Shown here: one piece after another, positions 1 through 64,000 of the stretch
Numbering within the stretch: the first letter of the stretch is position 1
Layout of the letters: every line of letters begins with the position of its first letter
Source of the DNA: Mycobacterium sp. 3519A
GTDB lineage: Bacteria > Actinomycetota > Actinomycetes > Mycobacteriales > Mycobacteriaceae
NCBI RefSeq assembly: GCF_900240945.1
Contig: NZ_OESG01000013.1
Coordinates: forward strand, 2,441,622 to 2,505,621
Length of the DNA: 64,000 nt
Reading direction: 5' to 3'
The notes under the pieces: model-generated
Databases searched by the model: none
The model's input: the letters and a program-made list of their open reading frames with translations, nothing else
What the model was told of the DNA's origin: nothing
Translations under genes and position numbers: made by a program

Positions 1-158
1 GCTCTGGCGCCGTCCTTCCCGTGGTGCGGGCTGCCTGGGAATCCGACGACGTCATGCTCGACGTCGTCCGTATACACGGAGATCGCGGTGTCGACGTCAC
101 CCGCGCCCTCGGCGCGGATGTGCCGGGAGACCAGTTGCTCCATCGCACTGTGGTCCAT
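1..158 (-). CDS. NTF2-like / SnoaL-like domain protein (3' part outside window)
   Basis: This gene is cut by the window start, so only its first 52 codons are visible, reading leftward from ATG at 158 (an in-frame ATG at 143 is the alternative start). The visible protein has an N-terminal helix (MEQLVSRHIRAEGAGD) and then DTAISVYTDDVEHDVVGFPG. This is the usual opening of NTF2/SnoaL-fold proteins, small cone-shaped domains used as isomerases, cyclases or ligand binders. The gene is divergent from the large regulator starting at 212, with only 53 bp between them, so the two may share a control region. The exact reaction cannot be inferred from this fragment. Confidence 0.6.
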   Translation of the reverse strand, partial: MDHSAMEQLVSRHIRAEGAGDVDTAISVYTDDVEHDVVGFPGSPHHGKDGAR

Positions 159-211
159 GAAAGTTGTATATACGTTGTGGGCAACCCGGTAACGCCTTCT
201 AGGCTAAATCG

Positions 212-2884
212 GTGCGATTTGCGTGGCCCTTGACGGGCCGCACCGAGGAGATGCAGACGATCGCAGCCGCGATCGCCGATCCCGCTGTCGCCGGGATAGT
301 CGTGCACGGTGCGGCGGGGGTGGGAAAAAGCCGAATCGCGAGGGACGCCCTGCAGGCAGCGGCTGCCGAGGGCTGCGAAATCCGCTGGGCCGTCGGCACG
401 TCTGCGGCCAAGGCGCTGCCGCTGGGCGTGTTGGCCGCATGGGCTGATTCGTCATCGTCTGACAGTCTGGAGCTCGTCCGGGGTGCAATCGAATCACTGA
501 CTGCCGCGCCGCCGCATACGCCCGTGATCGTCGGGGTGGACGACGCGCATCTCGTCGACAACCTGTCCGCGTTCGTCGTTCATCAGATAGTGCAGCGAAG
601 GGCTGCCAAGGTGGTCCTCACGGTGCGTGACGGCGAGCCGATTCCCGATGCGATACAAGACATTTGGCGTGTCGCGCAGTTTGACCGGCTCGACCTGCAG
701 CCGCTGTCCATCGACGAGACGTCGGCGCTTCTGGCGGCAACGCTGGCTGGGCCCCTCCACGCGGAAGCCGCGCTACGGCTGTGGCGGCTCACCCGTGGCA
801 ATGCGCTTTATCTGCGCAACATCGTCGAACGCGAGATCGAAGACGGCCGACTGGCTTTGCGGGACGGCGAGTGGCAATGGTTCGGTGACGCGGTGCTACC
901 GCCCGGCCTTGTCGAACTGATCGATTCCCGGATGGGTCGACTGCCGGCAGCGGTAAGTGACGTCGTCGACGCGCTCGCCGTCGGCGAACCGCTCGAACTC
1001 GGCGCCCTGACCAGGATCACCGACGCCGCAGCCATCGAGGATGCGGATACTCGCGGCCTCATCACGCTGAACGACTTCGACGGCCGGATCGAGGTCCGGA
1101 TCGCGCACCCCCTCTACAGTGAGGTCCGCAGAAAACGGGCGGCCGCCACCCGGCTGCGTCGGCTGCGCGGCCTGGTCGCCACCGAACTCGCCGCGTGCGA
1201 CGATCGCGACGACATCCAGGTACTGGTTCGCCGCGCTTCCTTGAGCCTGGAGTCCGATTTACGCCCTGACGCGGATCTTCTGATCAAAGCGGCGCGTGGT
1301 GCCCTTTGGCTTGTCGGTGTGGACTCGTCGAGCCAACTGACGAGTGCGGCATCTTGGGGCGATCGGCTGGCGCGCGCCGCTGTCGCAGCGGGAGGTGGCG
1401 CCGAAGCCCATTTCATTCGGGCATACGCGCTGTCGTGGCTCGGCCACGGGGAAGACGCCGAAGAGGTCCTCGAGAACATCCCACACAGCGAGGTGGCTGG
1501 CGCCGACCAGGCCAGACGCGCGTTCCTGCAGGGGTTCAACCGACTTTTCGCTCTCAAGGATCCCGAAGGGGCACGACGGCTCGTCGACGACGCGGCGCAT
1601 ACCGTGCCGCCTGGCGCACAGGGTTACATCGAGGCCTTTCGATGCGTGTACGCGGCCGCGATGGGAGCGATGACCGCGGTAAACGCGCCGACGTACGACT
1701 GGGATTTCGGCCGCCTGCCCGACACGGTCGCGGCGCGGGTGACGGCGTGGGCGGTCACTGTCGCCCGCGGTGAAGCGGGTCGCACGACCGAGGCGGTGGC
1801 GACCGCAGTCGCCGGATATCCCATTCCGATGCGGTCGTTCGTCATCATCACCGACGCTCACGTCACCGCTTTGGTGCTGGCGGGTCGGATCGCCGAAGCC
1901 CAGAAGGTGGCGGATCTGCTTCGGGGAAGGGCGAATGAAGCTCTCGCCGTCACGCAGCCGTACATCGCGGTCATCGGCGCTGTAGCGGGGCGTGCCGCAC
2001 TTGGCGCGGGCTTGCTGCGTGAGGCGCATTCCCTCCTGCACGATCGGCTGGTCGAGACGTACCCTGGCATGGCCAACGGCTGGGGTTATCGATGCCAGAT
2101 CTCGCGGACGATGACGATCGCGATGCGTGGGATTGCTTCGGAGGCATCGCGGGCGATGGCCGCGCTCGAGGAGCGACGACATCCGGCCTGGCGGTACCTG
2201 GACTACGAGTACGCGCTGGCGCGTGCATGGGTGGCTGCTGCGCAGGAGGCTGTCAGCACTGCCGTCAGCGAGGCGTTACGGGGTGCCGAAACAGCAAGGC
2301 GCAACGGGCAGTTCGCCGCCGAAGTGATGTGCCTGCAGATTGCGGCACAATTCGGGGATTGCTCTGGGGAGGCGCGCCTCGTTGACTTGGCGAACATCGT
2401 GGAAGGCCCGCGCGCCGGACTGGCTGCTCGCTTCGCGCACGCGTTGTCTGGCAGCGACGCTGCCGAACTACTCGCGGTGTCACAGGACTTCGAAGAGATC
2501 GGCGATCTGATCGCGGCGATGGATGCCGCGGCGTACGCATCCCTGGCTCATCGCGAAGCGGGCCGCAGGGGGTCGGCGTTGACGTGTTCGGCGCGCGCCA
2601 ATGAACTGGCGCACCAGTGCGGTGACGCCAGTACGCCAGTGCTTCGCAGGGCGGTCACGTCGTTGCCGTTGAGTGAGCGCGAACGCGAGGTCGCCGCGTT
2701 GATCGGCCTCGGGTTGTCCTCGAGCGCGATCGCCGAGCGGTTGACGCTTTCGGTGCGCACCGTGGAGGGACACATCTACCGGGCGATGGGCAAGACCGGC
2801 GCCGCTGACCGGGAGGAACTGGCCGCGATGCTGTTCGCCAGCCACGCGAGTGGGCGGGAAATGACGCCCGAGAAAATCGAGTAG
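212..2884 (+). CDS. Large ATP-binding LuxR-family (LAL/MalT-like) transcriptional regulator
   Basis: An 890-residue protein from a GTG start. The N-terminus (WPLTGRTEEM) and the Walker A motif GAAGVGKSR at residues 33-41 mark an AAA/STAND-type ATPase module. A plausible Walker B follows (VIVGVDDAH). The middle several hundred residues are Ala-rich helical repeats of TPR-like character. The C-terminus, about residues 815-870, is a LuxR/GerE helix-turn-helix (LSEREREVAALIGLGLSS, then SVRTVEGHIYRAMGKTGA). Members of the LAL family bind DNA when ATP and an inducer are bound. The inducer here is unknown. The divergent NTF2-like gene at 1-158 is the most obvious candidate target, by position only. 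Confidence 0.85.
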   Translation: MRFAWPLTGRTEEMQTIAAAIADPAVAGIVVHGAAGVGKSRIARDALQAAAAEGCEIRWAVGTSAAKALPLGVLAAWADSSSSDSLELVRGAIESLTAAPPHTPVIVGVDDAHLVDNLSAFVVHQIVQRRAAKVVLTVRDGEPIPDAIQDIWRVAQFDRLDLQPLSIDETSALLAATLAGPLHAEAALRLWRLTRGNALYLRNIVEREIEDGRLALRDGEWQWFGDAVLPPGLVELIDSRMGRLPAAVSDVVDALAVGEPLELGALTRITDAAAIEDADTRGLITLNDFDGRIEVRIAHPLYSEVRRKRAAATRLRRLRGLVATELAACDDRDDIQVLVRRASLSLESDLRPDADLLIKAARGALWLVGVDSSSQLTSAASWGDRLARAAVAAGGGAEAHFIRAYALSWLGHGEDAEEVLENIPHSEVAGADQARRAFLQGFNRLFALKDPEGARRLVDDAAHTVPPGAQGYIEAFRCVYAAAMGAMTAVNAPTYDWDFGRLPDTVAARVTAWAVTVARGEAGRTTEAVATAVAGYPIPMRSFVIITDAHVTALVLAGRIAEAQKVADLLRGRANEALAVTQPYIAVIGAVAGRAALGAGLLREAHSLLHDRLVETYPGMANGWGYRCQISRTMTIAMRGIASEASRAMAALEERRHPAWRYLDYEYALARAWVAAAQEAVSTAVSEALRGAETARRNGQFAAEVMCLQIAAQFGDCSGEARLVDLANIVEGPRAGLAARFAHALSGSDAAELLAVSQDFEEIGDLIAAMDAAAYASLAHREAGRRGSALTCSARANELAHQCGDASTPVLRRAVTSLPLSEREREVAALIGLGLSSSAIAERLTLSVRTVEGHIYRAMGKTGAADREELAAMLFASHASGREMTPEKIE

Positions 2885-2929
2885 ACGGCTACTCACTGCC
2901 TGTCCCGGAAGTCGGCGCAAGCTGATGGG

Positions 2930-3136
2930 GTGGCCGATGAACTAACTCCACACGAGCGGGCACTGCGCAAGCTCCCGCTCCCGTACTCCCTGGCGCTGAG
3001 GTTGCGAGACGCGGGCGTCGCGCCCGAAGTCGTCAGCGAATACGTCGGCGTCGAGGTGCAGGCCCTCGAGGGCGTATACCGCATCGCGGAGGCCAAGCTC
3101 AGCGCCGCACAGCAGTGCGGTCAGACGTCCGCGTAG
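2930..3136 (+). CDS. Small uncharacterised protein with a helix-turn-helix-like sequence
   Basis: A 68-residue ORF with a GTG start at 2930. The sequence is rich in charged and Leu/Ala residues (LPYSLALRLRDAGVAPEVV, then EYVGVEVQALEGVYRIAEAK). The LRDAGVAPEVVSEYVGVEVQAL stretch has the spacing of two helices around a turn, as in small HTH or sigma-region-4-like folds, but I cannot name a family. It starts 45 bp after the LuxR regulator on the same strand, so it may be a downstream partner. Its last 16 bases overlap the 3' end of the convergent monooxygenase gene. Composition matches neighbouring genes. Confidence 0.55.
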   Translation: MADELTPHERALRKLPLPYSLALRLRDAGVAPEVVSEYVGVEVQALEGVYRIAEAKLSAAQQCGQTSA

Positions 3137-4323
3137 TCCGGCAACGCGATGGCGTCGGCGGTGGTGAACCACTTCTTCTCGGCGATGGGCCGGAACGGCC
3201 AGCGCTGCATCCACTTCATCACTTGCGCGGTGATCGCGATGTCGCTGGCCGACTTCGGCAGGTAACCGTCGATGCCGTTGGGCAAGTCCTGGCACCGGTC
3301 GATGTAGGGCCGCATCACCGACTCATATCTGCTCAACGCCACCGGAATCCGGTCGGCGTCCAGCGATGCGGCAGGCCCGAGTTCACCCGCCAACACGTAC
3401 GCGCCCACCAACGCAAGGCTGGTGCCCATCCCGCTCAGCGGTGAGGCGCAGTAACCCGCATCACCGACCAGTGTGACGCGGCCCTGCGAGATGGTCGGCA
3501 TGTGCACTTGACTGAACGAGTCGAAGTAGAAGTCGTCCGCCGTCTCGGCGGCCGCCAGCAGCGCATCGGACTGCCAGCCTGCGCCTGCGAAATGCCGTGC
3601 CAGCAGTGCCCGTTGCTCGTCGGAGTTGCGACGGTCGTAGGCGATGGGTTCGGAGCGGAACGCGAGCCCGGCCTTGCACAGCGCCGGATCGTGCGAGGGG
3701 CGCATCGAGGCATTGAGACCCGGGGCCTGATACATCAGATACCAGCCGTCGAGGCCGACGGTGTCGGGTGCGGTGAACCACGCGTTGTACCCGCCGAGCG
3801 GTTTGACGAACTGTTCCTCGGGGCCGAAGGCCAAGCGCCGCACCGCCGAATGAGGCCCGTCGCACCCGACGACCAGATCGGCCGACACCGTCGAGCCGTC
3901 AGTCAGCGCGGCGGTCACCGCATCAGCGCCCTGATCGAGTTGCTCGATGCGGGTGCTGAAGCGGTATTCCGTTTGGTCTTTCGTCGCTTGGTACAGCACG
4001 TCGACGAGGTCGCCGCGCAGGATCTCGAGCTTGGACACCAACCCGTTCCCGTTGAACGCGGTGACTGGCATCTCGGCGCGCCGACTGCCGTCGGCTTTGA
4101 TCCATGCGACGCCGCGCTGGTCCAGCGAGCGCTGCCGCATCTGCTCGATCAGCCCCATCCGGCTGACCACATCGCCGCCCGCACCGCGCAGGTCGACGGT
4201 CTGGCCGCCGGGGCGAATGCCGTCGGCGAGTTCGACGACGGTCACCTGGTAGCCACGATTGGTGAGCCAGAACGCCAGTGCAGGCCCGGCGATTCCGGCT
4301 CCACTGATCAGGATGGACGGCAT
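3121..4323 (-). CDS. FAD-dependent aromatic-hydroxylase-type monooxygenase
   Basis: A 400-residue protein with the three motifs of class A flavoprotein monooxygenases (PHBH/TetX type). These are the N-terminal Rossmann GAGIAG at residues 8-13, the GCDGPHS motif near 153 that contacts FAD/NADPH, and GDAGYCASPLSGMG at 287-300 that binds the FAD ribityl/phosphate. The family hydroxylates small aromatic or polyketide-like substrates using NAD(P)H and oxygen; the substrate here is unknown. Its ATG follows the TAA of the upstream beta-lactamase-fold gene with no gap, so the two are almost certainly one transcript and translationally coupled. Confidence 0.88.
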   Translation of the reverse strand: MPSILISGAGIAGPALAFWLTNRGYQVTVVELADGIRPGGQTVDLRGAGGDVVSRMGLIEQMRQRSLDQRGVAWIKADGSRRAEMPVTAFNGNGLVSKLEILRGDLVDVLYQATKDQTEYRFSTRIEQLDQGADAVTAALTDGSTVSADLVVGCDGPHSAVRRLAFGPEEQFVKPLGGYNAWFTAPDTVGLDGWYLMYQAPGLNASMRPSHDPALCKAGLAFRSEPIAYDRRNSDEQRALLARHFAGAGWQSDALLAAAETADDFYFDSFSQVHMPTISQGRVTLVGDAGYCASPLSGMGTSLALVGAYVLAGELGPAASLDADRIPVALSRYESVMRPYIDRCQDLPNGIDGYLPKSASDIAITAQVMKWMQRWPFRPIAEKKWFTTADAIALPDYADV

Positions 4324-5529
4324 TTAGATTTCGAGGGCTTGGTACGTGCGGCGGACGAACTTCGGTTGTGTTGACTGCAGTTTCAGCAGCGCGGTGTTGC
4401 CCGCGACCGCGGCGGCCGCATCGGCGCCGAAGTCCGGCAGATTCTGGATCAGGTAGATCAGGATCAGGTCCTGGCTCGGATCGGCCTGCCACCACGTGCC
4501 GTACGCGCCGGGCCAACTGAAAGTGCCGAGACCGCCGGGGCCGAACAGCTGACGGGACCTGGCGGGGTCGGTGACCACCGACAAGTTCAGCCCGAATCCG
4601 CGGCCGATCCAGAACGGCATGCCGAGGAACGGATGTTGCTTCTGTTCGTCGGTCAGCCGGTCGGTACGCATCGACCGCACGGACTGCTCGGACAGCACCC
4701 GCACACCGTCGAGTTCCCCGCCCGCCAACAGCATTCGGGCGAAGCGCAGATAGTCGTCGGCGGTGGAGAACAGGTTCGCACCACCCATGCAGAACGGTGG
4801 CGGCGCGATGGGGGGTGGCCCCATCGCGTCGTGGCTGAGGGTGTCGTCGTCCTCGAGCTTGTACATGGTGGCGGTGCGGCCGCGGTTGCGGGCCGCCACG
4901 AAGAACGCGGTGTCCGCCATCTTCAGCGGCTCGAAGATCCGCTCCGCCAGCACGTCCTGCAGGATCTTGCCTTCGATGCGTTCCAGCAGGATGCCCAACA
5001 CATCGGTGGCGTTGCTGTAGGTCATCCGGTCGCCGGGCTGATGCTGCAGCGGCAGTGCCGCCACCTCGGCCAGCCAGCGCTCCGGGTTCTGCCGCGGCGA
5101 AATCTTCGAATAGGCCTTGGCCAGTGGACCGGTCACCGAGAAGAAATAGGCAAGCCCGCTGCGGTGGGTCATCAGATCGTCGACGGTGATCTGTCGGCGC
5201 GCGGGGTGCGTCTTGTCGAGCGGGCCGCCCGGGCTGTCGAGCACCCGCATGTCCGCGAGTTCGGGCAGCCATTTGGCGACGGGATCGGTCAGGGCGAGCT
5301 TGCCCTCGTCGATCAGGCTCATGGCCGCTGCGACCGTCACGGGTTTGGTCATCGACGCGATACGGAAGATGGTGTCGCGCCGCATCGGCAGGTTGGCGTG
5401 CACGTCCCGGTGGCCGAGCTCGTTGACCTGGAGGACCTCGCCAGAGCGCCAGACCAGCGTGACGGCCCCGGCCAGGAAACCGGCATCGATGGATTCGCGG
5501 ATGGACGCCTGGTTGGTGTCAAGCTTCAT
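4324..5529 (-). CDS. Serine beta-lactamase-fold hydrolase (class C / EstB-like)
   Basis: A 401-residue protein. I chose ATG at 5529 (MKLDTNQASIRES) because the further upstream open frame lacks family similarity and would run into the region opposite the next gene. The family's catalytic SxxK tetrad is SMTK at residues 59-62 and the second motif YxN is YSN at 171-173. No signal peptide is seen, which favours a cytoplasmic esterase or amidase of the EstB/penicillin-binding-protein-like group over a secreted antibiotic-resistance enzyme. The stop codon abuts the start of the FAD monooxygenase, suggesting that the two enzymes act on the same compound or pathway. Confidence 0.85.
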   Translation of the reverse strand: MKLDTNQASIRESIDAGFLAGAVTLVWRSGEVLQVNELGHRDVHANLPMRRDTIFRIASMTKPVTVAAAMSLIDEGKLALTDPVAKWLPELADMRVLDSPGGPLDKTHPARRQITVDDLMTHRSGLAYFFSVTGPLAKAYSKISPRQNPERWLAEVAALPLQHQPGDRMTYSNATDVLGILLERIEGKILQDVLAERIFEPLKMADTAFFVAARNRGRTATMYKLEDDDTLSHDAMGPPPIAPPPFCMGGANLFSTADDYLRFARMLLAGGELDGVRVLSEQSVRSMRTDRLTDEQKQHPFLGMPFWIGRGFGLNLSVVTDPARSRQLFGPGGLGTFSWPGAYGTWWQADPSQDLILIYLIQNLPDFGADAAAAVAGNTALLKLQSTQPKFVRRTYQALEI

Positions 5530-5650
5530 CGGCGTCAGCGTACCCAGGGGCAATTCGAGTATGCGACTACCTAATCCCGATCGCCGCCCGCGGCAGACGA
5601 TGGTTGCGCGGCGCTCACTGCCGTTTCGCAGCCTGACTTGGGAGGTGGGC

Positions 5651-8600
5651 ATGATGGGTTACGCCAGGTATGTCGGTCGAGTCGGCGGGTTGGCAGTGGC
5701 ACTAGGGGTCGGGATGGCCGTCGCGACCACACCCGCGTTTGCCGATCCGTCTGATTCCGAATCGACGACGTCGACGACGTCGTCGTCATCGGAGGCGAAG
5801 GCGCTGGATTCCAAGGCGGACGAGCCAAAGACCGCCGACGAGCCAAAGGTCGCCGACGAGCCGACGGACACCGACAGCACCACCGCAACCAAGAAGGCCA
5901 CCGCGACCTCACCGGCCAAGGACAAGAAGTCGGGTTCGGACAAACCCAATGCGGCCAGGACGGCGAAGAAGCCGAAGCGAGTCAAGCCGAGCACACCGTC
6001 GGCCGGCGACGACACCGATGACCGGTCGGCGACCAGCAATGCCTCGGTAGCCCCGCGCAAGTCGCAGCCGGCAGACCCGCCGGCACCGACCGGTAAGCCG
6101 GTCTCCGACACGGCGCCCGCGCCGGTGTCGACGACGTTGCAAGCCGTGACGGTGCAGGACGCGCCGAAGGTCGATCCGGCGCCGAAGCCGGAGCTGACGC
6201 CGATGGCGTCGAATCTGCTTGCGGCCGTCGGGCTGGACTCATCGGCCGACGGTGACACTCCCGAGGTACCCGGCGAGTCGCCGCTGCTGTTGGCCGGTCT
6301 GGCGGCGTTGCGGCGGCAGACGCAGAAGGAGTCCGTCGACGACGTTGGCTTCTCGAAGGTGGCGGACGACCGGGCGCAGACGAGCTTGATGGTGGCCGCC
6401 GCGGCGGTGAACTCCGCACCGACGGCGGCCCCGGTCGTGGGCGTACCCGATCAGGCCACCGGCGCAGTGGTTGTCGCGATGAACGCGACTGATGCCGAGG
6501 GCAATTCACTGTCGTACGTCGTGACCGGTCAGCCCACCGGGGGCTCCGTCGAGGCGCTGAGCAGCGGCCAGTTCCGGTACACGCCGACGGTGGCGTCGCG
6601 ACTGGCGGCGGCGTCGACGTCGACACCGGATTTCGACTCGTTCACGGTCACAGTCAGCGACGGCCAGGGCGGCGTCACGCCGGTCACCATCACGGTCCCG
6701 AAACTGCCTGCGGTGTGGGCAACTCAGGCGTCGGCGTCGAACGTGACGGGCAGCAAGCCATACGGGGTGGCGTTGGTGGGGGACCTCGCTTATGTGGCGA
6801 ATCAGGGCACCAACACCGTGACGGTGGTCAACACGAAGACCGGTGCTGTGGTTGGTAGTCCGATTGTGGTTGGCACTGCGCCCACTGGAGTGCTGGCCAA
6901 CGCCGACGGCTCCAGGGTCTACGTGACCAACCGGACCAGCGGGACGGTGTCGGTGATCGACACCGCGAACAGGGCGGTCACATCGGTGAAGGTGGGGTCA
7001 AGCCCAGAGTTCATGACGCTCAACGAGAATGGCACCAAGCTGTATGTCACCAACTACGGTTCCAGCAGTGTGTCGGTGATCGAAACGTCCACGTTCAAAG
7101 TCCTCGACGTCAATCCGTCGACCACGACTGTCGATGCGATCAAAGTGGGCGCCTATCCGCGAGGAATCGCGTTCACGACGGTCAACGGCCAGCCCCGGCT
7201 GTATGTGGTGAGCCGTGCAGGCAATTCGGTGTCGGTGGTCGATCTCAACACCTACAAGCTCATCGACGCCAATCCGTCGACGACGACGGTGGATTCGATC
7301 AAGGTCGGGTCCACGCCGGAGATGATCGCGATCCGCGACGGCTACGCCTATGTCACCAACTACGGGTCGAACACCGTCTCGGTGATCAACGTCACCACCA
7401 ACAAGGTCGAGGGGGCGGCGATCGCGGTGGGTTCCAGGCCTGCCGGGATCACGGTGAGCCCGGACGGCAGCCTGCTGTACGTGGCCAACGGTAACGACAC
7501 GGTCAGTGTGATCAACGCCAAGACCCGTTCGCTGGTGAGCACCGTGCAGATCGACACCGCGCCGGAGACCAACTACCACATCGTCGCTGTCCGCGCCGAC
7601 GGCAGCCTGGTCGTCACCGACATGGCCGACAAGGCCGTCCGTGTGGTCAAGCTCAACCGCGGTAACACCGCACCGGTGGCGATCAGCGATCCCACTGTGG
7701 GGGCGGCGGACTCGAACGGCGCGATCACCGGTTCGGTGAACATCAAGGACTGGGACGGCGACACGCTCACCTACAACGCCATCAGCGGGCCGAGCAGGGG
7801 CACGCTGACATTCAACCCGGCGGCGGGTACTTACACATACACACCGACTCAGGCGGGCCGCGACGCCGCTGCCCAAAATCCCGGCCTGACAGACACATTC
7901 ACCATTCGTGCTACTGATCCTGCTGGAGCCTACAGGGACACCGCTTCGATCATTGTGACGATCCTGCCGTCGGTGATCTCGGGGCAACCGAGCGCAGCCC
8001 CGTACCGAAGCGTCGATCCGTTGACCGGTGAAATCCGTGGGCCAGTGGGTGTAGTCGGAAGTGGCCTGAGCTATACGGTCGTCGGCGCACCTACCAACGG
8101 TTCGGTGAGGATCACGTCACAAGGCGACTTCGTCTACAACCCAACTTTGGCGACCAGGCTGGCGGCCGATCTGACCTCCGGACCAGACACCGACAGCTTC
8201 ACGGTGAAAGTCACCGGCGCGCAGATGAATCAAACGGTAACCGTGACGGTGCCTGTCGCACCGGCCCGCATCACAGTGGACAGCCAGTTCGCGCCCACGC
8301 TCGGGACCTCGCCCGCAGGTGTCGACATGAATTATCGGCGAGCCTGGATTGTGAATCAGGCCGATGGCACCATGTCGATAATCGAGGTGCCACACGGTTA
8401 CACGGTGGCCACTCTCCCAGTCGGGACATCGCCGACGTCGGTCGCGTGGGACTTCGATTACGCCTGGGTCACCAATCAGGGATCCAATACCGTCTCAGTC
8501 ATCGACCTTGTTTACAACCCAGGCGCAACGCAGACGCTGTCGGGTTTCAACCAGCCCTCGGACGTTCTGCTCGACTACCCTGGCATCGTCTTCGTGTCCA

Positions 8601-10216
8601 ACAAGGGCAATGGCACGGTGGTTGCCGTCCACCCGCAGACCAAACAGGTGCTGCGAACCTTCCAGGTCGGGCAGAGTCCGACGAAGATGGCGCTCACCGG
8701 CGCCCACATCTACGTCGCGAACTCCGGCAGCAATTCCGTGTCGATGATCGACCTGGAAACGAACACGGTGAGCGCGCCGATTTCGGTGGGCGTCAACCCA
8801 ACTGGACTGGCGGTCAGCCCCGACGGCAAACGGGTGTATGTAAGCAACCAAGGCTCGAGTACGGTGTCGGTGATCAACGCGGTCACCAATACTGTCGTGG
8901 GCTCGCCGATCGCCGTGGGAGTGCAGCCAACGAGTGTCGTGGTCAGCCCGGACGGCAGCCTGGTCTACGTCGCCAACAGCGACGACACGGTGTCGGTGAT
9001 CGACACCCGGACAAATTCGGTGATACGTACGGTGGCGATCGACCCGAATCCCGAAATCGGTTCGCATTCCATGGCGTTGAGTCAGGCATCGAATTATCCG
9101 TACCGCGACGACGACCGGATCTACGTCACCGACGCGGTCGACCGTACGATGCGGGCACTGGCGATCACGCCGTCGCCCGCGCCGCAACTGCCGGCCACCA
9201 CGACGGAGGTCACCACTGGCAGCGCCCCGGGGAGTGTGGCGGTGGTAGGCAACTACGCATATGTCGTCAACGCCGGCACCAATACGGTCGCCAAGATCGA
9301 CACCACCACCAACACCGTCGTCGGAGGTCCGGTGGTAGTCGGAACGTGGGCGACGTCGATTGCGGCGAGCCCGACGACGCACGAGGTCTTCGTCGCCGAC
9401 TACTACGACAACAAGGTGTACGTGATCGATACCAACACCGATACGGTCGTGCGTGCCATCGACGTACCCGTTTCGCAATACGAGTACGCGGAATGGTGGA
9501 ATGGCTTGACCGGCATCAAGTCCAGCCGGGATGGCCGCCGACTCTTCGTCACCTCGGCGGACAACAATCTCACGGTGATCGACACCGCGAGCAACACAGT
9601 GGTGGGAATAGTGACGGCCGGCGCGGACATGGAAGTCAGCGCGAACGGCAGCTTGCTCTACCTGACCACTGGTGGCGACGCCATCTCGGTGTACGACACG
9701 GCGACGATGGCGCCGGTCGGGGAAATCCATGTCGGCCCTTACCAATACGACGGATCCCGGCAAATGGCGATCAGTGCCGACGGAAAAATGGCGTACGTGA
9801 CCACCAGCGTGGTGGTCGTCGAGCCCGTCGACTTCTACCACACCGATCAAGATGTCATCAGGGACAACAACAACAATTTGTGGCGGGTCTACGGCAGATA
9901 CGACGCGGTGTCGGTGATCGACATCGACCCGGCCAGCCCGAAGTACAACACCGAAATCGCGAGCATCCCCGTGGTCGGCGGCGCCGGCGATATCGCCGTC
10001 AACTCCGACGGCAGTCGTGTGTACGTCACCGCTACGGACGGCAAGACGGTCACCGTGGTCGATCCCAACACCAGAACCGTGCTCGGGTCGGTGACCACGA
10101 ACCAGACCCCGTACGGCTACCAGATGGTCGCTGTGGGCGGCAACGGCACGCTCTACTTGACGAACGGGTTCGACAGCAACGTGTACGCGGTAACGCTCGG
10201 TTCGCTCAACGTGTAG
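5651..10216 (+). CDS. Giant exported protein with Ig/VCBS-like domains and three predicted YVTN beta-propellers
   Basis: A 1521-residue protein. ATG at 5651 lies 5 nt after GGAGG; ATG 5654 is also possible. Residues 1-31 form a signal peptide (LAVALGVGMAVATTPAFA, cut before DPSD). About 32-250 is Ser/Thr/Lys/Pro-rich low complexity. An Ig/VCBS-like domain lies at about 253-351 (NSAPTAAPVVGV to VTVSDGQGG). A first YVTN propeller spans about 356-670, two more Ig-like domains about 671-875, and two further propellers about 876-1175 and 1184-1521. I count 21 blade motifs of the type YVTNYGSSSVSVI, i.e. three sets of seven. It is probably a cell-surface adhesion or scaffold protein. No enzyme motif or C-terminal anchor was seen. 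Confidence 0.88.
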   Translation: MMGYARYVGRVGGLAVALGVGMAVATTPAFADPSDSESTTSTTSSSSEAKALDSKADEPKTADEPKVADEPTDTDSTTATKKATATSPAKDKKSGSDKPNAARTAKKPKRVKPSTPSAGDDTDDRSATSNASVAPRKSQPADPPAPTGKPVSDTAPAPVSTTLQAVTVQDAPKVDPAPKPELTPMASNLLAAVGLDSSADGDTPEVPGESPLLLAGLAALRRQTQKESVDDVGFSKVADDRAQTSLMVAAAAVNSAPTAAPVVGVPDQATGAVVVAMNATDAEGNSLSYVVTGQPTGGSVEALSSGQFRYTPTVASRLAAASTSTPDFDSFTVTVSDGQGGVTPVTITVPKLPAVWATQASASNVTGSKPYGVALVGDLAYVANQGTNTVTVVNTKTGAVVGSPIVVGTAPTGVLANADGSRVYVTNRTSGTVSVIDTANRAVTSVKVGSSPEFMTLNENGTKLYVTNYGSSSVSVIETSTFKVLDVNPSTTTVDAIKVGAYPRGIAFTTVNGQPRLYVVSRAGNSVSVVDLNTYKLIDANPSTTTVDSIKVGSTPEMIAIRDGYAYVTNYGSNTVSVINVTTNKVEGAAIAVGSRPAGITVSPDGSLLYVANGNDTVSVINAKTRSLVSTVQIDTAPETNYHIVAVRADGSLVVTDMADKAVRVVKLNRGNTAPVAISDPTVGAADSNGAITGSVNIKDWDGDTLTYNAISGPSRGTLTFNPAAGTYTYTPTQAGRDAAAQNPGLTDTFTIRATDPAGAYRDTASIIVTILPSVISGQPSAAPYRSVDPLTGEIRGPVGVVGSGLSYTVVGAPTNGSVRITSQGDFVYNPTLATRLAADLTSGPDTDSFTVKVTGAQMNQTVTVTVPVAPARITVDSQFAPTLGTSPAGVDMNYRRAWIVNQADGTMSIIEVPHGYTVATLPVGTSPTSVAWDFDYAWVTNQGSNTVSVIDLVYNPGATQTLSGFNQPSDVLLDYPGIVFVSNKGNGTVVAVHPQTKQVLRTFQVGQSPTKMALTGAHIYVANSGSNSVSMIDLETNTVSAPISVGVNPTGLAVSPDGKRVYVSNQGSSTVSVINAVTNTVVGSPIAVGVQPTSVVVSPDGSLVYVANSDDTVSVIDTRTNSVIRTVAIDPNPEIGSHSMALSQASNYPYRDDDRIYVTDAVDRTMRALAITPSPAPQLPATTTEVTTGSAPGSVAVVGNYAYVVNAGTNTVAKIDTTTNTVVGGPVVVGTWATSIAASPTTHEVFVADYYDNKVYVIDTNTDTVVRAIDVPVSQYEYAEWWNGLTGIKSSRDGRRLFVTSADNNLTVIDTASNTVVGIVTAGADMEVSANGSLLYLTTGGDAISVYDTATMAPVGEIHVGPYQYDGSRQMAISADGKMAYVTTSVVVVEPVDFYHTDQDVIRDNNNNLWRVYGRYDAVSVIDIDPASPKYNTEIASIPVVGGAGDIAVNSDGSRVYVTATDGKTVTVVDPNTRTVLGSVTTNQTPYGYQMVAVGGNGTLYLTNGFDSNVYAVTLGSLNV

Positions 10217-10222
10217 CCGTCC

Positions 10223-10239
10223 GCGAGTGCTAAGCTCGC
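10223..10239. promoter_or_regulatory. Inverted repeat overlapping a possible pyr operon -10 element
   Basis: GCGAG (10223-10227) and CTCGC (10235-10239) form a perfect 5-bp inverted repeat. The loop runs into TAAGCT (10231-10236), which fits a mycobacterial -10 (TAnnnT) and would start transcription near 10243, about 58 nt before pyrR. The hairpin could instead be a weak terminator for the propeller gene ending at 10216, but no T-run follows. No good -35 is visible, so the promoter reading is tentative. Confidence 0.35.
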
Positions 10240-10266
10240 CGGCGAAGTTCGACGTCCTTTAACGAT

Positions 10267-10282
10267 CCGTCCAGAGAGGCGG
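10267..10282 (+). promoter_or_regulatory. PyrR-binding RNA stem-loop in the pyr operon leader
   Basis: The leader contains CCGUCCAGAGAGGCGG, which folds as a stem of CCG/CGG, a bulged U, CC/GG and an AGAGA loop. This matches the conserved PyrR anti-antiterminator loop core (UCCAGAGAGG). The pyrR ribosome-binding site AAGGAGGT at 10285-10292 begins only 3 nt downstream. Binding of PyrR with UMP should therefore block ribosome access, as established for PyrR-dependent translational repression in M. smegmatis. No attenuator-type terminator is visible here. Confidence 0.75.
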
Positions 10283-10301
10283 AGAAGGAGGTCAGGGTCA
10301 C

Positions 10302-10886
10302 TTGGGCGCTCATGCAGCCTCATCAGGCACCGACCGGGAGCTGATGTCCGCAGCGGACGTCGGCCGGACCATCTCCCGCATCGCCCACCAGATCATCGAG
10401 AAGACCGCGCTCGACGGCTCCGATGCGCCGCGCGTCATCCTGCTCGGCATCCCGACCAGGGGCGTCACGCTGGCAACGCGACTGGCGGGCAAGATCGAGG
10501 AATTCGCAGGCGTCACCGTTCCGCATGGGGCGCTGGACATCACGCTCTACCGCGACGACCTCGACTTCAAGCCCCCGCGTCCGCTCGAGGACACCTCGAT
10601 CCCCGCGGGCGGCATCGACGGGGCGCTGGTGATCCTCGTCGACGACGTGCTCTACACCGGACGGTCGGTCCGCTCGGCGTTGGATGCCCTCCGCGACATC
10701 GGCAGGCCGCGCGCCGTGCAGCTTGCGGTGCTGGTCGACCGCGGACACCGCGAACTGCCGCTGCGCGCCGACTACGTGGGCAAGAACGTGCCCACCTCCC
10801 GAGCCGAGAACGTGAAGGTCCGGCTCTCCGAAGATGACGGCCACGACGGCGTATCCATCGCACCTCAGGGGGGGCCTCAACGATGA
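10302..10886 (+). CDS. pyrR: Bifunctional pyr operon regulator / uracil phosphoribosyltransferase PyrR
   Basis: A 194-residue protein starting at TTG 10302, 9 nt after AAGGAGGT; the ATG at 10312 is out of frame. The N-terminal [17 protein letters not shown] region and the PRPP-binding loop [18 protein letters not shown] (about 110-127) are typical of PyrR. The protein senses UMP/UTP and binds its own mRNA leader, and it can also convert uracil plus PRPP to UMP. It heads the pyrimidine operon and overlaps pyrB by 4 nt. The RNA stem-loop at 10267-10282 is its likely target. Confidence 0.95.
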
Positions 10887-11836
10887 AGCATCTGCTGTCC
10901 GCGGGCGACCTGTCCCGCGACGACGCGCTGGCGATCCTCGACGACGCCGACCGCTTCAGCCAGGCGCTGCTCGGCCGTGAGGTCAAGAAACTGCCGACGC
11001 TGCGCGGCCGCACCATCATCACGATGTTCTACGAGAACTCCACCCGCACCCGGGTCTCGTTCGAGGTCGCAGGCAAGTGGATGAGCGCCGACGTGATCAA
11101 CGTCAGCTCGTCGGGTTCCTCAGTCGCCAAAGGGGAATCGCTGCGCGACACCGCGCTGACGCTGCGCGCCGCAGGCGCCGACGCGCTGATCATCCGCCAC
11201 CCCGCATCCGGGGCGGCGCAGCAACTCGCCGAGTGGACTGCCCCTTCCGGCGCCGATGGGACCGGTCCGGTGGTGATCAACGCGGGCGACGGCACCCACG
11301 AACACCCGACCCAGGCCCTCCTTGACGCGCTGACCATCCGGCAGCGGCTCGGCACCATCGAGGGCAAGCGGGTGGTGATCGTCGGCGATGTGCTGCACAG
11401 CAGGGTGGCGCGGTCGAACGTGCTGCTGCTGGCCACGCTCGGGGCCGAGGTGGTGCTCGTCGCGCCGCCCACGCTGCTGCCCGTCGGGGTGGCGGACTGG
11501 CCTGTCACCGTCTCGCACGACCTTGACGCGGAACTGCCGATCGCCGACGCGGTGCTGATGCTGCGCGTGCAGGCCGAGCGGATGAACGGCGGCTTCTTCC
11601 CGTCCGCCCGCGAGTATTCGGTGCTCTACGGGCTCTCGGAGAAGCGCCAGGCGATGCTGCCCGGCAACGCGGTGGTGCTGCATCCCGGGCCGATGGTGCG
11701 CGGCATGGAGATCGCGTTCTCGGTGGCTGACTCCACGCAATCGGCTGTGCTGCAACAGGTTTCCAACGGCGTGCACATCCGGATGGCGGTGCTCTTCCAT
11801 CTTTTGGTCGGCGCAGAGGAGGCGGTCGGCGTATGA
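10883..11836 (+). CDS. pyrB: Aspartate carbamoyltransferase catalytic chain
   Basis: A 317-residue enzyme of the second UMP step: carbamoyl phosphate plus aspartate gives N-carbamoylaspartate. The carbamoyl-phosphate-binding motif STRTR is at residues 53-57, [14 protein letters not shown] at about 77-90 supplies the neighbouring-subunit loop, HPTQALLD is at 141-148, and the late HPGPM motif is present. No pyrI regulatory gene lies nearby, as usual for actinobacteria. It overlaps pyrR and pyrC by 4 nt each, so translation is coupled. Confidence 0.97.
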
Positions 11837-13125
11837 GCGTGTTGATTCGCGGGGTGCGACTCTACGGCGAGGGTGACCGCGTCGACGTGTTGACCGCCGA
11901 CGGCCAGATCGCCGAGATCGGGCCCGACCTGACCCCGCCCGACGACGCCGACGTCTTCGACGCCACCGACCAGGTGCTGCTGCCCGGCTTCGTCGACCTG
12001 CACACGCATCTGCGGGAACCGGGCCGGGAATACGCCGAGGACATCGAAACCGGTTCGGCGGCAGCGGCTTTGGGCGGCTACACCGCGGTGTTCGCGATGG
12101 CCAACACCAACCCGGTGGCCGACAGCCCCGTCGTCACCGACCATGTCTGGCACCGCGGTCAGCAGGTCGGCCTCGTCGACGTGCACCCCGTCGGGGCGGT
12201 CACGATGGGTCTGGAGGGTAAGCAGCTCACCGAGATGGGATTGATGGCCGCGGGTGTCGGCCGGGTGCGGATGTTCTCCGACGACGGCGTCTGCGTGCAC
12301 GACCCGCTGATCATGCGCCGCGCCCTGGAGTACTCGACGGGTCTTGGCGTGCTGATCGCCCAGCACGCCGAGGAACCGCGCCTGACGGTCGGGGCCGTCG
12401 CGCACGAGGGTCCGATCGCCGCCCGGCTCGGGCTGGCCGGGTGGCCCCGCGCCGCCGAGGAGTCGATCGTCGCGCGCGACGCCCTGCTGGCCCGCGACGC
12501 AGGCGCCCGGGTGCACATCTGCCACGCGTCCACCGCGGGCACCGTCGAGCTGCTCAAGTGGGCGAAATCACAAGGGATTTCGATCACGGCGGAGGTCACT
12601 CCGCATCACCTGCTGTTGGACGACAGCCGGCTGGCCAGTTACGACGGCCGCAACCGGGTCAACCCGCCGCTGCGTGAGGCGTCCGATGCCGCGGCGCTGC
12701 GTCAGGCGTTGGCCGACGGGGTGATCGACTGCGTCGCCACCGACCACGCCCCGCACGCCGAACACGAGAAGATGTGTGAGTTCGCGCACGCGCGACCCGG
12801 CATGCTCGGGCTGCAGACCGCGCTGTCCGTCGTGGCCGAGACGATGGTGCGGACCGGGTTGTTGACGTGGCGCGACGTCGCCCGGGTGATGAGCGAGAAC
12901 CCTGCGCGCATCGTCGGATTGCCCGACCAGGGCAGGCCCCTGGAGATCGGTGAGCCTGCCAATCTGACCGTCGTCGACCCCGACGCCACCTGGACCGTCG
13001 AGGGCGTCGCGCTGGCCAGCCGGTCGGACAACACCCCTTATGAATCGATGGAGTTGCCTGCGGCCGTCACGTTGACGCTACTGCGCGGCAAGGTGACGGC
13101 GCGGGACGGGAAGAGCCCGGCGTGA
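11833..13125 (+). CDS. pyrC: Dihydroorotase (class I, zinc metalloenzyme)
   Basis: A 430-residue amidohydrolase that cyclises N-carbamoylaspartate to dihydroorotate. The metal ligands are in [10 protein letters not shown] (residues 55-64). Later motifs are [18 protein letters not shown] and the catalytic-Asp region [14 protein letters not shown]. The length and HxHxREPG form fit class I dihydroorotases. The ATG overlaps the pyrB stop by 4 nt. The next gene begins 31 nt after the stop, the first non-overlapping junction of the operon. Confidence 0.97.
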
Positions 13126-13156
13126 ACGGCGAGCGAGTAGCGCAGGCGGATCGCGC

Positions 13157-13657
13157 ATGAACACCGGCACGCTCGTCACGATGCTGGTGATCGCTGCCGT
13201 GTTGGCGGTGCTGATCGCCTTCGCGATCCGGCAAATGATGCGCGGGTGGCTGCGCCGGGCCCAGCGGCAGGCACAATTGATTGGCACCTTGCCGCAGCTA
13301 CCGGATACCGTCGGTCCGGCGTTGGTCCCCCCGACCAAGGGTCTCTACGTCGGCAGCACGCTGGCGCCCAGTTGGCTGGACCGCATCGCGGTCGGCGACC
13401 TCGGGTATCGCGCCAAGGCAGTGCTGACCCGCTACCCCGAAGGAATCATGTTGCAGCGCATCGGAGCCGGACCGATCTGGATACCCGACGACGCGATCGA
13501 GACGATCCGCACGGAGAAGGCACTGGCAGGCAAGGTGATCACGCACGAGGGCATCCTGGCCATCCGGTGGCGGTTGCCATCGGGCGCCCAGATCGACACC
13601 GGGTTCCGCGCCGACAACCGCGACGACTACTCCAAGTGGCTGGAGGGCGCGGCATGA
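13157..13657 (+). CDS. Membrane-anchored conserved protein of the pyr operon (Rv1382-like, PH-like fold)
   Basis: A 166-residue protein with one N-terminal transmembrane segment (residues 5-24, [19 protein letters not shown]) followed by Arg-rich residues that favour a cytoplasmic C-terminal domain. The rest ([53 protein letters not shown]) has the beta-strand pattern of bacterial PH-like domains. Its place between pyrC and carA and its 4-nt overlap with carA match M. tuberculosis Rv1382. Its function is unknown; position suggests a link to pyrimidine synthesis or simply co-expression. Confidence 0.8.
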
Positions 13658-14775
13658 CGTCGAAGGCGGTGCTCGTCCTCGAGGACGGCCGGATCTTCAC
13701 CGGCGTGCCGTTCGGCGCGGTCGGGCAGACGCTGGGTGAGGCGGTGTTCTCCACCGGCATGTCCGGCTACCAGGAGACGTTGACCGACCCGAGCTATCAC
13801 GGGCAGATCGTCGTCGCGACGGCACCGCAGATCGGCAACACCGGATGGAACCACGAGGACGCCGAAAGCCGCGGCGACAAGATCTGGGTGGCGGGCTACG
13901 CGGTGCGCGACCCGTCGCCGCGGGCGTCGAACTGGCGGGCCACCGGCACGCTCGACGAGGAACTGGTCCGGCAGGGCATCGTCGGCATCGCGAGCATCGA
14001 CACCCGCGCGGTGGTGCGGCACCTGCGCAGCCTGGGCTCGATGAAGGCCGGCGTGTTCTCCGGCGATGCCCTCGCCGACCCCGACGAACTGCTGACCAGG
14101 GTCCGCAGCCAGCCGTCGATGCTCGGCGCCAACCTCGCGGGCGAGGTGAGCACCGACTCGATGTACACGGTGGAACCCCAAGGGCCACACCGGTTCACCG
14201 TCGCCGCGATCGACCTGGGCATCAAGACCAACACACCGCGCAACTTCGCCATGCGGGGCATCCGCAGCCATGTGCTGTCGTCGACGGTGGACTTCGAGCA
14301 GATCGCCGACCTCAAGCCCGACGGTGTGTTCCTGTCCAACGGCCCCGGTGACCCGGCGACCGCCGACCACATCGTGGGTGTCACGCGCGAGGTGCTCGGC
14401 GCAGGCATCCCGCTGTTCGGCATCTGCTTCGGCAACCAGATCCTTGGCAGGGCACTGGGCCGGTCGACCTACAAGATGGTGTTCGGCCACCGCGGCATCA
14501 ACGTGCCGGTCATCGACCACGCCACCGGTCGGGTCGCGGTGACGGCGCAGAACCACGGATTCGCGCTCGAAGGCGAGGCGGGGGAGCGGTTCGACACCCC
14601 GTTCGGGGCCGCCGAGGTCAGCCACACGTGCGCCAACGACGGCGTCGTCGAAGGGATCAAACTCGTTGACGGACACGCCTTTTCGGTGCAGTACCACCCC
14701 GAGGCGGCCGCTGGCCCGCACGATGCGAACTACCTGTTCGACCAATTCGTCGACCTGATGGCGGAAGGCAAGTGA
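13654..14775 (+). CDS. carA: Carbamoyl-phosphate synthase small (glutaminase) subunit
   Basis: A 373-residue subunit that hydrolyses glutamine and channels ammonia to CarB, feeding both pyrimidine and arginine synthesis. ATG 13654 overlaps the preceding stop by 4 nt and gives the family's usual N-terminus ([14 protein letters not shown]). The class I amidotransferase triad is complete: Cys258 in GICFGNQ, with His348 and Glu350 in SVQYHPE. The 85-nt gap to carB holds a palindromic element. Confidence 0.97.
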
Positions 14776-14783
14776 TGTTCGTG

Positions 14784-14843
14784 GCGAGCGACCGCTGTTG
14801 TACAGAAATCCGCGGCGTGTCGCGTGCACACACGGTCGCTCGC
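14784..14843. repeat. Palindromic element in the carA-carB junction
   Basis: GCGAGCGACCG (14784-14794) and CGGTCGCTCGC (14833-14843) are a perfect 11-bp inverted repeat separated by 38 nt. The interior carries a smaller CGCG-type stem (CGCGGCGTGTCGCG, about 14811-14824). In RNA this would be a strong hairpin between two genes that must be made in equal amounts. The GCGAGCG core and embedded TGTACAGAAATC resemble dispersed REP-like palindromes I associate with environmental mycobacteria. Copy number cannot be judged from this window. Confidence 0.7.
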
Positions 14844-14860
14844 GGGGACGGGGGCCACTA

Positions 14861-18195
<3,335 letters not shown>

Positions 18196-18199
<4 letters not shown>

Positions 18200-19011
18200 C
18201 CGGTTTCGGGGCGCGGTTGGCCGACGCGGTGTCGCGGCGCGGACCGCTGTGCCCCGGCATCGATCCGCACAAGGAACTGCTGCGCGCGTGGGGGTTGCCG
18301 GTCGACAGCGACGGCCTGGCCCGGTTCTGCGACATCTGCGTGGCGGCGTTCGCCGACTTCGCGATCGTCAAACCGCAGGTCGCGTTTTTCGAGGCGTTCG
18401 GCGCCAAGGGGTTCGCCGTGCTGGAGCGCACCATCGGCGCGCTGCAGTCGTCAGGCGTGCTGGTGCTGGCCGACGCCAAACGCGGCGACATCGGATCGAC
18501 GATGGCGGCGTACGCCGACGCGTGGGCCGGCGACTCGCCGCTGGCCGCCGACGCGGTCACCGCATCGCCCTACCTCGGGTTCGGGTCGCTGCAACCGCTG
18601 CTCGACACCGCCGAGGCCCACGGTCGCGGGGTGTTCGTGCTCGCCGCGACGTCCAATCCCGAGGGTGCGGCCATTCAGCAGGCCAAGACCGACGACGGCA
18701 CCGTCGCACAGTCGATCGTCGACTCCGCGGCCGCGGTCAACCGCGCGGCGTCGCAACCCGGTTCCGTCGGCGTCGTCGTGGGCGCCACGCTGGCCGAACC
18801 GCCCGACCTCAGCGCACTCGGCGGGCCCGTCCTGGTGCCCGGCGTCGGTGCCCAGGGAGGACGACCCGAAGCGCTCGGCGGCTTCGGCGGGACCGCACGC
18901 GGCCAGTTGCTCCCCGCAGTGTCACGCGACGTGCTGCGCGCAGGGCCGGAGGTCGCTGCGTTGCGGTCGGCCGCGGAACGTTACCGTGACGCGGTCGCAT
19001 ACCTGGCGTAA
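18196..19011 (+). CDS. pyrF: Orotidine 5'-phosphate decarboxylase (type 2)
   Basis: A 271-residue TIM-barrel enzyme for the last UMP step. The N-terminal [12 protein letters not shown], the catalytic [10 protein letters not shown] at residues 93-102 and the PGVGAQGG phosphate-binding loop match the actinobacterial type 2 family. It overlaps carB by 4 nt and ends the pyr operon. pyrD and pyrE are not in the window. A degraded gene and a long non-coding stretch follow. Confidence 0.96.
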
Positions 19012-19063
19012 CGCCCTCTGCGGCAACGTGTTTCAGCGCGCCGACCTGCCTGGCCGCGACCAC

Positions 19064-19348
19064 CATAGAACGGATGCCTGGGACCGTCGACGGCCAACGC
19101 GATCAACCGTCCGATGCCCCCGATGAAGAATGCCGCCGCCACCAGGTTGATCAGCGCACGGTTGCGCGCGACGTCGCGCGCACCACAGCAGCGCGTCACC
19201 GAAACAGAAAAACAAGGCGGCGAAGAACCGGTCCTCACCCGCCATCGTCGGGTTCACCGCCACGCTGCCGAAGTTCGCGCGCGGGCCCACCGCGAAGTGG
19301 GCGAGCGAATGGGGGCCACGACGATGCCGAACAGCCTGCTCGTCGGTG
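19064..19348 (-). pseudogene. Decayed DUF4345-like membrane protein gene with frameshifts
   Basis: On the minus strand three reading frames join into one recognisable protein. Frame one gives RLFGIVVAPIRS. After a shift near the C-run at 19311-19315, frame two gives SLAHFAVGPRANFGSVAV, then MAGEDRFFAALFFCFGDALL. After a second shift in a GC-dinucleotide run near 19175-19181, frame three gives ARDVARNRALINLVAAAFF, then IGGIGRLIALAVDG. This resembles DUF4345 four-helix membrane proteins. Similarity fades after HPFY near 19064. No intact start or continuous frame exists, so the gene is probably dead; sequencing error would need to occur at least twice. Confidence 0.6.
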
Positions 19349-19879
19349 AGTAGGTTGCCTAACGTCGTCTACTACGCACTGTAGTTGTGCTGTCGGCGGG
19401 CGCCAAGGGCCCGCGACGGCCCAATTCGGATAACTTCTGTCACATCCGGCGCAGGAGTCACAGCGATGTTATTTGCATCGCGAAAAGTTCGCGGTCGGTC
19501 ACCTGTCAACCGACCGGCTGCGACACGCCCGACGCACCATGACCAGGGAAAATTTTATTTTTCTTGGCGGCCCGATCCCGCATCGCGCCCTCCCTCACAC
19601 CGGGCCCTGATCTGTGATGGGCGACACAATTCGCGAAAACCATTGATATGCAGGCTTTTCCGCCGATTGTCCGGAAAACGCCGAGGCGCGGCCCTCGCGA
19701 ATCGCCGAGGCCCGCGACACGCACGCGCGCTCTACACGCTGGGCTTTTAACCCGGTAACCAGGGGGTGGCGTTCGCTTTCGTCAGATTGCGTGGGTACGG
19801 TCGTGCTCGCTGGCTGGTTCTAGGAGGTTTCTAGGTCAGCCGAGACAAAACAGATGATGGTGACGAGACGGAGGAACCC
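19349..19879 (+). other. Long non-coding region upstream of mihF with inverted repeats
   Basis: I see no convincing gene in these 531 bases. Composition is noticeably more A/T-rich than the neighbourhood around 19461-19660, with the tract AAAATTTTATTTTTCTT near 19549-19565. Inverted repeats include GCGATG/CATCGC (19463-19468 and 19476-19481) and a perfect 8-bp CGGTCGGT/ACCGACCG (19492-19499 and 19509-19516). CGCCGAGGC occurs twice as a direct repeat (19679 and 19703). A possible mihF -10 is TACGGT at 19796-19801, with TTCGCT 18 nt upstream. The stretch is best read as the regulatory region of mihF. Confidence 0.5.
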
Positions 19880-20203
19880 GTGGCCCTTCCCCAGTTGACC
19901 GACGAACAGCGCGCGGCAGCGTTGGAGAAGGCTGCTGCCGCACGTCGAGCACGTGCCGAACTCAAGGATCGGCTCAAGCGCGGCGGCACCAACCTCAAGC
20001 AGGTGCTCAAGGACGCCGAGACCGACGAGGTCTTGGGCAAGATGAAGGTTTCTGCGCTCCTGGAGGCGTTGCCCAAGGTCGGCAAGGTCAAGGCGCAGGA
20101 AATCATGACCGAACTCGAGATCGCCCCGACCCGCCGTCTGCGCGGCCTGGGCGACCGTCAGCGCAAGGCGCTGCTGGAGAAGTTCGACTTCACCAGCGAC
20201 TAG
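19880..20203 (+). CDS. mihF: Mycobacterial integration host factor (nucleoid-associated protein)
   Basis: A 107-residue basic protein from GTG 19880, with GAGGAA nearby at 19871. It has a long N-terminal helix (ALEKAAAARRARAELKDRL) and a C-terminal helix-two-turn-helix DNA-binding part (LEALPKVGKVKAQEIM, then RRLRGLGDRQRKALLEKF). It closely matches M. tuberculosis/M. smegmatis mIHF, an essential protein that bends DNA, stimulates L5 integrase and affects global transcription. It is unrelated to enterobacterial IHF. The next gene is gmk, as in other mycobacteria. Confidence 0.96.
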   Translation: MALPQLTDEQRAAALEKAAAARRARAELKDRLKRGGTNLKQVLKDAETDEVLGKMKVSALLEALPKVGKVKAQEIMTELEIAPTRRLRGLGDRQRKALLEKFDFTSD

Positions 20204-20263
20204 TGAACTCCGGCCGGGGGGTCGGACAGCGATGAGCGCTCGCGCGAAGAGCAGAATCCTGCG

Positions 20264-20854
20264 ATGAGCCGAGTTGTGGTGCTGTCCGGCCCGTCTGCCG
20301 TCGGGAAGTCCACGGTTGTCCGCTGCCTGCGGAAACGGGTTCCCGACCTGCACTTCTCCGTGTCCGTGACTACCAGGGCGCCCCGCCCGGGTGAGGTCGA
20401 CGGCGTCGACTACACGTTCGTTACCGCCGAACAGTTCCAGCATCTGATCGCCGACGGCGCGCTGTTGGAGTGGGCGGAGATCCACGGCGGCTTGCACAGA
20501 TCCGGTACACCGGCCGCGCCCATCCGGGAGGCGACCAAGGCCGGACGGCCGGTGCTGATCGAAGTCGACCTCGCGGGCGCTCGCGCCGTGAAGAAAGCGA
20601 TGCCCGAGGTCGTCACGGTGTTTCTGGCCCCGCCCAGCTGGGAGGAGCTGAAGAGCCGGTTGTCGGGACGGGGCACCGAATCCGCCGAGGTGATGGCGCG
20701 CAGGCTCGACACCGCGAGGGCCGAATTGGCCGCGCAGGGTGACTTCGACGAAGTCGTGGTGAACAGCGAATTGGAATCCGCCTGCGACGAATTGGTATCC
20801 TTGCTGGTGGGCAACAAGCCGGGTACGGCGCAGTCGAGCCCGAGAGCCACCTAA
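20264..20854 (+). CDS. gmk: Guanylate kinase
   Basis: A 196-residue enzyme phosphorylating GMP to GDP. The P-loop GPSAVGKST is at residues 9-17, and the GMP-binding segment follows ([19 protein letters not shown]). The lid region and the [10 protein letters not shown] helix are present. ATG 20264 is used because the ATG at 20232 is out of frame; M. tuberculosis Gmk has a longer N-terminal extension that is absent here. It sits 20 nt upstream of rpoZ. Confidence 0.96.
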
Positions 20855-20874
20855 ACCCCCAGGAGATTTTCTAC

Positions 20875-21192
20875 GTGAGCACCCCGCACGCCGACACGCC
20901 GCTGGCCGCTGTGGACGACCTCGACCCGTCCGCCGCCAGCGCGTACGACACGCCGTTGGGCATCACCAACCCGCCCATCGACGAGCTGCTGTCCCGGGCG
21001 TCGAGCAAGTATGCGCTGGTCATCTACGCCGCGAAGCGTGCTCGCCAGATCAACGACTACTACAACCAACTCGGCGACGGCATCCTCGAGTACGTCGGTC
21101 CGCTGGTCGAGCCGGGCCTTCAGGAAAAGCCGCTGTCGATCGCGATGCGCGAGATCCACGAGGATCTGCTCGAGCACACCGAGGGCGAGTAG
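20875..21192 (+). CDS. rpoZ: RNA polymerase omega subunit
   Basis: A 105-residue protein from GTG 20875, preceded by AGGAGA. The core [18 protein letters not shown] followed by [10 protein letters not shown] is the conserved omega region that clamps the beta' C-terminus and helps assemble RNA polymerase. The actinobacterial N-terminal extension (about 30 residues) and the C-terminal helix [14 protein letters not shown] are present. It lies between gmk and coaBC, the usual actinobacterial order. Confidence 0.97.
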
Positions 21193-21205
21193 CTAAGGCT
21201 CTGCG

Positions 21206-22459
21206 GTGAGCGACCGCAAGCGGATCATCGTCGGCGTCGCCGGTGGCATCGCCGCTTACAAGGCGGCGACAGTCGTCCGTCAACTCACCGAAGCGGGCCA
21301 TTCCGTCCGCGTCGTGCCGACCGAGTCTGCGCTGCGCTTCATCGGCGCCGCGACGTTCGAGGCCCTGTCCGGTAATCCTGTGCACACCGGCGTGTGGGAC
21401 GACGTCCACGAGGTGCCGCATGTCCGGTACGGCCAGGAGGCCGACCTGGTGGTGGTCGCCCCCGCCACCGCTGATCTGCTGGCCCGCGCGGTCGCGGGCC
21501 GCGCCGACGACCTGCTGACCGCGACGCTGCTGACCGCGCGATGTCCGGTGATGTTCGCGCCCGCCATGCACACCGAGATGTGGTTCCACCCGGCCACCGT
21601 CGACAACGTCGCGACGTTACGACATAGGGGCGCAATCGTTCTCGAGCCCGCCTCGGGTCGGCTCACCGGAGCCGACACCGGTGCGGGCCGGCTGCCGGAG
21701 GCCGAGGAGATCACCACGCTCGCAGGCCTTCTGCTGGAACGCGGCGATGCGCTGCCCTACGACCTGGCCGGCGTCAAAGTGCTCGTCAGCGCCGGAGGCA
21801 CCCGCGAAACAATCGACCCGGTGCGCTTCATCGGCAACCGCAGTTCGGGCAAGCAGGGTTACGCGATGGCGCGGGTGATGGCGCAGCGCGGCGCGGACGT
21901 CACCCTGATCGCCGGTAACACCGCGGGGCTGATCGACCCGGCCGGCGTCGAGGTCGTCCACATCGGCTCCGCGGCCCAGCTCAAAGACGCCGTCTCCAAA
22001 CACGCCCCCGACGCGCACGTCCTGGTGATGGCGGCCGCGGTCGCCGACTTCCGGCCCACCAACGTGCAAACCAGCAAGATCAAGAAATCCGCCGATCCGA
22101 ATGCGGCCGCGCCGGTCATCGAACTGACCCGCACCGATGACGTGCTCGCCGGTGCCGTGCGGGCGCGCGCGGACGGCCAACTGCCCAATATGCGGGCCAT
22201 CGTGGGGTTCGCTGCGGAAACCGGTGACGCGAACGGAGATGTGCTCTTCCACGCCCGCTCGAAATTGAAACGCAAAGGCTGCGATTTGCTCGTGGTCAAT
22301 GCCGTCGGTGAGAATCGGGCGTTCGAAGTCGACAACAACGACGGATGGCTGCTCGCATCGGACGGGACCGAATCGGCACTGGAGCACGGTTCGAAAACTC
22401 TGATGGCCAGCCGTATTGTGGACGCGATCGTGGCCTTCCTGCGCGGAAACGGCGGGTAG
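21206..22459 (+). CDS. coaBC: Bifunctional phosphopantothenoylcysteine synthetase/decarboxylase
   Basis: A 417-residue enzyme catalysing two successive steps of coenzyme A synthesis. The N-terminal CoaC half is an FMN-binding HFCD domain (VGVAGGIAAYKA at residues 9-20, catalytic His in VPHVRYG near 72, and PAMHTEMW). The C-terminal CoaB half begins near residue 190 (VSAGGTRETIDPVRFIGNRS) and contains the Lys motif SKIKKS, where the synthetase binds CTP and cysteine. GTG 21206 lies 13 nt after the rpoZ stop, so the genes are probably co-transcribed. Confidence 0.96.
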   Translation: MSDRKRIIVGVAGGIAAYKAATVVRQLTEAGHSVRVVPTESALRFIGAATFEALSGNPVHTGVWDDVHEVPHVRYGQEADLVVVAPATADLLARAVAGRADDLLTATLLTARCPVMFAPAMHTEMWFHPATVDNVATLRHRGAIVLEPASGRLTGADTGAGRLPEAEEITTLAGLLLERGDALPYDLAGVKVLVSAGGTRETIDPVRFIGNRSSGKQGYAMARVMAQRGADVTLIAGNTAGLIDPAGVEVVHIGSAAQLKDAVSKHAPDAHVLVMAAAVADFRPTNVQTSKIKKSADPNAAAPVIELTRTDDVLAGAVRARADGQLPNMRAIVGFAAETGDANGDVLFHARSKLKRKGCDLLVVNAVGENRAFEVDNNDGWLLASDGTESALEHGSKTLMASRIVDAIVAFLRGNGG

Positions 22460-22534
22460 CGGCGGGCGGCTGCGGGTGAGGCCAACGCAGGCATCAGGCT
22501 GCAGCTAAGGGTTGCGCGAGCGGGAGGCGCACGC

Positions 22535-22561
22535 TTGGCTGCACCGAGGCAGGCATATAAT
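22535..22561 (+). promoter_or_regulatory. Likely housekeeping promoter of metK
   Basis: A consensus -10 hexamer TATAAT lies at 22556-22561, with TTGGCT at 22535-22540 (15-nt spacer) as the best -35. This is unusually close to the SigA consensus for this GC-rich genome. Transcription would start near 22568, giving a short leader of about 27 nt. The GGAAAGG at 22577-22583 would be the ribosome-binding site for GTG 22595. Confidence 0.6.
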
Positions 22562-22594
22562 TCGATTGACTAAGTTTCGGAAAGGGTTCGAACC

Positions 22595-23803
<1,209 letters not shown>

Positions 23804-23804
23804 G

Positions 23805-23853
23805 GATTTGTGTGCGTCGACGAGCGGTGAGCGCTCCAAAACGCACCCAAATC
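23805..23853. terminator. Long imperfect hairpin between convergent metK and monooxygenase genes
   Basis: GATTTGTGTGCGT (23805-23817) pairs with ACGCACCCAAATC (23841-23853), 12 of 13 positions. Inside it GAGCG/CGCTC (22-26 and 32-36 of the 23800s) forms a second stem. It fills the 51-bp gap between the converging genes and ends two bases before the monooxygenase stop, so it could act as a bidirectional terminator. A true U-tract is missing. The TGTGCGT...GAGCG theme may also mark it as a dispersed palindrome. Confidence 0.55.
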
Positions 23854-23854
23854 G

Positions 23855-25339
23855 CTAGGAACTGAAGGCGTAATCGTCGAGCGGGAAGCGGCGGCTGCGG
23901 ACGTACGTCTCGATCGTGCTGGCCGGCCGCAGCGGCACGTCGCCGTTCTTGTCGAAGTAGTAGCTGTTGGCGTTCTGGCAGCTGTCCTGCCAGAAGATCT
24001 GCCGGTGCCGCTTGCGCATCATCTCGGCGAAGTACCGGTCGTTGGCCTCCTGCTTCACCTCGACGCGGCTGGCGCGGCGGCGTCGCGCCTGCTTCAGGCA
24101 GCGGACGATGTGGTGTGTCTGAGTCTCGATCAGCGCGAAGTAGGAGTTCCCGACATAGCCGTACGGTCCGAAGACGGTGAAGAAGTTCGGGAAGCCGGGC
24201 ACGCTGACGCCCTCGTAGGCCTGCAGGCGGTGCTCGGCCCAGTGGCGGCTCCACGATCGGCCGCCTGAACCGCTGACCGGATACGTCGGCATCTCGTCGG
24301 TGTCCATCGTCTTGAACCCGGTCGCGAGGATCAGCACGTCCACGTCGCGGGTTTCGCCGTCCGTGGTGGCCACCCCCGAACCGGTGATCTTGTCGATCGG
24401 CTCGGTGACCAACTCGACGTTGTCGCGGTTGTAGGTCGACAAATAGGTGTTGTGGAACCCGGGCCGCTTGCAGCCGACGGCGTAGCGCGGGGTGAGCTTG
24501 TCGCGCACCTCCGGGTCCTTGACCTGTTTGCGCAGATACGACTTGCCGACCTGCGTCATGTTCTTGGCCATCGGGTTGAGGGTGAAGTACTGGGCGGGCA
24601 ACGTGAAGGTCAGTTCGACGTAGGCCTGGCTGAGCAGCCGCTGCACCGTGTGGCCGCCCGGCAGTCGCATCAACCGCCGGATCGTCGGCGACAGCGGCAT
24701 GTCGGCTTTCGGGAAGCACCAGATCGGGGTGCGCTGAAAGACATAGAGCTGCTTGACAATTGGCGCAATCTCGGGAATGACCTGGACCGCTGAGGCCCCG
24801 GTGCCGATGATCGCGACGCGCTTACCGGTCAGGTCCTGCTCATGGTCCCAGCGCGCGGTGTGCATCGTGACGCCTGCGAACGAGTCGACGCCGTCGATGT
24901 CGGGAAGATTCGGCGTGATGAGCACCCCGCACGCGTTGACCAGGAACCGCGCCGTGACCGTCTCGCCGGTGTCGAGTTCGACTCGCCACACGCTGGCGTC
25001 GTCGTCGAACACGGCGCCGGTCACCTTGGTGTTGAACCGGATTTTCGGCCGCAGGCGGTATTTGTCGACGCAGTGCTCGGCGTAGGCCTTCAGTTCCCGC
25101 CCTGGCGCGTACGTCCGCGTCCAGTCCGCGCTCTTCTCGAATGAGAACTGATACGAGAAGGACGGAATGTCAACGGCGATACCGGGATACGTGTTCCAGT
25201 GCCAGGTGCCGCCGGGCCCATCACCTGCCTCGACGATCACGTAGTCGCCGAGGCCCGCTCTGTCCAGCTTGATGGCGGTGCCGATGCCGGAGAATCCGGC
25301 ACCGACGATGACGGTGTCGTACTGGGGCGTAGCGGGCAT
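23855..25339 (-). CDS. Flavin-containing Baeyer-Villiger-type monooxygenase (Rv1393c-like)
   Basis: A 494-residue FAD/NADPH enzyme. The FAD Rossmann motif is GAGFSG at residues 13-18, the NADPH motif GTGASA at 179-184, and between them lies FAGVTMHTARWD (154-165). That stretch fits the Baeyer-Villiger fingerprint FxGxxxHxxxW(P/D) exactly. Such enzymes insert oxygen into ketones or S-oxidise thioamides; substrates cannot be read from sequence. Its convergent position next to metK matches Rv1393c of M. tuberculosis. It lies 36 nt downstream of the start of no other gene and may be read with the HD-domain gene. Confidence 0.9.
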   Translation of the reverse strand: MPATPQYDTVIVGAGFSGIGTAIKLDRAGLGDYVIVEAGDGPGGTWHWNTYPGIAVDIPSFSYQFSFEKSADWTRTYAPGRELKAYAEHCVDKYRLRPKIRFNTKVTGAVFDDDASVWRVELDTGETVTARFLVNACGVLITPNLPDIDGVDSFAGVTMHTARWDHEQDLTGKRVAIIGTGASAVQVIPEIAPIVKQLYVFQRTPIWCFPKADMPLSPTIRRLMRLPGGHTVQRLLSQAYVELTFTLPAQYFTLNPMAKNMTQVGKSYLRKQVKDPEVRDKLTPRYAVGCKRPGFHNTYLSTYNRDNVELVTEPIDKITGSGVATTDGETRDVDVLILATGFKTMDTDEMPTYPVSGSGGRSWSRHWAEHRLQAYEGVSVPGFPNFFTVFGPYGYVGNSYFALIETQTHHIVRCLKQARRRRASRVEVKQEANDRYFAEMMRKRHRQIFWQDSCQNANSYYFDKNGDVPLRPASTIETYVRSRRFPLDDYAFSS

Positions 25340-25375
25340 ACACCGAATGTAAACCCGCGGCGCGCTTTCCCGGTC

Positions 25376-26017
25376 CTACTCCGGCCAGCTGTTCGTCAGA
25401 ATGATGTTGACGAAGTCCTCGCGGACGAAACTCGGGTCGAAATGCGCCAGCACGTCGTCGTTGACGGTGCCGAACGTCGAGAACGGCCGGTGCTTCATGC
25501 CCTCGTTGAAGGCCTGCAGGATGCTGCGCTTGAAATCCGGTCGCGGGTGCGCAGCGGTCACGGCGTCGCGTTCTTCGGCTGACAGATCGTCGCGGCCGAT
25601 GCCGAGAACGTCGGTCTCGACGCCCGCGGTGACCAGCGCGATCTCCGGGTCGAGGAACTCCGGGATACCCGGCGTCGTGTGCAGCGCGATGGACAGCCAC
25701 ACCTTGCGCACCGTCGCGTCGTCATAGCCGTGGTCACGTAGGAACTTCTCGGCGGCGTTGGCGCCGTCCACCTCGAACCGTCCCATCGAATCGCGGTAGC
25801 CCTCCGTCAGGCCGATGTCGTGGAACATCGCGCCGACGTAGAGCAGTTCGAGGTCGGGGTCCAGGCCGCGGCGCCTGCCCTGCAGCGCGCCGAACAGGAA
25901 CACCCGCCGCGAGTGGTTGTACAGCAGGTCGTTCTCGGTGTCCCGGATGTATGCGGTGGTGTCTCGTACGAGTTGGGTGTCTGGTATCGCGATGCCCGCG
26001 ATTGTCTGTGTAGTCAT
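25376..26017 (-). CDS. HD-domain metal-dependent hydrolase (cyanamide hydratase-like)
   Basis: A 213-residue protein with ATG at 26017. HD-family ligands are visible: His in LLYNHSRRVF, the HD pair in GAMFHDIGL, and His in LSIALHTTPG. The overall pattern (metal-binding helices, then GIGRDDLSAEERDAV and FKRSILQAFNEG) is closest to the cyanamide hydratase / small HD subgroup rather than to cyclic-di-GMP or nucleotide phosphohydrolases. The gene is divergent from a GlxA-type regulator 84 bp away, with an inverted repeat between them. Cyanamide as substrate is an inference only. Confidence 0.8.
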   Translation of the reverse strand: MTTQTIAGIAIPDTQLVRDTTAYIRDTENDLLYNHSRRVFLFGALQGRRRGLDPDLELLYVGAMFHDIGLTEGYRDSMGRFEVDGANAAEKFLRDHGYDDATVRKVWLSIALHTTPGIPEFLDPEIALVTAGVETDVLGIGRDDLSAEERDAVTAAHPRPDFKRSILQAFNEGMKHRPFSTFGTVNDDVLAHFDPSFVREDFVNIILTNSWPE

Positions 26018-26049
26018 GGCATCAGTGTTGGTCCGCGTCGCCCCGCCCC

Positions 26050-26067
26050 GGCACTGTCCGCTGTGCC
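26050..26067. promoter_or_regulatory. Inverted repeat between HD hydrolase and AraC-type regulator genes
   Basis: GGCAC (26050-26054) and GTGCC (26063-26067) form a perfect 5-bp inverted repeat around TGTCCGCT. It is centred in the 84-bp divergent intergenic region and about 43 bp upstream of the regulator ATG. The size and position fit an operator for the adjacent DNA-binding protein, but that is inference from location. Confidence 0.4.
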
Positions 26068-26101
26068 ATTTTTCCCACAGAAAGCGACATAGGGTGGGGG
26101 C

Positions 26102-27070
26102 ATGCCAACTGATCGACTCGTCGTGTTCGTGGTGTTCGACGGCATGAAACTGCTCGATGTGGCCGGGCCCGCGGAGGTGTTCGCGGAGGCGAACCGGTTC
26201 GGCGCCTCGTACGAGGTGGTGATGGCGTCGGTCGACGGCAGCGACGCGGTCACCTCCGTCGGCACCCGGTTGGCCGTGTCGACGTCGATTGCCGCGGTCG
26301 AAAAGGCCGACACCGTAGTGGTTTCGGGCGGCGACGATCTGGTCGGCCGACCCATCGACCCGCAACTGGTCGCCGCGGTGAAGGCGCTGTGCCCGCGCAC
26401 CCGCCGGATGGCGTCCATCTGCACCGGGTCGTTCATCCTGGCGCAGGCGGGCCTGCTCGACGGGCGCCGCGCCACCACCCATTGGCGGCAGACCGGCCTG
26501 CTGTCGCGGGCGTACCCGAAGATCACCGTGGAACCGGACGCGATCTTCGTGCGCGACGGCGACATCTACACCTCGGCCGGGGTGTCGGCGGGCATCGACC
26601 TGGCGCTGGCACTGGTCGAAGACGACCACGGCGCCGACCTCGTCCGCGAGGTGGCCCGCTCGTTGGTGGTGTACCTGAAACGGGCAGGCGGGCAGTCGCA
26701 GTTCTCCGCGCTCGTCGAATCCCGGCCGCCGGAGCGCTCGCAGTTGCGCGCGGTCACCGAGGCGATCGCCGCCGACCCCGGCGCCAATCACACCGTGAAA
26801 ACCCTTGCCGCGCAAGCAGCTTTGAGCACCCGCCAGCTGACCCGGTTGTTTCAGACCGAACTCGGCACCACGCCTGCCCGTTATGTCGAGATGATCCGGA
26901 TCGATGCTGCGCGCTCGGCGCTCGACGCCGGTCGTTCGGTGACCGATTCCGCCCGGTTGGCGGGCTTCGGCAGCGCCGAGACGCTGCGCCGGGTGTTCGT
27001 CAGCCAGCTCGGCATCTCACCGAAGGCCTACCGCGACAGGTTCAAATCCACCGGCGCGATCGCGTCATGA
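26102..27070 (+). CDS. GlxA-type AraC-family regulator with DJ-1/PfpI N-terminal domain
   Basis: A 322-residue regulator. Residues 1-190 form a DJ-1/PfpI (class I amidotransferase-like) domain (VVFDGMKLLDVAGPAEVF) with a Cys elbow ICTGSF near residue 104. About 215-315 is an AraC/XylS double helix-turn-helix (VKTLAAQAALSTRQLTRLF, then DSARLAGFGSAETLRRVF and GISPKAYRDRF). This architecture typifies FtrA/GlxA/ArgR-type regulators that often control one adjacent catabolic gene. The divergent HD-domain hydrolase is the obvious candidate. The end overlaps the convergent esterase gene by 6 nt. Confidence 0.9.
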   Translation: MPTDRLVVFVVFDGMKLLDVAGPAEVFAEANRFGASYEVVMASVDGSDAVTSVGTRLAVSTSIAAVEKADTVVVSGGDDLVGRPIDPQLVAAVKALCPRTRRMASICTGSFILAQAGLLDGRRATTHWRQTGLLSRAYPKITVEPDAIFVRDGDIYTSAGVSAGIDLALALVEDDHGADLVREVARSLVVYLKRAGGQSQFSALVESRPPERSQLRAVTEAIAADPGANHTVKTLAAQAALSTRQLTRLFQTELGTTPARYVEMIRIDAARSALDAGRSVTDSARLAGFGSAETLRRVFVSQLGISPKAYRDRFKSTGAIAS

Positions 27071-28006
27071 CGCGTGTAACGCCTTGCGTAACGCCGCGAG
27101 TCCGCGCTCTGCGGCGGCCGTGGCGGCGGGCACGACGCCCGCATAGCCGAGATAGCCGTGGATCAAGGTCTCGGCGTTGTGCAGTTGGACCGGCACACCG
27201 GCCGCGGTGAGCAGTTCGGCGTAGCGGGCGCCGTCGTCGCGCAGCGGGTCATGCCCTGCGACGGCGATGTAGGCAGGCGGGAGTTCGGTCAGGTCCTCGG
27301 CCCGTCCAGGAGCCAGCGTCGCCGGCATCTCGGAAAGGTCCAAATCGCCTACGTACCAACGCCCGAACCCGCCGACCGACGCTCGGTCGAGCAGCGGCGC
27401 ATCCGCGTTCTCGGCGAACGACGGCAGCGAGGTGTCCCACGTGGTGGCTGGATACCACAGCAGCTGGAAACGAATCGGCGGCCCGCCCGCATCGCGCGCG
27501 AGAAGCGCGACCACCGCGGCGAGGTTACCGCCCGCGGAGTCGCCCGCCACCGCCATCCGGTCAGGGTCGGCGCCCAGTTGATCCGCGTTCGCCGCCACCC
27601 ATTGCGTTGCGGCCCAAGAATCTTCGACCGCGGCCGGGTACGGGTGCTCAGGGGCGAGCCGGTACTCCACCGACACCACCACCGCGTCGGCGCCGACCGC
27701 ATGACTGCGCGCATCCCCGTCGTAGCTGTCGAGGTCTCCGACGCACCATCCGCCGCCGTGCAGGAAGACGACCACCGGCAGCGTCTCCTGCGTTGTCGGC
27801 GGCCGGTAGATCCGGATCCGGATGGGCCCCGCGGGCCCCTCGATGGTGCGGTCCTCGGTGTGCACCTCCGGATGCACCTGGCGGCGCGGCAGGTCGCGGA
27901 ACCGCTGCCTCGCGGCCTCGACGCCGCCGTCGGTTGTCAACTGAAACGGAACGGCCTTTAGTACCTTCAGCAGGATGGCGTCGACCGCGGGCTTGGCAAC
28001 GGACAC
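27065..28006 (-). CDS. Alpha/beta hydrolase of the hormone-sensitive-lipase family (NlhH/LipI-like esterase)
   Basis: A 313-residue carboxylesterase. The oxyanion-hole motif HGGGW is at residues 83-87 and the nucleophile elbow GDSAGG places Ser at 157. Asp in [10 protein letters not shown] and His in ETLIHGY complete the triad. Sequence and order next to a YhhN protein and priA match M. tuberculosis Rv1399c/Rv1400c, which hydrolyse short-chain esters. GTG 28006 is the assigned start, but it overlaps the start of the divergent YhhN gene by 32 bp, so one of the two starts may be too long. Confidence 0.9.
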
Positions 28007-28709
28007 GGGGACACCGTACGCACATCCGCGGACGCGGATCCTGTGGGTGGCCGCCGTGATCGTCGGCGCCTGTTACGGCGTTTTCCTGATCGCCACGGCC
28101 CTGCGGCTGCCCCATGGCGCCGAACTCACCGGCCAGTTCCTGCTGCAGCCCGCGGTCAAGGCGCTGACGGCGGTCCTGCTTGCAGCCGCGGCGCTGACCC
28201 ACCCGATCCAGCGTGAGCGACGCTGGCTGGTCGCGGCGCTGCTGTTCTCAGCCGCCGGGGACTTCCTGCTGGCGATGCCGTGGTGGGCGCCGTCGTTCGT
28301 GCTCGGCCTTGCCGCGTTCCTGATCGCGCACCTGTGCTTCCTGGCGGCCCTGATCCCGCTGGTCGCGCGCTCTCGGCGGCGACTGGCCGCCGCGGCAGTC
28401 ATGGTGGCCGCCTGCGTCGCGCTGCTGGTGTGGTTCTGGCCCCGACTGCTCGCCGAGGGGATGGCCGTTCCCGTCACGGTGTACATCGCTGTGCTCGGCG
28501 CGATGGTGTGTGCGGCGCTGCTGGCCCGGCTGCCGACGCCGTGGACCGCGCTTGGCGCGGTGTGCTTCGCGGTGTCCGACGGCATGATCGGCATCGGCAA
28601 GTTCGTCCTTGCACCAACAAACACAGAGGCACTCGCCGTGCCGATCTGGTGGGCGTATGCCGCGTCGATCGTGCTCATCACGGCCGGCTTCTTCTTCGGC
28701 CGCAAGTGA
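27975..28709 (+). CDS. YhhN/TMEM86-family integral membrane protein (lysoplasmalogenase-like)
   Basis: A 244-residue protein with about eight hydrophobic segments (for example [16 protein letters not shown] and [11 protein letters not shown] at the C-terminus). The family signatures [11 protein letters not shown] and [11 protein letters not shown], each with an intramembrane Asp, match YhhN/TMEM86. Some members hydrolyse lysoplasmalogen vinyl-ether bonds; activity in mycobacteria is untested as far as I know. The ATG at 27975 overlaps the divergent esterase start, and GTG near 28045 is an alternative. The stop overlaps priA GTG by 4 nt. Confidence 0.85.
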
Positions 28710-30706
28710 CCACCACCCGACACCCGGCCGAGCACGAGCCCATCGCCCGTGTGCTGCCCATGTTGACGGTGCCGCATCTGGACCGCGAATTCGACTACCT
28801 GGTGTCGGCCGAGCAGTCCGACGACGCGCAGCCAGGGGTACGCGTCCGAGTCCGCTTCCACGGCAGACTCGTTGACGCGTTCGTCCTTGAAAGACGCTCG
28901 GACACAGACCATGTCGGCAAGCTGGGTTGGCTGGACCGTGTCGTGTCGGCTGAGCGGGTGCTGACGCCGGAGGTGCGCCGCCTCGTCGACGCCGTCGCGG
29001 CGCGATACGCCGGCACCCGCGCCGACGTGTTGCGACTGGCGGTGCCGCCGCGGCACGCAGCGGTCGAGAAGCAGTCGGCACCCGAACTCGCGCCGCTGGC
29101 GGTCAAACCGGTCGACACCGCCGCGTGGTCCGAATACGGACGCGGCGAACAGTTCCTCGGCGCTCTCGGTGACGGCCGCGCCGCGCGCGCGGTCTGGCAG
29201 GCGCTGCCGGGGGAGAGGTGGACCGACCGGCTTGCCGAAGCGGCCGCGGTGACGGTGAGTTCCGGCCGCGGCGTGCTGGCCGTGGTGCCCGACCAACGCG
29301 ATGTGGATGCGTTGTCCGCCAGCGTAATTCGGCTGATCGACGAGGAGCGGGTGGCCGCGCTGTCTGCCGGTCTCGGACCGGCCCAGCGCTACCGCCGGTG
29401 GCTGTCGGTGCTGCGCGGCGGGGCGCGCATGGTGATCGGGACCCGCAGCGCCGTGTTCGCGCCCGTCGCCGACCTCGGCCTGGTGATGGTGTGGGACGAC
29501 GGCGACGACACTCTCTCCGAACCGCGCGCGCCCTACCCACACGCGCGTGAGGTGGCGATGCTGCGTGCCCATCAACTGCGGTGCGCGGCGTTGATCGGCG
29601 GCTACGCCCGCACCGCCGAATCGCAAGCGCTGGTGCGCAGTCGGTGGGCGCACGACCTGGTGGCCCCGCGCGCCGTCGTGCGCGCGCGTTCGCCGCGCGT
29701 GGTGGCACTCGACGACAGCGGCCACGAGCAGGAGCGTGATCCCGCGGCCCGCACCGCCCGGGTGCCGTCGCTGGCGTTGCGTGCGGCCCGCACCGCACTG
29801 GAGGCCGGGCGTCCGGTGCTCGTCCAGGTGCCGCGGCGCGGCTACGTGCCCGCGCTGGCGTGTGCGCGGTGCCGCACCGTGGCCCGCTGCAGGCATTGCA
29901 CCGGTCCGCTGTCGCTGCCGGATCGCGACACCGCGGGCGCGGTGTGCCGCTGGTGTGGCCGCGCGGACCGGGCGTTGCGTTGTGCCCGCTGCGGATCCGA
30001 CGCTGTCCGCGCGGTGGTCATCGGCACCAGGCGCACCGCAGAGGAACTCGGCAGGGCGTTCGCGGGCACACCGGTGATCACCTCGGGCGGTGAGGCGATG
30101 GTGGCGACGGTCGCCGAAGAGCCCGCGGTGGTCGTCGCGACGCCAGGCGCCGAACCGGTGGCCGCGGGCGGCTACGGGGCGGCGCTGCTGCTGGACGCGT
30201 GGGCGCTGCTGGGGCGTCAGGATCTGCGGGCCGCCGAGGACACGTTGCGGCGCTGGATGGCCGCCGCGGCGCTGGTCCGCCCGCGCGGCGACGGCGGCAC
30301 CGTCGCGGTGGTGGCCGAGTCGGCGATCCCGACCGTGCAGTCGCTGATCCGGTGGGATCCGGTGGGGCACGCCGACGCCGAACTCGACGCGCGCGCCGAG
30401 GTCGGTCTGCCGCCGGCCGTGCACATCGCCGCGGTCGACGGCACCCCGGCGGCCGTGAACGCTCTCATCGACGCCGCGGACCTGCCCGAGGGCGCGCAAC
30501 TGCTCGGGCCCGTCGACCTGCCCGCGGGCGCACGCAGGCCGCCCGGTGTCACCGCCGAAAGCCCGGTGAGCCGGATGCTGGTGCGGGTGCCCCGCGACGG
30601 CGGGCTGGCGCTCGCGGCCGCGCTGCGACGGGCAACCGGGGTGCTCAGCGCGCGACACGACCAACAGCCAACGCGTGTGCAAATCGACCCGTTGCACATA
30701 GGGTAG
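28706..30706 (+). CDS. priA: Primosomal protein N' (PriA-like) lacking intact helicase motifs
   Basis: A 666-residue protein from GTG 28706, overlapping the YhhN stop. The N-terminal DNA 3'-end-binding domain ([18 protein letters not shown]) and the paired zinc-binding cysteines [13 protein letters not shown] and [18 protein letters not shown] are present. The Walker A GxTGSGKT of E. coli PriA is missing, and the DEEH box region reads WDDGDDT. Actinobacterial PriA proteins are known for this loss and are probably not helicases, acting instead as replication-restart scaffolds. Length matches the M. tuberculosis protein (about 655). Confidence 0.92.
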
Positions 30707-30743
30707 TTCCGACGCGGCGACTCGCGCCGACGAGGAGGTGGCC

Positions 30744-32546
30744 ATGGGGCGGCTGTTCAAGTGGCTGATCCCGTTGGCGCTCATCACCTTTGGACTGCTG
30801 TGGCCGTTGGTGTTCAACGGCGGCTCCGAAGCATCCGACGTCTCAGATCCTGTGGTGTTCAGCAACTACCGGGCCGACTTCGTCGTCAACCGCGACGGCG
30901 AACTCGACGCCGTTGAGACGATCACCGCCGAATTCCCAAGCGGACGCCACGGCATCTTCCGGTACTGGGACGTCTCGAATCCGAACAGTCCGCGGGTGCG
31001 GCAGACGCCGGAGATCACCTCGATCCTGCTCGACGGAGAACCGGCGTCGTACCAAATGCTCTGGGAGGACGCCGAACGCTTCCGAGTGGCCAAGATCGGC
31101 GATCCCGACAACTACCTCAGCTACGGCACCCACGTGTTCGAGATCCGGTACCGCATCCCCGGTGTGCTCGATCCCGGAACCACCGGCGCCGACAAGACGT
31201 TCGCCACGAGCGTCGGTGCACAGTCGACGTCGCCGTCGGTGTTCTTCTGGAATGTCATCGCGCCATCGTGGAACAACGAGATCGAGAACGTCGACGTCAC
31301 CGTGACGTTGCCCGGCGATGTCGGCCGCGCCCAATGTTCGGTGGGCTACGGCGTCGGCCGCACGTGCGACCTCAGCGTCGAAGGCGACACCGTCAAGGTA
31401 ACCGCGCAAACCCTCAAACCCCGCACGCCGGTCACCCTGCGCGCCGGCGTCGACGTGCCGACACCGCCGCGGATCAGCCTGCCGTGGTCCTACACGTGGG
31501 ACCGCATCCTGGGCCAGTCGGTCAGTGGAGTCGTCTGGATGCTCGGCCTGACAGCGGTTTTCGGTCTTGGCGCGCTGCTGTGGTACCGCACCACGGTCGA
31601 ACCGTCGCCCGGGTTCCCGTTGCAGTACGCGCCGCCGGCGGGCCTCGGGCCGGTGCAGACCGAATACATCCGCACCGAGTCCGTCCCCAAGAACGGACTC
31701 ACCGCGACGCTGTTCTACCTCGCCGAGCGCGGGCTGATCGAACTGAAGCAGGTCAACGAGAAGCAGTGGAACATCCGAAGTCTCGCCGAGCGCAGCGCGT
31801 GGGCCGATGTCGATCCGGTCAGCGTCGCGGTCGGGTCCGCGCTGCGGGTGATGAACAAGGGCGGCGAATTCGAGGCCAAGCACACCGTCAAATCCGGTCA
31901 GCGGCTCAGCAAGGCCAAAACCGACATGGCCGCCGGGGTCAAGAAGTGGGCCTTCGACGAGGGGCTGATGGTCAAGCGCAAGAAGGAGATGTGGGTGCGC
32001 GCCGCCAACGCGGTCGCGTTCCTGCTGATGATCTGCGGATTCTTCCGCTGGGGCTTCCCGACTACCATGTGGGCGCTGCCGTTCGCCGCGTTCTTCCTGC
32101 TGTCGCTCGGGGCGTGGGCGGACGGCGTCGGCACCCGACGTACCGAGACCGGCCGCGAATTGTGGTCGCGGGCAGGCGGGTTCCATCGGATGCTGGCCAC
32201 CGACTCCGCCGAGACGCGATTCGACTTCGGCGCCCGCAAGGACTTGTACACCGCGTACGTGCCGTTCGCCGTCGCGGCGGGCGTGGCGGCGCTGTGGGCC
32301 AAGAAATACGAAACCACGATGGGAGCGCCTGCACCGCAACCGGATTGGTACAACTCGTCATCGAGCACCTCAACCGGCTTCATGGGGGGTTCCGGCGGTG
32401 CGAGTTTCGACAGCTTCGAGTCGGCGTTGTCGTCGTCGATCGGCGCGTACACCGCGTCGCAGTCGTCGTCGTCATCCGGCGGCGGAAGCAGTAGCAGCGG
32501 TGGCGGTGGCGGCGGTGGTGGCGGCGGAGGAGGCGGCTCGTGGTGA
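30744..32546 (+). CDS. DUF2207-domain membrane protein with Gly/Ser-rich tail
   Basis: A 600-residue protein. ATG 30744 is preferred over GTG 30738 because GAGGAGG ends 5 nt before it. An N-terminal signal/TM segment (LFKWLIPLALITFGLLWPLV) precedes a predicted extracellular beta-rich DUF2207 domain (DFVVNRDGELDAVETITAEF). A TM segment follows near residue 260 (VVWMLGLTAVFGLGALLWY), then a cytoplasmic part, two more TM segments near 410-440, and a tail of Ser runs and 13 consecutive Gly ending SW. The pairing with LemA directly downstream (overlapping) is common in bacteria. Function is unknown. Confidence 0.85.
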   Translation: MGRLFKWLIPLALITFGLLWPLVFNGGSEASDVSDPVVFSNYRADFVVNRDGELDAVETITAEFPSGRHGIFRYWDVSNPNSPRVRQTPEITSILLDGEPASYQMLWEDAERFRVAKIGDPDNYLSYGTHVFEIRYRIPGVLDPGTTGADKTFATSVGAQSTSPSVFFWNVIAPSWNNEIENVDVTVTLPGDVGRAQCSVGYGVGRTCDLSVEGDTVKVTAQTLKPRTPVTLRAGVDVPTPPRISLPWSYTWDRILGQSVSGVVWMLGLTAVFGLGALLWYRTTVEPSPGFPLQYAPPAGLGPVQTEYIRTESVPKNGLTATLFYLAERGLIELKQVNEKQWNIRSLAERSAWADVDPVSVAVGSALRVMNKGGEFEAKHTVKSGQRLSKAKTDMAAGVKKWAFDEGLMVKRKKEMWVRAANAVAFLLMICGFFRWGFPTTMWALPFAAFFLLSLGAWADGVGTRRTETGRELWSRAGGFHRMLATDSAETRFDFGARKDLYTAYVPFAVAAGVAALWAKKYETTMGAPAPQPDWYNSSSSTSTGFMGGSGGASFDSFESALSSSIGAYTASQSSSSSGGGSSSSGGGGGGGGGGGGGSW

Positions 32547-33076
32547 GGTTCCTGCTGATTCTCGTGCTGGTGGTGGCGGTACTGGCGCTGATCGGATTCG
32601 TGGTGGGCTACAACAAGATCCGGGCCGCCGACGTCCGCGTCGCCGAGGCGCTTTCCGGTATCGACGTCGAGCTGACACGGCGCGCGTCGCTGATTCCCAG
32701 CCTGGTGCACACCGTCGAGACGTTCGCCGCCCACGAGAAGGGCATCCTTGACCACGTCACCAATGCGCGCGCGGCGCTGACCTCGGCGACCACCGGGAAA
32801 TCGGTGGCGCAGCGCAGCGCGGCGGAGCGGGAGCTCGATAACGCGCTGGCCCCGGTGCTCGCGCTCGGGCAGGCCTATCCGCAGCTGAACTCGTCGAACA
32901 ACTTCCTGAACTTGCAGGACAATCTCGCCGACACCGAAGACAAATTGGCCTTCGCGCGGCAGTACTACAACGACGCGGTGGCCACACTGAACCGGCTGAT
33001 CACCACCATCCCGTGGATGTTCGTCGCGCCGTTGGCCGGGGTGTCGGAGCGGGAGTACTACCAGACGCCTCGCTAG
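32540..33076 (+). CDS. LemA-family membrane protein
   Basis: A 178-residue protein with one N-terminal TM helix (FLLILVLVVAVLALIGFVV). A long helical cytosolic or periplasmic domain follows with the LemA signatures NKIRAADVRVAEALSGIDVE, RRASLIPSLVHTVETFA and ARQYYNDAVATLN. GTG 32540 and GTG 32543 are both possible; the second gives a 4-nt overlap with the DUF2207 stop. LemA proteins are conserved but of unclear role. Co-translation with the DUF2207 gene suggests one membrane complex. Confidence 0.9.
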   Translation: MVRFLLILVLVVAVLALIGFVVGYNKIRAADVRVAEALSGIDVELTRRASLIPSLVHTVETFAAHEKGILDHVTNARAALTSATTGKSVAQRSAAERELDNALAPVLALGQAYPQLNSSNNFLNLQDNLADTEDKLAFARQYYNDAVATLNRLITTIPWMFVAPLAGVSEREYYQTPR

Positions 33077-33106
33077 CCGCCGGGTAGCGCTCCCTACACT
33101 GGCGCG

Positions 33107-34036
33107 ATGCGCATCGTCTTCGCGGGCACCCCCGACCCGGCGCTCCCGTCGCTGCGCCGGCTGATCGAGTCGCCACGTCACGAGGTGGTCGCGGTGCTGA
33201 CTCGGCCCGACGCCGCGAAGGGCAGGCACGGTAAGCCGACACCGTCGCCGGTGGCGCAGTTGGCGGCCGAACACGGCATCCCGGTGCTGCGCCCGACGCG
33301 GCCCAATTCGGAGGAGTTCGTCGCGGAGCTCACCGAGTTGGCGCCGGACGCCTGCGGTGTGGTCGCCTACGGCGCGCTGCTGTCCGAGCCGCTGCTGGCG
33401 GTGCCGACACACGGTTGGGTGAACCTGCACTTCTCGCTGCTGCCCGCGTGGCGTGGCGCCGCACCCGTGCAGGCGGCGATCGCCGCCGGAGACACCGTTA
33501 CGGGCGCGACGACGTTCCAGATCGAACTCGCGCTCGACTCTGGTCCGGTCTACGGCGTGGTGACCGAGACGGTGCGGCCCACCGACACCGCAGGCGATCT
33601 GCTGGAGCGGCTGTCCATTTCGGGAGCGGCGCTGTTGGAAAGGACGCTCGACGGCATCGCCGACGGATCGCTGACACCGGTGCCTCAACCGGCGGATGGG
33701 GTCACCATCGCACCCAAGGTCACCGTCGACGACGCCCGGATCCGATGGGAGCTGCCGGCACACGTGGTCGATCGCCGGATCCGGGCCGTCACCCCGAATC
33801 CCGGCGCATGGACGGTGATCGGCGATCTGCGCGTCAAGGTGGGTCCGGTCACCGTCGAGGACACTCCAGAAACCTTGCCGCCTGGCACTATCCGCGTCGA
33901 GCGCAACGGCGTGCAGGTCGGCACCGGATCGCAGCCGGTGAGACTCGGGCAGATCCAGCCGCCGGGCAAGAAGATGATGCATGCGGCTGACTGGGCCCGC
34001 GGCGCCCGCCTCGACGAAACGACCCGGGCCCAATGA
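33107..34036 (+). CDS. fmt: Methionyl-tRNA formyltransferase
   Basis: A 309-residue enzyme formylating initiator Met-tRNA with 10-formyl-tetrahydrofolate. The N-terminal [15 protein letters not shown], the active-site stretch [17 protein letters not shown] and the catalytic Asp region IELALDSGP are all present. The C-terminal OB-like domain begins near residue 205 ([17 protein letters not shown]). It overlaps rsmB by 4 nt. Confidence 0.97.
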
Positions 34037-35403
34037 CCAAGCCCCGCAACACACGCCCGCCGCGGCGTAAACCGCTCGATCCGGCCCGCCGCGCCGCGTT
34101 CGACGTGCTGCGCGCGGTGTCCGACCGCGACGCCTACGCCAACCTCGCGCTGCCCGCGATGCTGCGCGACCGGGGCATCACCGGCCGCGACGCCGCGTTC
34201 GCCACCGAACTCACCTACGGCACCTGTCGCACCCGCGGCCTGCTCGACGCGATCATCGCCAAGGCCGCTGATCGACCGCCGGAGAAGATCGACCCGGTCT
34301 TGCTGGACCTGTTGCGGCTCGGCGCCTACCAACTGCTGCGCACCAGGGTGGAACAGCACGCCGCCGTGTCCACCACCGTCGAACAGGCCGGTATCGAATT
34401 CGACTCGGCGCGAGCAGGTTTCGTCAACGGTGTGCTGCGCACCATCGCTAGGCGCGACGAGCAGTCGTGGGTAGCCGAGCTCGCCCCGCCCGCGGCCGGT
34501 GACCCGGTGGGCCATGCGGCGTTCGTGCACGCGCATCCTCGCTGGGTCGCGCAGGCGTTCGCCGACGCACTCGGTGCGTCCGCAGCTGAGCTGGACGCGC
34601 TGTTGAGCAGTGACGACGACCGGCCCGCCGTGCACCTGGCCGCGCGGCCGGGTGTGCTGACCGCCGACGAGTTGGCCGCGCAGGTCGACGGTACGGTCGG
34701 GCGCTACTCGCCGTATGCCGTCTACCTGTCCGGTGGCGACCCGGGCCGGCTGGACCCGGTCCGCGACGGCGCCGCGCTGGTGCAGGACGAGGGCAGCCAA
34801 CTGGTGGCCCGAGCGCTGACCCTCGCCGAACTGGACGGCCCGGACACCGGGCGCTGGCTGGACCTGTGCTCGGGTCCCGGCGGCAAGACGGCGCTGCTGG
34901 CGGCGCTCGGTGGCGACGCCAGGGTGACGGCGGTCGAACCCGCGGCCAGGCGCGCCGACATGGTCGAGGAGAACACCCGCGGCCTTCCGGTCGAGGTGCT
35001 GCGCGTCGACGGCCGCGATCCGGGGCTCGAACCGGGCTTCGACCGGGTGCTCGTCGACGCGCCCTGCACGGGGCTGGGTGCCCTGCGACGTCGGCCCGAA
35101 GCCCGCTGGCGGCGCCAACCGGCCGACGTGCCTGCACTGGCCCGGCTGCAACGTGAGCTGCTGGCCTCGGCGATCCGGCTGACCCGGCCGGGCGGTGTGG
35201 TGCTGTACGCGACGTGTTCGCCGCATCTGGCCGAAACGGCGGGCGTCGTCGCGGACGCCCTGCGCCGCCACAACGTCACCGCTGTGGACACCCGGCCGCT
35301 GTTCGCACCCGTCGACAACCTCGGCGACGGTCCCTATGTACAGCTCTGGCCGCACCGGCACGGCACCGACGCGATGTTCGCAGCTGCCCTCTTAGTAGGG
35401 TGA
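34033..35403 (+). CDS. rsmB: 16S rRNA m5C967 methyltransferase (Fmu/RsmB)
   Basis: A 456-residue protein. Residues about 15-150 are a NusB-like RNA-binding domain ([28 protein letters not shown]). The C-terminal Rossmann methyltransferase holds the SAM loop [16 protein letters not shown], and the two RNA-m5C cysteines lie in [19 protein letters not shown] and [10 protein letters not shown]. It overlaps fmt by 4 nt and rpe lies directly downstream. Confidence 0.95.
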
Positions 35404-35408
35404 ACTCC

Positions 35409-36083
35409 ATGGCTGGACCCCTCATCGCGCCGTCGATTCTGGCCGCCGACTTCGCCGAACTCGGTGCCGAAGCCGAGGCGGTGACCGGTGCCGACTGGCT
35501 GCACGTCGACGTGATGGACAACCACTTCGTGCCCAACCTGACCATCGGGCTTCCCGTTGTCGAGGCGCTGCTCAAGCGCACCGACATCCCGATGGACTGC
35601 CACCTGATGATCGAGAACCCGGACAGATGGGCGCCGCCGTACGCCGAAGCGGGCGCCTACAACGTCACCTTCCACGCCGAGGCCACCGACAATCCGGTCG
35701 CGGTGGCCAAAGACATCCGCGCCGCGGGTGCCAAGGCGGGCCTTTCGGTCAAACCCGGCACACCCATCGATCCCTATCTGGAGATCCTGCCGCACTTCGA
35801 CACGTTGCTGATCATGTCGGTGGAACCGGGCTTCGGCGGGCAGAAGTTCATCCCCGAGGTGCTGCCGAAGGTGGGCATCGTGCGCAGGCTCGTCGACTCC
35901 GGTGAGTTGACGATCCTGGTCGAGATCGACGGCGGAATCAACGCCGACACCATCGAAGAGGCGGCCGTGGCCGGGGTGGACTGCTTCGTCGCGGGGTCGG
36001 CCGTCTACAGCGCAGAGGATCCCGCCGCCGCAGTGCAATCGCTGCGCAGGCAGGCCGCCGCCGCGTCCAAGCACTTGCGGTGA
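35409..36083 (+). CDS. rpe: Ribulose-phosphate 3-epimerase
   Basis: A 224-residue TIM-barrel enzyme interconverting ribulose 5-phosphate and xylulose 5-phosphate. [10 protein letters not shown], the metal-binding [16 protein letters not shown] and [14 protein letters not shown], and the phosphate-binding EIDGGIN are intact. ATG 35409 is 8 nt after AGTAGGG; GTG 35400, overlapping the rsmB stop, is the alternative. One family residue differs: the usual MDGHFVPN is MDNHFVPN here. The end overlaps ribD by 4 nt. Confidence 0.95.
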
Positions 36084-37084
36084 TGGACCTCGACGCGGCC
36101 ATGCGGCTGGCGGTCGAGCACGCCGACCGCGTCAAGGGCAGCACCTATCCCAATCCGCCTGTCGGCGCGGTCATCCTGGACCACGACGGGGAGATCGCCG
36201 GTGTCGGCGCCACGCAACCGCCGGGTGGCCCGCACGCCGAGGTGATGGCGTTGCGCAGGGCGGGGCAGCGGGCCGTCGGCGGGACCGCGGTGGTGACGCT
36301 GGAGCCGTGCAATCACTTCGGCAGGACCCCGCCGTGTGTGGATGCCCTTGTCGCCGCGGGTGTCTCGCGGGTGGTCTATGCCGTCGCCGATCCGAACCCG
36401 CAGGCGGCAGGCGGCGCGACGCGCCTGGCCGAGTCCGGCGTCAGCGTCGAGGCGGGGGGGCTTACGGAAGTGGTGGCGGGCGGTCCGCTTCGGGAGTGGC
36501 TGCACAAACAGCGCACCGGGCTGCCGCATGTCACATGGAAATTCGCCACCAGCGTCGACGGACGCAGCGCCGCCGCGGGCGGCACCAGCCAATGGATCAC
36601 CAGTGAGGCGGCGCGGGCCGACGTGCACCGCCGCCGCGCCGCAGCGGACGCGATCGTCGTCGGCACCGGAACGGTGTTCGTCGACGACCCGGTGCTGACC
36701 GCGCGGCTGCCCGACGGTTCGCTGGCTGAGCGCCAGCCGCTGCGGGTGGTCGTCGGGGAGCGTGAGATCTCCTCGGAGGCACGGGTTCTCAACGACGACT
36801 CGCGGACGATGGTGATCCGCACCCGCGATCCGCACGAGGTGATCAAGGCGTTGTCGGATCGCACCGACGTGATTCTGGAGGGCGGGCCGACCCTGGCGGG
36901 TGCATTCCTGCGGAACGGCGCGATCGACCGGATCATCGCCTACGTGGCGCCGATCCTGTTGGGTGGTCCCATCACCGCCGTCGACGATGTCGGTGTGCTG
37001 TCGATCGCGCACGCGCAGCGCTGGCGGTTCGACGGGATCGAGCCGATCGGGCCGGATCTGCTGCTCAGTCTGATTCCTGCGTAG
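36080..37084 (+). CDS. ribD: Bifunctional riboflavin deaminase/reductase RibD (RibG)
   Basis: A 334-residue protein for the second and third steps of riboflavin synthesis. The N-terminal deaminase has the zinc motif [11 protein letters not shown] with [14 protein letters not shown]. The C-terminal reductase begins near residue 150 ([18 protein letters not shown]) and includes [18 protein letters not shown] 36080 overlaps the rpe stop and ATG 36083 follows at once; either may be used. The last 20 bases overlap the convergent ABC gene. The other rib genes lie 5-10 kb downstream. Confidence 0.95.
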
Positions 37085-38093
37085 GCGCTTCGAGATCGTC
37101 GGCGTCCAGCGGGCGGTGTTCGATCAGGTCGCGCACACCGCCCGTGCCGAGTCGCTCACGGAACGCCTGCACCGTGTAGCCGATCACCGTTGCCTTGCAG
37201 CGTGCACGCGCGGTGGCGTTACGGGGCAGGTGGAACAGCGGGCCGATCTCGCCGAAGTAGTCGCCCTTCGTCACCACCTTCAGCAATTCCTCACCGCCGC
37301 CTGGTAATTCGCGCACGATCTCGAGCTCACCGCTGGACACCACGTAGATCAGGTCGCCCATCGTGCCCTGTTCGAACAGCACGTCGCCCTCGGCGAGTTC
37401 GACGGTGTCGGGCGGCCGGTCCATCGAGATGAAATCCGGTACGAGGTCGACGACGCGATCGGCAAGGGGCAGGATCCGGCTGTCGTGGGTGGCGACCACC
37501 ACCATCCGGTCGCCCGATGCGAGTTCGCGGATGAGCCGCAGCACCTCCTCGACCTGAATGAAGTCGAGGTGTGCGGTGGGCTCGTCGGCCAGGATCAGCG
37601 GCGGATCGAGGGCGATCGCGCGGGCGACCGCGACGCGTTGCTGCTGCCCGCCACTGAGGTCGCCGGGCCGATGCGACATGCGGTCCTGCAGACCGACCCG
37701 CGACAGCAGTTGTTCGGCCTTCTTGAATGCGGCGCGACGCGACATGCCCGCCGCCAGCATCGGGATCATCACGTTCTCCGCGGCGGTCAGACTCGGCACG
37801 AGGTTGAACGCCTGGAACACAATGCCGACGGTCTCCCGGCGGTAGGTCGACAGGCCGCGGGCATCCAGGGAGGTGACGTCGACGTCGCCGAATTTGATGG
37901 CGCCGCCGCTGGGCCGGAGGATGCCGCCGAGGCAGGACAACAACGTCGTCTTCCCGCAACCGCTTGGCCCCATCAGGATCACCAGTGAGCCGGCGGCCAC
38001 GTCAAGGTCGAACCCGTCGATCGGGCGGACTTTGTCTGTGCCGCTCGGGTACTCGACCACCAGGTTCTGAACGCTGAGATCGCCCACGGTCAC
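37065..38093 (-). CDS. ABC transporter ATPase fused to a cyclic-nucleotide-binding domain (Rv0073-like)
   Basis: A 342-residue protein from GTG 38093, overlapping the permease stop by 4 nt. Residues 1-220 are a MacB/LolD-type ATPase: Walker A GPSGCGKTT (42-50), signature LSGGQQQR, Walker B LILADEPTAHLD and switch His in VATHDSR. From about residue 235 a cNMP-binding beta-barrel follows (GDVLFEQGTMGDLIYVV), with phosphate-cassette-like FGEIGPLFHLPRNATARA. The fusion and the neighbouring permease match Rv0073/Rv0072 of M. tuberculosis. ATP use or assembly may respond to cAMP. The transported substrate is unknown; the old glutamine label is weakly founded. Confidence 0.88.
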   Translation of the reverse strand: MTVGDLSVQNLVVEYPSGTDKVRPIDGFDLDVAAGSLVILMGPSGCGKTTLLSCLGGILRPSGGAIKFGDVDVTSLDARGLSTYRRETVGIVFQAFNLVPSLTAAENVMIPMLAAGMSRRAAFKKAEQLLSRVGLQDRMSHRPGDLSGGQQQRVAVARAIALDPPLILADEPTAHLDFIQVEEVLRLIRELASGDRMVVVATHDSRILPLADRVVDLVPDFISMDRPPDTVELAEGDVLFEQGTMGDLIYVVSSGELEIVRELPGGGEELLKVVTKGDYFGEIGPLFHLPRNATARARCKATVIGYTVQAFRERLGTGGVRDLIEHRPLDADDLEAPTQESD

Positions 38094-39139
38094 GGGCCCC
38101 CGAACGCGACGGCGGGGTCCACCGACACCGCGCGCTGCAATCCGCTGCCGCTGGCGATCAATCCGATCACGACGGCGATGATCGGCAGAGCGACGTACGC
38201 GGCGGCGGGCACGATGACCTTCATCGGGAAAAGCGGTCCCAGCGCCAGTGACAGCAAGGCGCCGACGAGTGCGGCGAGTAGCGCGATCACCACCGCCTGC
38301 AGCGCGAGTCCGCCCGCGATGTTGAGCGTCGGCACGCCAATTGCCTTGAACACCGCGAAGTCTCGGAGCCGCTCGAGCGCCGAGAGGTAGATGACCGATC
38401 CGACGACGAGCGCCGCGACGATCCACAGCATGATCGCGACGATGGTGATCGAGTTCACCGCGACCTTCAACGGACGCAGCAGATCGGCGATGGCGCCGTC
38501 GCGATCGATGGTGTGATAGCCGGGCGGCACCTCGGTCATGTTCCCGCGCACACCGATCGAGGCCACCAGCGGTTCCCCGCCGTACACCAACCGCTGTGCG
38601 CCCGCCGTGGTGAGGAACACGTTCGGCAGGTTGGCAAGCGCCGTCGAGTTGTCCACGATGCCAACGATACGCAGTGTGCGGGAAGCGATTTCGATGTCGT
38701 CACCGACAGCGCGACCGAGCGTGCTGGACACCGCGACCTCGTCGGGGGTCGAGGCGGCACGACCCTCCGACACCGCGGGCATCCCCGGACCACGTTCGGG
38801 TGCGCCGAAGATGTCGACGTTCCGTGTGGTGTCACCGATGGTCGCGGTGCCCCCGGCATAAACCAGCGGCGCCGCCGCGGACACGCCGGGAGCAGTCGCG
38901 ATGCGCCGCAACTCCACCGGCGCGAACGGGGTGGCACCGACGAACGGGCCCGAGGCGCCCTCCTTGACCACGAATTGATCCACGCCCAGCGAGTCCACGG
39001 TCTGCTCGGCTTCCACCCGGAATCCGTTCGCCAGGCCGGTCAAGACGAGCGTCATCGCGAAGATGATGCTCGTGGAAAGGATCGCGATGACGAAGCGCCG
39101 CTTACGCCACTGCATGTCGCGCAGAGCGGCGATCAGCAT
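38090..39139 (-). CDS. FtsX/MacB-type ABC transporter permease (Rv0072-like)
   Basis: A 349-residue protein with an N-terminal TM helix (FVIAILSTSIIFAMTLVL), a large extracytoplasmic domain (about 45-230) and three C-terminal TM segments (for example ITIVAIMLWIVAALVVGSVI). This is the MacB/FtsX layout, in which the permease acts mechanically and does not form an ordinary import channel. Its length equals that of M. tuberculosis Rv0072. It is the upstream, overlapping partner of the cNMP-ATPase. Confidence 0.87.
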   Translation of the reverse strand: MLIAALRDMQWRKRRFVIAILSTSIIFAMTLVLTGLANGFRVEAEQTVDSLGVDQFVVKEGASGPFVGATPFAPVELRRIATAPGVSAAAPLVYAGGTATIGDTTRNVDIFGAPERGPGMPAVSEGRAASTPDEVAVSSTLGRAVGDDIEIASRTLRIVGIVDNSTALANLPNVFLTTAGAQRLVYGGEPLVASIGVRGNMTEVPPGYHTIDRDGAIADLLRPLKVAVNSITIVAIMLWIVAALVVGSVIYLSALERLRDFAVFKAIGVPTLNIAGGLALQAVVIALLAALVGALLSLALGPLFPMKVIVPAAAYVALPIIAVVIGLIASGSGLQRAVSVDPAVAFGGP

Positions 39140-39187
39140 GTCCGCGAGATTACCGACGCCACGAGGCCTGTGGGTCGGGTTTTACGG

Positions 39188-39751
39188 TTATGCCTGCTGT
39201 TGGGCGAAAGCCCCGACCAGCGTGTTGCAGAACGCGGGCAGGTCATCGGGCTTCCGACTGGACACCAACGTGTTTGGCCCGCGCGAGCATTCGACCACCT
39301 CGTCGTCGACCCAGTTGGCGCCCGCGTTGCGCAGATCGGTCTGCACACTCGGCCACGACGTGATCGTCCTGCCGCGCACGACATCCGCTTCGATCAGCGT
39401 CCACGGGCCGTGGCAGATCACCGCGACCGGCTTGCCCGCATCGAAGAAGCTCTTCGCGAATGCGACCGCCGCCTTGTTGGTTCGCAGGAAGTCGGGATTG
39501 GCCACACCGCCAGGCAGCACCAGCGCGTCATAGTCGGCGGCGGCGACACCGTCGGCCGCCTTGTCCGCCTCGAAGGTGTCCGCGGGGGTGAGGTGGTTGA
39601 ACGCCTGGATCTTGCCGACTTCCGTCGAGACCAATTCAGGGCTGCCGCCGGCCTCCTTGACCGCTTTCCACGGTTCGGTCAGTTCGACCTGCTCCACGCC
39701 CTCGGGGGCCACCAAGAACGCAATCGTCTTGCCATTCAGTGAACTTGCCAT
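39188..39751 (-). CDS. DJ-1/PfpI family protein (YhbO/general stress-like)
   Basis: A 187-residue single-domain protein. The nucleophile elbow AVICHGPW places Cys at 113, with its neighbouring His, and Glu in APEGVEQVEL fits the conserved N-terminal acid. Related proteins repair glyoxal adducts or act as stress chaperones or proteases; which applies is not evident. It lies 48 nt downstream on the map of the permease start and is read in the same direction, so it may be its upstream operon member. Confidence 0.88.
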   Translation of the reverse strand: MASSLNGKTIAFLVAPEGVEQVELTEPWKAVKEAGGSPELVSTEVGKIQAFNHLTPADTFEADKAADGVAAADYDALVLPGGVANPDFLRTNKAAVAFAKSFFDAGKPVAVICHGPWTLIEADVVRGRTITSWPSVQTDLRNAGANWVDDEVVECSRGPNTLVSSRKPDDLPAFCNTLVGAFAQQQA

Positions 39752-39827
39752 GAATTCTCTCCCGTCCGATTGTCGTCTCCGGCACGCTTACCCGGCGCGG
39801 CGAGCAATCAATCAGGGCGCGGCGATC

Positions 39828-39841
39828 GGTACACTGGTACC
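39828..39841. promoter_or_regulatory. Inverted repeat upstream of the 55-residue ORF
   Basis: GGTAC (39828-39832) and GTACC (39837-39841) are a perfect 5-bp inverted repeat with spacer ACTG, in the 148-bp divergent gap between the DJ-1 gene and the small ORF. TACACT at 39830-39835 could be a -10 for the rightward ORF. It may therefore be an operator overlapping a promoter, but no -35 is clear. Confidence 0.35.
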
Positions 39842-39899
39842 AAAGCGCTTTCACCGACGAGAGTTGCCGCCTGGTGAGCACTAACAAAGGACGACGAGC

Positions 39900-40067
39900 A
39901 TGACTGCATTGCAGGACTGGCTCAATGCCCGACCGGTAGACCCGAAAACCCTCAAGACGTTGGTCTGCGACGCGTTGCGGAACCTGACCACCGATGAGCC
40001 GGCAAAGACAGAAAAGCCAGAAACCCGCGAACCCCAGCTGATCCGCCGGGGCCTGGAACGCTGCTGA
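39900..40067 (+). CDS. Small 55-residue hypothetical protein
   Basis: ATG 39900 to TGA 40067, preceded by AAAGGA about 10 nt upstream. The protein (starting MTALQDWLNARPVDPKTLKT) has one likely helix and then a polar Glu/Lys/Pro-rich tail ending LIRRGLERC. It has no TM segment or signal peptide. It is divergent from the DJ-1 gene and convergent with p55, whose stop is 5 nt away. I do not recognise a family. A good start context and typical codon use are the only support. Confidence 0.5.
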   Translation: MTALQDWLNARPVDPKTLKTLVCDALRNLTTDEPAKTEKPETREPQLIRRGLERC

Positions 40068-40071
40068 GCGC

Positions 40072-41640
40072 CTAGGGGGCCCGGTGCTTGCCCGCCGGCT
40101 CCGCCTCGACGGTGGGCTCTGATTCGTCGGCGTGTTCACGTCGGCCGCTGATCAACAGGCCGAGCAGCGCGCCGACCACGCAGACCAGGGCCGTGATGCC
40201 GAAGATCTCGCCGTACTGCATGACGTAGGCCGTGCGGACGCGGGCCGCCTGCGCGGCCAGCCGCTCGACCAGGTTGTTACCAGTGCCAGCGGGCAAACTG
40301 GCCAGGATCTGGTTGAACCGGTACAGGCCCCAGGCGCTCAGGGCCGCGATCCCGATCAGCATGCCGATCATCCTGGCCACCACCACCGCAGCCGAGGCGA
40401 TGCCGTGCTGCGCGGCGGGCACCACCCGCAGGGTCGCCGACGTCAGCGGCCCGATCACCAAGCCGAGGCCGAGGCCCGCGATGGCCAGGTCGGTGTCCAG
40501 CACGGGCACGCTGAACAGCCCGAGGTCGTGCCGGGCGGCCAGCAGGTCCACCGGCCACTTCGAAATCAGCCAGTAGCCGCCCGCCGCGATCATCAGGCCG
40601 ACGAAGGCCACGATCCGGTCGCCGATCTTGGTGGCGATCCAACCGCCGAGCAGCGCGCCGATCGGCAGCGCGATCAGGAACCGCAGCAGCAGCGCAGCGG
40701 CCCCGTTCTTGTCAAGGCCGAGCACGCCCTGCCCGAACAGTTCGACGTTGACCAGCGTCACCATCAGGGCCGCGCCCGCGGCGAGCGAGGCGCCCAAGGC
40801 GCACAGGAAGGGCCGGAAGTGCACGCCGGCGGGTTCGATTAGCCGGGTGCGGGCGAACTTCTCCCACACGAAGAACGCCACGCACGCGATCAGCGCGCCG
40901 ATCAGCAGGGGCAGGCCGTAACTCGGCAGCACCTGCTTACCGTCGGGCGCCGGGTTGTACAGCCCCCAGGTGGCCAGGCCCAGAGTGATGGCCAGCAGCA
41001 CGCCGCCGGTCACGTCGACCTTCTCCGGGTGCTCGGACTTCTCCTTCGACGGCAGGCTGAAGTGGATCATCACCATCGCGATCACCACCAGCGGCACGTT
41101 GATCCAGAACACGTCCCGCCAGGTGTTGAGCGCCCACACCACCGCGACGCCGTACAGCGGACCCAGCACGCTGCCGAGTTCCTGGGCGGCGCCCACCCCG
41201 CCCAGCACTGCCGCGCGGTTGCGGGCCGCCCACAGATCGGCGGCCAGCGCCAGCGTCACCGGCAGCAGCGCACCACTGGCGACGCCCTGGATCGCGCGCC
41301 CGATGATCAGCTGCAGCAGATCATTCGACAGCGCGGTGACCACCGAGCCGATCGCGAACATGGCCAGGCTGACCTGCAGGACGAACTTGCGGCCGAACCG
41401 GTCGGATGCCCGGCCGAGCAGCGGCATGGCCGCGATGTAACCGAGCAGATACCAGGTGACGATAGGCGTGACGCGCTGGATCTGATTGATCCCGATCCCG
41501 ACGTCTCTCATGATGTCGGTCATGATCGTGACCACGACATAGGTGTCCAGCGCACCCAGCAGCACTGCCAGGCTGCCAGCGCTGATCGCGACCCCGCGGC
41601 TGGATGTCGCCGGCTGAACGGCTCCTGGCGACGAGCCCAT
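40072..41640 (-). CDS. p55: P55-type major facilitator efflux transporter (Rv1410c-like)
   Basis: A 522-residue DHA2-type transporter with 14 predicted TM helices and motif [11 protein letters not shown] after helix 2. It begins at ATG 41640, whose first base is shared with the lprG stop codon region (TGATG junction), so the two are translationally coupled. In mycobacteria P55 and LprG move triacylglycerol-type lipids and influence drug tolerance and envelope permeability. The order p55-lprG next to ribE matches Rv1410c-Rv1412. Confidence 0.93.
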
Positions 41641-42338
41641 CAGACCGCAGGCTTGGTGACGGTCACCGGCTTGCCCCAGTCACTGCACGTCATCGTGATG
41701 CTGTTGTTGGGCGACACTTCGAGCTTGACCTGCATCAGTTCGTGGTTGCCGTCCTCGCGGATCCACGCGGTGCCCGGGACAGGGCCCGTCACCTTGAGCT
41801 GCGGCGCGACCTTGTTGACGGCGTCGGCGCTCACGGTCCCGGTGATGCGGACGGTGTCGGTGCCGTTGATGTTCTCGCGGCCATCGGCTTTGGGGTCCGA
41901 GAAGTTGGCCAGGATGTTGCCGAAACCGACGTCGGGGTTCAGCAGCGCCGACACGTCGTAGATGTCGGCGGCCGGGCCGAAGTCCTGGAAGCTGCCTTTG
42001 GTGATCGCGCCGAACAGATTGCCGTCGGCCACCACGAAGTCGACGCCCTCGAGGCGCTGTCCCAAGAAGATGATGTTGGCGGTGCCCTGCGCGGCGACGG
42101 CGGGTTTGGTGGTCAGATCACCTTCCAGCGTTTCGATCGGCAGATCCTGGATCTGGCCCTGCACGGACAGCTTCAGGTGGACGCTCGTCTGCGCCTTCGT
42201 CGTCTCGCTGGACTGCTTGAGCAGGGTGGCCGCGTCAGGCAGTGCTTTCGACGAACCCTGAGAGTTCGAGGAGCACCCTGCGATCAGGGCGACGGCGGCA
42301 AAAAGGGCGGCGAAGATCGCCAAGAGGCGCGTCTGCAT
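41640..42338 (-). CDS. lprG: Lipoprotein LprG (triacylated-lipid carrier)
   Basis: A 232-residue lipoprotein with lipobox LIAGC, Cys at residue 22. The LppX/LprAFG fold is indicated by [16 protein letters not shown], the alternating beta pattern and the conserved C-terminal [10 protein letters not shown]. LprG binds triacylated glycolipids in a hydrophobic pocket and passes them to the cell surface with P55. The stop overlaps the p55 start. Confidence 0.94.
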
Positions 42339-42421
42339 GACTGCATCGTAGAGGGTGCGCTCACACCGACGTGTCGCGCGTACTCCCGGCCGAAGGGCAA
42401 TCGTGGCTTCCGAACTGGACT

Positions 42422-42450
42422 TTCGACACCGGTGTGCGGCTGGTTACTCT
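42422..42450 (+). promoter_or_regulatory. Possible promoter for leaderless ribE
   Basis: TTCGAC at 42422-42427 and TACTCT at 42445-42450 are 17 nt apart and fit weak SigA-type -35/-10 elements. The -10 ends 6 nt before GTG 42457, and no Shine-Dalgarno sequence is present. This suggests transcription starting at the GTG itself, i.e. a leaderless mRNA. Confidence 0.4.
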
Positions 42451-42456
42451 GGCCCG

Positions 42457-43077
42457 GTGTTCACCGGAATCGTCGAAGAACTGGGCGAGGTCGTAGCCAA
42501 GGAAGAACTCGGCGACTCGGCCCGGTTGGTCATCCGCGGGCCTGTCGTGACGGCCGACGCAGGGCACGGCGATTCGATCGCGGTCAACGGCGTCTGTCTG
42601 ACCGTGGTCGAAGTGTTGCCCGACGGCGTCTTCAGCGCCGACGTGATGGGTGAAACGCTGAACCGGTCGAGCCTGCGCGGTGTCGGCGTGGGCAGCCATG
42701 TGAACCTCGAGCGGGCCGCTGCGGTCAACAGCCGCCTTGGCGGGCACATCGTGCAGGGCCATGTCGACGGGACGGGGCACGTGATCGCGCGGACCCCGTC
42801 GGAACATTGGGAAGTCATTCGAATTGCGTTGCCCACGGGGTTGTCTCGATACGTCGTCGAGAAGGGGTCGATCACGGTCGACGGGGTGTCGCTGACGGTT
42901 TCCGGTCTGGGCCATGACTGGTTCGAGGTGTCGTTGATCCCGACGACGCTGCAACTCACCACTCTCGGCAGCGCCGAGGTCGGCACCCGCGTCAATCTCG
43001 AGGTCGACATCATCGCCAAGTACGTGGAGCGGCTGCTGGGTTCCTCCGACGACGACAGCGGCGCCGGCAACGCCTGA
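42457..43077 (+). CDS. ribE: Riboflavin synthase alpha chain
   Basis: A 206-residue enzyme (called ribC in M. tuberculosis) dismutating two lumazines to riboflavin. The N-terminal FTGIVEELGEV and the two repeated barrels are clear: GDSIAVNGVCLTVV with NLERAAAVNSRLGGHIVQGHVDG in the first, and GSITVDGVSLTVSGL with NLEVDIIAKYVERLL in the second. GTG 42457 gives the exact family N-terminus. The C-terminal GSSDDDSGAGNA tail is a short extension. Confidence 0.95.
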   Translation: MFTGIVEELGEVVAKEELGDSARLVIRGPVVTADAGHGDSIAVNGVCLTVVEVLPDGVFSADVMGETLNRSSLRGVGVGSHVNLERAAAVNSRLGGHIVQGHVDGTGHVIARTPSEHWEVIRIALPTGLSRYVVEKGSITVDGVSLTVSGLGHDWFEVSLIPTTLQLTTLGSAEVGTRVNLEVDIIAKYVERLLGSSDDDSGAGNA

Positions 43078-43406
43078 CAGCCGCTTTACAGCTTCGTCCA
43101 GCTCGCGATCGCCGCTGTCAAACAAGCGCATGCTTCGATGAGCTTTGCGACCCATACACCATTAGCCGACGCGCGGAAGTAGATTTGCCTCAACGCACCG
43201 GCGTGTCGCCTTGGCGCTGGTGTTCGCCCAGCTCATAGCCGTGAAATCTAGGGCCGGCAGCCTACGTCCGACACGGTCGTATGGTTTGCGAAAGATCCTT
43301 GCCAGTTATTGACGCCCATGTTAAGTTTCGCCGCAGTTAATTTGAAAATTCATGTACCGGCCTCCGGGCCCATGAAGCCGTCACTCGGGGGAGTCGGGAG
43401 CATGTC
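43078..43406 (+). other. Intergenic region upstream of the Ig-repeat surface protein
   Basis: No gene is supported in these 329 bases. CACCGGCG (43196-43203) and CGCTGGTG (43215-43222) can form an 8-bp RNA stem with one G-U pair. The part from 43290 to 43355 is clearly A/T-richer. It contains TTGACG (43309-43314), a good -35, although the following -10 candidates (TTAATT near 43337) are badly spaced. It is best read as the promoter region of the 43407 gene. Confidence 0.45.
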
Positions 43407-45845
43407 ATGTCGGCAGCTAAGCGTGGCAAGCATGCGAAGCGGCCCGAGAGGGCCGGTCGCGCGAGCCGACTAGCGGTCGCTGTAGGTCTCGGGATCGCGG
43501 TGGCCACCACAGGTCACGGCGTCGCGTCTGCCGCCACAGGTGAGAACTCGACCTCAGGGTCGCCGGACACCGACGGCGGATCGAAGGCGAACGCCACGAC
43601 CGACTCGGGCACAACGACGTCCGGTGCAACGGGCACCTCCGGCGCCACCACCGCGGGCACGGAACCGGAGCACCCGACCACGTCGACGTCGACGACGACG
43701 TCCACCTCGACGACCACGACCTCGTCGGGATCACAGACCACGACCACCACGACCTCCGGCGATGGTCCGACATCGTCGGTCAGTGCCTCCGGTGGTTCCG
43801 GTACCACGGTCTCGCACGAGAACTCGCCCACGCCCACACCGACACCGACCGCCATCGAACCGACCACGGAGAAACCCAAGCCGCAGGAACACGACCAAAC
43901 ACCCTCGGAGACAACGACTCCGACGCCTGACGTGACGCCAGCGACCGATGACAAGCAGAAGTCGTCGACGTCGGCAGCGCAGGCGGTGGTAGAGGAGAAG
44001 GCCGCGGTCACCGAGCCCGAAACCGGCGAAACCGTCACGGCCGCGGCACAAACCGCTGAGCAGAAGACCACGCAGACCGCGGTGGCGCCCCTCGCGCGGA
44101 CGACGGCGGCGACCACACCGGCCACCCCGCCGACGTTCGGGCTTCCGACGGTGACCCTGCCGCCGTATCCCACCATCCCCGGCGTATCACCGACGCGGGT
44201 GGCGGTGGCCGTCGTCGTCGTGCTGGGGCGTGCGCTGCAGACCGCGCTGTCGGGACCCATCCCTAATCCGATCGCGATCCCGATCTACATGGTGCTGGTC
44301 GCGGCGTATCAGCGCCTCACCGAGATCGCGCTGAACCATGTCCCGGTCGTCACGCAACCGACTCCGGCACTTCAGGTTCCGGTGCTGGGCACCATCACGG
44401 GCACGCTCGTCGCGACCGATCCGGACGGTGATCCGCTGACGTTCACCTACACACAGCCCACCAACGGCGGCCTGGTCGTCGTGACGAACGTGCCGCTGAC
44501 CAACCAGTACACCTACGTCTACACCCCGCCGCTGCTCGGCGGCGGCGGGCCGAACTCGTTCACCATCACCTTCGACGACACCGGCGTCGGGGACCACTTC
44601 TACGCACCGAACGGACACACCACCTCGTACACAGTCAATCTCGACGTGCCGACCGCGACGGTCGGCACGCGAGACAGCATCGGGGTGGTGCGCGGCGGCT
44701 TCGCGGGCGGCAGTGTCGACGGGCGGACCTACAGCCTCGCCAACGGCAACACCGCGGGCGCGACCGCCACGTCGGCGTTCACCACGCTCGGCGGCATCGT
44801 CAGCCTCAACACGACGACAGGCGACTGGACCTATGTCCCGGCGGTGTCCGGTCACAACATCCTCGGAATCCCGGACAACACAGACACTTTCGTGGTGACC
44901 GTCGACGACGGGGTGCACGGCGCCGTCCAGACGACGGTGTCGGTCGGCGCGGACCTCGGCATCGCGGTGACAGGGGCGACCACGAACACCGCCAACGGCG
45001 CCTACAGCGGTTCGTTGAACATCCCCGTCGGCGACAACGGGTTGCTGACCTACTCGGTGGGCACCGGACCGTCATCGAAGGGCAGCGTGTTCGTCACGTC
45101 CACGGGCGGCTTCATCTACACGCCGACGCCGCAGGCGCGCCACGCCGCAGCGGCCGCCAACGCCACCGCCGCCGACAAGACGGACACGTTCACCATCAAG
45201 GGCACCGACGCCAACGGCAGGTCGATCACCGTCGCGACCGTGTCGGTGAACATCCTGTCCGCCAACAGCGCACCGGCCGGCGGCACCGCGACCTTCCCCG
45301 CCGCCAACGCCAACGGCGTCATCACCGGCTCGGTGACAGGCATCACCGACGACGATGACGACACGCTGACATACACCGGCACGGCCGGTAAGGGGACCGT
45401 CACCTTCGACGGCACCACTTTCACGTACACCCCGACGTTGGACGCCAGGCACGCGGCAGCCGCCGACAATGCCAGCACCGCCACCAAGCAGGACACCATC
45501 ACCATCACCGTCGACGACGGACACGGCGGCACGGCGACATTCAGCAGCGGTGCGTTCAACATCACCCCGCAGAACACCGCGCCGACCTACACCAGCGTCA
45601 CCAAGTCCAGCGGTGGCCTGCTGGGCCTGACCAAGACGTGGACCGTCAACGGCATGACCGACGCCGACAGCGACACGCTGACGCTGGCCGTCACCTCCCT
45701 GCCGTCGGGCGGACTGCTGAACCTGCCGGTGATCCTCGGCAACACGGTGACCCTTGTGAGCCTGCTCACCGAGAGCGGCAAGACCTTCGTGGTCACCATG
45801 TCCGACGGGCACGGCGGCAACGTGCCGATCACCTTGACGATCTAG
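43407..45845 (+). CDS. Exported Ig/VCBS-repeat surface protein
   Basis: An 812-residue protein. A signal peptide ends at about residue 43 (LAVAVGLGIAVATTGHGVASA). About 44-235 is Thr/Ser/Pro-rich low complexity. A hydrophobic conserved stretch follows (VAVAVVVVLGRALQ, then YMVLVAAYQRLTEIALNH). About 320-812 contains five cadherin/VCBS-like domains, marked by DPDGDPLTFTYTQPTNG, DDDDDTLTYTGTAGKG, TYTPTLDARHAAAADNAS and the closing VTMSDGHGGNVPITLTI. The signal peptide and repeats resemble those of the 5651-10216 protein. It is likely a wall- or surface-associated adhesin-type protein. No anchor or catalytic motif is visible. Confidence 0.87.
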   Translation: MSAAKRGKHAKRPERAGRASRLAVAVGLGIAVATTGHGVASAATGENSTSGSPDTDGGSKANATTDSGTTTSGATGTSGATTAGTEPEHPTTSTSTTTSTSTTTTSSGSQTTTTTTSGDGPTSSVSASGGSGTTVSHENSPTPTPTPTAIEPTTEKPKPQEHDQTPSETTTPTPDVTPATDDKQKSSTSAAQAVVEEKAAVTEPETGETVTAAAQTAEQKTTQTAVAPLARTTAATTPATPPTFGLPTVTLPPYPTIPGVSPTRVAVAVVVVLGRALQTALSGPIPNPIAIPIYMVLVAAYQRLTEIALNHVPVVTQPTPALQVPVLGTITGTLVATDPDGDPLTFTYTQPTNGGLVVVTNVPLTNQYTYVYTPPLLGGGGPNSFTITFDDTGVGDHFYAPNGHTTSYTVNLDVPTATVGTRDSIGVVRGGFAGGSVDGRTYSLANGNTAGATATSAFTTLGGIVSLNTTTGDWTYVPAVSGHNILGIPDNTDTFVVTVDDGVHGAVQTTVSVGADLGIAVTGATTNTANGAYSGSLNIPVGDNGLLTYSVGTGPSSKGSVFVTSTGGFIYTPTPQARHAAAAANATAADKTDTFTIKGTDANGRSITVATVSVNILSANSAPAGGTATFPAANANGVITGSVTGITDDDDDTLTYTGTAGKGTVTFDGTTFTYTPTLDARHAAAADNASTATKQDTITITVDDGHGGTATFSSGAFNITPQNTAPTYTSVTKSSGGLLGLTKTWTVNGMTDADSDTLTLAVTSLPSGGLLNLPVILGNTVTLVSLLTESGKTFVVTMSDGHGGNVPITLTI

Positions 45846-45908
45846 CGCCAAAGGCCAGGTCAGGGGAGCGGCAATAACTATCCAACCGGTGTGGTTCATA
45901 CTGTTGTG

Positions 45909-48088
<2,180 letters not shown>

Positions 48089-48102
<14 letters not shown>

Positions 48103-48565
48103 GCGACATCGCGACTTCGCCGCGGTCGCTTGGGTTTTCGCCATTCTCCAGGGTGAATCCCAGACCCTCGTAGACACCACGGGCCACCGCGTTGTCATGC
48201 GCCACCCGCAGGGTGACGCTGCGTGCCCCGCGGTCGCGGGCCCACTGAACCGCCGCAGCCACCAGTGGGCTTGCCAGACCCTGACCGCGGACCGCCGGGT
48301 CGAGCCACAGGGAATACAGGTACACGGTGTCCGCGCTCTCCAGTTGCGCGCCGATCAACCCGACGGGACGGTCACCGATCATCACGGCGAACTGCGCGTG
48401 CTCGCGCAGCCTGCGACGCCACTGCGCGGCGGTGAACGCCGACTCCTGCCGGAACTGCGGATCGTCCTCGCCCAGAGAATCGCTCAACGCCCGCAACCGC
48501 ACCCCCGCGAACACCCGCCAGTCCGACTCCGTCAGCCTGCCGACGCGGGCCGCCACACTTGTCAC
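48089..48565 (-). CDS. GNAT-family N-acetyltransferase
   Basis: A 158-residue protein with the GNAT fold. Motif A lies around residues 90-105 (LWLDPAVRGQGLASPLV, including the acetyl-CoA pyrophosphate loop RGQGLA). A C-terminal strand NAVARGVYEGLGFTLENGE is typical of RimI-like members. The acceptor substrate is unknown. Its ATG overlaps the stop of the gamma-glutamyltransferase gene by 4 nt, so the two are co-translated. Confidence 0.88.
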
Positions 48566-50451
48566 CGGGTGTCGCCCATGACCAGGCCCTCGCGACGCGG
48601 GTCCGCGCCGCCGATCCAGCCCGGATCGTCCCGTGAGATCGCCGACAGGCCGCTGGACTGGTCGGCGATGTCGACCTGGTGACCGAGTCGGCGCAGCCCG
48701 ACCACCAACGGGTCGTGGTCGCCGTTGTCGGCGGTGTCGATGGCGGGATGTTCACCGCCGACGTTCGTCTTGGGTGAGTTCGCCGCTCCGAAGTCCACCG
48801 CCGACACGGCCTGCTGCGGATCCAGAGCCCAATCGATCATCCCCACAAGCGTTTTCACCACGAACTGGATGATCACCGAACCGCCCGGCGAGCCCAGCAC
48901 CGCGTACAGCGCCCGCTTGCCGCCGGGCTGGCCCGCCCCGTCGAACACGAGCGTGGGCGCCATCGAACTGCGTGGCCGCTTACCGGGCTCGACCCGGTTG
49001 GCCACCGGCACCCCGTCCTTGTCCGGCTCGGCGGAGAAGTCGGTGAGCTGATTGTTGAGGATGAATCCGTCCACCATGTGGAACGAGCCGAAGGCCGACT
49101 CCACGGTCGTGGTGAGCGCCGCGGCGTTGCCCTGCGCGTCGACGATGCTGATCTGGCTGGTGCCGTGTTCGGGCGTCGGCGGCGCCGGTGGTGTGGGCGG
49201 CCCGAATTCACCCGGCTTCGCGGTGCCCATGGTGCGTTGCGTGGAGATCAGCGCCGCCCGGCCCGCGAGGTAGTCGCTGCCGAGCAGGGTGTCGGGCGAA
49301 CCGCCGGGCAACGGCACGAAATCGGTGTCGGCGACGTACTTGTCGCGATCGGCGTAGGCCAGCCGCTCGGCTTCTGAGACGAGGTGAACGCCCAGCACCG
49401 TCGGTTTGCCGCCGTTGAGGTCGACGTCGGTGGGCTTGTGATCGGCCATCGAGAAATGTTCGAGCATGCCGAGCGTCGCCGCCACCGCAATGCCGCCCGA
49501 GGACGGCGGGGGCATGCCGCAGATCTCCTTGCCGCGGTAGGGCGTGCACAACGGCTCGCGTCGTTTGGCGACGTAACCGGCCAGATCCTCGCGCGTCATC
49601 AGACTGGGCGTCCGTCCACCGCTGGTATCCGTGGCCGCGGCCACGATGTCGCGCGCGATGTCACCGGTGTAGAACGACTGCGGATCGGATGCGATGACGC
49701 CCAACGTTTTTGAGTACGCGGGATTGGTCAACTTCGTGCCCGACGCCTTCGGGGAGCCGTCGTCGGTGAGGAAATACGCCGACGCGTTCGGGTCGCCCTT
49801 CAGCTGCGGAGCGGCGTCGGCGATCGCGGCGGCCAACCGCGGGCTGATGTCGAAACCGTCGTCGGCCATTGTCACCGCCGGGCTGAACAGATCGCGCCAC
49901 GCCGTCTTGCCGTGTTCGGCGTGCACATCCTGCAGCAGTCGCAGAATGCCCGGTACGCCGATGGACCGGCCGGATGCGCGGGCGTCGGGTTTGGGCTCGG
50001 TCCGGTCGAAATCCGAGATCCAGCGCAGATAGTTCTCGGTGGCCGCTCTGGGCGCCGCCTCGCGTCCGTCGTAGGCCTGCACCGAGCCGGCGGCGGCGTC
50101 GTAGTACAGCAGGAAGCCCCCGCCGCCGACACCGGAGGACTGCGGCTCGACGAGGCCCAGCACCGCCTGGGCGGTGACGAGTGCGTCGGCGGCGGTACCG
50201 CCCTTGTTCAGCACCTCGCAGGCGGCCTGGGTGGCCAGCGGGTTGGCCGTCACCACCGCGAAATGGGACGTCCGTACCGCCGTCATGTCCTTGCGGTAGC
50301 CGGTGGCCACCTCCTGCGTCCCGTTGGCGACGATCGAGCAGGGGCCTGCCGACGTGGGTGGGGACGCGTTCTCCTCAGCGGCACAACCGGCAAGGACCAA
50401 GATCACAACTGCGAGCGGCGCCATGATCCGCATCACTAGACGGTAGTTCAT
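48562..50451 (-). CDS. ggt: Lipoprotein gamma-glutamyltransferase
   Basis: A 629-residue enzyme cleaving gamma-glutamyl amides such as glutathione-like thiols, probably on the outer face of the membrane. ATG 50451 is preferred over TTG 50454. The lipobox VLAGC puts lipidated Cys at 23. The precursor self-cleaves before the nucleophilic Thr in [10 protein letters not shown]. Other family stretches are [29 protein letters not shown], and [20 protein letters not shown]. It is followed by, and coupled to, the GNAT gene. Confidence 0.92.
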
Positions 50452-50486
50452 CAAGGCCCCGCGACAACGGCAGTAACCTGGAATCC

Positions 50487-52469
50487 GTGCCCGATCCAGC
50501 GACGTACCGACCTGCCCCCGGGTCGATACCCGTCGAGCCGGGCGTCTACCGGTTCCGGGATCCGCACGGCCGGGTGATCTACGTCGGCAAGGCCAAGAGC
50601 CTGCGCAGCAGGCTGAACTCCTATTTCGTCGACATCGCGGGCCTGGCGCCGCGCACCCGGCAGATGGTGATGGCCGCGGGCAGCGTCGAGTGGACGGTGG
50701 TCACCACCGAAGTCGAGGCGCTGCAGCTCGAATACAACTGGATCAAGGAATTCGATCCGCGGTTCAACATCCGCTACCGCGACGACAAGTCCTATCCGGT
50801 GCTGGCGGTGACCCTCAACGAGGAGTACCCGCGGCTGATGGTGTATCGCGGCGCGCGTCGCAAGGGCGTGCGCTACTTCGGGCCGTACTCCCATGCGTGG
50901 GCCATCCGCGAGACGCTCGACCTGTTGACGCGGGTCTTTCCGGCGCGCACCTGCTCCGCGGGAGTGTTCAAGCGGCACAGGCAAATCGGGCGCCCATGCC
51001 TGCTCGGCTACATCGACAAGTGCTCGGCGCCGTGCATCGAACGGGTGACCGCCGACGAGCATCGGCAGATCGTGAACGACTTCTGCGATTTCCTCGCGGG
51101 CAAGACCGACCGGTTGGCACGCGACATGGAACAGCAGATGAACGCCGCCGCCGCGGAACTGGACTTCGAGCGCGCCGCCCGGTTGCGCGACAACATCTCC
51201 GCGCTGAAGCGGGCGCTGGAGAAGCAGGCCGTGGTGTTCGGCGACGGCACCGACGCCGATGTGGTGGCGTTCGCCGACGACGAACTCGAAGCGGCGGTCC
51301 AGGTTTTCCACGTACGCGGCGGCCGGGTCAGAGGCCAGCGCGGGTGGATCGTCGAAAAGTCAGGGGAGCCAAACGGATCCGGTGAGAGCCAGCTCGTCGA
51401 GCAGTTCCTCACACAGTTCTACGGCGATCAGGCCGAACTCGACGGCGCCGCCGATGAATCGCTCAACCCGGTGCCGCGACAGGTGCTGGTGCCGTGCCTG
51501 CCGGACAACGCCGACGAACTGGCCACCTGGCTGTCGCAACTGCGCGGCTCACGGGTGTCGCTGCGGGTCGCGCAGCGCGGGGACAAACGAGCCCTCGCCG
51601 ATACCGTGAAACGCAACGCCCAGGACGCGTTGAACCAGCACAAGCTCAAGCGGGCAGGCGATTTCACCGCGAGAACCGCTGCGCTGCAAAGCATCCAGGA
51701 CGCGCTGGGGCTGGCCGAGGCGCCGCTGCGCATCGAATGCGTCGACATCAGCCACGTGATGGGCACCGACGTGGTGGCGTCGCTGGTGGTGTTCGAGGAC
51801 GGGCTGCCACGAAAGTCGGACTACCGCCACTACGCGATCCGGGAGGCCGCGGGCGAAGGCCGATCCGACGACGTGGCTTCTATCGCGGAGGTGACGCGGC
51901 GGCGGTTCTACCGACACCTGCACGACACCCAGCATCCGACAGAGCTTGCCCCGGAAGGTAAATCGCGCAAGTTCGCCTATCCGCCCAACCTCTACGTGGT
52001 CGACGGCGGCGCACCACAGGTGAACGCCGCGCAGGCGGTGCTCGACGATCTCGGGGTGTCGGACGTCGCGGTCATCGGGCTGGCGAAACGGCTGGAGGAA
52101 GTCTGGGTGCCGTCGGAGCCCGACCCCGTCATCATGCCCCGCAACAGCGAGGGGCTGTACCTGTTGCAGCGGGTACGTGACGAAGCACACCGGTTCGCCA
52201 TCGCCTACCACCGCAGCAAGCGTTCGAAGCGGATGACGGCCTCCGCCCTCGACTCCGTGCGCGGACTGGGAGAGCATCGGCGCAAGGCGTTGGTCACCCA
52301 TTTCGGCTCGCTGGCCAGGCTCAAACAGGCAACCGTCGAGGAGATCACCGCGGTGCCAGGGATCGGCGTGGCAACAGCCAAGGCGGTGTTGGAGGCGCTC
52401 GGTGGACCGCCCGATTCCGAAGCGCCGGACCCGGTTATCGGCAATGATCAGACCAGAGCATCGGGATGA
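50487..52469 (+). CDS. uvrC: Excinuclease ABC subunit C
   Basis: A 660-residue nuclease making both incisions in nucleotide excision repair. The N-terminal GIY-YIG nuclease is clear ([20 protein letters not shown]). A UVR motif near 215-240 ([20 protein letters not shown]) contacts UvrB. An RNase H-like domain starts near residue 410 ([20 protein letters not shown]), and C-terminal helix-hairpin-helix motifs end the protein ([17 protein letters not shown]). GTG 50487 lies 8 nt after TAACCT (50474-50479) without a ribosome site, so a leaderless start is likely. It overlaps rapZ by 4 nt. Confidence 0.96.
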
Positions 52470-53383
52470 CAGAACACATGCAAGAGGAACTGCGCGGCGG
52501 CGCGGCCGAGGACAGGGCCGAATCCGGCATCGACGTGGTGCTTGTCACGGGACTGTCCGGCGCAGGGCGGGGCACCGCGGCGAAGGTACTCGAGGATCTC
52601 GGGTGGTATGTCGCAGACAATCTACCGCCGGAGTTGATCGCGCAGATGGTCGAACTCGGCCTGGCGGCGGGGTCGCGCATCACGCAACTGGCGGTCGTGA
52701 TGGATGTCCGGTCGCGTGGGTTCACCGGCGATCTTGACTGGGTGCGAAACGACCTCGCCACCCGCAACATCTCGCCGCGGGTGCTGTTCCTGGAGGCGTC
52801 CGACGACATCCTGGTGCGCCGCTACGAGCAGAACCGGCGCAGTCATCCGTTGCAGGGCAATCAGACTCTGGCCGAGGGCATCGCAGCGGAGCGGCAGATG
52901 CTCGCGCCGCTGCGCGCGGTGGCGGATCTGGTGATCGACACGTCGACGCTGTCGGTGCCTGCGCTGCGGGAGAGCATCGAGCGCGCCTTCGGCGGCGAAA
53001 CCGTAGCGCAGACCAGCGTCACCGTCGAGTCGTTCGGGTACAAATACGGGCTGCCGATGGACGCCGACACCGTGATGGACGTCCGGTTCCTGCCGAACCC
53101 GCACTGGGTCGACGAACTGCGACCGCATACGGGGCAGCATTCCGCCGTGCGCGACTACGTGCTCGGGCAACCGGGCGCCGCGGAGTTCCTCGACACCTAC
53201 CATCAACTGCTCGACGTGGTGATCGAAGGCTATCGCCGGGAAGGGAAGCGCTACATGACCGTTGCCATCGGCTGCACCGGCGGCAAACACCGCAGTGTCG
53301 CGATGGCCGAGGCGCTGGCCGCCAAACTTCAGGACGACGAGCTCACGGTGCGGGTGTTGCACCGGGATCTGGGCCGCGAGTGA
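52466..53383 (+). CDS. rapZ: RapZ/YvcJ-family nucleotide-binding protein
   Basis: A 305-residue protein. The P-loop reads [10 protein letters not shown] near residues 29-38, with Arg-Gly-Thr where most family members have Lys-Ser-Thr; the M. tuberculosis orthologue Rv1421 carries the same variant. Other family stretches are [27 protein letters not shown] and the C-terminal [15 protein letters not shown]. Enterobacterial RapZ presents small RNA to RNase E; the mycobacterial role is unknown. The stop lies 25 nt before yvcK. Confidence 0.93.
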
Positions 53384-53408
53384 GTTTCCCCGCACGCGAG
53401 GAGGACAA

Positions 53409-54434
53409 ATGAGTCCCCGCATTGTGGCGCTCGGTGGCGGGCATGGGCTCTATGCCACGCTGTCCGCCGCGCGCAGGCTCACCCCGCATGTCACGGCGAT
53501 CGTCACCGTCGCCGACGACGGCGGTTCGTCGGGCCGGTTGCGCAGCGAGCTGGAGGTGGTGCCGCCGGGCGACCTGCGAATGGCGTTGGCGGCGTTGGCA
53601 TCTGACACGCCGCACGGCCGCCTGTGGGCCACCATCATCCAGCACCGGTTCGGCGGCAGCGGCGCGCTGGCCGGGCATCCCATCGGCAACCTGATCTTGG
53701 CGGGGCTCAACGAGGTGCTGGCCGACCCGGTGGCCGCACTCGACGAGCTGGGCCGCGTACTCGGTCTCAAGGGTCGGGTGTTGCCGATGTGCCCGATGGG
53801 GCTGGGGATCGAGGCGGACGTCTCCGGGCTCGAGTCCGATCCGCGGATGTTCCGGGTGATCCGCGGCCAGGTGGCGATCGCGACGACCGTCGGGCAGGTG
53901 CGACGGGTGCGGTTGCTGCCCGCCGATCCGCCTGCCACCCGGCAGGCCGTCGACGCGATCATGGCGGCCGATCTGGTGGTGCTCGGACCCGGTTCGTGGT
54001 TCACCAGTGTGATCCCGCATGTGCTCGTGCCGCAGTTGGCTGCCGCGCTGCAGGCGACGACCGCCCGCCGGGCGCTGGTGTTGAACCTGGTCGCAGAGCC
54101 GGGGGAGACCGCGGGCTTCTCCGTCGAACGGCATATTCACGTGCTTGCTCAGCACGCGCCGGGTTTCTCGGTGCACGACATCATCGTCGATTCCAGCCGC
54201 GTGCCCAGTGAACGTGAGCGTGAACAATTGCGTCGCACGGCGCGGATTTTGAAGGCCGAAGTCGAGTTTGCTGACGTGTCCAGACCTGGTACACCTTTAC
54301 ATGACCCGGCGAGGTTGGCCGCGGCTCTGGAAGGGGTACGTGTCCGCGGCATGGTGCCGACTCGCGACGTTCAGGAGCCGACCATGCCCACACCGACAGT
54401 GAATGGACCGAGAGGTGACGATCCGTGGCGATGA
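53409..54434 (+). CDS. yvcK: YvcK/CuvA-family protein (gluconeogenic growth and cell-shape factor)
   Basis: A 341-residue protein of the CofD/YvcK fold. The UDP-sugar/phosphate-binding segments [29 protein letters not shown] and [13 protein letters not shown] are present, as is [18 protein letters not shown]. In M. tuberculosis the orthologue (CuvA, Rv1422) localises at the growing pole and supports cell-wall synthesis on some carbon sources. ATG 53409 follows GAGGA. The end overlaps whiA GTG. Confidence 0.94.
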
Positions 54435-55408
54435 CGGCCGAGGTCAAGGACGAGCTGAGCCGTCTGGTAGTCAATTCGGTGAGCGCCCGCCGCGCTGAGG
54501 TGGCGTCGCTGCTGCGGTTCGCGGGCGGCTTGCACATCGTGTCCGGACGCGTGGTGGTGGAGGCCGAGGTGGATCTCGGCATCATCGCGCGGCGGCTGCG
54601 CAAGGACATCTACGACCTGTACGGGTACAACGCTGTGGTGCACGTGCTGTCGGCCAGCGGCATCCGCAAGAGCACCCGCTACGTGGTCCGGGTGGCCAAG
54701 GACGGCGAAGCGTTGGCGCGGCAGACCGGGCTGCTGGACCTGCGCGGCAGGCCGGTGCGGGGACTACCGGCGCAGGTGGTCGGCGGCAGCGTCGCCGACG
54801 CCGAAGCAGCTTGGCGCGGAGCGTTTTTGGCCCACGGGTCGTTGACGGAACCGGGCCGGTCGTCGGCGCTCGAGGTGAGTTGCCCCGGGCCGGAGGCGGC
54901 GCTGGCGTTGGTCGGCGCGGCCCGCAGGCTCGGCGTGAGCGCCAAGGCGCGTGAGGTGCGGGGCAGCGACCGCGTGGTGGTCCGCGACGGGGAAGCGATA
55001 GGTGCGTTGCTGACCCGGATGGGCGCACAGGACACCAGGCTGACGTGGGAGGAGCGTCGGATGCGCCGCGAGGTGCGCGCGACGGCCAACCGGCTGGCCA
55101 ATTTCGACGACGCCAATCTGCGGCGGTCGGCGCGGGCCGCGGTGGCCGCGGCGGCGCGGGTGGAGCGGGCGCTGGAAATCCTCGGCGACACTGTGCCGGA
55201 CCATTTGGCCGCCGCGGGCAAGCTGCGCGTCGAGCACCGGCAGGCGTCGCTGGAGGAGTTGGGCCGCCTCGCCGACCCGCCGATGACGAAAGACGCTGTC
55301 GCCGGCCGTATTCGGCGGTTGCTGTCGATGGCCGACCGCAAGGCCAAGCAGGACGGCATCCCCGACACCGAGTCGGCCGTCACGCCGGATCTGCTCGAGG
55401 ACGCCTAG
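54425..55408 (+). CDS. whiA: Sporulation-type transcription factor WhiA
   Basis: A 327-residue protein with an N-terminal LAGLIDADG-like half ([20 protein letters not shown], then [20 protein letters not shown]). A C-terminal helix-turn-helix follows ([20 protein letters not shown], then [19 protein letters not shown]). GTG 54425 is 9 nt after AGAGG; ATG 54431 gives the start annotated for M. tuberculosis. WhiA controls division and sporulation genes in Streptomyces. Position after yvcK is nearly universal in Gram-positives. Confidence 0.95.
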
Positions 55409-55433
55409 CTTTCGCGCTCCAGTGGGAAGTTGA

Positions 55434-56549
<1,116 letters not shown>

Positions 56550-56553
56550 CCCA

Positions 56554-57768
56554 GTGACTATCAAGACACTCGACGACCTACTCGCAGAAGGGGTTTCGGG
56601 TCGGGGTGTGCTGGTGCGCTCCGACCTGAACGTCCCTCTCGACGAGCAGCGCAACATCACCGACCCCGGGCGTATCATCGCGTCGGTGCCGACGTTGCAG
56701 GCGCTGTCCGACGCCGGGGCCAAGGTCGTCGTCACCGCGCACCTGGGCAGGCCGAAAGGCGGGCCGGACCCCGAGTTTTCGCTCGCGCCAGTCGCAAAAG
56801 CGTTGGGGGAGAAGCTCGGTCGACACGTCCAGTTGGCCGGTGACGTGGTCGGAACCGACGCGCTCGCCCGCGCAGAGGGACTGACCGACGGCGACATCCT
56901 GCTGCTGGAGAACATTCGCTTCGACCCGCGCGAGACCAGCAAGGACGACGCGGAGCGACTCGCGCTGGCCAAGCAGTTGGTCGAACTGGTCGGTGACGAC
57001 GGCGCGTTCGTGTCCGACGGCTTCGGTGTCGTGCACCGCAAGCAGGCGTCGGTCTACGACGTCGCCACCCTGCTGCCGCATTACGCGGGCACGTTGGTGG
57101 CGGCCGAGATCAAAGTGCTCGAACAGCTGACGAGGTCGACCGAACGGCCGTACGCGGTGGTGCTCGGCGGCTCCAAGGTGTCGGACAAGCTGGCGGTCAT
57201 CGAGAACCTCGCGACCAAAGCTGACAGCATCGTCATCGGCGGCGGGATGTGCTTCACCTTCCTTGCCTCGCAAGGTGTTTCGGTGGGCAAGTCGCTGCTC
57301 GAAGAGGGCATGATCGACACCTGCCGCAAGCTGCTCGAAGACTACGGCGACGTGATCCATGTGCCGGTCGACATCGTCGTCGCCGACGAGTTCAAGGCCG
57401 ATTCACCGTCGGAGATCGTTGCGGCCGACCGCATTCCGGACGGCAAGATGGGCCTCGACGTCGGGCCCGGCACGGTGGAGCGGTTCACCACGCTGCTGTC
57501 CAACGCGAAGACGATCTTCTGGAACGGCCCGATGGGTGTGTTCGAGTTCCCGGCGTTCGCGGCGGGCACCAAGGGCGTCGCCGAGGCGATCATCAGCGCC
57601 ACCGGCAAGGGTGCGTTCAGCGTCGTCGGTGGCGGCGACTCTGCGGCCGCGGTACGCCAACTCGGCCTGCCCGAGGACGGCTTCTCGCACATTTCCACCG
57701 GCGGCGGGGCCTCGCTGGAATACCTTGAGGGCAAGACCCTGCCGGGTATCGAAGTCCTGACCGATTAG
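56554..57768 (+). CDS. pgk: Phosphoglycerate kinase
   Basis: A 404-residue enzyme making ATP from 1,3-bisphosphoglycerate. The substrate-binding [12 protein letters not shown] and [14 protein letters not shown], the hinge [20 protein letters not shown] and the nucleotide-binding [14 protein letters not shown] are intact. GTG 56554 is 4 nt after the gap stop, so the genes are co-transcribed. tpiA follows after 8 nt. Confidence 0.97.
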
Positions 57769-57776
57769 GAGATCCC

Positions 57777-58562
57777 GTGTCCCGTAAGCCGTTGATCGCC
57801 GGCAACTGGAAGATGAACCTCAACCACTTCGAGGCGATCGCGCTGGTGCAGAAGATCGCGTTCTCGCTGCCGGACAAGTACTTCGACAAGGTCGACGTCG
57901 CGGTGCTGCCGCCGTTCACCGACCTGCGCAGCGTGCAGACCCTCGTCGACGGCGACAAGTTGCGGCTGACCTACGGTGCGCAGGACGTGTCGCAGCACGA
58001 CTCGGGCGCGTACACCGGCGAGATCAGCGGCGCCTTCCTGGCCAAGCTCGGCTGCACCTATGTGGTGGTCGGCCACTCGGAGCGGCGCACCTATCACCAT
58101 GAGGACGACGCGCTGGTGGCGGCTAAGGCCGCGGCGGCGTTCCGGTACGGTCTCACGCCGATCATCTGCATGGGTGAGCAACTCGACATCCGCGAGGCCG
58201 GCAACCACGTCGAGTACTGCGTGACGCAGTTGCAGGGCTCGCTGGCGGGGCTGACCGCCGAGCAGATCGGCAACGCGGTGATCGCCTACGAGCCGGTGTG
58301 GGCGATCGGCACCGGCCGGGTGGCCAGCGCCGCCGACGCGCAGGAAGTCTGCAAGGCCATCCGCGACGAACTCGGCAAGTTGGCGTCCCCGCAGGCCGCG
58401 GCAGGTGTCCGGGTGCTCTACGGCGGCTCCGTCAACGCCAAGAACGTCGGCGAGATCGTCGCCCAGGAAGACGTGGACGGCGCCCTGGTCGGTGGGGCGT
58501 CGCTCGACGGCGAGCAGTTCGCCACGCTGTCGGCCATCGCCGCTGGTGGGCCCCTGCCCTGA
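57777..58562 (+). CDS. tpiA: Triosephosphate isomerase
   Basis: A 261-residue TIM barrel. N-terminal [15 protein letters not shown] supplies the Asn and Lys of the active site, [12 protein letters not shown] the catalytic His, and [15 protein letters not shown] the catalytic Glu with the mobile loop. GTG 57777 follows GGAGA. It ends the gap-pgk-tpiA unit; secG starts 31 nt later. Confidence 0.97.
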
Positions 58563-58593
58563 CCCGGGCCGAACAGCCTGTAGTCTGGCGGCC

Positions 58594-58827
58594 ATGGAAT
58601 TGGCCCTCCAGATCACGCTGATCGTGACCAGTGTGCTGGTCGTGCTCCTGGTTCTGCTGCACCGCGCCAAGGGCGGCGGTCTGTCCACCTTGTTCGGCGG
58701 TGGCGTGCAGTCCAGCCTGTCCGGGTCGACCGTCGTCGAGAAGAACCTCGACCGCCTGACGCTGTTCGTGACGGGCATCTGGCTGGTGTCGATCATCGCC
58801 GTCGCGCTGCTGATCAAATACAGCTAA
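58594..58827 (+). CDS. secG: Preprotein translocase subunit SecG
   Basis: A 77-residue membrane protein with two TM helices (ALQITLIVTSVLVVLLVLL and LTLFVTGIWLVSIIAVALL). They flank the conserved cytosolic loop HRAKGGGLSTLFGGGVQSSL. It assists SecYE during protein export. TAGTCT at 58581-58586 ends 7 nt before ATG 58594 and no ribosome site is present, so it may also have its own leaderless transcript in addition to read-through from tpiA. Confidence 0.94.
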   Translation: MELALQITLIVTSVLVVLLVLLHRAKGGGLSTLFGGGVQSSLSGSTVVEKNLDRLTLFVTGIWLVSIIAVALLIKYS

Positions 58828-58842
58828 CTGCGGCGGTACCGG

Positions 58843-59091
58843 CTACAGGATGCCGCCGAGCCCGGGCAGATTGCCGAGCAACGGCAGGTCGCCGAGCAGT
58901 CCCCCGCTCACCGGGTCGTCGTCGCAGACCTGGCTGAATTGCGGCACATTCACGACCTGACCCTGATTGCCGATGGTGACGGTGTTCTTCGGACACGCCG
59001 TTGGCTCGGCGGCCGCGGTCGCCGCACCCGCCAGCGCGAGCACCACGGCGGCACCGCCCGCCAGCAACAGTCGTGAGATTGCAGTCGTCAT
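58843..59091 (-). CDS. Small secreted protein with two cysteines
   Basis: An 82-residue protein with a clear signal peptide (residues 1-28, LLLAGGAAVVLALAGAATAA, cut before EPTAC). The mature part is only 54 residues: Cys33 and Cys56 flank KNTVTIGNQGQVVNVPQFSQ and could form a disulfide. The tail is a Gly/Leu/Pro-rich run (SGGLLGDLPLLGNLPGLGG). I do not recognise the family. It is convergent with secG (15-nt gap) and divergent from the MspA-like gene. Confidence 0.7.
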   Translation of the reverse strand: MTTAISRLLLAGGAAVVLALAGAATAAAEPTACPKNTVTIGNQGQVVNVPQFSQVCDDDPVSGGLLGDLPLLGNLPGLGGIL

Positions 59092-59175
59092 GCGTCAAGC
59101 CTGCGCTCGGGCGCGGGTCAAGAGCAACAGTCCGATGACAGGAACCGTTCAGGACTCGACCATAGGATCGCGGCC

Positions 59176-59808
59176 GTGCCCAGACTTCTTCGTGCTGGCG
59201 CGGTCGGTTTCGTGCTTCTCTGCCTCGGTGACGGGGTGGCAGCGGCTGACCCGCTGCCGGTTGCCGACGTCACGCAGTCCGCAGTCACCGACGATGGCTG
59301 GCACCTGAGTGCGGCGCTGACCCGGATGACCATCAACTCCGTGCCGAACATGGCCGCCACCGCCTTCACCAGGGAGGGATTCGTCACCGGAAAAGCCGAG
59401 GCCACCATCGACGGCAACGGCAGCAGCGCAGTGAACTCCGGCACATTGGTGTTCGGTCTGCAGTTGGGCTGCCAGGTCGACCTCAGCGAGGGCGGCAGCG
59501 TCGGTGTCGACGCCGACGCGGGCATCAGCCCCGGCTTCAACGGCGGAAACCTGCTCAACGTCATCGGCCCGTACGCCGATATCGGCGGCAACGCGTCGAT
59601 CAATCTGCTGCCCGGCAACATCACGAATCTCGGACTTGGCAAAAAGGAGCTCAAGGGTCGAAGCGGCGAAATCGTCGTGCACGACGCGCACGTCAAAGTG
59701 GATGGCTGCGGAGGACAGGTGGCCGTGCGGTTCTTCGCGACCGCGATGATCGACACCGACAAGTCCGACGACAGCGTGAACACCTACGGCGACATCCTCA
59801 CGATATGA
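59176..59808 (+). CDS. MspA-family porin-like secreted protein
   Basis: A 210-residue protein from GTG 59176. Its signal peptide ends at about residue 24 (AAA before DPLPV), leaving 186 residues, close to the 184 of mature MspA. Shared features are REGFVTGKAEATIDG, GTLVFGLQLGCQ, the Gly/Asn-rich GISPGFNGGN region, INLLPGNITNLGLG and the C-terminal FFATAMIDTDKSDDSVNTYG. MspA octamers form outer-membrane pores in rapid growers. This one carries Cys99 and Cys178, which classical MspA lacks. TAGGAT at 59163-59168 suggests a leaderless transcript. The stop overlaps the next gene. Confidence 0.82.
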   Translation: MPRLLRAGAVGFVLLCLGDGVAAADPLPVADVTQSAVTDDGWHLSAALTRMTINSVPNMAATAFTREGFVTGKAEATIDGNGSSAVNSGTLVFGLQLGCQVDLSEGGSVGVDADAGISPGFNGGNLLNVIGPYADIGGNASINLLPGNITNLGLGKKELKGRSGEIVVHDAHVKVDGCGGQVAVRFFATAMIDTDKSDDSVNTYGDILTI

Positions 59809-60152
59809 GTGCCGTCCGGATATGGCTTGCGGCAGCGGCGCTTTCGACCGTCGCTGGCTTCGTCCCGATCGCGATCGCGAACGCCGACTGCACCACGCCC
59901 GGTGACTTCGGAGCCGGCTCCGGATGTGCGCCTCCGTCGTCGGGATCGGGCAACGCCGAGAGTTGGCCGCCGACATCGGTGGACTGGCCGCCGCAATTGA
60001 AGTCGGACTCCGACTCCGACAGCGACGACAAGGACGCGGGGTCGAAATCGAAGACGCCGATCGTCATGCCGTACGGAGAAAAACCCCCGCCCGCGACGAC
60101 GAGCACGAGTACGAGCGCGAAACCGACCCCGATCGTCGTGCCGCAGCACTAG
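59805..60152 (+). CDS. Secreted Ser/Asp/Pro-rich protein co-translated with the MspA-like gene
   Basis: A 115-residue protein whose ATG overlaps the MspA-like stop by 4 nt. The signal peptide covers residues 1-27 ([22 protein letters not shown] before DCTTP). The mature 88 residues have two Cys (29 and 41), an acidic Ser-Asp run ([18 protein letters not shown]) and a Pro/Ser/Thr-rich tail ending PIVVPQH. It looks intrinsically disordered and exported. Tight coupling suggests it works with the porin-like protein. I do not recognise the family. Confidence 0.72.
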
Positions 60153-60196
60153 GGCCTCGCCATGCAGCCTTGTGCGCCCCCGTCGATACTTGTCAG

Positions 60197-62992
60197 ATGG
60201 CTGAAGGACCCGACGTCGCGCTCGCACCGATCGGTTCGGTGCGGCGCACCCAGGTTGGCCGTGAGGCCACCGAGCCGATGAGGGAGGACATCCGGCTGCT
60301 CGGCACCATCCTGGGCGACACGGTCAGGGAGCAGAACGGCGAAGAAGTGTTCGACCTCGTCGAGCGGGCCCGCGTCGAATCGTTCCGGGTGCGGCGCTCG
60401 GAAATCGACCGGGCCGAACTGGCGCGGCTGTTCGACGGCATCGACGTCCGGTTGGCCGTCCCCGTCATCCGGGCGTTCACCCACTTCGCGCTGCTGGCCA
60501 ACGTTGCCGAGGACATCCACCGCGAACGCCGCAGAGCCGCTCACATCGCGGCAGGCGACCCGCCGCAGAACAGCACCCTGGCCGCCACCTACCTCAAACT
60601 CGACGCCGCCGGCCTTGATTCGGTCACGGTCGCCGAGGCGCTGACCGGAGCGTTGGTGTCGCCGGTGATCACCGCGCATCCCACCGAGACGCGACGCCGC
60701 ACGGTGTTCGACGCCCAGCACCGGATCACCGAGCTGATGCGGCTGCGCCTGCACGGCCACACCGAGACCGAGGACGGCCGCGACATCAACCGCGAGTTGC
60801 GCAGACACATCTTCACGCTGTGGCAGACCGCGCTGATCCGGTTGTCGCGGTTGAAGATTCAGGACGAGATCGAAACAGGCCTGCGTTACTACCAGGCCGC
60901 GTTCCTGGACGTCATCCCGAAGGTCAACGCGGAGGTGCGGACCGCGTTACAGGCGCGCTGGCCCGACGCGCACCTGCTCGAGCAGCCGATCCTGCGGCCC
61001 GGTTCGTGGATAGGCGGTGACCGCGACGGCAATCCGAACGTGACCGCCGACGTGGTTCGGCAGGCCACCGGCAGGGCCGCCTACACCGCGCTGGAACACT
61101 ACTTCAGCGAAATCACCGCGCTGGAACAGGAACTGTCGATGTCGGCGCGGTTGGTGAAGATCAGCGACGAACTCCAGGAACTGGCAGGCGACTGCGACGA
61201 GCCGGTGCGCGCCGACGAACCGTACCGTCGCGCGATGCGCGTCATCCACGGCCGACTCACCGCGACGGCGGCCGAAATCCTGGACGTCCAGCCCGAGCAC
61301 GAGCTGGACCTCGGTCTCGAGCGCTATCAGACGCCCGCCGAACTGCTCGCCGACCTCGACGTCGTCGACCGGTCGTTGCGCGCCAACGGCAGCGCGGTGC
61401 TCGCCGACGATCGGCTGGCAAGGTTGCGGGAAGCGGTGCACGCCTTCGGTTTTCACCTGTCCGGTCTCGATCTGCGACAGAACTCCGACGTGCACGAGGA
61501 GGTCGTCGCCGAACTCCTGGCGTGGGCCGGTGTGCACCCCGACTACCGCTCGCTGTCCGAGCCGGACCGTGTCGAGTTGCTGGCCGCCGAATTGGCCACT
61601 CGGCGGCCGCTGACGAAAGCGGACGCAGAGCTGTCGGAGCTGGCCCGCAAGGAACTCGACATCGTCGGCGCTGCCGCCCGCGCGGTTCGCGTGTTCGGCG
61701 CTCAGGCGGTACCCAACTACATCATTTCGATGTGCCAATCGGTTTCGGACATGCTCGAGGCGGCGATCCTGCTCAAGGAGGCGGGGTTGCTCGATGTCTC
61801 GAGCGACGAGCCGTACGCCCCTGTCGGGATCGTGCCGTTGTTCGAGACGATCGACGATCTGCAGCGCGGCTCGTCGATTCTCGAAGCGGTGCTTGACCTT
61901 CCGCTGTACCGCGCGGTGGTGAACTCGCGCGGTGACAGCCAGGAAGTGATGCTCGGCTACTCCGACTCCAACAAGGACGGCGGCTACCTGGCCGCGAACT
62001 GGGCGCTGTACCGGGCCGAGTTGGATCTGGTGGAGTCCGCGCGCAAGACCGGAATTCGGTTGCGGCTGTTCCACGGTCGCGGTGGGACGGTTGGTCGTGG
62101 TGGCGGGCCGAGTTACGACGCCATCCTGGCCCAACCGCCCGGCGCGGTGAACGGGTCGCTGCGGCTGACCGAACAGGGTGAGGTGATCGCCGCGAAGTAC
62201 GCCGAACCGCGGATCGCCCACCGCAACCTCGAGACGCTGTTGGCCGCGACGCTGGAGGCCACCCTGCTCGACGTCGAAGGCCTCGGCGATGCGGCCGGTC
62301 CCGCGTACGAAGTGCTGGACGACGTCGCGGCGAGGGCGCAGCGTGCCTACGCCGAACTGGTCCATGAGACACCGGGTTTCGTCGAGTACTTCAAGGCGTC
62401 GACGCCGGTCAGCGAGATCGGGTCGCTGAACATCGGCAGCAGGCCGACGTCGCGTAAGCCGACGACGTCGATCTCCGATCTGCGTGCCATCCCCTGGGTG
62501 CTGGCGTGGAGCCAGTCGCGGGTGATGCTGCCCGGCTGGTACGGCACCGGCACGGCGTTCGAGACGTGGATCGGCGAGGACGACGGTCGATTGGAAGTGT
62601 TGCAGGACCTGTATCGCCGGTGGCCGTTCTTCCGCACCGTGCTGTCGAACATGGCGCAGGTGATGTCCAAGGCCGACATGGGATTGGCGGCGCGCTACTC
62701 CGAACTCGTCGACGACGAGGCGCTGCGCAAGAGGGTGTTCGACAAGATCGTCGACGAACACGACCGCACCATCCGCATGCACAAATTGATCACCGGCCAC
62801 GACGACCTGCTGGCCGACAACCCGGCGCTGGCCCGGTCGGTGTTCAACCGCTTCCCGTATCTGGAACCGCTGAATCATCTGCAGGTGGAACTGTTGCGGC
62901 GGTACCGGTCCGGAGACGACGCAGACTTGGTCAGGCGGGGCATCTTGCTGACCATGAGCGGGTTGGCCACCGCGTTGCGCAACAGCGGCTAA
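60197..62992 (+). CDS. ppc: Phosphoenolpyruvate carboxylase
   Basis: A 931-residue anaplerotic enzyme converting PEP and bicarbonate to oxaloacetate. The catalytic His lies in [13 protein letters not shown] (161-165), the second signature is [15 protein letters not shown], and the flexible Gly loop is [15 protein letters not shown]. The C-terminal substrate/effector region ends [10 protein letters not shown], with the NSG terminus usual for the family. ATG 60197 is 6 nt after GATACT (60185-60190) with no ribosome site, so a leaderless start is plausible. Confidence 0.97.
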
Positions 62993-63003
62993 CCTCGTCA
63001 GGC

Positions 63004-64000
63004 ATGGGTCGGCTACTGATCAAGAATGTCCGGATCTTCGACGGTTTGACCGACCATCTCTTCGCAGGCCATGTCCTGATCGACGGGACGAAGGTCGCCG
63101 CCGTCGAGAGATCACCCATCGCGGAGGACGCGAACACCGTCGTGATCGACGGCGCCGACAGGGTGCTGATGCCTGGCATGAGCGACGCGCACGTGCACCT
63201 GATGGGGATGGCGAACACCATGTTCGACATGATGCTGGCGTCTGAGTCGCAGTTGATCGCAAGCACCCTCGCCCGCGCCAAGGACACCTTGCTGCGTGGT
63301 TTCACCACGGTTCGCGACATGGCCGGTGACACGGCAGGCATCAAGAATGTCATCGACGGCGAACCGGCGCTCGGACCGCGGATCTATCCCAGCCAGGCGG
63401 CGATCTCGCAGACCGCAGGGCACGGTGACTTCGGACTGGTTGACGACAGGCCCACCGCGCTGGGTGGCGGGGAGTCCCGAGCCGAGCAGATCGGCATGAT
63501 GCGTGTCGCGGACGGCGAAACCCGCGTGCTCGCAGCGGTGCGTGAGCAGCTTCGCCGAGGTGCCTCGCAGATCAAACTGATGACGGGTGGCGGCGTGGCC
63601 TCGGCGTACGACCCCCTGTACACCTTGCAGTTCACCCCGCGAGAACTTCGCGCCGCGGTCGACGCCGCAACGGATTACGGCACCTACGTCGCCACCCACG
63701 TGTACACCGTTGCGGGAATCCACCGTGCCGTCGATGCGGGCGTGCAGTCCATCGAGCACGGCCACCTGGCCGACGAACCGACAATCGCGATGCTCGCCGA
63801 GCGCGACGTCTGGCTGTCGACCCAGCCGTTCGCCGAACACGACCACAACTTCCCCAACCCCGAGAACGCCGAGAAGAACCGCGAGATCTGCACCGGCACC
63901 GACCGGCTGTACGCCTGGGCGCGCAAGCACGGCGTCAAGACGGCGTGGGGGACCGACCTGCTCTTCGAGCCCGAACACGCGGGCAGGCAGAGCGAGATGA
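63004..64000 (+). CDS. Amidohydrolase-family metal-dependent hydrolase (3' end outside window)
   Basis: The first 332 codons are visible; the gene runs past the window end. Metal ligands include HVHLMG (His63 and His65), a likely carboxylated Lys in SQIKLMTGGG, His in VATHVYT and His in SIEHGHLAD, with the Asp expected in WGTDLLFEPEH. The pattern fits the imidazolonepropionase/prolidase-like branch of the amidohydrolase superfamily, which often cleaves peptides or cyclic amides. Substrate is unknown. TAACCT (62990-62995) overlapping the ppc stop may give a leaderless transcript. Confidence 0.85.
   Translation, partial: MGRLLIKNVRIFDGLTDHLFAGHVLIDGTKVAAVERSPIAEDANTVVIDGADRVLMPGMSDAHVHLMGMANTMFDMMLASESQLIASTLARAKDTLLRGFTTVRDMAGDTAGIKNVIDGEPALGPRIYPSQAAISQTAGHGDFGLVDDRPTALGGGESRAEQIGMMRVADGETRVLAAVREQLRRGASQIKLMTGGGVASAYDPLYTLQFTPRELRAAVDAATDYGTYVATHVYTVAGIHRAVDAGVQSIEHGHLADEPTIAMLAERDVWLSTQPFAEHDHNFPNPENAEKNREICTGTDRLYAWARKHGVKTAWGTDLLFEPEHAGRQSEM

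Follow-up and report, generated by a model that had tools for sequence, protein, structure and literature searches.

The window, a 64,000-nt stretch of the Mycobacterium sp. 3519A genome, contains an ORF on the forward strand at positions 5651-10216 that encodes a protein of 1,521 aa followed by a stop codon (P0001), exactly the frame given in the initial annotation. The ORF begins ATG ATG GGT, and GGGAGGTG lies just 5′ of the first ATG. A divergent gene for a protein with a beta-lactamase fold is found upstream; read from its first start, this ORF (4324-5652, reverse strand) overlaps the start of P0001 at 5651, whereas a start near 5535 would leave an intergenic gap. Downstream of P0001 are genes for a phosphoribosyltransferase and a carbamoyltransferase, which we take to be pyrR and pyrB. 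The features of the gene, in window coordinates, are as follows.

5651..10216, forward strand: whole gene of the propeller/Ig protein P0001, 1,521 aa
5669..5713, forward strand: E1, conserved signal-peptide core YVGRVGGLAVALGVG, residues 7-21 (A1 profile; codon test)
5714..5743, forward strand: rest of the signal peptide, up to a putative type I-like site between TTPAFA and DPS (placed by eye), no cysteine, residues 22-31
5744..6250, forward strand: low-complexity linker rich in S/T/P/A/D/E, with K/R patches, residues 32-200; probably disordered, judging from composition
6251..6334, forward strand: E2, GDTPEVPGESPLLLAGLAALRRQTQKES, putative helix, residues 201-228 (A6 profile)
6410..6706, forward strand: Ig/VCBS-like domain 1, residues 254-352 (Ig profile; Pfam Big_9)
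6737..7678, forward strand: propeller 1, 7 blades, residues 363-676
7664..7966, forward strand: Ig/VCBS-like domain 2, residues 672-772 (Ig profile; Pfam Cadherin_4 at 668-730)
7988..8257, forward strand: Ig/VCBS-like domain 3, residues 780-869 (Ig profile)
8264..9187, forward strand: propeller 2, 7 blades, residues 872-1179
9194..10213, forward strand: propeller 3, 7 blades, with an insertion in blade 5, residues 1182-1521

The initial annotation had counted 21 blade motifs by eye and grouped them into three seven-bladed propellers, and both two rounds of blade HMM searching and the predicted closure of blade 7 agree with that count. The first-round model, which is circular in that it was built from the 21 hand-placed blades of P0001, found 21 blades in blocks at residues 365-676, 883-1179, and 1187-1521; the second-round model, built from hits in 121 proteins including P0001 and hence partly circular, again found 21. 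With the NCBIfam YVTN repeat model (TIGR02276), P0001 scored 310.5 bits against a cut-off of 27.85, so that chance is out of the question, with 15 stretches rather than 21 passing on their own. Structure prediction, which had been named as a check, was performed on residues 322-1521 using AlphaFold2 (6 rows) and returned a pLDDT of 80 and a pTM of 0.49; because of this pTM, the relative placement of the domains is unreliable, and the model does not confirm the length of >20 nm expected in the initial annotation. According to strand lists, from which closure was taken in place of coordinates, blade 7 of each of the three propellers consists of three local strands completed by one strand from before blade 1. 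Since the long model barely tested propeller 3, that propeller was folded and searched separately, and alone it reached a pLDDT of 86.6 and a pTM of 0.86. The top Foldseek rows for the 1,200-residue model were set aside as chained multi-propeller matches at >30 Å rmsd. As predictions, the models and the fold matches support closure of the repeats into three 7-bladed propellers. The insertion in blade 5 of propeller 3 (about residues 1392-1424; VIRDNNNNLWRVxGRYD) is kept in relatives such as P0002, P0003, and P0006 and is a possible ligand site.

The three Ig-like domains that had been claimed were all recovered with the Ig profile, and Pfam Big_9 matched P0001 in three stretches (60.7 bits; cut-off 23.6). 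Two of them had been placed between the first propeller and the rest, and this order is right: a single Ig domain stands before propeller 1, and the other two separate it from propeller 2. A search of the YncE and VCBS families, also suggested as a check, put both over cut-off, with 94.6 bits for the YNCE domain PF21783 (gathering score 27.1) and 35.1 bits for the NCBIfam VCBS model TIGR01965 (cut-off 15.5). Besides propeller and Ig/cadherin models, no Pfam family scored over its cut-off (25 of 26 families shown), in keeping with the earlier remark that the protein carries no enzyme motif. A lipobox cysteine is absent, as the whole of P0001 is without any Cys, and a pattern search of the entire protein found no LPXT[GA] sortase motif.

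Proteins resembling P0001 were numerous, with 1,345 at E≤0.001 among 8,000 scored candidates. The label "uncharacterised" holds for P0001 as far as searched, but its kind, YVTN propellers combined with Ig/VCBS domains, is well populated. The named organisms among the 120 proteins listed were mostly Mycobacterium, with some Rhodococcus and Mucilaginibacter. A plasmid search returned 506 records, all of <60% identity, indicating that the fold is widespread, and a scan of genome contigs returned a single relative. Blade runs were counted in 119 listed relatives, a set that omits P0001 and P0005 (a 100% match): 182 of the 267 runs were seven blades long, 25 were six, 17 were eight, and 12 were three, and longer runs comprised 14 (8 cases), 28 (6), 13 (3), 15 (2), 21 (2), 27 (1), and 36 (1) blades. 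Where other domains flanked the run on both sides, 134 of 158 runs had seven blades, 10 had six, and 9 had three. Seven blades are thus the unit, the deviations coming from weak blades missed or added, and the number of units varies. Architectures among the relatives included I b7 II b14, I b7 IIII b7, and I b7 I b7 I b7 II b7 II, and some relatives had a long non-repeat C terminus with a glycoside-hydrolase entry (e.g., PF03659 in P0028, P0030, and P0036). E. coli YncE (PDB 3vgz, 3vh0, 7seu) and Leptospira Lp49 (3bws) have one propeller each; both are near P0001 in kind, but P0001 falls under the YncE equivalog cut-off (NF052280; 130.9 of 400 bits). The archaeal surface-layer protein of Methanosarcina (PDB 1l0q) pairs a YVTN propeller with PKD, whereas the Ig-like domains of P0001 are of the Big_9/VCBS type. 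P0001 itself is a fresh member of an already known protein kind, and its N-terminal module, on which the initial annotation made no comment, is more unusual than the rest.

In Mycobacterium sp. ACS1612 (L021), a counterpart of P0001 lies between matching flanks. DNA identity is 94% downstream and 76% over a stretch that reaches from the upstream flank into the gene's first half; the similarity ends inside the gene at window position 7920 and returns at 10142, and a comparison of L021:10265-12323 with window positions 7921-10141, the C-terminal half, produced no DNA match at E≤1e-10. The ACS1612 protein has the order Ig - 7 - four Ig - 7, where P0001 has Ig - 7 - two Ig - 7 - 7, and so has two Ig domains more and one propeller fewer than P0001. 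pyrR loci were matched in 41 genomes and read in 30, these being the best pyrR matches to the P0001 genome rather than a random draw, with ACS1612 outside them. Because P0001-like sequence occurred within 1.5 kb of pyrR in one of the 30 loci, that of its own genome, the gene is lineage-specific at this site, with modular turnover, and is not core. P0001 is thereby a clean example of a three-propeller array with parts swapped at a fixed locus.

P0001 is probably exported, as the initial annotation held, given an N terminus that reads as signal-peptide-like. A paralog search showed that its first 30 residues are shared by other proteins encoded in this genome that are unrelated at their C termini. 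With residues 1-60 as query, and proteins of 0.55-1.75 times the length of P0001 eligible, 17 proteins among 168 candidates matched at E≤0.01, including Ig-only proteins and one with a GH5 entry. The conserved core, E1, has the consensus [YF][VI]GR[VI]G[AG]LAVALG[VI]G. The A1 profile, made from nine own-genome rows that are all among its matches, found 17 matches in this genome at E≤5.9e-4 with the next at 0.20 (150 of 207 candidates scored); P0001, one of the nine training rows, matched at E 5.2e-19. Over the 15-residue core of the nine paralogs (36 pairs), identity was 0.878, 0.948, and 0.380 at the first, second, and third codon positions and 0.874 for amino acids, the rows having been chosen by score, a choice that raises the apparent conservation of amino acids but is unable to produce a difference between codon positions. 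In the 11 residues after E1 of the same nine genes, the corresponding values were 0.520, 0.598, and 0.316, with 0.348 for amino acids. The E1 core is under selection at the codon level. Given the scrambled third codon positions, an origin of E1 identity in gene conversion or very recent duplication was rejected. L8, A9, and G13 of the core were invariant in 67 of the 68 carriers scoring ≥45 bits, a conservation inflated by members outside the P0001 genome, which are mostly best-scoring matches; G3, R4, and G6 were invariant as well, as the pattern that positioned the rows demanded. Since an ordinary h-region would accept most hydrophobic residues, we infer that something reads E1.

Alternatively, E1 could be an ordinary signal peptide that was inherited and spread with duplicated genes, having no special function. 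Some carriers are clearly paralogs, such as the trio at C14:2872-2896 kb, and one ancestral 5′ end could have passed to all of them; we nevertheless consider this explanation unlikely, as third positions of the core are 38% identical against 87% for amino acids, and the next 11 residues have drifted to 35%.

Between E1 and the second element, the linker had mean contents of 25% S/T, 11.5% P, 15% A, 15% D/E, and 8% K/R over 55 proteins, with an acidic first part. A basic patch is not general, because at least five K/R within 12 residues occurred in the linkers of 25 of these 55. Alignment of the carriers revealed E2 as the motif PxxPxxxPLxWxxLAxxRR[EQ], about 200 residues after E1 in most of them. 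The E2 model was trained on 16 carrier rows, one of which was short by one residue near its N-terminal end, and could miss E2 elsewhere. In the P0001 genome it gave 11 matches at E≤2.5e-4, five of them training rows, with the next at 0.57 (150 of 204 candidates scored); P0001, itself a training row, matched the A6 profile at 1.3e-9. Ten of the 11 ORFs also had E1 at E≤5.9e-4, and the eleventh was an alpha/beta hydrolase with a weak E1 match (E 0.24). Among 74 carriers, E2 was found in 55 (37 of 56 untrained) and in none of 74 shuffled decoys, with a median start at residue 221. Because the model found no match in the other 19 carriers, five of which were ORFs of <260 aa, the two elements are not obligatory together. 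E2 is weakly conserved, with identities of 0.497 for amino acids and 0.541, 0.644, and 0.499 for the three codon positions, and the 55 proteins gave no sign in E2 of the codon-position contrast seen in E1. No Pfam or NCBIfam model reached its cut-off over the E1/E2 module in the proteins scanned. The MAP_0585 family model (NF043060), which was not among the NCBIfam matches of P0001, hints at a described relative of the module: its first 140 positions weakly matched residues 10-149 of one carrier, far under cut-off (18 of 170 bits, E 0.0023), and another carrier scored 10.6 bits. Literature searches with the exact E1 and E2 motif strings and conserved-signal-peptide terms, and others on YVTN propellers in mycobacteria and on mycobacterial propeller-Ig proteins, found no description of the module, a weak negative given the few subscription papers covered.

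Among the carriers of E1 in the P0001 genome, three were of the GH5 cellulase type with Ig and propeller-type domains and two were DUF4185 proteins; others were a phosphoesterase, a GH1 protein, and a protein with a single propeller. The 74 extracted carriers were not a random sample (17 from this genome, 15 from genome G011, and 42 others). For a Pfam census, 70 were used, omitting proteins of 45, 62, and 189 aa and a fourth that was truncated at its contig stretch; Big_9 occurred in 35 and DUF4185 in 10. The census, made in two sets (39 and 31 proteins) at E≤1e-5 with the 25 commonest families of each set, yields lower bounds, so that there were at least 10 proteins with Cellulase, three each with GSDH and Peptidase_S15, two each with GH1 and the CshA repeat, and one each with GH64 and the PE-PPE hydrolase. 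DUF4185 enzymes are endo-D-arabinanases that act on arabinogalactan and/or LAM, and for Rv3707c the same study noted an N-terminal region rich in proline, along with a signal peptide that had been re-predicted (PMC10115798).

Several individual carriers deserve mention. Three large E1 proteins lie within about 24 kb at C14:2872-2896 kb of genome G000 (L022, L023), with Ig domains, propeller-type matches, and a C-terminal GH5-type domain. At L064:493-2100, an E1-type start belongs to a protein that resembles the "acyltransferase PE" model (52.6 bits of 580), although this domain is elsewhere associated with PE proteins. One E1 carrier of alignment A5 contains a PF01068 DNA-ligase domain (1.1e-39), possibly from an ORF that was wrongly extended.

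In 98 genomes of the genus, with up to 77 candidates scored per genome, 73 had at least one E1 match at E≤0.1 and 43 had at least five, with a maximum of 41. In a family sample (121, at E≤1e-6), seven genomes matched E1, namely five of the seven same-genus genomes listed and two of other genera with one match each; the 94 genomes without an E1 match were not itemised singly. In one of these two genomes, an alpha/beta hydrolase had an E1-like start; in the other, E1- and E2-like elements were seen by eye ahead of an Ig-domain array. E1 is thus largely restricted to the genus Mycobacterium. PE proteins were counted in the same 98 genomes, with up to 46 candidates scored. No genome combined at least five E1 matches with at least 10 PE matches; 43 had E1≥5 with PE<10, 37 had E1<5 with PE≥10, and 18 were low in both. 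Of 14 control genomes, one (E. coli) also gave a match to the PE model, and low PE counts may therefore include false matches. PE/PPE expansion marks slow growers. In a tree of 30 genomes (6 PE-rich, 17 E1-rich, and 7 neither), for which pyrR and the following 1.5 kb were used, all six PE-rich genomes fell in one clade of seven rows, and the E1-rich label needed six changes. The exclusion was rejected as evidence for a causal trade-off between PE and E1: it is strong as a count, yet because the six PE-rich genomes share one clade, it may be a single event.

Little is understood of how proteins arrive in the outer envelope of mycobacteria and are retained there. We put forward tentatively, as a plausible rather than a probable reading, that E1 and E2 form a Sec-dependent sorting module that is undescribed and nearly specific to the genus Mycobacterium, in which a signal peptide read by its sequence and a docking helix would bring as many as about 40 modular proteins of a genome to one envelope site. 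The proteins so sorted would be polysaccharide hydrolases, esterases, and Ig and propeller arrays such as P0001. Conserved signal peptides reused on many surface proteins are familiar from the YSIRK type of Gram-positive cocci; the reuse is similar, but the motif differs, P0001 is without LPXTG, and no YSIRK model was among its 13 NCBIfam matches. PE/PPE proteins are helical ESX substrates, unlike a Sec-type signal peptide. They place one conserved N-terminal unit on many C-terminal domains, including propellers and hydrolases (PMC4758615), so that E1/E2 is alike in use and has some C-terminal domain types in common, but not in sequence; a Pfam scan of the N-terminal 257 residues of P0001 found no PE or PPE domain, giving a chance match alone (SOG2, E 7.7). 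If the proposal is true, the E1/E2 module would stand beside the PE/PPE system as its Sec counterpart. A short signal core on dozens of enzyme and scaffold proteins would offer a concrete, mutable handle on envelope targeting, and E1 a simple motif for listing the envelope-directed proteins of a genome, including those of the DUF4185 type, whose relatives cut arabinogalactan.

Starting from the domain anatomy, the sharing of the module, and the codon constraint on E1, which sequence analysis and prediction establish, we infer the following course of export, sorting, docking, and ligand binding. With moderate confidence, we regard P0001 as a Sec-exported, enzyme-free, modular envelope protein. 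E1 would direct export and may also select a particular envelope route or place. After cleavage, the S/T/P-rich linker of about 170 residues would span part of the cell wall, and the short helix ending in RR[EQ] (E2) would dock or tether the protein. The three propellers, rigid and 7-bladed, and the three Ig-like spacers would then be presented outside as platforms for binding. Among ligands for the propellers, a glycan of the envelope or the environment, or an enzyme acting on such a glycan, seems likeliest; such a partner is favored because the same N-terminal unit sits on glycan-active enzymes in the same genome. A scaffold is a reasonable description of P0001, since relatives put like arrays on different catalytic domains.

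The main rival to a glycan ligand is that P0001 serves as a protein-protein hub, with propellers that bind or stabilise an envelope transport or enzyme complex. A mycobacterial precedent is MSMEG_5308 (homolog Rv1057), a cell-envelope 7-bladed propeller like those of P0001, which co-purifies with and stabilises MmpL3/TtfA (PMC6593404). P0001 does match the corresponding stabilizer model, NF048007, at 91.5 bits, but the equivalog cut-off is 600, which indicates another family, and the single-propeller paralog L029 scores similarly (86.1 bits). As a lineage-specific gene is also unlike a part of a core complex, a hub seems doubtful. Another explanation is an adhesin or biofilm protein whose outward array binds host, environmental, or sister-cell surfaces. 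The large repetitive array with its signal peptide, the domain turnover at one locus, and CshA-type repeats in two of the 31 module proteins of one set are consistent with this role, but no adhesin model is among the Pfam and NCBIfam families listed for P0001 and reach beyond the mycomembrane is putative, so that we judge it quite improbable. That one propeller would be catalytic, in the manner of a lactonase or quinoprotein, is very unlikely: the Pfam models for the 7-bladed Lactonase (PF10282; 77.8 bits, gathering score 21.7) and Cytochrom_D1 (55.7 over 25.5) are exceeded and TIGR03866, a PQQ-catabolism-associated propeller subfamily, is a near miss summed over nine stretches (280.2 of 287.3), but the propeller-enzyme equivalogs fall far short (L-NosZ, 81.1 of 700; hydrazine synthase beta, 189.3 of 560). 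A glycan-directed, enzyme-free envelope array is the reading that we prefer.

Elsewhere in the window, the forward strand at 43407-45845 encodes an Ig-domain (Big_9) protein of 812 aa, the signal peptide of which is a weak E1 match (E 5.9e-4).
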